From the IMG/VR virus record IMGVR_UViG_3300025711_000110, positions 1 through 37,532 of that record: 37,532 nt of DNA. One strand, written 5' to 3'. A model generated the notes under the pieces. It made no database searches. It worked only from the letters and a program-made list of their open reading frames with translations, and had not been told where the DNA came from. The stretch is from a virus. This document shows, in pieces, positions 1-37,532 of the stretch; position 1 is the stretch's first letter; the number at the start of each line of letters is the position of its first letter. A program made the position numbers and the translations under genes.

Positions 1-41
1 CCCATCCTAATGCTGAAACTGGTGAGGAGACCCAATCATGA
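1..41 (+). CDS. C-terminal end of an upstream gene (partial)
   Basis: An open frame enters from the left edge and ends in TGA at 39-41, overlapping the zapA start codon as ATGA. The visible C-terminus is HPNAETGEETQS. A 4-base stop/start overlap is typical of translationally coupled genes. In Acinetobacter-type genomes a small ZapB-like (TIGR02449) gene often precedes zapA, so that is the likely identity, but only 12 codons are visible and this is inference. Confidence 0.45.
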   Translation, partial: HPNAETGEETQS

Positions 42-322
42 GTGAACAAGTCATGGTAGAGCTTAGGCTGATTGAGCAGACCTTTAGACTCGCGACTACT
101 TTAGATAAAAAAGATGAACTTGAACGCGCAGCAGAACTTCTCAATGAAAAATTTAATGAGATGCGTCGTAGTGCTCCACGTGTTGAGCACAATAAACTGG
201 TCATTATGGTTGCTCTACAACTGACTCAAGAAGTACTGAGCCTTAATAAGTCTTTGCAAGAATACACTCACTGTGAACGTTTACTGCAAACGATCTTGGA
301 TGATGTTGAACAAATTGTTTAA
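38..322 (+). CDS. zapA: cell division protein ZapA
   Basis: This 94-residue protein matches ZapA in length and pattern: an N-terminal beta-rich head (VMVELRLIEQTFRLAT) followed by a long alpha-helical coiled-coil tail containing the family-typical VEHNKLVIMVALQLTQEVL segment. ZapA is a cytoplasmic tetramer that bundles FtsZ protofilaments at the Z-ring; that role is family knowledge. The ATG is preceded by a strong Shine-Dalgarno, GAGGAGA at 24-30. The gene sits immediately upstream of the 6S RNA gene, the conserved zapA-ssrS order in gammaproteobacteria, so this is intact host backbone at the edge of the prophage. Confidence 0.93.
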   Translation: MSEQVMVELRLIEQTFRLATTLDKKDELERAAELLNEKFNEMRRSAPRVEHNKLVIMVALQLTQEVLSLNKSLQEYTHCERLLQTILDDVEQIV

Positions 323-336
323 TAAACTATCCATAT

Positions 337-381
337 AAAAACGCCTTGCTCTATGAATAATAGATGCAAGGCGTTTTTTAT
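337..381 (+). terminator. intrinsic terminator after zapA
   Basis: AAAAACGCCTTGC at 337-349 pairs with GCAAGGCGTTTTT at 366-378, leaving a 16-base loop and a run of T. It lies 15 bases past the zapA stop. Confidence 0.85.
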
Positions 382-478
382 TTAGACTATTAGGACAATT
401 GAAAAATATTTTATGCTTGTTAGTGTACAAAGCTTCATCAAACGCAAACTAAGTTTACAGTTCCAGAGGTTTAGGTGA

Positions 479-506
479 TTGCCAACATGGTCAGATCGGT
501 TATACT
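479..506 (+). promoter_or_regulatory. sigma70 promoter of 6S RNA
   Basis: TTGCCA at 479-484 and TATACT at 501-506 are separated by 16 bases. The predicted start falls at about 511-513, exactly where the conserved 6S RNA closing stem begins. Confidence 0.7.
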
Positions 507-510
507 TAAA

Positions 511-695
511 CTGTCTCTGGGATGTTCGCCAGCGGGTCTATTCCCCTGCCGATACTTAAACTTATGGATGTGTTCTGTATATTTAGAGTGTATGCCTACC
601 TTCGTGTAGGAAACCCAGCAAGTATACGTCGCCTCCACCTTGAACTCATCGGGTTCAGGGTAACGACACATGCAGCGGCATCTTCGGAGCATTTA
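511..695 (+). ncRNA. ssrS: 6S RNA
   Basis: 6S RNA binds sigma70-RNA polymerase by mimicking an open promoter and tunes transcription in stationary phase. The 5' strand CTCTGGGATGTTCGCCAGCG (515-534) and the 3' strand GCAGCGGCATCTTCGGAG (672-689) correspond to the conserved closing stem of gammaproteobacterial 6S RNA. The internal CCTTGAACTCATCGGGTTCA region (639-658) is the usual 3' side hairpin. The length of about 185 nt fits the family. Short ORFs predicted across this interval on both strands are incidental. Its position directly after zapA is the conserved synteny. The exact ends are estimates. Confidence 0.88.
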
Positions 696-843
696 TTTAC
701 TTATAAAAACAATAATTTACGACAAGAAAGATCAATTTTATAACCTATTATTTTTCAGTAAAACAATCAAAAATAGGCTTATAGTAGGCTTCAAAAATAT
801 TGTGTTATATTGCTGCATATCGTTTCATACCTTTTAAATCACC
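696..843. other. host-prophage junction region, likely containing attL
   Basis: This AT-rich stretch lies between the 6S RNA 3' end and the integrase. It is the expected place for attL, but the right end of the prophage is not in the window, so the core cannot be defined. TAGGCTT occurs twice as a direct repeat, at 774-780 and 785-791, one helical turn (11 bp) apart. This arrangement suits integrase arm-type sites or a regulator. A TATATT at 806-811 could be a -10 for the integrase, but no convincing -35 is seen. Confidence 0.4.
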
Positions 844-2196
844 ATGATTCAAAGATATAAGCTTACAAAAACATTTATCGACACCATTCCCCTCGAAGAA
901 ACGGGAAGTAAATTTTATCGTGACTCAGTTACTATTGGTTTTGGCTTAATTGCCACAAAGTCGAAAACCTATTTTGTTGAAACGAGAATGCCTGATGGCC
1001 GCAACAAAAGAAAGTCTATTGGTAAACATGGTGTATATACTCTTGAGCAAGCACGTACAGAAGCTAAAAAAATATTGTTAATGATGCACCAAGGCATTGA
1101 TCCAGTTGCTCAAAAAAGACAATTAAAGAGTGACTTTAAATCTGAAAAAGAAGCAAATGAATTAATTCCAACGCTAGAACAAGCTTATGAAGTCTACAAA
1201 AGTAAAAAGAAGCTAAGCGCTAATACGATCAATGCTTATGATCGATGTGCCAATGATTATTTTAAAGATTGGAAAAATATCAAAATTACTGAAATTACTC
1301 AGAAAATGACTTTAAACAAGCATATGGATTTATCTGTGCGGAGTTTAGCGCAGGCAAATCTTGCGATGAAGTTTCTATCTGCTGTCTACAACTTCAACGC
1401 CTCAATTCTTTATAACGATAATGATGAAAAAATTATCACAGAAAAAAGCCCTGTTGGAGTTATTTACAAAGAGAAGAAATGGAACAAGATAAAACGCCGT
1501 AAAGGATATATTCGAGCAGACCAAATACACGACTGGTCACTTGCCGTGTGTACGACTTGGTGGGCAGGCAATCAAAATTTAAATCATCGTGCCTACACAA
1601 ATCAGGACTTTTTACTTCTATTGATCCTAACCGGATTCCGAAGAGAAGAAGGTGAAACACTAGAATGGGCAAATGTTGACTTAAAATATGGAACTATAAA
1701 AATTCAGGATCCGAAAAATCATGAAGACCTTCTCCTACCGATGGGAGAAATGCTTTGGTATATCTTGGCAGAACGTAAAAAACTTGCTGGCAATAATAAG
1801 TACGTTTTTGCTGGTGATACGCCTGATTCACATATCGTTGATAAGCGTGAGGCACGTCATACGATTACTGAGGCAACTGGTATTGAATTTACATTTCATG
1901 ATTTACGGAGAACCTTCGGAACTATCGCAAATAGTCTAGCGATTGGTAGTTACACAATTAAAAAACTCATCAATCACATGGTTGGTGATGATGACAACGA
2001 TGTAACAGATGGATATGTTCAAGTGACTTTTGATGATCTTCGTAAAGCTATGAATATGATTGAAAATGTTGTGTTATCTGACGTTTCAAAATCTTTGATC
2101 AAAAACCGCATTTACTTTGAACAAAAATCAATAAGGAATATGCAAGAAAAGTGGATTGAGCATAACAATACTATTATAAGCAGATATCATGAATAA
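844..2196 (+). CDS. int: prophage tyrosine integrase (P4 type)
   Basis: This 450-residue site-specific recombinase would integrate and excise the prophage. The N-terminal 90 residues have the DUF4102-like arm-binding fold of P4-type integrases (FYRDSVTIGFGLIATKSKTYFVE, about 24-46, then TLEQAR...GIDP). A core-binding domain follows at about 105-210. The catalytic domain carries the expected R266 (TGFRREEGETLEW), H352 and R355 (FHDLRRTFGT), H378 (LINH) and the nucleophile Y391 (GYVQV), all present and in order. The gene reads away from the host 6S RNA, with the attachment site presumably between them. No good Shine-Dalgarno precedes the ATG, so translation may be weak. The roughly 50 residues after the catalytic tyrosine are a lineage-specific tail. 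Confidence 0.93.
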   Translation: MIQRYKLTKTFIDTIPLEETGSKFYRDSVTIGFGLIATKSKTYFVETRMPDGRNKRKSIGKHGVYTLEQARTEAKKILLMMHQGIDPVAQKRQLKSDFKSEKEANELIPTLEQAYEVYKSKKKLSANTINAYDRCANDYFKDWKNIKITEITQKMTLNKHMDLSVRSLAQANLAMKFLSAVYNFNASILYNDNDEKIITEKSPVGVIYKEKKWNKIKRRKGYIRADQIHDWSLAVCTTWWAGNQNLNHRAYTNQDFLLLLILTGFRREEGETLEWANVDLKYGTIKIQDPKNHEDLLLPMGEMLWYILAERKKLAGNNKYVFAGDTPDSHIVDKREARHTITEATGIEFTFHDLRRTFGTIANSLAIGSYTIKKLINHMVGDDDNDVTDGYVQVTFDDLRKAMNMIENVVLSDVSKSLIKNRIYFEQKSIRNMQEKWIEHNNTIISRYHE

Positions 2197-2257
2197 TTTA
2201 GCTGGAAAAAATGGTCCTAAATATTAAATCACTAACTGAAATATTGAGAATTAGCAA

Positions 2258-2383
2258 ATGAAAGATTGGGTCTATTTTTATATCGAACATACAATTAAAT
2301 ACGGTGAACCTTTTTATAAAGAAATAGGTTGGTCACTTGGTTTAAATAACAATTATATGGTTTTAACTGTAATGCGGAGCTAA
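2258..2383 (+). CDS. small hypothetical protein (41 aa)
   Basis: A 41-codon ORF begins MKDWVYFYIEHTIKYGE and ends TVMRS. It is rich in aromatic residues and has no recognisable domain. It lies 61 bases after the integrase and before a hairpin. A weak GAGA about 9 bases upstream is the only ribosome-binding candidate. It could be a small excisionase-adjacent phage protein or chance; the composition looks protein-like, but support is limited. Confidence 0.3.
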   Translation: MKDWVYFYIEHTIKYGEPFYKEIGWSLGLNNNYMVLTVMRS

Positions 2384-2422
2384 TCCACGAGTGAAATTCA
2401 ATTAATGGATAATCATTCAGAA

Positions 2423-2463
2423 AAGGACTGTAAAGAAAATTTCTAAGTTCTCTGACAGTCCTT
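2423..2463. terminator. hairpin between convergent genes
   Basis: AAGGACTGT (2423-2431) pairs with ACAGTCCTT (2455-2463) around a 23-base loop. It sits between the plus-strand integrase region and the minus-strand gene ending at 2513. The T tracts on either side are imperfect, so terminator activity is only probable. Confidence 0.45.
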
Positions 2464-2512
2464 AATTTCTTCCAAAAAATAGATTTTTTAAATATCCAGC
2501 TTAGTTGTTAAT

Positions 2513-3127
2513 TTACCAGCCTTGAGTAAATGTCAACATTGCTTGAATACCAACCAATGTTTTCTCTCTAAAACGAACTTGTGTTTCACCTATTGGGGCT
2601 GGCATTCCATCAACAAAATCTTCGGCTAATACTTGAGCATCCGGTAGGAATACCACTCCTACACCAAACCTAAAGCCTATATCTTCTCTTCTCTGAGAAA
2701 GTGCGATTCCCATAGAGAAACTATCAATTACTTTTCCATCTCCCCCCAACATTACTCCAGCATAAGGTCCAATAGCATATTCACTAGTTTTTTTCCAAGT
2801 AACTTCATTATCATATGACGTAACTATAGTTCTTTGAATAGAAGGGTAAAATGCTTGCAATCCCAAACCGAATTGAATTTTTTTTGAATCGTTTACTCTA
2901 ACTTTTCCTCCTCTAATTTCTGCGCTCTCTATAATTTCATCTGAATAAAAGTTTGTTAGAAATCCTGCACTAAAATATTGCCATATTCGATTATCCTGAT
3001 TGTTCACTTGTTCTTTAGCTTCAGGACCAAGCTCCGTTATATTTTTTTCAATAGGTTTTGCGGCTAAAGCAGTAGAGGTGACCCCAAAGCCACACATAAA
3101 TAAAAATAGCAGATTGATTAATTTCAT
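2513..3127 (-). CDS. exported beta-rich hypothetical protein
   Basis: This 204-residue protein has a classic Sec signal peptide (MKLINLLFLFMCGFGVTSTALA, cleavage near residue 22). The mature part of about 180 residues has alternating hydrophobic/polar strands and glycines (FGLGLQAFYP, IGPYAGVMLGG, FRFGVGVVFLP) and ends in an aromatic residue (TFTQGW). This suggests a small outer-membrane or periplasmic beta protein. The family was not recognised. The ATG has a good Shine-Dalgarno (AAAGGA) and a strong promoter of its own, so it is probably expressed from the lysogen as a conversion gene. It stands alone, convergent with the integrase and divergent from the SRAP gene. Confidence 0.75.
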   Translation of the reverse strand: MKLINLLFLFMCGFGVTSTALAAKPIEKNITELGPEAKEQVNNQDNRIWQYFSAGFLTNFYSDEIIESAEIRGGKVRVNDSKKIQFGLGLQAFYPSIQRTIVTSYDNEVTWKKTSEYAIGPYAGVMLGGDGKVIDSFSMGIALSQRREDIGFRFGVGVVFLPDAQVLAEDFVDGMPAPIGETQVRFREKTLVGIQAMLTFTQGW

Positions 3128-3155
3128 TGTCTATTCCTTTATTGTTTTACATATT

Positions 3156-3183
3156 ATTATATTGACTTCGTAGTAGTTGAAAA
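3156..3183 (-). promoter_or_regulatory. promoter of the exported protein gene
   Basis: Read on the minus strand, TTTTCA (3178-3183) and a perfect TATAAT (3156-3161) are separated by 16 bases. They lie about 30 bases upstream of the start codon at 3127. Confidence 0.6.
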
Positions 3184-3223
3184 TTTCTCCGATAAATAAA
3201 CTCTACTTTAGTGGAACTTATTA

Positions 3224-3856
3224 ATGTGCGCAAACTACAAACCAATAAGTAAAGACCGAGTGCACCTGCTTGATCTATTCGAACCAACCTTCGACTATAA
3301 AGCAGATATCTATCCGGGTTATGATTGCCCTCTTATTTTTTCTAAAGATGGCCATATAGAATGGCGCCAAGTAAAGTTCGGCATGATTCCACCTTGGAAC
3401 CATGATTTAAAATTCTCAAAGTATACCTACAACGCCAGAACTGAAACTGTAGATAAGAAACCAAGCTTTAGACATGCGTGGGCTAAAAGCCAATTTGCAC
3501 TAATACCAGTGGAAAAGATTTATGAACCGAGATATGTGAATGGTAAAGCGGAAAGATGGGGAATTTATAGAGAAGATGGCTTACCTTTTACGGTAGCAGC
3601 TATATACGATTCAACTGTTATTGATGGTAAGCAAGTTAGATCTATGTCAATGCTGACCATTAATGCAGATGACCACCCTTTCATGAGCCAGTTCCATAAA
3701 CCTGAGGATGAGAAACGGTCGATTATCGTTATCCCTGAAGAATATCGAGAAGACTGGTTGAACTGTAAAAAGAATGATGCTGATCAATTTTTCTTAGATA
3801 TGCCGCTAGGTGAATTTACTGCTGACTATTTTCCTAAAAATAAAAAAACTCCCTAA
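3224..3856 (+). CDS. SOS response-associated peptidase family protein (SRAP; YedK/HMCES type)
   Basis: SRAP proteins form a stable thiazolidine crosslink with abasic sites in single-stranded DNA, shielding them during replication. All active-site elements are visible. Cys2 directly follows the initiator Met (MCANYKP) and must become the N-terminus. N70 and R72 lie in YNARTET, E101 in PVEKIYEP, and H158 in SQFHKPEDEKRSI. The 210-residue length is normal for the family. One local difference is KIYEP where most homologues have a GFYEW-like motif; the glutamate is kept. It precedes umuD-umuC on the same strand, making a DNA-damage module. It has its own terminator at 3861, so it is a separate transcription unit from umuDC. 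Confidence 0.92.
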   Translation: MCANYKPISKDRVHLLDLFEPTFDYKADIYPGYDCPLIFSKDGHIEWRQVKFGMIPPWNHDLKFSKYTYNARTETVDKKPSFRHAWAKSQFALIPVEKIYEPRYVNGKAERWGIYREDGLPFTVAAIYDSTVIDGKQVRSMSMLTINADDHPFMSQFHKPEDEKRSIIVIPEEYREDWLNCKKNDADQFFLDMPLGEFTADYFPKNKKTP

Positions 3857-3860
3857 TAAA

Positions 3861-3893
3861 AGACCCGCCTGCACCTGCAAACGGGTCTAAGTT
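3861..3893 (+). terminator. terminator after the SRAP gene
   Basis: AGACCCG (3861-3867) pairs with CGGGTCT (3882-3888) just after the stop codon. A TTATTTTT tract follows a little further on, at about 3899. Confidence 0.55.
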
Positions 3894-4044
3894 CAGCTTA
3901 TTTTTCAAACTCTTAACGAATCACAAAATCAGCGATCTGAACTAAATCAGAGATTAAACTAACTAAGTGAAAAGCTAAAAATTTCAAAATTTTGATCTTA
4001 AGCATAAGCAATGCCTTGATTTAATCATTGCCATATACCGCAAA

Positions 4045-4257
4045 TTAAGAAATAATAATTTCATAGTTATGCAAATTTGCATATTGTGTTGGTAGCACAA
4101 TAGGGAAATCACATAACGTTGCAATATCTAGCAATGCAATTGCAATTTGCCATCAATGACTGAATTTTCCACGATGCAGGTCATTAGATGGCCCTCCTCC
4201 TAATACATAAACCTTATTCTTAGTCTTAAAATTACGACCCAGATTAACGCCACGCAT
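4045..4257 (-). pseudogene. disrupted small ORF with in-frame TGA
   Basis: On the minus strand an ATG at 4257, with AGGA six bases upstream, opens a 34-codon frame (MRGVNLGRNFKTKNKVYVLG...). It meets TGA at 4153-4155. The same frame then runs on for 35 sense codons with protein-like content (IAIALLDIATLCDFPIVLP) to TAA at 4045. Protein-like sequence on both sides of a single stop suggests a small gene inactivated by a nonsense change; alternatively only the 34-aa peptide is made. The family was not recognised. Confidence 0.4.
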
Positions 4258-4377
4258 TAGCTGTCCTGAAAAACTTCACGACATATAAGTACAATACAAT
4301 AGTGGTTTATAGAATCCCAATTCTTTATTCTGTGAAAAACCAATTTTATAGTTACATGCTTAATTCTCATACAAAAC

Positions 4378-4457
4378 TGTGGATAACAGTAAGTAGAAAT
4401 TCCGACCAAACGCAGAGTAAAGCACGTCAACTTTTGACTTCTATTTGTTTATCCACA
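4378..4457. promoter_or_regulatory. pair of inverted consensus DnaA boxes
   Basis: TGTGGATAA at 4378-4386 is the exact reverse complement of TTATCCACA at 4449-4457. Both match the consensus 9-mer DnaA box perfectly. They form a 10-bp inverted repeat (CTGTGGATAA/TTATCCACAG) upstream of the umuDC promoter. They could bind DnaA, or be operator half-sites of another regulator. Confidence 0.45.
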
Positions 4458-4498
4458 GCTTTTTAAATTTGAATTATCGCTATGCTCTAGCATATCAT

Positions 4499-4519
4499 TT
4501 GATTTTGTAACGAAATCAA
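4499..4519 (+). promoter_or_regulatory. UmuDAb-type SOS operator upstream of umuDC
   Basis: The site has the form TTGA-N13-TCAA with TGTAAC at its centre, a 21-bp interrupted palindrome ending 15 bases before the umuD start. Acinetobacter lacks LexA. Its UmuDAb repressor, with DdrR, acts on umuDC promoters through a palindrome of this shape, recalled from published work as having the same TTGA/TCAA arms and TGTAAC core. The location over the promoter/start region implies repression that is relieved by DNA damage. Confidence 0.7.
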
Positions 4520-4534
4520 ATTAAGGGCAATGCT

Positions 4535-5029
4535 ATGAGCGATATTGTACCGTCCATCATTGAGATAAAGCACTATCTCAATCAATCTATTGTTTTAGCT
4601 GATGTTATCTCAATTAAGCTCGTAATTCCTTCGACTCAAATGTTAATCCCCTATGCATTAGAAAAAATCAATGCTGGTTTCCCCTCCCCAGCTCAGGACT
4701 ACATTGATAAAGCGCTCGATATGAACGAGCATTTAATAAAAAATGAAACGGCAACGTTTATTGTCAAAGTTGCATCGTTATCTATGTTGAACGCTGGCAT
4801 CGATATTGACGACGAGCTCATTGTCGATCGTAGCTTGGATGCTAAACACGGCGATATTGTAGTCGCACTAATAGATAATGATTTTACGGTTAAGCGCTTA
4901 ATGATTGAAGAGTCTAGGAAATGGCTCAAAGCGGAAAATCCAGAATTTAAAAATATCTATCTACAAGAAGGCCAAGAATTACTTATCTGGGGCGTTGTTA
5001 CCTGCATCATTAAAATGATAAGAAATTAG
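4535..5029 (+). CDS. umuD: UmuD-like Y-polymerase manager, S24 peptidase
   Basis: UmuD self-cleaves with RecA help to UmuD', which partners UmuC in DNA polymerase V. The cleavage motif [11 protein letters not shown] places the scissile bond at A47-G48. The S24 catalytic dyad is S83 (ASLSM) and K120 (FTVKRLM), each in its conserved context ([18 protein letters not shown]). At 164 residues it is longer than the E. coli 139-aa form because about 23 extra residues precede the cleavage site. No obvious DNA-binding domain is present, so it is more a polymerase subunit than the UmuDAb repressor itself. The start has AAGGG eight bases upstream. umuC begins two bases after the stop, so the pair is one operon. 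Confidence 0.92.
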
Positions 5030-5031
5030 TC

Positions 5032-6330
5032 ATGAAACATGAAAACAAAGTCTTCTTTCTCATCGATGTCAATAACATGTACGTTTCTTGCGAAAGAGTC
5101 TTTGATCCAAGTTTGAACAATAAGCCTGTGATTGTTCTCAGTAACAACGATGGATGCGCCGTGGCGCGTAGCAATGAGTCGAAAAATTTAAATATAAAGA
5201 TGGGTGTGCCGTTATTCCAAATTAAAGACATAGTTCAAAAACATAGCGTAATCGTACTTTCAAGCAACTATGCAATGTATGCAGAAATGTCGAGGCGTTT
5301 TCATAAGATTCTAAGTTCGTACGTAACTGATGAAGAGGTTGAACCTTATTCGATTGATGAATGCTTTGTTGATTTCACTGCTTATGAAAAGAACTTTGAT
5401 TTAGAAAAAGTTGGCCAAGAGATGCGTCAACAAATTTGGAAGTGGCTGGGCTTACCAGTTTGCGTCGGTATTGGCAGAAGTAAAACAGAATCGAAGATAG
5501 CTAACCATATAGCTAAAAAGAATCCCGGCTTTAACAGTGTGTGCGATCTGGTATCAATGGATCCGTGCAACAAAGAATATTATTTTGAATTAATTGAAGT
5601 ATCTGAAGTTTGGGGTGTTGGCCGTAAGCATACAAAAAAGTTGCAAAGCTTGGGAATTAATACGGTGCTTGATTTAGCTTGTGCTGAACCTCGAGAGATG
5701 CAGAAAAAATTCTCGATTGTTATGGCCCGCACGATCTACGAACTACAAGGAATTTCATGCATTGAAATCGAGCATACTCCCCCATCAAAAAAACAAATTG
5801 TCGCTTCAAGGTCTTTCGGCGGTCGCGTAACTGAACTAACGGATCTGAAAGAAGCTATTTCAATGTATGCTCAAGATGCGTGTAAAAGACTACGTGATGA
5901 AGGGCTTTTATGCGGATGCATGATTGCTTTTGTACAGTCAAATCCTTTCGATCCGAATGTTCCTTTCTACAACAAATCTATTACAGGCTCTTTTTCAGAA
6001 CCTACGGATTGCGCTATTGATTTTGTAAGAGCAGCAACAAGGATGGTGGATGAGATTTATAAGGAAGGAATTAAATATAAGAAATGCGGCGTAGTGCTGA
6101 CAGGACTTGAGCCCAAATCTGGCCACACTTATGACCTGCTCACAGATTTTGAAGCGATAGAAAAGAAAGAACAATTGATGAAAACGCTAGATAGCGTACA
6201 TACAAAATTTGGCAAGAAGAAAATCGGCATTAGTACATGTTATGTACCGGGCCGCAACTGGTCGATGAGTAGAGATAAATTAAGTAGAAATCCATTTCAA
6301 TGGGATCAACTATTGACGATAAAAAGTTAA
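5032..6330 (+). CDS. umuC: UmuC-like DNA polymerase V catalytic subunit
   Basis: This is a 432-residue Y-family error-prone polymerase. The palm metal ligands are D12 in [14 protein letters not shown] and D109-E110 in [10 protein letters not shown]. The finger region has [11 protein letters not shown] helix-hairpin-helix thumb lies at about 195-215 ([17 protein letters not shown]), followed by the little-finger domain. A DUF4113-like C-terminus ([12 protein letters not shown]...NPFQWDQLL), typical of UmuC proteins, completes it. Full length, with no disruption. It follows umuD with a 2-base gap under the same UmuDAb-type operator. Such extra umuDC copies on prophages and plasmids raise damage-induced mutagenesis in Acinetobacter (family knowledge). 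Confidence 0.95.
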
Positions 6331-6367
6331 TAACTCATTATTCTTAAAACAAACTTTCGAAAATCTT

Positions 6368-7159
6368 ATGCCTCTCAAATTAGATCTAATCGTTAAACTC
6401 TTTTTAACGTATACCTTTTTACTGCTTATATGTTTCTTATTTTATGCGCTAATAGTATTGCCTGAATCAGGGGCCGAGAAGGTAAATGCCATCATCGGGT
6501 TGATGGGTTGGTCGGCTACAATATTTGCACCAATAGCCGCCTTTTTCCTTTTGGATAGCTGGAAAGAGCAAAAAAGATTTGAATTAAAGAAAGAATATAT
6601 TGCATTAACATTACACGATTTAAGGAAGCTTTATTCCAATCTTATTAACATGTTAACTCAGATAAGCAATATTGAATCTACTGAATATAAATTAGTCATA
6701 GTGAGTAGTTACTTAGACAGTGAAAAGCTAAGTAATATCAATTTGATACACAATATTTATGGCAATTTAAAAGTATATAGCCAGTTATCAAACCATACGG
6801 AAATTGATGAAATATTCTATGAATTTGAACAGCATAATTATTTCGTGGAAATTTATTATAAGGAGGTTATCAAACGATACTTTAACTACTTTAATCAATT
6901 CACAAAAGACAGATTAAGCCCAAATGTAAATAATATTGGTAATTTAGATCTTATTAGAACGTATGTTGGAAATGAGTATGAGTCTATAGAAAATCATGTA
7001 ATTTATATAAGGGAGTACATATCTAAACCACAAAAATATCAAAGAACCGCTGAACCCAAAGATTATGTCTTAAATTACAAATATAAAGAGCTATTTCAAA
7101 AAACGAAGGATTTATACGAAAGAATTCATGAAATATGTTTAAAGGAATTTAAACTTTAA
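6368..7159 (+). CDS. membrane-anchored hypothetical protein
   Basis: This 263-residue protein has two N-terminal membrane helices (about 8-30, LFLTYTFLLLICFLFYALIV, and about 39-62, AIIGLMGWSATIFAPIAAFFLL). A soluble, mainly helical cytoplasmic domain of about 200 residues follows, beginning LDSWKEQKRF. The layout, two helices then a helical domain, recurs in uncharacterised phage and defence-island proteins. No catalytic motif was seen. The coding sequence is much more AT-rich than the structural genes, suggesting separate acquisition. It lies 37 bases after umuC with no terminator between them, so it may be co-induced with umuDC. Confidence 0.65.
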   Translation: MPLKLDLIVKLFLTYTFLLLICFLFYALIVLPESGAEKVNAIIGLMGWSATIFAPIAAFFLLDSWKEQKRFELKKEYIALTLHDLRKLYSNLINMLTQISNIESTEYKLVIVSSYLDSEKLSNINLIHNIYGNLKVYSQLSNHTEIDEIFYEFEQHNYFVEIYYKEVIKRYFNYFNQFTKDRLSPNVNNIGNLDLIRTYVGNEYESIENHVIYIREYISKPQKYQRTAEPKDYVLNYKYKELFQKTKDLYERIHEICLKEFKL

Positions 7160-7165
7160 GCTAGT

Positions 7166-7369
7166 TGTCACATCACGAAAAAATAAGAAGCCTAAATTTG
7201 GCGATCCCATATAACTATAGACTGCCATCCTACAGGCTGTGGTCAAGTTATCGTAACGAACGACCTGTTTCAAATTGATGGCATTCATAGTGAAGATTCT
7301 TTTCATTTAACCTATGACGAGTTGGTAGAGTTAATTAAAAACAATTCAAATCAGGGGAAGTTTAGATAA
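7166..7369 (+). pseudogene. decayed copy of the PAAR-domain gene
   Basis: The stretch from TTGTCAC at about 7165 aligns, with small indels, to the start region of the intact PAAR gene at 9926, including upstream bases (CACGAAAA, ATAAGAAG) and the TTG start. After a shift near 7210 the frame reads ITIDCHPTGCGQVIV, then LFQIDGI, matching ITIGCPTTGGGQVIS and MFLIDGI. After this the sequence diverges (DSFHLTYDELVEL...) and stops at TAA 7367-7369. The start codon and PAAR frame are no longer in register, and most of the domain is missing. Confidence 0.7.
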
Positions 7370-7413
7370 AAAGAAGATAAAATAGATTAATTTTTCATAA
7401 TTTTATTGGTGAA

Positions 7414-8265
7414 ATGATGATAAAAATAATTTATGGTAACTCTAACTTTAATGATCTATTGCAAGAAAGCTATCTTGCAGGTACTTCTATCCTCTCAGGA
7501 ATAGAATACTTAAAAAAAGCCGAATTATTCAGTAATCATGATGGAATGTTTTATTCTGCTTTTTTTAGTCTCAGTATTGGTATAGAGCGTTTTTTAAAAA
7601 TTGCCTTAGTTTCTGAATATATGTATCAAAACAATTATCAAAAACCATCAGATAAATTTTTAAAAGAACCGGGGCATAATCTTTTAAAATTATTAAAAGC
7701 AAACCTTTTGTTGACTTCAAAGTATGATATTAACAGCGGTTCTTTTTCAGAAGAAATTTTAGAATATGATCTAATAAGTTTTCTTAGCGCATATGCTACG
7801 ACTAATCGATACTTAAACTTAAACAATCTTACAAATGCAAACTATAATAATCATAAGCATCCCATACATGAATGGGTACTTCTTTCTGAACGTTTTTTAA
7901 GAGAAAGTGTTAAATATGAAAAAATTGAAAGGGAATTAATTAGAATCTATAGTAAAAATGAAAAGTACGGTGTCGGATATACTAATTTTTTAGATTTTAA
8001 TGGCCATCCTTTACTCACTGCAGATATATGGCAACTCCAATACATTGTAAACAAGAGCAAGCCTTATATACTTTATAGATTAATTCAAACACTAAAACCA
8101 ATCTATCGAATGTTAAGCAAAATTTCTTTGGAATCAAATAATGGTCCAAACGCTGATTTCGAGGGGTTAATGAATCTTCCCTATTACGAAGAGCTATTTC
8201 CATTTTTTTATGCAGATCTAGATACTTTAAAAAGAGTAAAGAAATGGGTAGGCCGTTATAATTAA
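7414..8265 (+). CDS. hypothetical protein, possibly HEPN-like
   Basis: This 283-residue, AT-rich, mostly helical protein is not firmly recognised. Residues about 40-100 (MFYSAFFSLSIGIERFLKIA, then GHNLLKLLK) have the shape of HEPN-type helical domains, in which an amphipathic helix with an E..xK pattern is followed by a G-H-[DN]-L motif. The catalytic RxxxxH motif of HEPN RNases was not found, so any ribonuclease activity is doubtful. Two tandem ATGs occur at 7414 and 7417; GGTGA just upstream fits the second slightly better. It lies in a block bounded by the decayed and intact PAAR copies and looks like a cargo gene. Confidence 0.6.
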   Translation: MMIKIIYGNSNFNDLLQESYLAGTSILSGIEYLKKAELFSNHDGMFYSAFFSLSIGIERFLKIALVSEYMYQNNYQKPSDKFLKEPGHNLLKLLKANLLLTSKYDINSGSFSEEILEYDLISFLSAYATTNRYLNLNNLTNANYNNHKHPIHEWVLLSERFLRESVKYEKIERELIRIYSKNEKYGVGYTNFLDFNGHPLLTADIWQLQYIVNKSKPYILYRLIQTLKPIYRMLSKISLESNNGPNADFEGLMNLPYYEELFPFFYADLDTLKRVKKWVGRYN

Positions 8266-8301
8266 CCGTCATTAAACTTTATTATTTTAAAAGATTTGAA
8301 T

Positions 8302-9009
8302 ATGAAATATCTTAACTTAATTATTATAGCAGCCATAAGTGTTATAATTTTATCCATATTATTTTTTTTCGGAGCCAATTTTTTCGGAAAATTTGATCCA
8401 GATGTGACCTTAACACTAACTCTCTATTTTTTTTCAGGGATTTCAACTTTAGGCGCCGTTCTCTCTGCTATCTATACTTTACATATACAATCAATTGCAA
8501 AGCGGCCAAATATAATTTTAGAAACTACAAATCTTACCGCCCAATATGATGATTTTGTGGAAAAAGATGTAATTAGAGTTGGTCTAAAGATGTTAAATAC
8601 GGGAGAAAATGCATTCTTCTTAAATCTACAATTAACAGAAACCTGTATTAACAATCCAGGAGTCAATTATGAATTTTATAATTCAAGATATGATTTTGAT
8701 ATCTTTAAAAGTATAAATGATACAGAAAAGCACCACTATATGGAGGTAAGCTTTTCTTCAAAAGCTCATGATATATATGCCGATATTGTAAAACTAGGGC
8801 CAATGATCAAACTAACCTATCAAGATCAAAACCATGAAACTCATAAAATAAAATATTTATTAAAGTTTAAGCGCAAGTTAGACGATAGTCCTTTTTTTGA
8901 ACTTGAAAGAATAGGTATATTTAGCAAAGTTAGGATTTCAACAAATTTATTTATAAGAAGAATTCTCAAAACTAAAAAGAAATTTTCAAATATTAAAAAG
9001 CCCTTTTAA
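8302..9009 (+). CDS. two-helix membrane hypothetical protein
   Basis: This 235-residue protein begins with two membrane helices (LNLIIIAAISVIILSILFFF and a second at about 40-62, TLTLYFFSGISTLGAVLSAI). A soluble beta-rich domain follows (RPNIILETTNL, VIRVGLKMLNTGENAFFLNL). Such proteins are common, uncharacterised phage or island cargo. The ATG at 8302 is chosen over an upstream in-frame TTG at 8296 because AAAAGA sits 7 bases ahead of it. It follows the HEPN-like gene by 36 bases, so the two are probably co-transcribed, and its stop lies inside the terminator. Confidence 0.6.
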   Translation: MKYLNLIIIAAISVIILSILFFFGANFFGKFDPDVTLTLTLYFFSGISTLGAVLSAIYTLHIQSIAKRPNIILETTNLTAQYDDFVEKDVIRVGLKMLNTGENAFFLNLQLTETCINNPGVNYEFYNSRYDFDIFKSINDTEKHHYMEVSFSSKAHDIYADIVKLGPMIKLTYQDQNHETHKIKYLLKFKRKLDDSPFFELERIGIFSKVRISTNLFIRRILKTKKKFSNIKKPF

Positions 9010-9017
9010 AGGGCTTT
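8997..9017 (+). terminator. terminator overlapping the stop of the membrane protein gene
   Basis: AAAGCCC (8997-9003) pairs with GGGCTTT (9011-9017). The stop codon at 9007-9009 is in the loop. It follows the two-gene cargo operon. Confidence 0.6.
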
Positions 9018-9109
9018 CACTCAACTGCCTACATTCACATTACTATTGGTCATATGAGCTGCACCTATAGCCTACAGGATGCTCAAACTTGAAGAAGATT
9101 GACTAAAAA

Positions 9110-9655
9110 CTATGAACCTATAATTTTCTTCTTCATTTCATCAAATTCTTTCTCGGTAATTAACCCTTGATCCTTAAGCTCTTTCCATTTCAATAATTCG
9201 TCTGCAACAGAATAACTTTTCATATTCTCAGTTTTTAGAATACTTAGTTCCTCTCTTTTTGTTGATACACGGAAGGTGGATGGATTATTTTGAATTGGTC
9301 GTCTGTAAAGATGCTCTAAAAAGAGTGAGTAACTTATCGGGACTAATAAACAAGCCACCCAAGGAAGGATCACATATTGAAAAATTTCATTAGTGGCATA
9401 CCTCTTCTCAATGAATATCACATACAAAGCACAAAGACAGACAATCACGGCGGTAAGATATAAATAATATTTACACCATATAATTGATGCATTGAATGTA
9501 CTTATTTTTTGATCTCTTTTTGCCAGAAAGAAGCCTAAAATTAAAATTAAAACTGGCACCACTCCCCAGCCTATAAGATACATATAAGGTAACTGTAATA
9601 ATGAAAATATTATGATTTTAACTAGATCACTAGTTGGCATTTTGCCTTCTTGCAC
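9110..9655 (-). CDS. SHOCT-domain membrane protein
   Basis: This 181-residue protein has three or four membrane helices in the first 115 residues (KIIIFSLLQLPYMYLIGWGV, VPVLILILGFFLA, YLYLTAVIVCLCALYVIFI, YVILPWVACLLVPISYSLFL). It ends in a SHOCT domain at about 153-181 (ADELLKWKELKDQGLITEKE), a short C-terminal oligomerisation or tethering motif common in bacterial membrane proteins. A GTG start at 9655 is preferred because a near-perfect GGAGGTGA precedes it by a few bases; an internal ATG at codon 6 is the alternative. It is the only minus-strand gene in this stretch and stands as its own unit. Confidence 0.7.
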   Translation of the reverse strand: MQEGKMPTSDLVKIIIFSLLQLPYMYLIGWGVVPVLILILGFFLAKRDQKISTFNASIIWCKYYLYLTAVIVCLCALYVIFIEKRYATNEIFQYVILPWVACLLVPISYSLFLEHLYRRPIQNNPSTFRVSTKREELSILKTENMKSYSVADELLKWKELKDQGLITEKEFDEMKKKIIGS

Positions 9656-9775
9656 CGTTCACCTCCATTCTCTTATTAAGAGAAGTTATTTAATAATTAA
9701 CCTTTTTGATTATTATGATGACTAAAATTCTAAAAGTAAAAAAAATTAAGGGTTTACAAGAATAAAGCTTTATTT

Positions 9776-9797
9776 AAAGCCCTCCTTAGAGGGCTTT
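9776..9797 (+). terminator. hairpin between divergent genes
   Basis: AAAGCCCTC (9776-9784) pairs with GAGGGCTTT (9789-9797) around CTTA. It resembles the hairpin at 8997-9017 and stands in the 270-base gap between the divergent SHOCT and PAAR genes, where no gene ends on the plus strand. It may be a displaced terminator left by rearrangement. The same gap holds the palindrome ACAGTACTGT at 9862-9871. Confidence 0.45.
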
Positions 9798-9925
9798 CAT
9801 ATAAATATCAACGCTCAGGTTAGTAACTAAAGCGTAATCTGTACCGCATAATAAAAACTATACAGTACTGTCTACCCTCTCTTTGATATGCTTTTGCCAC
9901 TTCACGAAAATAAGAAGGAATTGCT

Positions 9926-10765
9926 TTGGCAACCCCATATATAACAATTGGCTGCCCCACTACTGGAGGCGGCCAAGTCATTTCAGGGAACAGTATGTTC
10001 CTTATAGACGGTATTGCTGTTGCATGTGTCGGTGATAAAGCAACCTGCCCAACACATAAAGTAGTCGCTACAATTGTCTCCGGTGATCCAAACATGCAGA
10101 TCTTCGGCAAAGCAGCTGCTCGTGTTAATGATTCACTTTCATGTGGCTGTAAATTGCTACCTCAACAAAACTTAGTTGTTCAAGACAATGGCGGTGGTGC
10201 TGCATCTTCTACCAAATCTAGTTCGGCTCCTTTATCTCAAAAACAGCAAACTACCGATAGTTTTGCAAAAGATGAGTATGAAAATTACTACATTGAGAAT
10301 ACGAAGACTGAAATTATCGAATTTAAAAACCTTCTACTACCGTATGACCAAGATAAAGCAAGTTTATTTGGTATTGCGATGCAGGCAATGTCGGGCGCAT
10401 GTTCTTTTGAAGTATCTTATAAAATTCAAAAAAGACAATTATTTATAACCGTGACCCTTTTGCCACCCGCATTAAAGGCTGATGCTACAATTTACACCTT
10501 TGGTACAATACGTTTATTTAAAAATAAGCAGCCAATTGGCGGGCCTTTTGCCCTTAAAGTTAGCAAAGGTTTCTGGAATACTGAAAATGATAGACAGCCC
10601 GTCGGAAGTTGTGAAATCACATTGCCTTCACCCGACTTACAAGTAATAACAGTATCACTGGAATTAGGTTTTGAAGGTAAATTTGATAACGGTAAAGCTG
10701 TACCGAACCCACCTTATAAAACCCACTCATTCACGATAACCTCGGCAGCAAGACGTAAAGCATGA
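9926..10765 (+). CDS. PAAR-domain protein with unknown C-terminal domain
   Basis: PAAR proteins form the sharp tip of the T6SS (VgrG) spike and of some contractile phage tails, and often carry effector domains. Residues 1-95 show the fold: ITIGCPTTGGGQVISG, GIAVACVGDKATCPTH, ATIVSGDP, RVNDSLSCGCKLLPQ, with the Cys/His residues expected to hold the tip metal. A Ser/Gln-rich linker (about 95-110) leads to a beta-rich domain (115-279) that I do not recognise. Translation begins at TTG 9926 behind AAGAAGGA; no ATG suits. The stop overlaps the next start as ATGA, so the lipoprotein is translationally coupled. In a prophage with a siphovirus tail this is unlikely to be structural and may serve the host T6SS. 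Confidence 0.82.
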   Translation: MATPYITIGCPTTGGGQVISGNSMFLIDGIAVACVGDKATCPTHKVVATIVSGDPNMQIFGKAAARVNDSLSCGCKLLPQQNLVVQDNGGGAASSTKSSSAPLSQKQQTTDSFAKDEYENYYIENTKTEIIEFKNLLLPYDQDKASLFGIAMQAMSGACSFEVSYKIQKRQLFITVTLLPPALKADATIYTFGTIRLFKNKQPIGGPFALKVSKGFWNTENDRQPVGSCEITLPSPDLQVITVSLELGFEGKFDNGKAVPNPPYKTHSFTITSAARRKA

Positions 10766-11406
10766 AAAAGTATGTAACCCCTTTTATCATTATTTCCATG
10801 GCGCTAACTAGCGCCTGCAGTAATGCTACAGATTCAGCCAAGAATGTAGAAAAAGCATCAAGTGAACCAGTAGTTAAATCCATTTCAGCCGAAGACCAGA
10901 AGATCATTGATAAATATGAAAGTTACTTCAAATATTACCGTGAGGGTAACTTTGAAGAATTTCAAAATAAAATGAAAGAGGTATTGCCTGAAGTCAGTAA
11001 AATCTCGGATAAAAACAAACGCGAATTTATGCAGATGAATATCTACATGACGTTGCAAGATTATGAAGAAGCGTATGCTTTAAATGCCAAACAAATTAAA
11101 GAACACCCTGAAAACCCTGCTCTAATTATAGCTAAGTGTCAAATTTTAACGATGCAGCAAAAAGATAAGCAATTGATTGCTCAATGCTTTGACGAATCTG
11201 CAAACGTTCTAAAAGTGGAACTAGATAAGCCAGAGAACAAAAAAGATCCTAATTATAAACAGGGTGAGTTTTCATACTTACTAGCCAAATACAAAGGTGG
11301 TCATCCTGAGTACAAGCAAAAAATGCAAAAGTATATTGCAGATACTAAAGATGAAAAATTAAAGGCATCTTTTACAACAATTTATGATGTAGAAGTTGAA
11401 AACTAG
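10762..11406 (+). CDS. lipoprotein coupled to PAAR protein
   Basis: This 214-residue protein has a lipoprotein signal peptide with lipobox LTSAC (Cys19) and Ser at +2, which by the usual rule sends it to the outer membrane. The mature part is helical, with a short linker and then tetratricopeptide-like helices (MNIYMTLQDYEEAYALNAKQ, ENPALIIAKCQIL). The start overlaps the PAAR stop by four bases, so the two are made together. A periplasm-facing lipoprotein directly after a PAAR gene could be an immunity protein or an adaptor; this is inference. A strong terminator follows. Confidence 0.72.
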   Translation: MKKYVTPFIIISMALTSACSNATDSAKNVEKASSEPVVKSISAEDQKIIDKYESYFKYYREGNFEEFQNKMKEVLPEVSKISDKNKREFMQMNIYMTLQDYEEAYALNAKQIKEHPENPALIIAKCQILTMQQKDKQLIAQCFDESANVLKVELDKPENKKDPNYKQGEFSYLLAKYKGGHPEYKQKMQKYIADTKDEKLKASFTTIYDVEVEN

Positions 11407-11410
11407 ATTA

Positions 11411-11439
11411 AAAAAAGCCCTGAATATTCAGGGCTTTTT
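11411..11439. terminator. bidirectional terminator between lipoprotein and endolysin genes
   Basis: AAAAAAGCCCTGAA and TTCAGGGCTTTTT form a near-perfect hairpin with A and T tracts on opposite sides. It can end the plus-strand PAAR operon and the minus-strand late operon. Confidence 0.85.
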
Positions 11440-11445
11440 ATCACC

Positions 11446-11988
11446 TTAAGAAATTCGATTAGCGATCCAACCGTAAAAGAATTGTTCTTGGGTTGGATTA
11501 CGTTCGCAAATTTCAATGTAGCGCTGACCTTGCATAATGTTGAGTACTCGAAGTAAAACCTTTTCACCTTCTTTGCCACGCTTAGCCAGAAAAGCTTTTA
11601 GAGCATTTAAAGTCACTGAACCGTAAACCCCATCAATTTCAAGATCTGGAAAACCTGCTTTACCTTGGTTATTCAGCAAGTTCAACGCACGTTGTAAAAG
11701 TGGTTTTGCAAATCCTGTACCGCAATTTACACCAGTGTCTAAAAGCTCTTCAGCAACCAACGAGCTAATTACATTCACCTGATCAAATCGCGGAGCTGTC
11801 CAGTACTGCTTCCGATAAATAGACTTGGCCACATCAAGCGGTAAATCTTTCATGTTGCCTTTAAAACCATTTGTACGTGCTACTGCTTCAGTAATGCCGT
11901 ATTTAGTTGCGCCTCCTCGATCCGCCGGATTATTTACATACCCGCCTTCACGTTTAATTAGTTCTTCAAGATATTGTTCGATGTTCAT
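11446..11988 (-). CDS. endolysin, GH108 family muramidase
   Basis: The enzyme cleaves peptidoglycan glycan strands at host lysis. The N-terminal glycoside hydrolase 108 domain carries the catalytic Glu14 in REGGYVNNPADRGGATKYGI, the family signature. The C-terminal half (about 95-170) is a peptidoglycan-binding type 3 domain (LEIDGVYGSVTLNALKAFL). At 180 residues it has the usual length. No signal peptide is present, so release depends on a holin, and two holin-like genes lie immediately upstream in the operon. AAAGGA precedes the ATG. It is the last gene of the leftward late operon. Confidence 0.92.
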   Translation of the reverse strand: MNIEQYLEELIKREGGYVNNPADRGGATKYGITEAVARTNGFKGNMKDLPLDVAKSIYRKQYWTAPRFDQVNVISSLVAEELLDTGVNCGTGFAKPLLQRALNLLNNQGKAGFPDLEIDGVYGSVTLNALKAFLAKRGKEGEKVLLRVLNIMQGQRYIEICERNPTQEQFFYGWIANRIS

Positions 11989-12007
11989 TTCACTTTCCTT
12001 TAGATGT

Positions 12008-12030
12008 AAAAAAACCGCCCGCAGGCGGCA
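12008..12030 (-). terminator. terminator between holin-like gene and endolysin
   Basis: Read on the minus strand, GCCGCC-TGCG-GGCGGT is followed by TTTTTTT. It may attenuate rather than fully stop transcription into the endolysin gene. Confidence 0.7.
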
Positions 12031-12045
12031 TTTAGAGTCGATTAG

Positions 12046-12270
12046 TTACTGTTGATTTGAATCTTCAGTTTCTTTCTTTTGTTTATTTGTAGATCCAAAA
12101 TAGAATGCGATCACAGCGCTGGATAGACCAAGTAAAGTACCTAGAGACACGTTTAATAAGTCGCGGTTTTTGTCGGGATATTCAATAAAGAACAAGCCAA
12201 GTACACAGAGAAACGACATAGCAATAACCATGTAGGCCAAATATGTCCGAGTGTTTTCACTATTCATCAT
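12046..12270 (-). CDS. putative holin-like two-helix membrane protein
   Basis: This 74-residue protein has two membrane helices (YLAYMVIAMSFLCVLGLFFI and LLNVSLGTLLGLSSAVIAFY) and a charged C-terminal tail (KQKKETEDSNQQ), the class II holin arrangement. An in-frame ATG further upstream exists, but 12270 (or 12267, the next codon) is preferred because AAGGTGATA lies directly before it and overlaps the end of the upstream gene, giving translational coupling. Its position between another holin-like gene and the endolysin supports a lysis role, as holin, antiholin or accessory protein. Confidence 0.72.
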   Translation of the reverse strand: MMNSENTRTYLAYMVIAMSFLCVLGLFFIEYPDKNRDLLNVSLGTLLGLSSAVIAFYFGSTNKQKKETEDSNQQ

Positions 12271-12541
12271 TATCACCTTGGATCCGTTTCTTAGTTTGCT
12301 CATACTGCTCAACACGTAATTTATGAATCTCATCTGCCCGCTTTTCATCACGGCGTTTAAAGTAGAGATTCGTTAAGTAGGTTGCTACACCGATTAAGAT
12401 TGAAATGACTACAGCCCAGTCAATTTTTCCAAAGATTCCGATCAATCCCCCACCTACCATATAGCCATATGAAAATTTTGTTGCAGTCGCAGCAGCTGTG
12501 CTTGCAGCTGCTTCGACTACACTATTTGTTTGATCGTTCAT
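12260..12541 (-). CDS. putative holin
   Basis: This 93-residue protein starts MNDQTNSVVEAAASTAAATA. A glycine-rich hydrophobic stretch (about 28-40, YMVGGGLIGIFG) is followed by a membrane helix (WAVVISILIGVATYLTNLYF) and a strongly charged cytoplasmic helix (KRRDEKRADEIHKLRVEQYE), the usual holin profile. The ATG at 12541 is chosen because GGAGGAA precedes it. A longer ORF reaching 12724 would run through a terminator and into the tail gene and is rejected. It overlaps the next lysis gene by 11 bases. Confidence 0.75.
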   Translation of the reverse strand: MNDQTNSVVEAAASTAAATATKFSYGYMVGGGLIGIFGKIDWAVVISILIGVATYLTNLYFKRRDEKRADEIHKLRVEQYEQTKKRIQGDNDE

Positions 12542-12566
12542 GCATGCCTTCCTCCAGATCATAGGC

Positions 12567-12592
12567 AATAAAAAAGCACCCAATTGGGTGCT
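12567..12592 (-). terminator. terminator after the tail tip gene
   Basis: On the minus strand AGCACCC-AATT-GGGTGCT is followed by TTTTTTATT. It separates the tail tip gene from the lysis cassette. Confidence 0.8.
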
Positions 12593-12608
12593 AAATAAGT
12601 AATTAAAA

Positions 12609-15098
12609 TTAAGCTTCAGAAGTACTTTGAGTAATCTGATTTGAATAGTTCCAGACTGTGTTCTCCCATACATCACGCGCAGCAACACGAATGTAATATG
12701 GGGTTGTTGGTTGTAATCCTCCAATTGTGGTTGTTAATTCTGTGCCGGTCCATGTAGGTGACGTTTGTGTTGGATCAAAATTAGATGTACTGCTTAGCCA
12801 AACAGCATAGTCTTTCAGATCAGGAACCTCGCTTGGTACCCATGTCACTGTGACTGAATCAATAGTCGCTGAGGTATAAACATTTAGAAGTACTGGCGGT
12901 ACCGGATTACTAATACTTAATTCAGCAAAGGTGCTGATCTGGTCACCGTTCTTACTCGCAACACGTATTGTATAAGCTCGGCCTATTCCGTCCTGCCTAG
13001 CCTCTTCAATTGAATAGCTATAATCCGTATTGGTTGTATCAACTTGTCGAATCATCGCACCATTTGACCACACCTGAACACGATAGCCAGCTGCACCGGT
13101 TGAACTCTGCCATTGAACTTTAAACGTGGTACCAACAAACGGCGATTGCAGCGATAACCCCTTAACACCCGCAGGACGTCCACCAGATAATGTATAGCTA
13201 TATGCTGTGACCTCATCTAATGTTTGCTCTTTACGCTCTAGGCCATTAAAGCTGGTGAACTTTAAGAAGATCTGTTTACCCACCAGATTTTCATTGAAAG
13301 GATAATTAAAGATAGCCCGATCAAGACGTACAAACGGTTCACCTGCACTATGATTTTGCGCATCATCAAAACGTCCACGCAAAACATCACTTAAAGTATA
13401 AAGCCCTGATCCGTTTAAAGTGGCGACTTGATAATTGAAATACTCGTCACCGACTTTACAAAGTGTTTGGTCAGCTTGCGCATCCTCTAAGGTTCCGCTA
13501 AAAATCTGGCTTACGGTATTGAGTTCAACTTGTAGAGCTGTGTCATCTGCATCAATGGCCGTTACTAATTGGCCATATCGTGCAGAACCATAAATCGTAC
13601 CAATCATTTCATAGGTCGTATTATCAAGGCTGATCCACACATTACAGCCGCCCCAATTAATGCCGCCAGATACCGCTACCCATACTTGATTCTTTCCATC
13701 TGTAAGATCTAGTGGCGGCTCAAAAATAACTGGCGCATTCACATTACCCGGTTCTTCATTACCACCTTGGTAGCCATTTGATGCTTGTGAGTCGTATTCA
13801 ATGGCAGATCTTGAACCTATGGCCAGCTCCTCAGCTGTAATAGTTAATTCACCGAACTCATCTTCCTCTATACGTGTAATACGTACTGGAAATTGATTTA
13901 GGCCCAATGCTTCATCTGTAATGGTGACAATATCCATTGGCTCTAACCGGCAGTACTTCCAGCCCAAAGTAAATTCATATTCATTACGCACATAGAGTAG
14001 ACGTTGTAAGCGAAGCTGTGCAGCATGACGAGCTATTTTAGGCTCACAAAAGAAGTGGTTTTCTACTGGATCTTCAGTGCGTAAGCCAAACATCTCAATA
14101 TTGGCTTGGTCCTTGGCTTCTGTCGTTTCTGTGTTGTACTGGTTGTATCGATTGATGTATTCAATCTGCACATGATTATAAGCATCTGTATCACGACTTC
14201 GGCGTACTCGAACCGGCTCATCATCGCTAATAAAATCATCATCATTTAAGTGATAAACGGGTGTGAGATCCGGAGTAAAAGTAACACCGTTACCAGTGAT
14301 AGCAGAATCACCAAAAGAACGGATTTTTAAACCGTCTGGACTTGGTACCACAGCACAATTAACAGCCTCAACAATCTCATTAATCGTTTCATATGCTGCA
14401 CGTTGCTCAGTAAATGCTGGGCTAATTAAAAGATTGGCAGCACGGCAATAAGTTCGGAACTCTTCTAAATCGGCCATGTTTAAATTAGGCGCGGCCCCAT
14501 GACGTGGGTGTGTAATGAAGTCTTCAATCACATCTGCGGGATTAGCATCATCATTTGTATCTGACAATGTAATCGTGCTGATCACTTCAAAGTTATGATT
14601 TGAAAGGCTGGCACTATTTCCCATCTCGTAATTAGCACATGCGACATATCCTAAAAAAGGATAGTTAATTGCCTGATCCGGATGTTTTGAAACTAACCAA
14701 CCCCAAGGCGGGTTATTATTCCCATCGTATAATTCAAACTTTAGCTGGTCGATTGGATCTAGCGTAATAGATCCTTCCTGCTTTGGTATGTATTGATCTT
14801 TATCAACCCAAATCAGGCCAATCTTCTTAATCTGGTTCTCACATAACCCAAGCATGAGCGAAGCACTATAACTAAATGTTGTATTACTGGTTTTAGTGCT
14901 CCCACCCTTGCCGCCTGATTTCTCAACCGTAGTATGAGGCGTTGCCAAGAAATCACCGTACCAAAACATGTTAGCCGCTATACGGGTTTTGCCATACACC
15001 AAAGGCTGGCAAAGGCCGTAAGCTGACTGCTGGATCCGCATGGAGTTAATGCGGGTATCCGTTGTACTAATCGTGGTACCACCAAATAATCCACCCAT
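12609..15098 (-). CDS. tail tip / host-specificity protein with FN3 domains
   Basis: This protein would form the central tail tip that contacts the host. The start at 15098 (829 aa) is preferred to an upstream in-frame extension because TAATG couples it to the NlpC/P60 gene and AGAGG lies ahead. It begins MGGLFGGTTISTTDTRINSM, typical of GTA-like and lambda-J-like tip proteins. The middle (about 230-450) has the Phage-tail_3 character (AADLL-type segments, PLDIVTITDEALG-like strand). Two fibronectin type III modules end it (about 641-730 and 735-829: YSYSIEEARQDGIGRAYTIR; LQPTTPYYIRVAARDVWENT). FN3 domains are the usual variable receptor-facing part. A terminator follows. Confidence 0.87.
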   Translation of the reverse strand: MGGLFGGTTISTTDTRINSMRIQQSAYGLCQPLVYGKTRIAANMFWYGDFLATPHTTVEKSGGKGGSTKTSNTTFSYSASLMLGLCENQIKKIGLIWVDKDQYIPKQEGSITLDPIDQLKFELYDGNNNPPWGWLVSKHPDQAINYPFLGYVACANYEMGNSASLSNHNFEVISTITLSDTNDDANPADVIEDFITHPRHGAAPNLNMADLEEFRTYCRAANLLISPAFTEQRAAYETINEIVEAVNCAVVPSPDGLKIRSFGDSAITGNGVTFTPDLTPVYHLNDDDFISDDEPVRVRRSRDTDAYNHVQIEYINRYNQYNTETTEAKDQANIEMFGLRTEDPVENHFFCEPKIARHAAQLRLQRLLYVRNEYEFTLGWKYCRLEPMDIVTITDEALGLNQFPVRITRIEEDEFGELTITAEELAIGSRSAIEYDSQASNGYQGGNEEPGNVNAPVIFEPPLDLTDGKNQVWVAVSGGINWGGCNVWISLDNTTYEMIGTIYGSARYGQLVTAIDADDTALQVELNTVSQIFSGTLEDAQADQTLCKVGDEYFNYQVATLNGSGLYTLSDVLRGRFDDAQNHSAGEPFVRLDRAIFNYPFNENLVGKQIFLKFTSFNGLERKEQTLDEVTAYSYTLSGGRPAGVKGLSLQSPFVGTTFKVQWQSSTGAAGYRVQVWSNGAMIRQVDTTNTDYSYSIEEARQDGIGRAYTIRVASKNGDQISTFAELSISNPVPPVLLNVYTSATIDSVTVTWVPSEVPDLKDYAVWLSSTSNFDPTQTSPTWTGTELTTTIGGLQPTTPYYIRVAARDVWENTVWNYSNQITQSTSEA

Positions 15099-15520
15099 TA
15101 TTTCAGCCTCTTCATACGAAAAAAGCCCGCTATACGGCGGGCTAAACTTCCTTTGGTACCATCTTGGATGATGACTCCCTGATGTAGATAACTGTGAATG
15201 ACCTGTGGCCACTCAATGACAATTGCACCATGACTGATGCATTTGCCGAAATTATATAAAACTATATCACCTGCTTGTGGTGGTCCTTCTACTGGATCAC
15301 ACACACCTAAAATGAGCTCTAAATAACGTTGCTCCATCTGGTGCAGGTGCCAGTCTGGCGGATATGGCCGTGGATCTAAATGATCCATAAGCCCTACTTT
15401 CTCATAGACCTCACAGATCAAAGTACCGCAATCTACCCCAACACCTTTTACACGGCCTTGGTGGTGATATGGAGTGCCGAGCCATGTAAGCGCCTCTTGT
15501 ACTGCTTCAAGGTTTTTCAT
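15098..15520 (-). CDS. NlpC/P60-family tail assembly peptidase
   Basis: This 140-residue cysteine peptidase is located as in gene transfer agents and lambda-like phages (gpK), just before the tail tip gene. It probably trims peptidoglycan during DNA entry or acts in tip assembly. The catalytic Cys31 is in GVDCGTLICEVYE, His97 in CISHGAIVIEW, and a third polar residue, H109, in VIHSYLH. The AGDIVLY strand before the His is family-typical. The ATG at 15520, behind AAGGTG, is preferred to a GTG two codons earlier. The stop overlaps the next start by one base. Confidence 0.9.
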   Translation of the reverse strand: MKNLEAVQEALTWLGTPYHHQGRVKGVGVDCGTLICEVYEKVGLMDHLDPRPYPPDWHLHQMEQRYLELILGVCDPVEGPPQAGDIVLYNFGKCISHGAIVIEWPQVIHSYLHQGVIIQDGTKGSLARRIAGFFRMKRLK

Positions 15521-15541
15521 AGGCACCTTAAAATATATTTA

Positions 15542-16294
15542 TTAAATTACTAAGTTTTTTAAATTAAATAATTCTTGTCTTATCTTACTTGCCCAGCTTT
15601 GTAACTCTGCCTGAGTAAAACCCCTGTTGTATAAACATGCATAAGATACTTCGCGCTGGTTTGCATCCCAATTCAAAGTGGCCGCTTTCTTGTTCCAGCC
15701 AATACCAACAGTATTACTTACGACATTGACTAAATCTGTTGCTGACTTTTCTAAAAAAATATCACGGCCTCCCTGAAGATTTGCATAGGTTTGTAGAAAT
15801 GAAGAAGCCCCCAGCTTTGTACAAGAGTAAATAAACAGGGTTAAGACATCAGAAACATTTGATGCCTGTGCACCAAATGCCTGAGCAAGCCCCGAAGGTA
15901 CGCCAGCGTAAATATCACCACGACTTGAAAGGCTAGTACCTTGCTCTTTTCCCGTGCTTGATAATGTTGAATGCACATAATCCCCCATTAAAAAACCGCC
16001 TAAAGTGGCGGTTCGTGGAGCAATGACTAAATAAGTAAAACTTTCAGATTTCTGTATACCAGTATCTATATAAGCTGAACTATTAACAAAACGGCCATTT
16101 GTGCCTTTTACTGGTTGACTGCCCACTAATTCGGAATTAGAACCAGTTGCAAAATTAAAAGCTGTGTTTTCCTTTAATGAATAACCAGCTACTAAACCAT
16201 CTACTAAAAGAGAAGGTAAGAGTGAGATATCAGCAAGTTTTTTATAATTTCCATTAGCAGGCAACACTGCTCCAATTTTAAGATAGCCATTCAT
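15542..16294 (-). CDS. tail-associated protein, possible lectin-like fold
   Basis: This 250-residue beta-rich protein follows the SGNH esterase gene with only a 2-base gap and has its own GGAG site. The pattern (GRFVNSSAYIDTGIQKSES, TYLVIAPRT, YACLYNRGFTQAELQSWASK) resembles concanavalin/LamG-like carbohydrate-binding domains seen in phage tail fibres, where the chain ends in a short helix after a strand reading 'Y..L.NR.LT..E'. It is not certain. With the esterase it forms a two-gene insertion between the DUF2163 and NlpC/P60 genes, so it is probably a receptor-binding or branching tail component. Confidence 0.62.
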   Translation of the reverse strand: MNGYLKIGAVLPANGNYKKLADISLLPSLLVDGLVAGYSLKENTAFNFATGSNSELVGSQPVKGTNGRFVNSSAYIDTGIQKSESFTYLVIAPRTATLGGFLMGDYVHSTLSSTGKEQGTSLSSRGDIYAGVPSGLAQAFGAQASNVSDVLTLFIYSCTKLGASSFLQTYANLQGGRDIFLEKSATDLVNVVSNTVGIGWNKKAATLNWDANQREVSYACLYNRGFTQAELQSWASKIRQELFNLKNLVI

Positions 16295-16296
16295 AA

Positions 16297-17916
16297 TTAA
16301 AGCTCCAAAAATGTTTTAAAAATTTTACGTGAAAGCCTATAAGCACCAGATTTACTGACATGTAGAGTATCTGCCCACTGCCCATTACTATTTTCAAGAT
16401 CGTATAAACCCCAGTCATCAAACATGTTGTAGACTTCAGTTTGACGGTAATAGATCAGTTCAAAAGCAGCTTCCACAAAATTAACTAAAGGTATAGGTGG
16501 TGATGCAACACTTGTTTGCGCCGGTGCAACAAGAATCACAGCACAGTTAGGAGAAGCAGATTTAAAACCGTCAATCATGGCCATAATTCCAGCCTGAAAA
16601 TTGGTAACAGAATGACCACGGCGATAATCATTTGTTCCCAAGATGATGATCAGCACATCAGGGTTTAAAAAGCTGGATACCTCAGCCTGACCAGCTGGAG
16701 AAATTTTTAAATAGTCCTGACCGGTACTATTGCCATTACCGACCTTATTGAATTCAACCCCACTACCAGTGGTTTTTCTTAAATGCATTCCAAAGAAGCA
16801 GATCGTACCGCTAATAACCTTCAAAATAACCGATGTTGAACTATTCAAACTTATCTGGACTTTCTTCGCAGTGTTTGCAGTCACATTGGTTTCAACACCG
16901 TTAATGGTGTAAGAAAATACCCCGCCTGTATTACCGAAAAAGACGGTAAGCTGATCACCCTTTGTCAAATTTGCAAGGGTTATTGTCGAACCGGCTGTAG
17001 TACTTGTGCGTGTAAAACCGTCTGGTCCACAACCATAAGGGAATGCAGCGGAAGTGCTATCAAGATCATTCACGGTCCAGCCAGAACCATATGTAATCGT
17101 AATGCCGTCCAGCATATTTCGCTCAGCACCTAGATTGATCCAACCCGAACCCGCTTCACCATATGCAGTTTGCAAAATTGTCTTAAGCTCTGTCGCTATT
17201 GTGCTGTGCTCTGCCCAGCTGTCACCAGCTAAAACTACGCGCAACTGATCAGTAATACCTGATTTGATCTTGGCAACTTTAGCTTTCCACTGGCGCAAAG
17301 AAGCTGAATCTGTATTGATTGGTCTTTGCCCCATAAATACATTAGTTTGGTATTTACGTGACTGAAAATAATTAGAAAGAAAATTAAAAGTATCCAAACT
17401 TAATGTCGAAAAACCCAAAGCACCATCTTCAAGCCAGACCGGTACATTTCCCGCCTCGTCAGCTACTAAAGGTATGATTGAAGAACGTTCACTTTTACCT
17501 AAAGCTTTACTATTGGCAAAATCAAAAGCACCATCTTCAAGCCAGATCGGCACATTTCCTAATTGGTCTACAGCTAGTGGAACAATTGATTTGGTAGGCA
17601 GCATCCCTACTCGCTCATTCGTATAAATCTTTGCCTGATTTAAGGGATCATATGGACTTTTAACTAATTCTGTTCCATTCCAGGTGTAATCCCCATTTTT
17701 TGATTCTTCAGGATCACTGATGACAGTTATCTTATAATCAATCGGCATTAGATTCGTTTTGGAGTCAGCAATTGCTTTAGTGGCAAAGGTATTAACTAAT
17801 TTTTCATTCGTGGGTACTTCAGCCCCCAAGAATTCAATAAGTTGTGTTTGAGCTTGTTTAAAACCCGATTCAGTTACATTTTGACCAATAAACTGGTCGG
17901 CACTAGGTAAAGGCAT
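16297..17916 (-). CDS. SGNH/GDSL-family esterase, probable tail fibre enzyme
   Basis: This 539-residue protein probably deacetylates surface polysaccharide (capsule or LPS) during adsorption. Catalytic blocks are all present: Ser233 in VVLAGDSWAEH (block I), G427-T-N-D430 in LIIILGTNDYRRG (block III), and Asp516/His519 in WADTLHVSKSGAY (block V). A beta domain of about 100 residues (285-385) is inserted between blocks I and III. The N-terminal 180 residues look like a virion-attachment region and contain two copies of a 22-residue motif (VPLAVDQLGNVPIWLEDGA and IPLVADEAGNVPVWLEDGA). The ATG at 17916, behind GGGGGT, is preferred to a TTG four codons earlier. A terminator stands just upstream, so it may have its own promoter. 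Confidence 0.87.
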   Translation of the reverse strand: MPLPSADQFIGQNVTESGFKQAQTQLIEFLGAEVPTNEKLVNTFATKAIADSKTNLMPIDYKITVISDPEESKNGDYTWNGTELVKSPYDPLNQAKIYTNERVGMLPTKSIVPLAVDQLGNVPIWLEDGAFDFANSKALGKSERSSIIPLVADEAGNVPVWLEDGALGFSTLSLDTFNFLSNYFQSRKYQTNVFMGQRPINTDSASLRQWKAKVAKIKSGITDQLRVVLAGDSWAEHSTIATELKTILQTAYGEAGSGWINLGAERNMLDGITITYGSGWTVNDLDSTSAAFPYGCGPDGFTRTSTTAGSTITLANLTKGDQLTVFFGNTGGVFSYTINGVETNVTANTAKKVQISLNSSTSVILKVISGTICFFGMHLRKTTGSGVEFNKVGNGNSTGQDYLKISPAGQAEVSSFLNPDVLIIILGTNDYRRGHSVTNFQAGIMAMIDGFKSASPNCAVILVAPAQTSVASPPIPLVNFVEAAFELIYYRQTEVYNMFDDWGLYDLENSNGQWADTLHVSKSGAYRLSRKIFKTFLEL

Positions 17917-17932
17917 TTCTACCCCCAAATAA

Positions 17933-17956
17933 AAAGCCCTGCATTTGCAGGGCTTG
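17933..17956 (-). terminator. terminator after the DUF2163 gene
   Basis: On the minus strand AGCCCTGCA pairs with TGCAGGGCT, followed by TTTTTATTT. It lies between the DUF2163 gene and the inserted esterase cassette. Confidence 0.82.
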
Positions 17957-17972
17957 GGTTAAATTTAAAAAG

Positions 17973-18830
17973 CTAAATCGATGTTTCTGGAACAGGTACA
18001 AAGGGTGCACCACGGAAGCGAGCACGGTTATTAAATCGATTAGTGCATGTCTCTAGCCGTTTATCGCACCCCGGATAAACTCTAATGGCCTCGCCAATTT
18101 CTGGCATATCAAGAAGAGGTAAAGTTAGAAGCAATGCACCAGATTCATGCAATCTAACTGTTCGTTTAATACCTATATTTTTTCCTTCAAGAAACTCGAC
18201 AACGCCTTGAGTAAACCATCCCTGTGGCTGGCTTAACTCACACAGAATCCTGTTAGGTGTACTATTTACTGCTATGGACGTATTAACGGCATAATCAGCA
18301 CTAAGTAGACCGCAAGCATTATCAAATAAGGTATTTAAACAGCCTGCTGTATATAAGTTTCTTGGCATCTGAAGCTTTAAATGATCTACATCTGAAACTA
18401 CGCTTGCATTAATTTCATAGCGGTCAAGCTCAGGCTCAACGATACGACCTTCGAATAAAACGAGTGTGCCGGCACTGGTATTCGTTGGGGTATGCATATC
18501 CATAAATACACGCTCCAACTTAAAACGTGCTCCGTCTAATATCCCGTTATGAAAAGCTTGAGCCACAGGTACATCGCCAAATTTAGTATCTTCATTTGTC
18601 TCTATTGTGATAGATAAATTATCCACCTCGATGCCTAAAGATAGGCTAGTACCTTCTCGGCTAATGATTGGACCATCAGCACGAAACTCCTTACCCTGAA
18701 CGGTCAAATTAACGTCATAGCTTGTATAACAATACTCAATACCCTGTATGGTCGTAACAGTGTACAGATCGGCCATAATGAACTGATCAGCATCTAACAA
18801 GGCGATAAGTTCTGGTGATGCTTGTCTCAT
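17973..18830 (-). CDS. DUF2163 / BR0599-family tail protein
   Basis: This 285-residue protein matches the phage and gene-transfer-agent family that forms part of the distal tail hub next to the tip. The N-terminal half is DUF2163 (MRQASPELIALLDADQFIMA, YTSYDVNLTVQGKEF). The C-terminal end has the BR0599 signature with paired cysteines (YPGCDKRLETC, FNNRARFRGAPFVPVPE, about 252-281). Conserved cysteines in this end suggest metal or cluster binding. It overlaps the upstream DUF2460 gene by four bases (ATGA). Confidence 0.87.
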   Translation of the reverse strand: MRQASPELIALLDADQFIMADLYTVTTIQGIEYCYTSYDVNLTVQGKEFRADGPIISREGTSLSLGIEVDNLSITIETNEDTKFGDVPVAQAFHNGILDGARFKLERVFMDMHTPTNTSAGTLVLFEGRIVEPELDRYEINASVVSDVDHLKLQMPRNLYTAGCLNTLFDNACGLLSADYAVNTSIAVNSTPNRILCELSQPQGWFTQGVVEFLEGKNIGIKRTVRLHESGALLLTLPLLDMPEIGEAIRVYPGCDKRLETCTNRFNNRARFRGAPFVPVPETSI

Positions 18831-19480
18831 ATCTTTGTTCCTAATGAACCGATTAACTCAACCTTGCCAGCCTTCCAAAGTTTGTGCATAAAATTGACAT
18901 ATTGCTGAGTGTCATCTTTAAACCGGCACCGGTAGTAATATGTACCTGCTATCTGAATCTCAATACCTTGTTCCAGTGGCTCTGAAAGTACATATTTACC
19001 GTCACTTGTTACTTGAGCAGATGCGGTATTCCACATCGGCTTTTCTTGATTGTTATTCCACATCGTTTTAACTGGTGTTTGATTCCACATATTTGGATCT
19101 ACTGCACCAATGATCTGCTCTTCGGTATTACCTAAGGGTAATTGACTGATAAACATATGCTTATATAGCTGGAATGTTGTAGCAGAGCCGTCACCAACAA
19201 ATGTGCAATTAAACTGATTATCATCAGGCATCTTATAAAGAAATGAATCAAAAGCTCCACGGCGTTCTAGATAGAATCCTTGAAGTTGCTGAAATTCAGT
19301 TCTCCCCTTATTTTCACGCAAAAATGCGTAAGACAACGAGATTTCATATTTCGGCGCAGCCTGAAAACTCGCGCGGAGTTCTCGGCCATTAATGGAAGTC
19401 ATGATCTTGGTATTGAACATCGGAGTTAATGAGGTATCCCATTCAAGACCGGGTAATTCTGGAAATAATACGTTTGACAC
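18827..19480 (-). CDS. DUF2460-family distal tail protein
   Basis: This 217-residue protein begins MSNVLFPELPGLEWDTSLTP and has the conserved SLSYAFLRENKGRTEFQQLQ and FYLERRGAFDSFLYKMPDD segments of the DUF2460 family, which in gene transfer agents is the distal tail protein linking the tail tube to the hub. It starts at GTG (19480) behind a near-perfect AAGGAGG, only 10 bases after the tape measure stop. Three short near-repeats (MWNQTPVKTMWNNNQEKPMW, about 131-150) sit in a loop. Confidence 0.85.
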   Translation of the reverse strand: MSNVLFPELPGLEWDTSLTPMFNTKIMTSINGRELRASFQAAPKYEISLSYAFLRENKGRTEFQQLQGFYLERRGAFDSFLYKMPDDNQFNCTFVGDGSATTFQLYKHMFISQLPLGNTEEQIIGAVDPNMWNQTPVKTMWNNNQEKPMWNTASAQVTSDGKYVLSEPLEQGIEIQIAGTYYYRCRFKDDTQQYVNFMHKLWKAGKVELIGSLGTKI

Positions 19481-19490
19481 TTACACCTCC

Positions 19491-22268
19491 TTATTTACCA
19501 AAATTACGGCGATAACCCTTTAAGCTGTCCGCAACTGCTTTACTGTTTTTCTTTAACCAGCGATCTGCTCCTTTGGTATCAAGAAAACCAAGGTTAATAA
19601 CTGGCCCACTTCCCCCACCTTCAGCTGCAGCAGCTGCTCCAAAACTTGCACCACTACGCATGGCTTTACCCATTTCACGAATGGTATTTGCATGTTGTGA
19701 AGGTAAAACCATCTCATCTTCATGTAGCTGAGTAACTGGATTAACACCGGATGGAATGTCGTAACCGCCTCGAGCAGATTTGATCTTGCCAGCTAAGCCT
19801 GCTACTAAACCGAATGCAGCTGCACCGGCACCAACGGCGAGAATTGGGCCGATGTATGGAATGGCAACCATGGCTTTAAATGCTCCGGCCATTGCTTCCC
19901 ATGCTGACATCATGATGCCCTTGATAGCTTCAGCCGCTTTTAACCCCAATCGAGCCAAACCACCCGCAGCAGTAACACTGGTACGAGTTGCTTCACCTGC
20001 AATTGTTGCCCCTGTTTGTGCAGCTTGGCCAGAAGCTTCAGCCGCTGTTTCAGCACCAACAAAACCGAGTTTTCGAGCTAACTTAATCGCTTGGATTCTC
20101 AGCCAGCCTTGGAGCTCCTTAGTTGCCGATTGCAATGCAAATGCACCCATATCAGCTAATACCGCTTTAGTTGCATTACTCCATGTAAGTGTGCCGTTCA
20201 TTAAAGACTGAATGCCCTGATCCCAAAGGTTAGACAGTCGAGAAGTAAACCCACCGAACTTAGCCTCAAAGTCTTTCATTTCTGCATCACTGATTAAGCC
20301 CATAGACTTAGTGTCAGCAACTTTCTGATCTGTTTCTAAATCAGAAATGTTGTTTGTGATTTGGTTTTGATTACCTTGTTTGCCTGTAATTCCGGTTTGC
20401 TCGTTTTCAAGAGCCAAACGCTCTAAAAGACCTTGTCGCTTAATTTCACGTAACTGATCTTCGAGCTGCTTCTCTAACTGAACTTTGCGAATATTAGAAA
20501 TTTTCTTGGCATCATATTCGGCTTGGATTCGTGCCGCTTCTATTTCATATAGACGTTGTGCTTGCTGTTGATAATTGTCTATCTGTTCTTCACGAGCTTT
20601 TTTGTAGTCCTCAAACTCTTTTAAACGAATAGCAATAATCTTGTCTGAAGCATCCTTTTCGGCTTTGATTTTAGCAGCGGCTTTTTCATCGGCAGTCATC
20701 TTAGATTTTTCAATCTCATCTAATGCCTTCTGAAGATCTAAAGCGACTTTCTTTTCTTCAGATGCATATTTATATCTAATATCAGCAAGTGCTTTAGCTG
20801 CCTGCTCAGCTTGTTTTACAGCATCGGATTTACCCTGCTTTGCCTTGTCTGATTTTGCACCCTCTGGATTGAGTGCTTTATTTTGGCCGATACCAGAAGT
20901 AACCCCTTTACTTCCACTTCTACTACCAAGTTGAGCATTTTGGATATCAATTTTGGCTTGGGATAAGCGATCAAATGAGGGTGTTCCACTAAAAATATTA
21001 GATGCTGAATTAATTGCAGCTTTGGTGGTACCAGCAATATCAACCACAGTATCTTTCGTTTCAGTCCAGATAGCTTTTACACCACCTGCTAGAGCCTTAC
21101 CTTTAGCCAGGATCCCATCCGCATTTACAAAGTTTACGGCAGTGCTTCCAATAGTCCTTAGGTTACTCATCACACCAGACATTAAACGCACAAGATTTTG
21201 CAAACCTGCTCCAAGCCCAACAATAACAACTGCCACGCCCTTGGCAACTGAGCCTAATGTCTGAACAACTCCAGTAAATGCTCCCCCTTTTGTGGTGCCA
21301 TTCATAAAATGACTAATAACACCGCTTAAAGCTGGCATTACAGCTTGAGCCAATTGATTTTTTAAACCGGTGTACTGCATTTGAAGTACTTCAGTTTGAG
21401 CCTTTAATTCAATGGATTTTTGAATTGCCTCTTCACCAGTAATAATCCCTGCTTCTTCCATAGCAGACTGGTATTCTTTCCAAAGCTTACCGCCATCTTG
21501 CAAAATCGGAATTAAGCCTGTGAGATCTGAGCCCATACTTTCAAGATAGAAAGACATTTGCTGTTGGTTGACTCCAGCTTCTTCCAACTTATCGACATAA
21601 GTTTGTAAAGCTTCAACTCCATCCATCTTGGACATTTCTTCGGCAAGCTTTTTCGCCCCAGCCGCACCACCTTCAGTTTTAACGGCGATTTGCTCAAAAA
21701 AGTCCATTGCCCCACCAGAGCCTACAGAGGCAAATTCCCCAAGCTTTTCATTAAAGTCTTTCATCATGTCTGAGACTTTGTCTTGAGAAAAACCCAAAGT
21801 TTGGGCTGCACCAGATAACCCTTGAAAAGATTGCAATGAGGTATTCGCTAAGGCGGAGAATTTGGCGAGCTCAACATTGTTGTTAGCTACTTCAATGGCT
21901 AGTGTAGCCATACCTGCTGCTGCAACTGCAGCACCTCCAACTGCCAATCCAGCAACCGCACCTGCAGCAACAAGCGCGCCGCCGCGTAGAGCTCCCAACT
22001 TGGAAGTAATACCTTCAAATGCCGATCCTATTTTTGAACCGCCAAATGCTTCACTAATTTGGTTGCTAAACCCTTCTGAAATAGACTTAGATACATCATC
22101 AAACTGTCGCTTGACACTGGAAAGATCAAACTTAAATTTCACACCTTTGGTGGAATTTTCTATTTGCTTAGCAGAATCAGAAACAATTTTTTCAGCATCA
22201 TCCATGCCTTTTTTAAGTTCGGATGTTTTTGCACCTACATGAACTTCAACGCGGTTATTATTTGCCAT
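19491..22268 (-). CDS. tail tape measure protein
   Basis: At 925 residues this is the longest protein of the tail cluster and sets tail length; at about 1.5 angstrom per residue it predicts a tail near 140 nm, a siphovirus value. It has an N-terminal helical region (RVEVHVGAKTSELKKGMDDA), an alanine/glycine hydrophobic segment (about 92-125), a long charged coiled coil (about 480-610, KAEKDASDKIIAIRLKEFED) and a second hydrophobic block (about 800-840, AIPYIGPILAVGAGAAAFGL). The C-terminus ends KGYRRNFGK. It is placed after the tail chaperones, as usual, apart from one cargo gene in between. AAGAGG precedes the ATG. Confidence 0.93.
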   Translation of the reverse strand: MANNNRVEVHVGAKTSELKKGMDDAEKIVSDSAKQIENSTKGVKFKFDLSSVKRQFDDVSKSISEGFSNQISEAFGGSKIGSAFEGITSKLGALRGGALVAAGAVAGLAVGGAAVAAAGMATLAIEVANNNVELAKFSALANTSLQSFQGLSGAAQTLGFSQDKVSDMMKDFNEKLGEFASVGSGGAMDFFEQIAVKTEGGAAGAKKLAEEMSKMDGVEALQTYVDKLEEAGVNQQQMSFYLESMGSDLTGLIPILQDGGKLWKEYQSAMEEAGIITGEEAIQKSIELKAQTEVLQMQYTGLKNQLAQAVMPALSGVISHFMNGTTKGGAFTGVVQTLGSVAKGVAVVIVGLGAGLQNLVRLMSGVMSNLRTIGSTAVNFVNADGILAKGKALAGGVKAIWTETKDTVVDIAGTTKAAINSASNIFSGTPSFDRLSQAKIDIQNAQLGSRSGSKGVTSGIGQNKALNPEGAKSDKAKQGKSDAVKQAEQAAKALADIRYKYASEEKKVALDLQKALDEIEKSKMTADEKAAAKIKAEKDASDKIIAIRLKEFEDYKKAREEQIDNYQQQAQRLYEIEAARIQAEYDAKKISNIRKVQLEKQLEDQLREIKRQGLLERLALENEQTGITGKQGNQNQITNNISDLETDQKVADTKSMGLISDAEMKDFEAKFGGFTSRLSNLWDQGIQSLMNGTLTWSNATKAVLADMGAFALQSATKELQGWLRIQAIKLARKLGFVGAETAAEASGQAAQTGATIAGEATRTSVTAAGGLARLGLKAAEAIKGIMMSAWEAMAGAFKAMVAIPYIGPILAVGAGAAAFGLVAGLAGKIKSARGGYDIPSGVNPVTQLHEDEMVLPSQHANTIREMGKAMRSGASFGAAAAAEGGGSGPVINLGFLDTKGADRWLKKNSKAVADSLKGYRRNFGK

Positions 22269-22284
22269 ACAAACCTCTTAGGCA

Positions 22285-22345
22285 TAAAAAAACCACCTGA
22301 AGGTGGTTTTTAAAAGGTTAAAAAAGCACCCGTAGGTGCTTTAAG
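22285..22345 (-). terminator. two consecutive hairpins between cargo gene and tape measure gene
   Basis: On the minus strand, AGCACC-TACG-GGTGCT (22325-22340) is followed by Ts, and AACCACCT-TC-AGGTGGTT (22291-22308) is followed by a T run. A double terminator in front of the tape measure gene suggests that the inserted gene upstream is insulated. Confidence 0.78.
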
Positions 22346-22930
22346 CTAAAATTTACATGCTTTCTTTACGGGATCTAAATTCTTTTCAAATTCATCAAGA
22401 TTAAATTCAATAACAAATGGTCCTTGGCGGTGAACATTCACCTCAAGCAACAATTTGTTATGTCCTTTTAATTTTTCTATTAATTGTTTTGGCTTTTCTG
22501 CAAAGAAGGTTGTATATGAACCTTGTCCATTACTAAATGAAATATTGAAGGCTTTTTGGTTATCTAGTCTAGCTTTAATAGTTTTGCCCAAAGCATTTCC
22601 ATATTCAGGACTTAAAGGCGTTTGAGTAGATAAAATTACATCAACCGAATCATCTTGGCATCTGAATGTTAAATCAGGAATAACTGCCTGCGATAGATCT
22701 CCATTTTTCATCCAAATTGAATCTGATTTCAAAGTAACGTAGATATTCTTTTTGTCTGTCATTTTGGAAATATCTTCTTGATATTGCCATTTAGAATCCT
22801 TTGTTTCTTTTGTGCTATTTTCAGTTTTATTTTCAGTACTGCTACCTTTTACACCTAATACATTAAGAATAACACCCAAAAGAAAGAACCCTATAAATAG
22901 AATCAGCACCCACTTGAAAAACTTTTTCAT
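22346..22930 (-). CDS. membrane-anchored VasI/TagO-like protein (cargo)
   Basis: This 194-residue protein has one N-terminal membrane anchor (FFKWVLILFIGFFLLGVIL) and a periplasmic domain. The order of motifs in that domain resembles the T6SS-associated VasI/TagO fold: a tryptophan strand (WQYQEDISKMTDKKNIYVTL), LTFRCQDDSVDVIL, RLDNQKAFNISF, and a closing FNLDEFEKNLDPVKKACKF. This is family resemblance from pattern only. The ATG at 22930 behind GGTGA is preferred to a start 13 codons upstream. It interrupts the chaperone-tape measure order and is followed by two terminators, so it looks like an inserted moron, perhaps acting in superinfection exclusion (inference). Confidence 0.62.
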   Translation of the reverse strand: MKKFFKWVLILFIGFFLLGVILNVLGVKGSSTENKTENSTKETKDSKWQYQEDISKMTDKKNIYVTLKSDSIWMKNGDLSQAVIPDLTFRCQDDSVDVILSTQTPLSPEYGNALGKTIKARLDNQKAFNISFSNGQGSYTTFFAEKPKQLIEKLKGHNKLLLEVNVHRQGPFVIEFNLDEFEKNLDPVKKACKF

Positions 22931-23010
22931 GATTTCACCGGTTGTTATAAAGTAAGCATAATTTAACAAACCGATTACATTTTGTCATACCCAGTTAAAT
23001 TAGGGCGGCC

Positions 23011-23594
23011 TTAACCACCCTGCGGGAAACTTTCAAGAACTTCAAGCATATCGTCTTCATCATCATCTGAAACTGTGATTGCTGGGTCTGTCTCTTCAAT
23101 TCCCATGAATGCTTCTAAAATCCGACAAAGACGTTGTATTCCTATATGGGCGGGAGGGTTACTTTGCTGATACGCACTTAATGCTCTTAATCTAGGCAGA
23201 TCCATTTCATTACGTACATAGTCGTAATCTTTACCTATAGTCAGCACTAAATGCGTGTACAGTTCCTCCCAATTTATTCCCCCGAGCTTTCACCCGTGCC
23301 CGTAGTATTACCCGAATAGTCTAGGCCTGATGTTTTGGTCACTAATGCTAGAACCTCTTCCATGTTAGCCATATCTAAGAGTTCATCCGAAACATATTCA
23401 CGGGTGATATCTGGATAATTCCGTTTTAAACAAACATGAGCCATATCCACAATTACAGATGTGGGAACATTGTTTGAGCTTAATTGTTCTTGAAAACGCT
23501 CAATCGTACCCAATGGCGCCGGAGCAAAAATCCAAGTCTGGCCAGCAATTTCTTTACTATTACCACGTGGGTTTTCAACTTGTTTAAATTGCAT
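23011..23594 (-). CDS. tail assembly chaperone GT, made by -1 frameshift
   Basis: In siphophages a G protein and a longer GT fusion, made by programmed -1 slippage, fold the tape measure protein. Here the G frame ends ...TCG GGG GAA TAA. The -1 frame is closed upstream by TGA a few codons before, and opens through five Gs (23279-23283) right before the stop. Slipping there reads GGA ATA AAT TGG and continues INWEELYTHLVLTIGKDYD, without an initiation codon of its own until GTG at 23247, for 89 residues to the stop at 23011. The fusion is about 194 residues. The T part has the PPAHIGIQRLCRIL pattern and an acidic tail (SDDDEDDMLEVL). Confidence 0.72.
23274..23594 (-). CDS. tail assembly chaperone G
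   Basis: This 106-residue protein lies between the major tail protein and the tape measure region, the fixed place of chaperone G. It is small, acidic toward its end, and ends in a low-complexity glycine/serine/threonine stretch (GNTTGTGESSGE), which probably serves as a linker when the GT fusion is made. The recognisable core is IAGQTWIFAPAPLGTIERFQ, followed by helices. It starts 7 bases after the major tail protein gene. The slippery G5 run lies in its last three codons. Confidence 0.8.
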   Translation of the reverse strand: MQFKQVENPRGNSKEIAGQTWIFAPAPLGTIERFQEQLSSNNVPTSVIVDMAHVCLKRNYPDITREYVSDELLDMANMEEVLALVTKTSGLDYSGNTTGTGESSGE

Positions 23595-23600
23595 TTGCTA

Positions 23601-24368
23601 TTACTCCGATAAATCGATTTTGAATACACGGTTAAGGTCATCAGCCATAGGCTGGAATTCAAACTCAGGAATATCGTAATCGTCCTGCTTTGAACTGAAC
23701 CCAAGCTTGTTACTGGTACAACGGTAGAAATTCATATGCATGAATTTGCCCTTGTAATCACGTTGCAGATCCAATGCAAACTCAGGTGTATAACCCATAT
23801 CTAAGTTAGACACGGTGATTGACTTACCGCCTGCAACTGTTGCGGAATATCGGAAGCTAATAAAAACTATCTTCCCAACATCGGCAGTAGCAAATGTGTA
23901 GGCACCTGTCACGTTATCCACGCTGTATTGCCCTGCCACTGGCGCTGATGCCACACGTTTAAGTGGAATAGCCTTACCATCTGTAACACCTAAATCCTTA
24001 ACAAAAGTGCCAGCATTTGGAACTACAGGTGTAACCAAGCCGCCTGTTTGAATAGTTTCACCATTAATGGTTTGGGATACTGTCTCGATCCCACCTTCAG
24101 CAACTACACCACCAAAGAAAATAGAATTTAACAAGGTTCCGTTAATGCGACCGAAAGATGCTTTACCTTTAATTGAGCCTTTACCACGTGCAGCATCAAC
24201 TGCGAATTGTCCACGGCCAAAGAGTTCTTTTAAATCGAAACTAATATCAACACCTACCGACTGCAATACCCCCACTTCAACGGGTGTGGGATTGCTAATC
24301 GGTTGCCCATAAACATCTTGAATCGGTGTAGCAAAGATCTTGCCGGCACCAAATAAATATTGAGCCAT
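23601..24368 (-). CDS. major tail (tube) protein
   Basis: This 255-residue protein begins MAQYLFGAGKIFATPIQDVY, the style of siphovirus tube proteins, with strands VGVLQSVGVDISFDLKELFG, GKASFGRINGTLLNSIFFGG and a conserved LDMGYTPEFALDLQRDYKGK segment near the C-terminus. It would stack in hexameric rings around the tape measure protein. An inner region (about 130-170, VASAPVAGQYSVDNVTGAYT) has the look of an exposed Ig-like or decoration loop. It is flanked upstream by an intrinsic terminator and downstream by the chaperone genes. Confidence 0.88.
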   Translation of the reverse strand: MAQYLFGAGKIFATPIQDVYGQPISNPTPVEVGVLQSVGVDISFDLKELFGRGQFAVDAARGKGSIKGKASFGRINGTLLNSIFFGGVVAEGGIETVSQTINGETIQTGGLVTPVVPNAGTFVKDLGVTDGKAIPLKRVASAPVAGQYSVDNVTGAYTFATADVGKIVFISFRYSATVAGGKSITVSNLDMGYTPEFALDLQRDYKGKFMHMNFYRCTSNKLGFSSKQDDYDIPEFEFQPMADDLNRVFKIDLSE

Positions 24369-24396
24369 TTATTTTGACCTCTCTAAAAATGACAAA

Positions 24397-24413
24397 ACCG
24401 CCATCTAGGCGGT
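24397..24413 (-). terminator. hairpin upstream of the major tail protein gene
   Basis: On the minus strand ACCGCC-TAGAT-GGCGGT is followed by TTTTGTCA. It probably attenuates or marks an end between connector genes and the tail protein gene. Confidence 0.65.
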
Positions 24414-24431
24414 CATAAAATGAATACTTTG

Positions 24432-24875
24432 TTAGTTAGTTGTGAGGATCCGGATAGGGATAATTGCAATCGCCTGATCATCCAGCATGTTTTCTACTGC
24501 TTCATATACTTCTATCGTGCCTTCAATCCAGCAGTGCTCTACCAATCCACCTAAGGTTTGATATTCACTAAATTCTGGATGGTTTGGCTGAATAGCTTCA
24601 CGTACACGATCAATAAAAATATTCATCTGTGATGATGGTGGCTTTGCCCTGTCAGATTCATGGATATAGAGATAAACCTCAGCAGCTAATTCAACTTTTG
24701 AATCTAAACCATGAACCGGCACTTCCTGTTGATTACCTTGAGTAATAAACATGGCTGGTCGTTGTTCTGCTGTCACATGGTTAAAGTGACGTAAACGGCG
24801 ACTGACTGTAACTAGCCCGTCTACCCTTGTACTTAACTGCTCAAACAACGCTTGATAGATTGCTTCGCTATCCAC
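24432..24875 (-). CDS. tail terminator / minor tail protein
   Basis: This 147-residue protein occupies the gpU-like position, after the HK97 gp10-like gene and before the major tail protein. It begins with a helix (MDSEAIYQALFEQLSTRV). Beta strands with conserved RPAMFITQGNQQEVPVHGL, ELAAEVYLYIHES and a C-terminal strand IAIIPIRILTTN fit the DUF3168/gpU-type ring fold that caps the tail tube. It overlaps the upstream gene by eight bases. Confidence 0.72.
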   Translation of the reverse strand: MDSEAIYQALFEQLSTRVDGLVTVSRRLRHFNHVTAEQRPAMFITQGNQQEVPVHGLDSKVELAAEVYLYIHESDRAKPPSSQMNIFIDRVREAIQPNHPEFSEYQTLGGLVEHCWIEGTIEVYEAVENMLDDQAIAIIPIRILTTN

Positions 24876-25350
24876 CTGCTATACCTCGCTGAATTGCCGC
24901 ATCAATATTTTTCGGCACAATCTTGGCCACGATATCCAGTGAATCACGCATGAATCGTAATTCCCTAAATCTGACGTTTCTTGAATGAGCCTTAATATTG
25001 ACTTGTACTGGTGATATAGGTCGGCCAAAAGCTTGCTTAATAGTTCTCAGATGAGCTTTAACTCCCATCGAGCCATTTAAGCCAAACTCATGTGCAAATG
25101 CGTAAGGAACCAAAGCACCACCAGCTCCTACCGTTCCTTCAATCGAATCCTTATCCTCATCAACCTTAGATGAAACGGAACCACGTAAACGGCCAGACTG
25201 AACATTCAGCCTTTGGCCACTCAACATATCTTCCTGAATTGTTCTCTGTAAGCGTAAAGTAAGTGCGTTTACCGTGCGTCTTATTTCAAACCTAACGCGA
25301 TCATTCATATCATCAAAGTTGACTCGAGTATCAACACGATAATCGCTCAT
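24868..25350 (-). CDS. HK97 gp10-like head-tail joining protein
   Basis: This 160-residue protein has the gp10-family layout: an N-terminal charged helix (RVRFEIRRTVNALTLRLQRT), the motif LNVQSGRLRGSVSSKV, a GTVGAGG turn, and the conserved YAFAHEFGLNGSMGVKAHLR stretch. It would help complete the neck between head and tail. It lies between a small structural gene and the tail terminator, the usual order. Confidence 0.82.
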   Translation of the reverse strand: MSDYRVDTRVNFDDMNDRVRFEIRRTVNALTLRLQRTIQEDMLSGQRLNVQSGRLRGSVSSKVDEDKDSIEGTVGAGGALVPYAFAHEFGLNGSMGVKAHLRTIKQAFGRPISPVQVNIKAHSRNVRFRELRFMRDSLDIVAKIVPKNIDAAIQRGIAGG

Positions 25351-25357
25351 AACCTAT

Positions 25358-25549
25358 TTACTCTTTAGCGGAGGCCGCCGATTTCTTTGGCTCAACCACT
25401 TCGACATAACGCTCAAAACCTAAGGGCTTTAACATATGAATAATGTCATCCTCATATTCTAAAACGCCGTTTTTGATATCGAGGTTTTGACCAGCAATAA
25501 CAACTTTAGTTGGTTTATAACCTTCGGGTGCCTGATATTTAAAAGGCAT
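25358..25549 (-). CDS. small hypothetical head-tail region protein
   Basis: This 63-residue protein begins MPFKYQAPEGYKPTKVVIAG and ends with a lysine/alanine tail (EPKKSAASAKE). It is embedded in the connector genes with 7-9 base gaps and has GGGAATC-type ribosome-binding sequence ahead. Its family was not recognised. A short beta segment (VVIAGQNLDIKNGVLEYEDD) suggests a small structural or assembly protein. Confidence 0.7.
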   Translation of the reverse strand: MPFKYQAPEGYKPTKVVIAGQNLDIKNGVLEYEDDIIHMLKPLGFERYVEVVEPKKSAASAKE

Positions 25550-25558
25550 GGGAATCTC

Positions 25559-25942
25559 CTATACGACAAAAGCACTGACGCCTAAACGGTTAGGGTTTGT
25601 GCCTTCATCATCAATTGGAATGGAATTTTTTAAGGCAAGATAACGCTGGCCATACATGCTTAGATCATAGAAAGCTTCTTTCGATGACCGGGAATAACTC
25701 ACGCTTTGGCCCGCGATTGTCATGCTCGAGGCGTTACTAAAAGCGGCACCATTGCCGCTTGCGGTACCGACTTTAAGAATATGTGCTGCATATAGACCTA
25801 CAGCACGTTCCTTTAATGCCCCGAACTCAATTTGAGATACGACCATATCCGCTTCTTCCAATGCATCCTGAATTTTTGCATCAGGCAAATTGACTAAGGA
25901 TGTATCAGTCGAGAATTTCTGGCGAAACGTTTGTACGTCCAT
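25559..25942 (-). CDS. DUF4054-like head-tail connector protein
   Basis: This 127-residue protein begins MDVQTFRQKFSTDTSLVNLP, followed by a helix ending in RAVGLYAAHILKV and the conserved SSMTIAGQSVSYSRSSKEAF and YDLSMYGQRYLALKNSIP segments. The order fits DUF4054 proteins, small helical connectors (adaptors) beneath the portal. It lies between the capsid-proximal gene and the gp10-like gene, as expected. Confidence 0.78.
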   Translation of the reverse strand: MDVQTFRQKFSTDTSLVNLPDAKIQDALEEADMVVSQIEFGALKERAVGLYAAHILKVGTASGNGAAFSNASSMTIAGQSVSYSRSSKEAFYDLSMYGQRYLALKNSIPIDDEGTNPNRLGVSAFVV

Positions 25943-25951
25943 AGGTCCACC

Positions 25952-26329
25952 TTATTCCTTAGCTTGAGCTAACTTTGCTTGTAATTGCTCAAGTGTTTCA
26001 TCATCACTGAAAGTTACTTCAAGCGCTGTTAGTTCAGCTTTCACGGCGGCCAAAGCTGCTTCATCAGTTGCCTTTTGCTGGTCGCCTGCGCCATCGTTTG
26101 ATTTGCCGCCTTTACCACCACGGCCACCTGTTTTACCCGCTGTTTTTGGCTCATCATCTGGGATTTCCTGAATTTCTAGATCACCTTTTTCTACAAGTGA
26201 CTTAAAAGCCTTCCCTTTAGAAATGCGTGTGAAATCCTCGGTACTGACTTCTACTGTTTGGCCTTTACCGACCTGAATCCCATCAAAAGAAAAAGCGGCC
26301 TGAGAGCCGCTGTAAGTAATTTTTGGCAT
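25952..26329 (-). CDS. hypothetical structural protein with Gly/Lys-rich linker
   Basis: This 125-residue protein has a small beta domain (about 1-55, MPKITYSGSQAAFSFDGIQV), a flexible glycine/lysine linker (about 62-82, KTGGRGGKGGKSNDG) and a C-terminal acidic helix (SDDETLEQLQAKLAQAKE). It directly follows the capsid gene with a 12-base gap. The family was not recognised; two domains on a flexible tether would suit a minor head or connector component. Confidence 0.68.
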   Translation of the reverse strand: MPKITYSGSQAAFSFDGIQVGKGQTVEVSTEDFTRISKGKAFKSLVEKGDLEIQEIPDDEPKTAGKTGGRGGKGGKSNDGAGDQQKATDEAALAAVKAELTALEVTFSDDETLEQLQAKLAQAKE

Positions 26330-26341
26330 GTTTAGTTTTCC

Positions 26342-27322
26342 TTATTCAACATCATAGTAGCGGAGAGAATCGACACGTTTTAAATAGACACCTTCATACA
26401 TATAGTGCCCCGGTGTACGCATCACATAATTGATAGGTTGAGCTGCCAAGAATTCCAGCTCATTACAACGGAAAGTAATGCAGCTTGGATCACGGCGGTA
26501 AATAATGCTACGGTCCGTACCACCTTCACCTTTTCCCTCAAGCATACTTTCAGAAGTGAATGTGAGAGTTTTACCTTGCATTGCAAAGGTGTTCTTTTCC
26601 TTAATATATTCAAGGAAGGTTTTCCCTGCTGAATCTGGAACGATACGACTAGCGAGATTGGTGAACTTATTCTCAGGCATTACAAAAGTATCTGGCTGAA
26701 TACTGCTATCAAACTTAGAGGCATTTGAAGCACCTTTAATTGCCTTATTGATATCGGCAAGTACGGATTCAACTGTAGCTGTTGCATAATCAACCGTAGA
26801 GGAAATAACCTCTACACCAGTCTGATTATAGAAACCTAGTAACCCGGTTTCAGGCTCTCCAAACCATGCCACATCACTCATATGGTTTTCATAAGCCAGA
26901 CGAGCAGCTTCAACTTTATCGGTCGCTAACTGAATACCAGCTTTCAAGGCTGCCGCCGCATCAAAGATACTGATTTCGTAACCAATAACACCAGGCTGTA
27001 CGGTGAGTTTTACCTCATCGTAAACAACTTCTGCTAGTGGCACATCGTTGCCAAGACCAGAGAAACGTTTACCTCGGCCTACACCTTTCTTACGTTGCAA
27101 GACACTTGCTGAACCCACAACTGCTCCTTCCAATCCTTCAATTGGCAAATACTTCGCATAAGCTTGAGCTTCGGCAAGTTGCGGAGTCATTTCATCAATT
27201 GATTCAAGCTTCAACAATAACTTGGCAAAGTTATCTAAATTAAATGCATCTCCTACGGCGATCTGCACACCATGTGCAACTGCCGTTAAGCGAATTTTCA
27301 TTTGTTCTAATTGTTTTGACAT
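26342..27322 (-). CDS. major capsid protein, DUF2184 family
   Basis: This 326-residue protein fits the DUF2184 branch of HK97-fold capsid proteins: IDEMTPQLAEAQAYAKYLPI near the N-terminus, a central VQPGVIGYEISIFDAAAALK spine-type helix region, the VMPENKFTNLASRIVPDSAG segment, and a C-terminal AQPINYVMRTPGHYMYEGVY strand followed by VDSLRYYDVE. It follows the cement-like gene by two bases. There is no long N-terminal delta domain, consistent with a separate or fused scaffold in the gene upstream. It should be among the most abundant virion proteins. Confidence 0.9.
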   Translation of the reverse strand: MSKQLEQMKIRLTAVAHGVQIAVGDAFNLDNFAKLLLKLESIDEMTPQLAEAQAYAKYLPIEGLEGAVVGSASVLQRKKGVGRGKRFSGLGNDVPLAEVVYDEVKLTVQPGVIGYEISIFDAAAALKAGIQLATDKVEAARLAYENHMSDVAWFGEPETGLLGFYNQTGVEVISSTVDYATATVESVLADINKAIKGASNASKFDSSIQPDTFVMPENKFTNLASRIVPDSAGKTFLEYIKEKNTFAMQGKTLTFTSESMLEGKGEGGTDRSIIYRRDPSCITFRCNELEFLAAQPINYVMRTPGHYMYEGVYLKRVDSLRYYDVE

Positions 27323-27324
27323 TT

Positions 27325-27795
27325 TTACGCTCCACGTAATCGAAGGATTGCTAAACCATCAGGACCAGTGATGGTTTCCCAAGAGGCATTAGGTAGTTCA
27401 GTAGAATCTAATGCAGCAGATGAAAGAGATCCTAACGGCGCTTGTGCTGTTGGGTTTGAGGTACGGACATACACCTTTGCTTTTATATCAATCACAGGAG
27501 CTGTAGGTTTTACCCAAATAGACCCAATCTGCATGATGGGTGCACAATCTTTAGCCTGATAAGCTTCTTTGCCTAAGGCGTTTTTTCCTGATTTACCAAC
27601 ATGCTGAAAAACTACTACACCAAACTTTGTGTTAGTTGCACCAGTTACCGCAGAGACGGTTTTACCATCTGCAGACTGTACCGCTACTTCCCCATCACTT
27701 AAGGCAGTATTGCCCGCGACTGCTAAAGATAAGATTTCTTCGGGCATGTGCAAACGTGCACGCATACCCGGAATAGCTTGAGGTGTTAATGACAT
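27325..27795 (-). CDS. head decoration / structural cement protein
   Basis: This 156-residue beta-rich protein is located between the protease/scaffold and the capsid gene, where lambda-like and DUF2190-type decoration proteins occur. It begins MSLTPQAIPGMRARLHMPEE and continues VAGNTALSDGEVAVQSADGK, VFQHVGKSGKN and IMQIGSIWVKPTAPV, patterns of cement proteins that stabilise the expanded head. The assignment is from position and composition. Confidence 0.72.
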   Translation of the reverse strand: MSLTPQAIPGMRARLHMPEEILSLAVAGNTALSDGEVAVQSADGKTVSAVTGATNTKFGVVVFQHVGKSGKNALGKEAYQAKDCAPIMQIGSIWVKPTAPVIDIKAKVYVRTSNPTAQAPLGSLSSAALDSTELPNASWETITGPDGLAILRLRGA

Positions 27796-27813
27796 TCTCT
27801 TTTCTCCAGATAC

Positions 27814-29013
27814 TTAGAAGCTTTGTTTCCAAGCTTCTTTTTTGTGGTTGGTTTTCTTCTCTTCACCGCCAGCAGGCTTACCATCACCTGCATTAATGTT
27901 TTGTTGGTGGTTAAGTGCATCGGCCACTGGGTTAGATGGGTGTGTACCTTTTACAGCGGACAAAGCGCGGAATACTGTGTCGATCTGATCAGGCTTTGCA
28001 TCGCCCACAGCAACACTACCCAGCACAGCCCCAACCAAGGCATCACCCGCTTTAGCTGCAATTACATCGCGCTTGATTTGCTCACATGTGCAGCCTTCAG
28101 TTTTAACTGTTGGTACCAATGCTTTAGCATCGGCAATCACTGCAGCACGTTCGGTAGCAGCTTGTTCAAGTTTTTCAGGCGTCATCTGGTTCTTTTCCAG
28201 ATCACCGACTTTTTGCTCAAGCGTGGTTTTATCGGTATGCAATTGATCTACGACTGCCTGAACGGCGTTAAGTTCATCACCGATCGAAAATTGCTTATCC
28301 CCGACTTTAAGCTTTGCCGCTTTTAAATTTTCGAGCTGCTCTTGCTGGATCTTCAATGCATCCGCAAAAGGCTTGTTATCGCCAATGTCAAAACGCATAC
28401 CGTTTACAATTACTTCCATTGTTTTCCCCTCTGGTGGAGTTTGCTTTTGGTCACCGATGCGGCAATCACCACCACAGCGACCGTATTTAACGAGTGCTAC
28501 GTGATTGCCAATAAAATTGATAAATTTTGCTTGGTACACCGTGCCATCTGGCGCCGTGCCCTGCTCTAAAACTAATGTGGCTCCATAACCCAGCGACATT
28601 TCTAATCGCTCGTTGTTCTGGATTAAATCAATGCTGTCCTTATCTTTAATGAGCAAATCGCCCAATAAATATTCGCCTTCTTGGCGGACGTTCTCACAAT
28701 AGCCAATGTGATAGTCCTTCCAGTTGGCTGCATTAATTTCATTCTTGGGTGGGTGATAATCTGTAGCATCAGCACCATCCCAACTTTTAATCGCTGCCGG
28801 CTTAAATAGTTCTTCTGCAGGTGTGTAGACGTTAATCGTCTGATCTGCTGAAAAGCCTTCTAAGTTTGGGAACTCATACGCATAGTACTGACGTACCTGA
28901 GGTGCTTTACCCAAGCGAACGTTTACGCATTTCAAATAACCTTCGGGTGTATATGAACGTGTGGATTCACTCGGAGCAAAGTCACCTACCTTGAAGCGGT
29001 AAATGTTTTTCAT
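27814..29013 (-). CDS. prohead protease-scaffold fusion, DUF2213 family
   Basis: This 399-residue protein combines two functions. Residues 1-190 are the DUF2213 protease domain, with likely catalytic His87 (TDYHPPKNEINAANW) and Ser140 (RLEMSLGYGATLV) and the family motif NHVALVKYGRCGGDC (170-184). Residues about 205-399 are a charged coiled-coil scaffold (KLKVGDKQFS, VDQLHTDKTTLEQKVGDLEK) that ends with a lysine-rich tail (EEKKTNHKKEAWKQSF). The domain order and position before cement and capsid genes agree with a self-cleaving scaffold. An internal start at 28420 (MEVIVNGMRFDIGD, preceded by GAGGGGAAA) could make a separate scaffold, a common trick in such genes. Confidence 0.85.
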   Translation of the reverse strand: MKNIYRFKVGDFAPSESTRSYTPEGYLKCVNVRLGKAPQVRQYYAYEFPNLEGFSADQTINVYTPAEELFKPAAIKSWDGADATDYHPPKNEINAANWKDYHIGYCENVRQEGEYLLGDLLIKDKDSIDLIQNNERLEMSLGYGATLVLEQGTAPDGTVYQAKFINFIGNHVALVKYGRCGGDCRIGDQKQTPPEGKTMEVIVNGMRFDIGDNKPFADALKIQQEQLENLKAAKLKVGDKQFSIGDELNAVQAVVDQLHTDKTTLEQKVGDLEKNQMTPEKLEQAATERAAVIADAKALVPTVKTEGCTCEQIKRDVIAAKAGDALVGAVLGSVAVGDAKPDQIDTVFRALSAVKGTHPSNPVADALNHQQNINAGDGKPAGGEEKKTNHKKEAWKQSF

Positions 29014-29030
29014 AAATTGCGCTCATTAAA

Positions 29031-29052
29031 AAGCCCACCAGAAGGTGGGCTT
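29031..29052 (-). terminator. terminator after the 283-aa moron
   Basis: On the minus strand AAGCCCACC-TTCT-GGTGGGCTT is followed by TTTAAT. It ends the moron unit and precedes the protease gene. Confidence 0.8.
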
Positions 29053-29096
29053 GGAATAACAATTTTTACAATTTCAAAAATTATGAAATTTATTCT

Positions 29097-29948
29097 TCAT
29101 TCATAATCTAAAGTAAATCTATGACCTGTTTCCTTAATTTTATAGACAAACCTTTGATTCACCTCATCCATCTCTAAGCCAATTGTGGCTATTTCAGTTA
29201 TTCTTTTTTGGGGGTCAGCTTCTAAAATTTGATTTATATTCATAGATATTTCATTAAATTTATTTTCGAAATTAAATAATACTTGTTGAACATTCATAAT
29301 CGCTTGCAATGGCGAACCATTAGAAACAACCCCTAAACCCGGTGGATAATATTCAGTGCCATCATGAACTCTTACTGTAACGTTACAATTTTTACTTCTT
29401 AGAATTTGATACTCTTCTTCTGTTAAAACCTTACCACCCGTTTCGCATTTATATTTAACAAGTAGATCTGGCCAATTTTCATGAATAGTTTCAATAATAT
29501 CTAAATCGCACCAGTCTCCATGCGAAAAAAATCCAATAATGTGCGCTTTATTATCTGAAAAATGAATGAATAATAAATCTGAAGTTCGAGATACAAATCC
29601 ATCACTTTCTAAATTTTGTCCTAAATGTAAATGCTGAATTCTCCAATGAGATAGCATGTCATCATCATAATCTAGCCTTTTAAGATTTCTACTTTGATAT
29701 TTATTTAGAGAATTTCCCGTTTCTATATCTGAAACAATTTTTCTATATGCAGATAAATGCTCTTGAGGAATAAAAAAATTTGGAGGTTCAATTATCTCTC
29801 TAGGACGTGCATCTATTATTCTATATTTAAAACGATGATATAAGTGCATCGGACTATGACTTCCATTCTTATAATTCCCAAATTCATTTATTAACTTTTG
29901 ATGACAATAGTCCTCATAGTCTTCTACTAACTCATTTTTTATTTCCAC
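29097..29948 (-). CDS. moron of unknown function inside the head operon
   Basis: This 283-residue, soluble and AT-rich protein separates the MuF gene from the protease gene, which are normally adjacent. It starts at GTG (29948) behind AAGGGG. Residues about 100-165 have a compact motif series: HWRIQHLHLGQNLESDGFVS, RTSDLLFIHFSDNK, IIGFFSHGDWCDLDIIETIH, ENWPDLL. The H-x-H and HGDW residues could form a metal or catalytic centre; I have seen related strings in uncharacterised genomic-island proteins but know no function. A coiled segment (FNFENKFNEISMNINQI) follows. With a terminator after it and its different base composition, it is a late acquisition. Confidence 0.62.
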   Translation of the reverse strand: MEIKNELVEDYEDYCHQKLINEFGNYKNGSHSPMHLYHRFKYRIIDARPREIIEPPNFFIPQEHLSAYRKIVSDIETGNSLNKYQSRNLKRLDYDDDMLSHWRIQHLHLGQNLESDGFVSRTSDLLFIHFSDNKAHIIGFFSHGDWCDLDIIETIHENWPDLLVKYKCETGGKVLTEEEYQILRSKNCNVTVRVHDGTEYYPPGLGVVSNGSPLQAIMNVQQVLFNFENKFNEISMNINQILEADPQKRITEIATIGLEMDEVNQRFVYKIKETGHRFTLDYE

Positions 29949-30019
29949 TTTAACCCCTTAATTATTTGAAATGATCAAGTCTTAATTCATTATCTTTAAA
30001 ATCTCATAAAGTAATTAAA

Positions 30020-30832
30020 TTAATCAATCAAAATATCCTCATAGTTAGGCAATGCGGTGCAACGGCAGCGAATAGGCTGACCGGGATGTCCACCATCTGG
30101 TGGTAAATCCCATCTGAATGTCTTGCCCTGCTTATGTTGATGATCTGGCCGTACACGCTCATCTTTAGCCGTTTGCCATGTGTATGTCTCAACACCCATT
30201 GAAAGTTGTCTGGCTTGGTTAATTTGGCCGTTAATCTTACCCATCTGATCACTAGCAATAAGTCGTGCACGATAATCAGTAGATAAACCTAATTGCTTAA
30301 TAGCTTTAGCCAACTCTTCATTGGTTTGCCCAGTCTGCAAAGCATTTGTGATTAAAACTTCAAGCTTATCGGCGTATTGCTGAGGAATAGACTTAATCAA
30401 ACTGACATTTGCCGTGATGTTTAGATCTACCTCGTCCTGAATATCAGCAGCTCGATAGAAAGGCGTTAGATCCACACCAATAATTGCTTTGGTGTGCTCT
30501 GCAATTTGCTTGTCCACTTCCTTTTGGGTATCAGTCACAACTTTAGTGGCCAATGGTCGGGAAATCTCAATAACATACTTTGTGAGCTTTTCCCTAAACG
30601 CCGTCATCATGTCAGAGAACCAAGCATCACCAATATTCTGGCCTACTGTGGGAATAACAAGATCCTTGGTTTGATCCTGACAGTATTTTGAGATTGCCAG
30701 CAATTGCCGTGTGTAATAAAGCTCTACACGGCGATTTACGTGCACAGCTCTCGGCTTAGAAGCTTTACGCCCTTTTTTCCGTTTCTTAGCTTGCAGGAGG
30801 TGGGGTTTCAGTATTTGAATTATCGTCGTCAT
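30020..30832 (-). CDS. MuF / SPP1 gp7-like minor head protein
   Basis: This 270-residue head morphogenesis protein would attach to the portal and be packaged with DNA. The C-terminal third carries the family signature: RLIASDQMGKINGQINQARQ, then YTWQTAKDERVRPDHQHKQG, and PPDGGHPGQPIRCRCTALP (about 245-263). The N-terminus is basic (KKRKKGRKASKPRAVHVNRR). It overlaps the portal gene by 47 bases; GGTGAA just ahead of the ATG at 30832 supports that start. No polymorphic toxin domain is appended. Confidence 0.9.
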   Translation of the reverse strand: MTTIIQILKPHLLQAKKRKKGRKASKPRAVHVNRRVELYYTRQLLAISKYCQDQTKDLVIPTVGQNIGDAWFSDMMTAFREKLTKYVIEISRPLATKVVTDTQKEVDKQIAEHTKAIIGVDLTPFYRAADIQDEVDLNITANVSLIKSIPQQYADKLEVLITNALQTGQTNEELAKAIKQLGLSTDYRARLIASDQMGKINGQINQARQLSMGVETYTWQTAKDERVRPDHQHKQGKTFRWDLPPDGGHPGQPIRCRCTALPNYEDILID

Positions 30833-32111
30833 CTGGCTTCACCATTGCTTCAAGCACTTTGATATGATCTTCATCAATCACTGAATAAACACCGTCAATA
30901 ACAAGCTGTTTTGCTATCTGTGGCTCTGTAATGACACCCATTTGAAGATATTTATCGTCACGTTCTGCGTTAGCTTTCTCAACCTCGGCACGGACCTTAG
31001 CATCTAGTTGCCATAATGGATTGAACACTACGTTTAAGCTTGGAATCTGACGACCAAATGTTGCTTGAACAATTACTCTTAAAAGCTTCAACATGAATGG
31101 CTTTAAGGACCATATTTGCTTGGTTGCTATACTGTCGTAATAGTTCCGTGTGTCATGCTCACCTGTAGCATTCATACCTGCAGGTGATTGACCAAATAGA
31201 ATGGTATATGGCATATCGGCAGCACCAGCAGTTTGAATCGAATACTCACGCATAAGATCAGGCAAGCCACCAAAGCTATAAGATTTAGAGTCATACTCTT
31301 CTTCTTTATCCAATACGAGCATACCGTTAAGCCCTTTCAGCAAACCGACACTAAGAAAACGTTCAGCAACTGATTTCATGTCTTCTTTGATCTTCTCCAC
31401 CAAGTCTGGCGTTCTAATCACATCAATTTTTGATTCATGAACAAGACTGGCAGTGGCCTTCTTTACAGCAGCATGATCTAAAAGGTCCTCGTAAACTTCT
31501 TGTAAAACACTCACAGGCTCTTCATTGACCACATCTGCATGACCAAGTTTATATAGCCGTGTGTGATGGATCCTTTGGTTCGCTTTACCATCGAGTTTAA
31601 GCTTGTAAAATTCTGGCTGTTTTAAAAGCCCACCTGCTTCATTTGGCGGTAAGTACTTTGAAGTATCGGCCTCAATGTGCTTTTTCTTGAGTACTGTGAA
31701 AAATTCTAAACGGCCAACACCTAGTTTATTTAAATCGAAAGGTTGATCTAAGTTTCCGCCGTCAACCGTACCTAGTAGCACGTAGCAAACGCCATATAAG
31801 CGTGAAAGGACCAAGCTAGATAAGAGAACCCCATCTAAATTAAAAGCCTTACAAGCCTCTTTAAGCTTCTCTAAATCATTATCCTGGATCCCCTCATAAA
31901 ACCAACCAGCTCGGAGCATGTCACTTGCTGGTCGGTTCACAATTCGTTTGGCTAACCAATGTTGATAAACCGCCTCTAATTGTTCATCTGGAATAGTCTT
32001 CTTAACGAATGATCCATGAGATGCCTTGTCGCGGGCGGTACCAATGTTTGAGACAAAGTTTGTATACGCCCCTGCATCACCAATTGCATCATGCTTTTTA
32101 TTTTCAGCCAT
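30786..32111 (-). CDS. portal protein, DUF1073 family
   Basis: This 441-residue protein would form the dodecameric portal through which DNA is packaged. It shows the DUF1073 pattern: YQHWLAKRIVNRPASDMLRA near residue 55, LSRLYGVCYVLLGTVDGG, a long helix, and the conserved PYTILFGQSPAGMNATGEHD motif followed by NYYDSIATKQIWSLKPFMLK. It lies directly after TerL with an 8-base gap and before MuF. The family is sometimes listed under an anti-CBASS Acb1 name, but this protein is the portal form and shows no sign of an added nuclease domain. Confidence 0.88.
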   Translation of the reverse strand: MAENKKHDAIGDAGAYTNFVSNIGTARDKASHGSFVKKTIPDEQLEAVYQHWLAKRIVNRPASDMLRAGWFYEGIQDNDLEKLKEACKAFNLDGVLLSSLVLSRLYGVCYVLLGTVDGGNLDQPFDLNKLGVGRLEFFTVLKKKHIEADTSKYLPPNEAGGLLKQPEFYKLKLDGKANQRIHHTRLYKLGHADVVNEEPVSVLQEVYEDLLDHAAVKKATASLVHESKIDVIRTPDLVEKIKEDMKSVAERFLSVGLLKGLNGMLVLDKEEEYDSKSYSFGGLPDLMREYSIQTAGAADMPYTILFGQSPAGMNATGEHDTRNYYDSIATKQIWSLKPFMLKLLRVIVQATFGRQIPSLNVVFNPLWQLDAKVRAEVEKANAERDDKYLQMGVITEPQIAKQLVIDGVYSVIDEDHIKVLEAMVKPDDDDNSNTETPPPAS

Positions 32112-32119
32112 AATTTCCT

Positions 32120-33646
32120 CTAATCAAATACAGTTGGCTTTTTAGCTAATGAATCATTAATCGCATCAATAGTCGGGTCCCACTGGTCATCATGATCATG
32201 TGACCAATCAGCGGTAAGACCTTCGATTTCTTCGATATAGTTCAATAACCATGGTGCGCTTGCAGGTAACCATACACGCCGATCTTCAACATAAAGAATG
32301 ACGTCCATTGTCCGTGAGAGCTTGTCCTCATCACGTTGAATTGCACGAATAGGTAATGTGGTTTCCCGAGAAATAGATTGAATCAATCCAGTACCACTCG
32401 CCTTATCTTCTACAGCCATATAGCGCAGTTTGCCGATTTTGGTATTGCTATCCTTATGCTTATTGATAAAGGCTTTAGCTTCCTTCAATAGCTCAGGTGC
32501 TTCCCATTTGCCGCGCTTCACATCAATGATGTAAAGGTTATTGTCATAGCCCAGACCAGCACATAAGAACACTGAAAAGTCATTATGCTTTTTGACCTTC
32601 TGCGCCGTATCAGCCCATACAGCCCGCCACTTAAGAACAGGTAGATCTAGATAACGTGGGAACCATTCAGCCTTAACAAGATCACCGCCCAATTTTTTAG
32701 GAGCTTGCTGATATTGGCTTGCAAACGTGTAACGAGATACCGTAGCGCCGTCTTTATCCTGTCCACCTTGTTCGAGTTGCAATAGCGATTGCAATGATTC
32801 TTTCAACGGCCAATAGCTTTGCCGTCCTTTAGTATCACGCTCAACATCACGTGGCACTTTCTTTTGAATTTTTTCTGGCAACTTACTGATGTATTCATCA
32901 TCAATAAGCGCTGGAATACTGATCTGTTCCCATTTACCGGGAACGTTACCAGTCATCACAAAGTTAGTCGGATCCTCAACATGCAATCGCTGCATAATCA
33001 GAATAATTGGTGTGTCAGATTTAGCTTTACGCGAGTTGACCGTGTTTAAAATCTTACGGTTAGCTTTGCGTCTAGCGGTCTGGCTGAATGCATCCTCAGG
33101 CTTTAAGGGGTCATCAAGAATAATTGCGCCAGTAAAACCCTCATCTGCCAATGTACCTGCACGGCGACCTGTGACCTGTCCACCCATTGAAGCAGAATAA
33201 ACATGACCAGCATCGTAACCATCAACTGTAGTTTTCCAGTTTGATTTTGCATCCGTGGCAGTTGAAATTTTTACTGGCCATAAGTTTTGAAAGTCTTCTG
33301 ACTTAACAATATTTCTGGCTGTTGCTGATACATCGTCTACAAGTGATTGTGAGAAAGACAAATACAAAAAACGGGAACGAGCATTACGTGCGATACCACG
33401 TGCAATTAGATTCGTGAGTAATTCAGTTTTACCGCTACCGGGTGGAACGTTAATTACTAAGTTCTTAACCTTGCCATCAATAACCTCATCGATCTTGTTG
33501 GCAATATATTCATGATGCCAATTGACTGAAAATTTAAAGCCCATGCGAGGCAAGAAAAAACGCCGTGTAAAGAATAAATGTTCTTTCTCACAGAGCTCTC
33601 GCTCTAACTGCATTTCAAGCAGCTTAGTATTTACCTTTGAGTTCAT
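32120..33646 (-). CDS. terL: terminase large subunit
   Basis: This 508-residue packaging motor and nuclease has Walker A at 68-74 (PPGSGKT, Lys73) and Walker B at 175-179 (IILDD), with a coupling segment LIMQRLHVEDP after it. The C-terminal RNase H-like nuclease shows the expected acidic residues: D346 (WRAVWADTAQK), E413-D414 (YMAVEDKASGTG) and D490/D494 (DQWDPTIDAIND). Its start overlaps the small subunit gene by 23 bases. Full length and intact. Confidence 0.95.
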   Translation of the reverse strand: MNSKVNTKLLEMQLERELCEKEHLFFTRRFFLPRMGFKFSVNWHHEYIANKIDEVIDGKVKNLVINVPPGSGKTELLTNLIARGIARNARSRFLYLSFSQSLVDDVSATARNIVKSEDFQNLWPVKISTATDAKSNWKTTVDGYDAGHVYSASMGGQVTGRRAGTLADEGFTGAIILDDPLKPEDAFSQTARRKANRKILNTVNSRKAKSDTPIILIMQRLHVEDPTNFVMTGNVPGKWEQISIPALIDDEYISKLPEKIQKKVPRDVERDTKGRQSYWPLKESLQSLLQLEQGGQDKDGATVSRYTFASQYQQAPKKLGGDLVKAEWFPRYLDLPVLKWRAVWADTAQKVKKHNDFSVFLCAGLGYDNNLYIIDVKRGKWEAPELLKEAKAFINKHKDSNTKIGKLRYMAVEDKASGTGLIQSISRETTLPIRAIQRDEDKLSRTMDVILYVEDRRVWLPASAPWLLNYIEEIEGLTADWSHDHDDQWDPTIDAINDSLAKKPTVFD

Positions 33647-34100
33647 CTAACACCTGCCTTATTTGCTCAGGCGTTGCAACAACTTGGGTTATATTCTCGC
33701 TTTGGAGTGGTCCACCACCAGCGCCGGTTAGCTCTGTTTTGTTGGTATATTTCCCGCCAATGTCCTCAGCCGCTTGTCTTAGAATGCTCGTAGCTGCTAC
33801 ACGGTTTTTACTGTATTTCAGAAATAGATTTTCATAACGCTGCATGCGTACCGCTAAATTAGAAATAGGTATGGCCTCAGGCTGACCTAAAAACTTTTCC
33901 CGGGTCTTTTCAAAATCTATTCTTAACTCTTCACTTAGGTTCTCACCTGCCCGTTTAGTTGGGTCGTATTTTTCACATTGCTGCTTAGTAACTTTTATCC
34001 CGTATTCTTGGTTGACGAGCTCAGCAGTTTCTGTGGGTGTATTAAATACGGCAAGTGAGCGAACTATAAAGAGTTTTACCTCTTTTTTTAGAGCCGCCAT
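33624..34100 (-). CDS. terS: terminase small subunit, DUF2280 family
   Basis: This 158-residue protein would recognise the packaging site. The N-terminal DUF2280 helix-turn-helix reads ALKKEVKLFIVRSLAVFNTP then ETAELVNQEYGIKVTKQQCE. A central oligomerisation helix pair (LAVRMQRYENLFLKYSKNRV) and a C-terminal tail (ATPEQIRQVLDELKGKY) that contacts TerL follow. GAGGAT precedes the ATG. A direct repeat, GTCAACCTA, occurs twice just upstream (about 34113-34131), a possible binding site. Confidence 0.88.
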   Translation of the reverse strand: MAALKKEVKLFIVRSLAVFNTPTETAELVNQEYGIKVTKQQCEKYDPTKRAGENLSEELRIDFEKTREKFLGQPEAIPISNLAVRMQRYENLFLKYSKNRVAATSILRQAAEDIGGKYTNKTELTGAGGGPLQSENITQVVATPEQIRQVLDELKGKY

Positions 34101-34140
34101 ATCCTCAATCCTGTCAACCTACGTCAACCTAAATAGCCAA

Positions 34141-34162
34141 AAAAAAGAGCCCTAAGGCTCTT
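34141..34162 (-). terminator. terminator after the metallopeptidase-like gene
   Basis: On the minus strand AAGAGCC-TTAG-GGCTCTT is followed by a T run. It stands between the metallopeptidase-like gene and terS. Confidence 0.78.
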
Positions 34163-34803
34163 CATGTAATAACGCAATTTCCACAGCATTTAGATATATC
34201 TAAATCAGAAACAAACGGCGGGTTTTTCGCAACTTCAATAAGTCGTTTAACACTTTCACTTGGGCCCCAGCGCTTCACAACCCCGATAAACTCTTCCACA
34301 TCGTGACCAGCTAAATAATGTTTAGGTAGGCCAGTATGATCGCTATAAATAATCTCGCCGTCTCCATCTCGCTCTACACCAATATGATAAAGTTCATGTT
34401 CAAGCAAAGCACAGAACTCGCTATCATTGGCTTTATCGCAAAAGGTAGCGTCGATAGTGATTAAGTAAGTCGGCACAAATCCGAACCAATCCCGCATTTG
34501 TTGTTCTTGTCGAGCTTTCTTCCATCCGCCTTGTTGAAACATAACCTTTTCACATTGGCCTAACACCATACGTTTAGCTCGCGTATATGCAGAAGATGCC
34601 CATGCAAATGCTAGAAACTCTTCATTATCATGAAGCAGCTCAGCGATATGATCATGGTCCGGGTTATGTAGTGGCCCACCTAGCGTAAGAAAATTAGCGA
34701 TAACCCACTTCTTTAAATCTGGTGCCGGTATTAAACGGATTGCTTCCTCTTCTTCAGCCTGATCAATAAAGTCTGGCTGCGGGAATGGTCTGATCTGTTC
34801 CAT
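34162..34803 (-). CDS. putative phage metallopeptidase
   Basis: This 213-residue protein has an HExxH zinc motif at 136-140 (LLEHELYHIG), with an acidic residue following in GVERDG. The helix leading to it, YLITIDATFCDKANDSEFCA, has the placement seen in the putative phage metallopeptidase family usually located near terminase genes. A third ligand may come from the H in GLPKHYLAGHDVEEF. The C-terminus has clustered cysteines (ISKCCGNCVIT). Substrate unknown. It overlaps the nuclease-like gene by 41 bases, which suggests coupling. Confidence 0.78.
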   Translation of the reverse strand: MEQIRPFPQPDFIDQAEEEEAIRLIPAPDLKKWVIANFLTLGGPLHNPDHDHIAELLHDNEEFLAFAWASSAYTRAKRMVLGQCEKVMFQQGGWKKARQEQQMRDWFGFVPTYLITIDATFCDKANDSEFCALLEHELYHIGVERDGDGEIIYSDHTGLPKHYLAGHDVEEFIGVVKRWGPSESVKRLIEVAKNPPFVSDLDISKCCGNCVIT

Positions 34804-35206
34804 CTTCTAAACTCTCTAACTTTGCTTTAAGCCAATTAATTACATGACCTGATAAAACTGAATCTGGATGAAATCGCTCAATCTTGTATCCCAGTACTTC
34901 AACCTGATCATACCGATCAATGCTCCAAGCCTTATTTGATAATTTCCCACTACGACCACCAGACCAAGGACCACCCGCTATTTCAATTAGCAAGCGCAAT
35001 TTCACAATGTGAAAGTCAAAACGCCAGTTTTTTGTATGGATGGGTTGAAATTTGCTTTCAAAACCAATAGCCAGATCTGTTAATTCTTCTTGTAGTGTTG
35101 CTTCAGCTTCTAAATATTTTTGAGTAGCCTTAGGCAAAGGTCTGGTTTTAGGTTTAACCTTAGGCTCCTTTTTTCCTGTGAGCTTAAAATATTTATCAGG
35201 ATCCAT
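34763..35206 (-). CDS. putative PD-(D/E)xK-type endonuclease
   Basis: This 147-residue protein (ATG at 35206 behind GGA; a TTG three codons earlier is possible) resembles very-short-patch or DUF559-like nucleases: NWRFDFHIVKLRLLIEIAGG (D64, E75) followed by SIDRYDQVEVLGYKIERFHP and a final helix, HVINWLKAKLESL. The third catalytic position, normally lysine or glutamine, is alanine in IEIAGG, so activity is uncertain. Such genes occur beside terminase genes and may help cos cleavage or DNA processing (inference). Confidence 0.7.
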   Translation of the reverse strand: MDPDKYFKLTGKKEPKVKPKTRPLPKATQKYLEAEATLQEELTDLAIGFESKFQPIHTKNWRFDFHIVKLRLLIEIAGGPWSGGRSGKLSNKAWSIDRYDQVEVLGYKIERFHPDSVLSGHVINWLKAKLESLEDGTDQTIPAARLY

Positions 35207-35220
35207 AAATTCCAACCAAT

Positions 35221-35246
35221 AAAAAAGCCCCTACTATGGGGCTTTA
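35221..35246 (-). terminator. terminator after the type III toxin gene
   Basis: On the minus strand AAGCCCC-ATAGTA-GGGGCTT is followed by TTTTATT. It closes the toxin-antitoxin cassette on its downstream side. Confidence 0.82.
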
Positions 35247-35268
35247 CGACTCAATTAGAATTAATGGT

Positions 35269-35712
35269 TTATAAAAGCCCTAATTCCGAATGAAAATATT
35301 GTAATGTGCAAAACTTAAAACGATTATCTGTAGTACTCGTTCCCTTACCAACACATTCAATGTAGCTTAATACATACTTTTCAAAATCAGTTTTGATCTT
35401 TTCTTTATGCACTTGAATTTTATCAAATTCTTTCTGACTTCTTAGTACGAAAGAAGTAGACTCAATGTCCTCTTGATTTACAATTAAAGCTTTAGAATAA
35501 TCTAATCCGTTCCAAACGATCCTATCACCTTGTTTTGTAGAGATAGTTTTAAATCCATTACTATGATTGAGATTGCTACGCAAAGGTATGGCATAAGTTA
35601 GATCCCCCAATGTAAATGAGATAATTCCATACCCTCTATTCTTTTCTAATATCTGTGGCCGATCTTTGACTAGACTGTTATAAGCATCTTGTTTTAATGA
35701 TCTAATATCCAT
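35269..35712 (-). CDS. type III toxin, TenpN/ToxN-like endoribonuclease
   Basis: This 147-residue protein has the family's compact beta-barrel pattern: GYGIISFTLGDLTYAIPLRS (27-46), SNLNH (46-50), GLDYSKALIV (69-78) and a C-terminal amphipathic helix (KIKTDFEKYVLSYIE). The YAIPLRSN..H and GLD[YF]SKA strings recall the TenpIN group of type III toxin-antitoxin systems, in which the toxin cuts its own repeat RNA precursor and is held by the RNA units. The architecture upstream (promoter, two 50-bp tandem repeats, then a strong terminator just before the ribosome-binding site AAAGGA) is diagnostic for the class. Catalytic residues cannot be assigned with confidence. Confidence 0.8.
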   Translation of the reverse strand: MDIRSLKQDAYNSLVKDRPQILEKNRGYGIISFTLGDLTYAIPLRSNLNHSNGFKTISTKQGDRIVWNGLDYSKALIVNQEDIESTSFVLRSQKEFDKIQVHKEKIKTDFEKYVLSYIECVGKGTSTTDNRFKFCTLQYFHSELGLL

Positions 35713-35725
35713 ACATTTCCTTTAC

Positions 35726-35760
35726 ACACAAAAAAACCCCAAAAAGGGGTTTTTTTGTGT
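35726..35760 (-). terminator. terminator between antitoxin RNA and toxin gene
   Basis: A perfect 15-bp stem (35726-35740 with 35746-35760, four G-C pairs next to a 5-base loop and an A/T-rich lower stem) is followed by the toxin's ribosome-binding site. In type III loci this hairpin limits toxin expression to a fraction of read-through transcripts. Confidence 0.9.
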
Positions 35761-35769
35761 AGAATAATC

Positions 35770-35869
35770 CAATGAGGTTAATACTATTTAATGTGGGGAT
35801 GCCTCTACCGCCACTCATCCATCGAGGTTGATACTATTTAACAAGGGGATACCTCTACCGCCTTTCATC
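35770..35869 (-). ncRNA. tandem-repeat antitoxin RNA of a type III toxin-antitoxin system
   Basis: Two direct repeats of exactly 50 bp read on the minus strand, 35869-35820 and 35819-35770, share 41 of 50 bases. Conserved blocks are GGCGGTAGAGG, ATCCCC, TTAAATAGTAT and AACCTC. A third unit is only three bases long. Within each unit GAGG can pair with CCUC (GAGGU/ACCUC in the first), giving a stem; a pseudoknot as in other families is possible but not proven. The RNA would neutralise the toxin encoded after the terminator. Confidence 0.82.
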
Positions 35870-35878
35870 TACAAATAA

Positions 35879-35907
35879 ATAATAACCGATTCAAAATCTG
35901 CTTGCAA
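35879..35907 (-). promoter_or_regulatory. promoter of the toxin-antitoxin cassette
   Basis: On the minus strand TTGCAA (35902-35907) and TATTAT (35879-35884) are spaced by 17 bases. Transcription would begin a few bases before the first repeat. Confidence 0.65.
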
Positions 35908-35965
35908 GCCTTTTATTAAAAATCAAGGTGAAATGGGATTAAGACACTTTTTTTATTATTCAAAG

Positions 35966-36196
35966 CTATGAAAGGTATGTGTACTTTTTAGCTAGATGCT
36001 TGCCAGCGATCTCTGTTGTTTCCATATATGGCAACTCCGCACAAAGCCAGAATCGGTAAGTATTTCCTTCAACAATATAACTCTGACGGTTATAAGTAGA
36101 TTCTTTAGATGAATCTATTTCACTTGCTTCAAAATATGTACCTTCACGGTCATTTATAACTTCACCGTCCAAATCACCGCCAATACAAATATACAT
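35966..36196 (-). CDS. small hypothetical phage protein
   Basis: This 76-residue protein begins MYICIGGDLDGEVINDREGT, a pattern (C-I-G-G-x-L-D-G) recurring in small phage proteins of unknown role, and continues with strands YNRQSYIVEGNTYRFWLCA. The ATG at 36196, behind GGA, is used; the longer in-frame extension to 36256 crosses a terminator hairpin and is not favoured. It lies upstream of the toxin-antitoxin promoter and is followed by about 95 bases without a gene. Confidence 0.6.
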   Translation of the reverse strand: MYICIGGDLDGEVINDREGTYFEASEIDSSKESTYNRQSYIVEGNTYRFWLCAELPYMETTEIAGKHLAKKYTYLS

Positions 36197-36246
36197 TGCA
36201 AGCTTCCATAAAATTATGAATGGCAGCTTAACATATAAAGTAAAAA

Positions 36247-36276
36247 GCCCCTCCAATAATCGATATTTAGCGGGGC
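36247..36276 (-). terminator. terminator after the one-helix membrane protein gene
   Basis: On the minus strand GCCCC pairs with GGGGC around a 20-base loop, followed by TTTTTACTTT. It lies 40 bases after the stop of the gene at 36317. Confidence 0.6.
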
Positions 36277-36316
36277 CATTTTGCGCCGTAATACGTCCGG
36301 CAGAATAAATATAATT

Positions 36317-36841
36317 TCAAATTCTGTATCTAATATCGCTTAAATGACTTTGCGATTCCTCACTCAACTCTGTAATTTCAGCTAATATTTTATTAATTAT
36401 ATTTTCTAGTTTATCTGCATCTTTAACTTCATGAATTTCTTTCATGTAAGTATCCCATTTTGAAAGTAGATCTTCAAAATCAATAATTATCTTACTGTCA
36501 AATGGGACATTCAATATTTTTAACTTATTTATAGCTGCTTTGTACTTATAGGTTTCTTGTTTGAATTGTGCTGCACTCGCCTTGAAGTCTTCTCTTATAA
36601 ACTGGGGGTCAGCATTTAAACGATTTACAAGGTAAATTCTCTTACATTCCCCATAAATTTGTATTGTATTCGAGAGTGAAGTAAATATATCAATAATTGC
36701 TATTTCACTTTCAAATATCTTATCTCTAACAAAACTGTAATTTTGCTGATCCTTCCATGTCCACCACACATAGAAAGCAATAGCAAAAGCTGCAATAGTG
36801 CAAAGATTAGCTACGAAAGATAATATTTCAGAACTACTCAT
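36317..36841 (-). CDS. membrane-anchored hypothetical protein
   Basis: This 174-residue protein has one N-terminal membrane helix (ILSFVANLCTIAAFAIAFYVWW) and then a long helical, probably coiled-coil cytoplasmic region (KWDTYMKEIHEVKDADKLEN, KILAEITELSEESQ). It is AT-rich, like the other cargo. The layout of one anchor followed by a helical domain recalls the two-helix protein at 6368. Its function was not recognised; it may affect the lysogen's envelope or superinfection. Confidence 0.6.
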   Translation of the reverse strand: MSSSEILSFVANLCTIAAFAIAFYVWWTWKDQQNYSFVRDKIFESEIAIIDIFTSLSNTIQIYGECKRIYLVNRLNADPQFIREDFKASAAQFKQETYKYKAAINKLKILNVPFDSKIIIDFEDLLSKWDTYMKEIHEVKDADKLENIINKILAEITELSEESQSHLSDIRYRI

Positions 36842-36980
36842 ATCTAACTAATATTTAATTTAATTTTTAAATTTATACCATAGAATGCAAAAAAGCCCAC
36901 CAAATGATGAGCTTTAATACCAGTGATTTACTTATACTTCGAACACTATAACATGAATATGCCACACCCTGTATTTACAG

Positions 36981-37499
36981 TCAAGAAGATTGATTTTCCA
37001 CTACTACGATTTTTATAAATTTATCAATTGTAAAATGTGGGTAGCGAGATTTAACAAAAGCCAAACCGCATTTAATGTCCTGCTGTATTTGTGACCCATA
37101 TGTATCATTACTTTTTGCGATGTCTCGAATAGACTCACCCATTACATAATGCCACCAGATTGCCCCGATCCATTCCTGAACAACCTCATCCTCTATTGAT
37201 TCAAGATCATTAATAATTTTATGAATTGCACGTGCCTCATTATCGTTTAAATGACAACAAGTACCTTTACGGCGAATACACAATCGATCTTTTAATGTTT
37301 CATCACTCATGTACATGGCCATTAGCTTTTCACGTTGCTTTTGAGTGATGCGTTTAGTTGGCATCGTTTTAACTATTTTGACCATTGTTTCGGTATCGCC
37401 ATTTAACCAAGCCCCTAGCTGGCGGCACCATTCTTCAAAACTATACTTAGACCAATCGACCGCTTGTAAAATGTGTTGTACTGGCATATTCATTTTCAT
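36981..37499 (-). CDS. putative antiterminator Q-like late regulator
   Basis: This 172-residue protein resembles phage antitermination proteins that load on RNA polymerase near the late promoter. It has an N-terminal VDWSKYSFEEWCRQLGAWLN (tryptophan-rich, common in these proteins), a central acidic helix (DLESIEDEVVQEWIGAIWW) and a C-terminal helix-turn-helix (GESIRDIAKSNDTYGSQIQQ) of sigma region-4-like type. A cysteine pair (GTCCHL) with C74 might bind metal. It reads the same way as the late genes and is upstream of them, the expected place for Q. The ATG at 37499 overlaps the stop of the preceding gene (ATGA); ATG at 37493 is an alternative. Confidence 0.7.
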   Translation of the reverse strand: MKMNMPVQHILQAVDWSKYSFEEWCRQLGAWLNGDTETMVKIVKTMPTKRITQKQREKLMAMYMSDETLKDRLCIRRKGTCCHLNDNEARAIHKIINDLESIEDEVVQEWIGAIWWHYVMGESIRDIAKSNDTYGSQIQQDIKCGLAFVKSRYPHFTIDKFIKIVVVENQSS

Positions 37500-37532
37500 C
37501 CCACCAATTGCTCAATTTGTTTAATCGCCACG
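37496..37532 (-). CDS. C-terminal end of the gene upstream of the Q-like gene (partial)
   Basis: An open frame enters from the right edge on the minus strand and ends AIKQIEQLVG, with TGA overlapping the Q-like start as ATGA. Only the last 11 residues are visible, so no function can be given. Confidence 0.4.
   Translation of the reverse strand, partial: VAIKQIEQLVG

Follow-up and report, generated by a model that had tools for sequence, protein, structure and literature searches.

A probable prophage-carried PD-T4-7 defence gene with a predicted RelE-type fold between the MuF and protease genes of an Acinetobacter-related siphophage

The gene at positions 29097-29948 of an IMG/VR virus contig, analysed here over its whole length of 37,532 bases (the window), is probably a prophage-carried defence gene of the PD-T4-7 family, whose product would be a self-controlled toxin of RelE fold acting by abortive infection of competing phages. 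In passages of Vassallo 2022 (PMC9519451), PD-T4-7 is a single-gene anti-phage family, obtained by functional selection against T4 in E. coli and grouped with toxin-antitoxin-like systems that act by abortive infection. A preliminary description of this DNA had presented the gene as an unknown, enzyme-like moron with a possible defence role. Its family turns out to be known already, and the notion of an enzyme-like defence factor carried as a moron is supported by the match to a family with a validated E. coli member, by the predicted RelE-type fold and by other defence-type genes in the same slot of related phages. The features discussed below are collected in Table 1.

Table 1. Positions of the PD-T4-7 family gene, its parts and its surroundings in the window
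Feature	Position	Strand	Basis or remark
PD-T4-7 family gene	29097..29948	(-)	283 aa, GTG start; ORF and PADLOC
Predicted RelE/YafQ/HigB-type fold, residues 48-163 (H106, H108, R121, H143)	29460..29807	(-)	AlphaFold, VIA-align, conservation
Sheath-like segment, residues about 175-227	29268..29426	(-)	hhalign against T4 gp18, Mu L and P2 FI; weak fold matches
Shine-Dalgarno AAGGGG	29954..29959	(-)	direct reading of the sequence
13-nt leader block TTTATGAGATTTT	29998..30010	(-)	conserved only with PD-T4-7 cargo
Intrinsic terminator of the slot	29032..29051	(-)	8-bp stem, T-run at 29031-29024
MuF/SPP1 gp7-type head morphogenesis gene, left flank	30020..30832	(-)	PF04233, TIGR01641, phrog_324
DUF2213 head maturation protease, right flank	27814..29013	(-)	PF09979, phrog_530
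Integrase	844..2196	(+)	phrog_1, E=1.1e-36
Tape measure protein	19491..22268	(-)	phrog_2854, E=1.5e-183

The nearest named phages of the window are Acinetobacter phages. The integrase indicates that the phage is temperate, while the tape measure protein, a J-like tail protein and the lack of any match to the contractile sheath family PF17482 (0 in the record) point to a siphovirus-type tail. As described earlier, the neighbours are a head gene pair, assigned with Pfam, NCBIfam and PHROGs as a MuF-type gene (PF04233, E=4.9e-23; TIGR01641, 7e-22) and a DUF2213 protease gene (PF09979, 5.9e-52; phrog_530, 9e-99), and both are part of the operon of portal, terminase, capsid and tail genes. The AT-rich composition and the GTG start were also correctly noted, with a GC content of 30.3% compared to 43.3% for the MuF gene and 45.4% for the protease gene, as was the strong Shine-Dalgarno sequence, located 5 nt upstream of the GTG. 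Elsewhere in the window, the major capsid gene and the preceding gene (26342-27322 and 27325-27795) exist among relatives in two sharply distinct versions (about 96% or about 53% identity for the capsid protein), which are exchanged independently of the flanking genes. A gene at 34763-35215, which lies upstream of the terminase region, shows unusual variability among relatives (44-80% identity, its neighbours mostly 84-95%).

By profile and architecture, the product of the gene is a member of PD-T4-7. It matches the PADLOC model PDLC04066 (PD-T4-7) at E=7.3e-31, with residues 18-251 aligned on 20-275 of 337, and a second PD-T4-7 model, PDLC04065, at 1.8e-9. A DNA-level PADLOC search of the whole record recovered PD-T4-7 at 4.6e-32, and 0 of 14 control genomes matched. 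The PADLOC match rules out reading the gene as an orphan. Searches of Pfam and NCBIfam with the 283-aa protein gave no match and PHROGs gave one chance-level match only (E=0.24); hence no match to a virion or head-assembly family was seen in these three collections, homology to a known head assembly factor having been named as evidence against a defence role. The likeness to PD-T4-7 comprises the profile match, the single-gene organization, a RelE-like core with a sheath-like region and carriage by mobile elements, whereas the host phage group and the insertion slot differ from those of E. coli PD-T4-7. Defence against T4 is known for the E. coli member, from which the 283-aa protein is distant. 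The same passages of PMC9519451 mention elsewhere a RelE-like protein fused to a phage-sheath-like domain, a description that we infer, by elimination, to concern PD-T4-7. The RelE-type fold predicted here is an independent fit to that description, and both a RelE-like region (by fold search) and a sheath-like region (by hhalign, weakly) are present in the 283-aa protein.

Relatives with 73-99% identity are carried by 15 IMG/VR loci, all 15 in the same MuF-protease slot as far as the contigs extend (one of them, L007, starts at the PD-T4-7 gene and leaves the right flank alone visible). Plasmid relatives were found in 15 records. The best is that of Vibrio anguillarum p292 (55%), and some lie near or next to ABC-3C, AbiEii, zeta-toxin or RES genes; on p292 itself (L177) the relative is surrounded by IS66 elements and a group II intron. 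With an alignment as the query, homologues were detected in 34 viral loci and in 41 chromosomal or MAG loci, assigned by record title to Gammaproteobacteria, Bacteroidetes, Bacillota, Spirochaetes, Chloroflexota and others, whereas a single-protein query of the same genome contigs returned none. A tblastn search of a named-phage collection with the 283-aa protein gave no match, hence no carrier of a relative was found among the named phages of that collection. At another locus (L010:6927-7810), the protease gene stops at about 159 residues and directly adjoins genes of the prophage's far end, as in a rearranged or deleted prophage.

The AlphaFold model of the protein, computed from an alignment of 51 sequences, has a mean pLDDT of 94.5. 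When this model was compared to known structures with VIA-align, 47 of the 50 rows were RelE, HigB, YoeB, YafQ or ParE toxins (Z 3.5-6.1), and nearly all rows cover model residues 48-163. The other three rows correspond to Cami1 (two rows), which we take to contain a RelE domain, and to Txp40. All Z values, with a maximum of 6.1, are under the tool's caution level of 8, and it is the uniformity of the RelE-superfamily rows, not any single modest Z, that argues for a RelE fold. The best PDB match in Foldseek was the Vibrio cholerae YafQ (9lew_B, E=0.036, probability 0.99), no match reaching E<=0.001 with the AlphaFold model. A search of a viral structure library with the model returned nothing coherent, sequence searches against solved structures, with the single protein or with the profile, gave no convincing match, and hhalign did not connect the PD-T4-7 family profile to the single E. 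coli YafQ sequence (probability 0.2). Of the matches in these sequence searches, 7mcd is a designed repeat protein and a YoeB profile match (E=0.17) falls outside the RelE-like region.

The four motifs quoted in the preliminary description are all present in the protein and hold conserved residues: H106xH108, R121, H143 and W159-P160. In an alignment of 16 sequences, consisting of the 283-aa protein, four phage and 11 plasmid proteins and collected, except for the close-relative scan, without motif patterns on these residues, G78, S86, D96, H106, H108, L109, R121, H143, P160 and R184 are invariant. In the alignment of 51 sequences, G78, D96, H106, H108, H143 and W159 are invariant. The conservation of H106/H108 and N158-P160 in this larger set is partly by construction, because the scan patterns contained them, while the invariance of G78, D96 and H143 was not imposed by the patterns, and H106/H108 and P160 are still invariant in the smaller set gathered without them. 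The 'HGDW' residues proposed as conserved hold in part: H143 is invariant and W146 is a tryptophan in 40 of 51 sequences, but D145 is not conserved.

In the model, strand 2 carries H106 and H108, while R121 immediately precedes strand 3 and H143 immediately follows strand 4. The same order is found in RelE with K52/K54 (K-x-K), R61 and R81, which we take to be catalytic-type residues, the spacing of the presumed catalytic residues being 13 and 22 in the 283-aa protein compared to 7 and 20 in RelE. In the VIA-align row for 4mmg_B, model residues 49..148 pair with YafQ 3..92, which places H143 near YafQ H87. In passages of PMC6529426, H87 is the proposed general acid of YafQ, and H50, H63, D67, H87 and F91 are required for its toxicity in E. 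coli. The conserved HxH, Arg and His of the model appear to sit about where YafQ and RelE keep their catalytic residues. The predicted fold of residues 48-163 and the order of the catalytic-type residues are thus alike to those of the RelE-superfamily toxins YafQ, RelE, HigB and YoeB; however, these toxins have about 90 aa, whereas the PD-T4-7 protein has 283 aa, with added N- and C-terminal parts and no adjacent antitoxin. The remote-homology and structure searches that had been suggested as a check yielded the PD-T4-7 profile match and a predicted RelE-type ribonuclease fold under the His residues noted at the time and the Arg of the quoted motifs. The product looks like a RelE-type ribonuclease toxin with a built-in control part.

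No second ORF of at least 45 aa is present in the slots that carry PD-T4-7, and these slots hold no adjacent antitoxin gene. The neighbours were compared for 46 homologue loci, one of which (L227) is unresolved, and among the 45 resolved distant loci a neighbour gene family is common to just one pair, so that no neighbour commonly recurs. Hence the gene is not one half of a canonical type II toxin-antitoxin pair.

In the compared sequences of this siphophage group, the gap between the MuF and protease genes acts as an exchange slot, some of whose cargo is defence-like. In the window, the slot is the gap between the MuF and DUF2213 genes at 29014-30019. The slot loci were the best 80 of 174 and the best 80 of 169 by similarity to the window, one set per flank, and the two sets share contigs, so that the counts given here are not population frequencies. 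Both flanks were resolved in 78 of the 80 loci of each set. The gene had been said to interrupt a conserved gene pair, a view that does not stand, since the gap is empty in 0 of 78 MuF-anchored and 0 of 78 protease-anchored loci (best 80 each). In the same best-80 sets, the slot shows 22 and 34 gene arrangements, respectively, and PD-T4-7 occupies 12 of 78 MuF-anchored and 11 of 78 protease-anchored slots, the two sets overlapping. A pair of small genes is the most frequent content (26 of 78 MuF-anchored loci among the best 80). The 82 distinct slot sequences of the best-80 sets hold 42 ORF families, 24 of them of at least 140 aa. The scan with Pfam and PADLOC covered 26 representatives, i.e., the 23 families of at least 140 aa other than PD-T4-7 and three smaller ones. 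Recognizable cargo includes SIR2_2/PDC-S25, DUF6602 (NucC-like/PD-DExK in PADLOC), SLATT_5, 8xMP, DUF1643, ORF6N and a sub-threshold HEPN; nothing else in the scanned cargo passed the curated cut-offs of Pfam, so that most of the cargo is candidate defence at most. Among named phages, vB_AbaSI_5 carries a HEPN-annotated gene in the slot, 5W and MD-2021a carry small hypothetical genes and the Psychrobacter phage pOW20-A carries three small genes. The HEPN-annotated protein of vB_AbaSI_5 (L174:2303-3676) has about 457 aa; a protein of similar size is encoded at L138:2531-3904, and at L139 the slot gene of the L138 type is broken into two ORFs. The slots of L106 and L112 hold an extra-large cargo of about 3.1-3.3 kb with five ORFs, including an ORF6N protein.

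Slot sequences diverge directly after the MuF stop codon and reconverge at the terminator before the protease gene. The identity of the cargo is out of step with that of its neighbours: compared to the window, L001 has 99% identity in the cargo and 54% in the capsid, while L006 and L012 have 74% and 73% in the cargo and 96% in the capsid. In addition, the MuF identity is 75% at L011 and 96-98% at the other eleven compared loci. This would fit an exchange by recombination in the flanks. The arrangement is reminiscent of the P2/P4 prophage defence hotspots as presented in Rousset 2022 and in passages of Vassallo 2022 (PMC9519451), in which a fixed slot surrounded by core phage genes holds interchangeable defence genes, with the difference that the slot studied here belongs to Acinetobacter and Psychrobacter siphophages and is flanked by MuF and the DUF2213 protease. 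The titles and abstracts found in literature searches, and passages of PMC12421847 and PMC10884400, contain no description of the slot, and Yi 2025 (PMC11723918), on Acinetobacter defence hotspots, may already describe it.

An intrinsic terminator stands just before the protease gene in 71 of the 82 distinct slots of the best-80 sets, whereas shuffled sequences give 0.3 on average. As the cargo of these slots is unrelated, the terminator belongs to the slot and not to the PD-T4-7 gene. Hence the terminator next to the gene is real but, contrary to the earlier proposal, is not the gene's own. Similarly, the gene was described as having insulated ends, which is borne out on the 3′ side by the terminator but not on the 5′ side, where no sigma-70-like promoter passed a scan of the minus strand of the 71-nt upstream gap. 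The conserved 13-nt block, situated some 50 nt ahead of the GTG, was detected in 47 of 257 loci, a count that includes copies of the window and duplicates of the same contigs, and its listed sites are the left edge of the slot beside the PD-T4-7 gene. This block is compatible with the gene having its own promoter but is no proof of it. With the slot terminator downstream, transcription of the gene need not drive expression of the head genes.

In the C-terminal part of the protein, residues about 175-227 show a weak but reproducible and specific resemblance to the C-terminal domain of sheath proteins from contractile tails. In hhalign, the score was 20.6 against the C-terminal region of T4 gp18 and 17.7 against Mu L (0/100 column shuffles reaching the score in each case), 13.0 against P2 FI (8/100) and 15.6 against pooled sheaths (1/100), compared to 13.3 (16/100) and 13.5 (25/100) for the MuF and portal controls. 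The three sheath families align to the same stretch in the same register. However, the similarity is short (about 50 residues) and weak, no full-length sheath family matches the protein (0 Pfam families) and the host phage has no detected sheath gene. Modelled separately, residues 165-283 reach a pLDDT of 88.9, and their best fold matches, a Mediator subunit and TlpA, do not exceed Z 4.2. Weak fold matches do include phage, T6SS and PVC/AFP sheath proteins, at Z 2.2-3.2 and ranked under these unrelated entries, hence the sheath assignment relies on the hhalign scores together with the published description. Combining these elements, it can be speculated that the segment is a decoy, mimicking the end by which sheath subunits of a contractile tail interlock. 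When a myophage infects, its sheath proteins, or those that assemble the sheath, would bind to the decoy and thereby set the RelE-fold nuclease free. A sheath-less siphophage could carry the gene safely in its late operon, and the gap between the MuF and protease genes would be a place where Acinetobacter siphophages generally exchange defence genes, with a terminator that belongs to the slot. Taken as a whole, including the mimicry, this scenario is unlikely. The T4 selection and a host phage without a detected sheath are in line with it, and it is weakened by the low similarity and by the two records with a PD-T4-7 homologue, those of L207 and L212, that have a PF17482 sheath gene (2 of 16 virus records with a PD-T4-7 gene or homologue).

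In the favoured reading, that of a self-controlled PD-T4-7 toxin, the RelE-fold core would, by analogy with YafQ and RelE, cut mRNA on the ribosome by means of H106/H108, R121 and H143, located on strand 2, at the start of strand 3 and at the end of strand 4, respectively. The N-terminal helices and the C-terminal domain, including the sheath-like segment, would keep the toxin inactive without a separate antitoxin until a product of the infecting phage disturbs these parts and releases it. The resulting collapse of translation would leave few phages to emerge from the infected cell, protecting the lysogenic population and the prophage. In the lysogen, the slot terminator would keep the cargo transcript out of the head genes, while late transcription would read through. 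The mRNA cleavage, the self-control, the trigger and the expression in the lysogen are what we infer for this gene.

The gene could also serve defence without being an mRNA interferase, if the RelE-like fold binds, or cuts other RNA or DNA, and protection follows another route. This is somewhat unlikely: the low VIA-align Z values and a sequence profile that does not reach YafQ leave room for it, as does the fact that ParE toxins, which share the RelE fold, target gyrase and not mRNA, whereas the HxH, Arg and His are conserved about where YafQ and RelE hold their catalytic residues. Its place in a late operon, among the head genes of a prophage, would also suit a superinfection or lysogeny immunity factor directed against close relatives of the same phage only. 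Such a narrow role is quite improbable given the presence of the family on plasmids and on chromosomes of many phyla, and given the activity of the E. coli member on T4 (passages of PMC9519451).

The position between two head genes, on the same strand and without a large gap, is moreover what would be seen for an accessory virion or head-assembly protein. Conservation in the head module, expected of a head assembly factor, was not found, as PD-T4-7 occupies only the 12 of 78 MuF-anchored slots (best 80) mentioned above and unrelated genes fill the others, which makes it dispensable for the phage group; the results with Pfam, NCBIfam and PHROGs and the relatives on plasmids argue in the same direction, and a structural role is very improbable. 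A RelE-fold toxin borne by a mobile element further recalls addiction, in which the toxin would serve to retain the prophage and have no anti-phage role. Because neither a second ORF nor a commonly recurring neighbour was found, there is no antitoxin whose loss would kill, and this explanation is very improbable as well. Anti-phage defence by a self-controlled RelE-fold toxin hence remains the probable function of the gene.

In this reading, a little-studied, experimentally discovered defence gene gains a concrete biological setting and a candidate active site. If the sheath-like part is a sensor, it would explain how a single-gene toxin recognizes its target phage. The unnamed cargo of the slot, in turn, provides ready candidates for defence genes in a clinically important genus.
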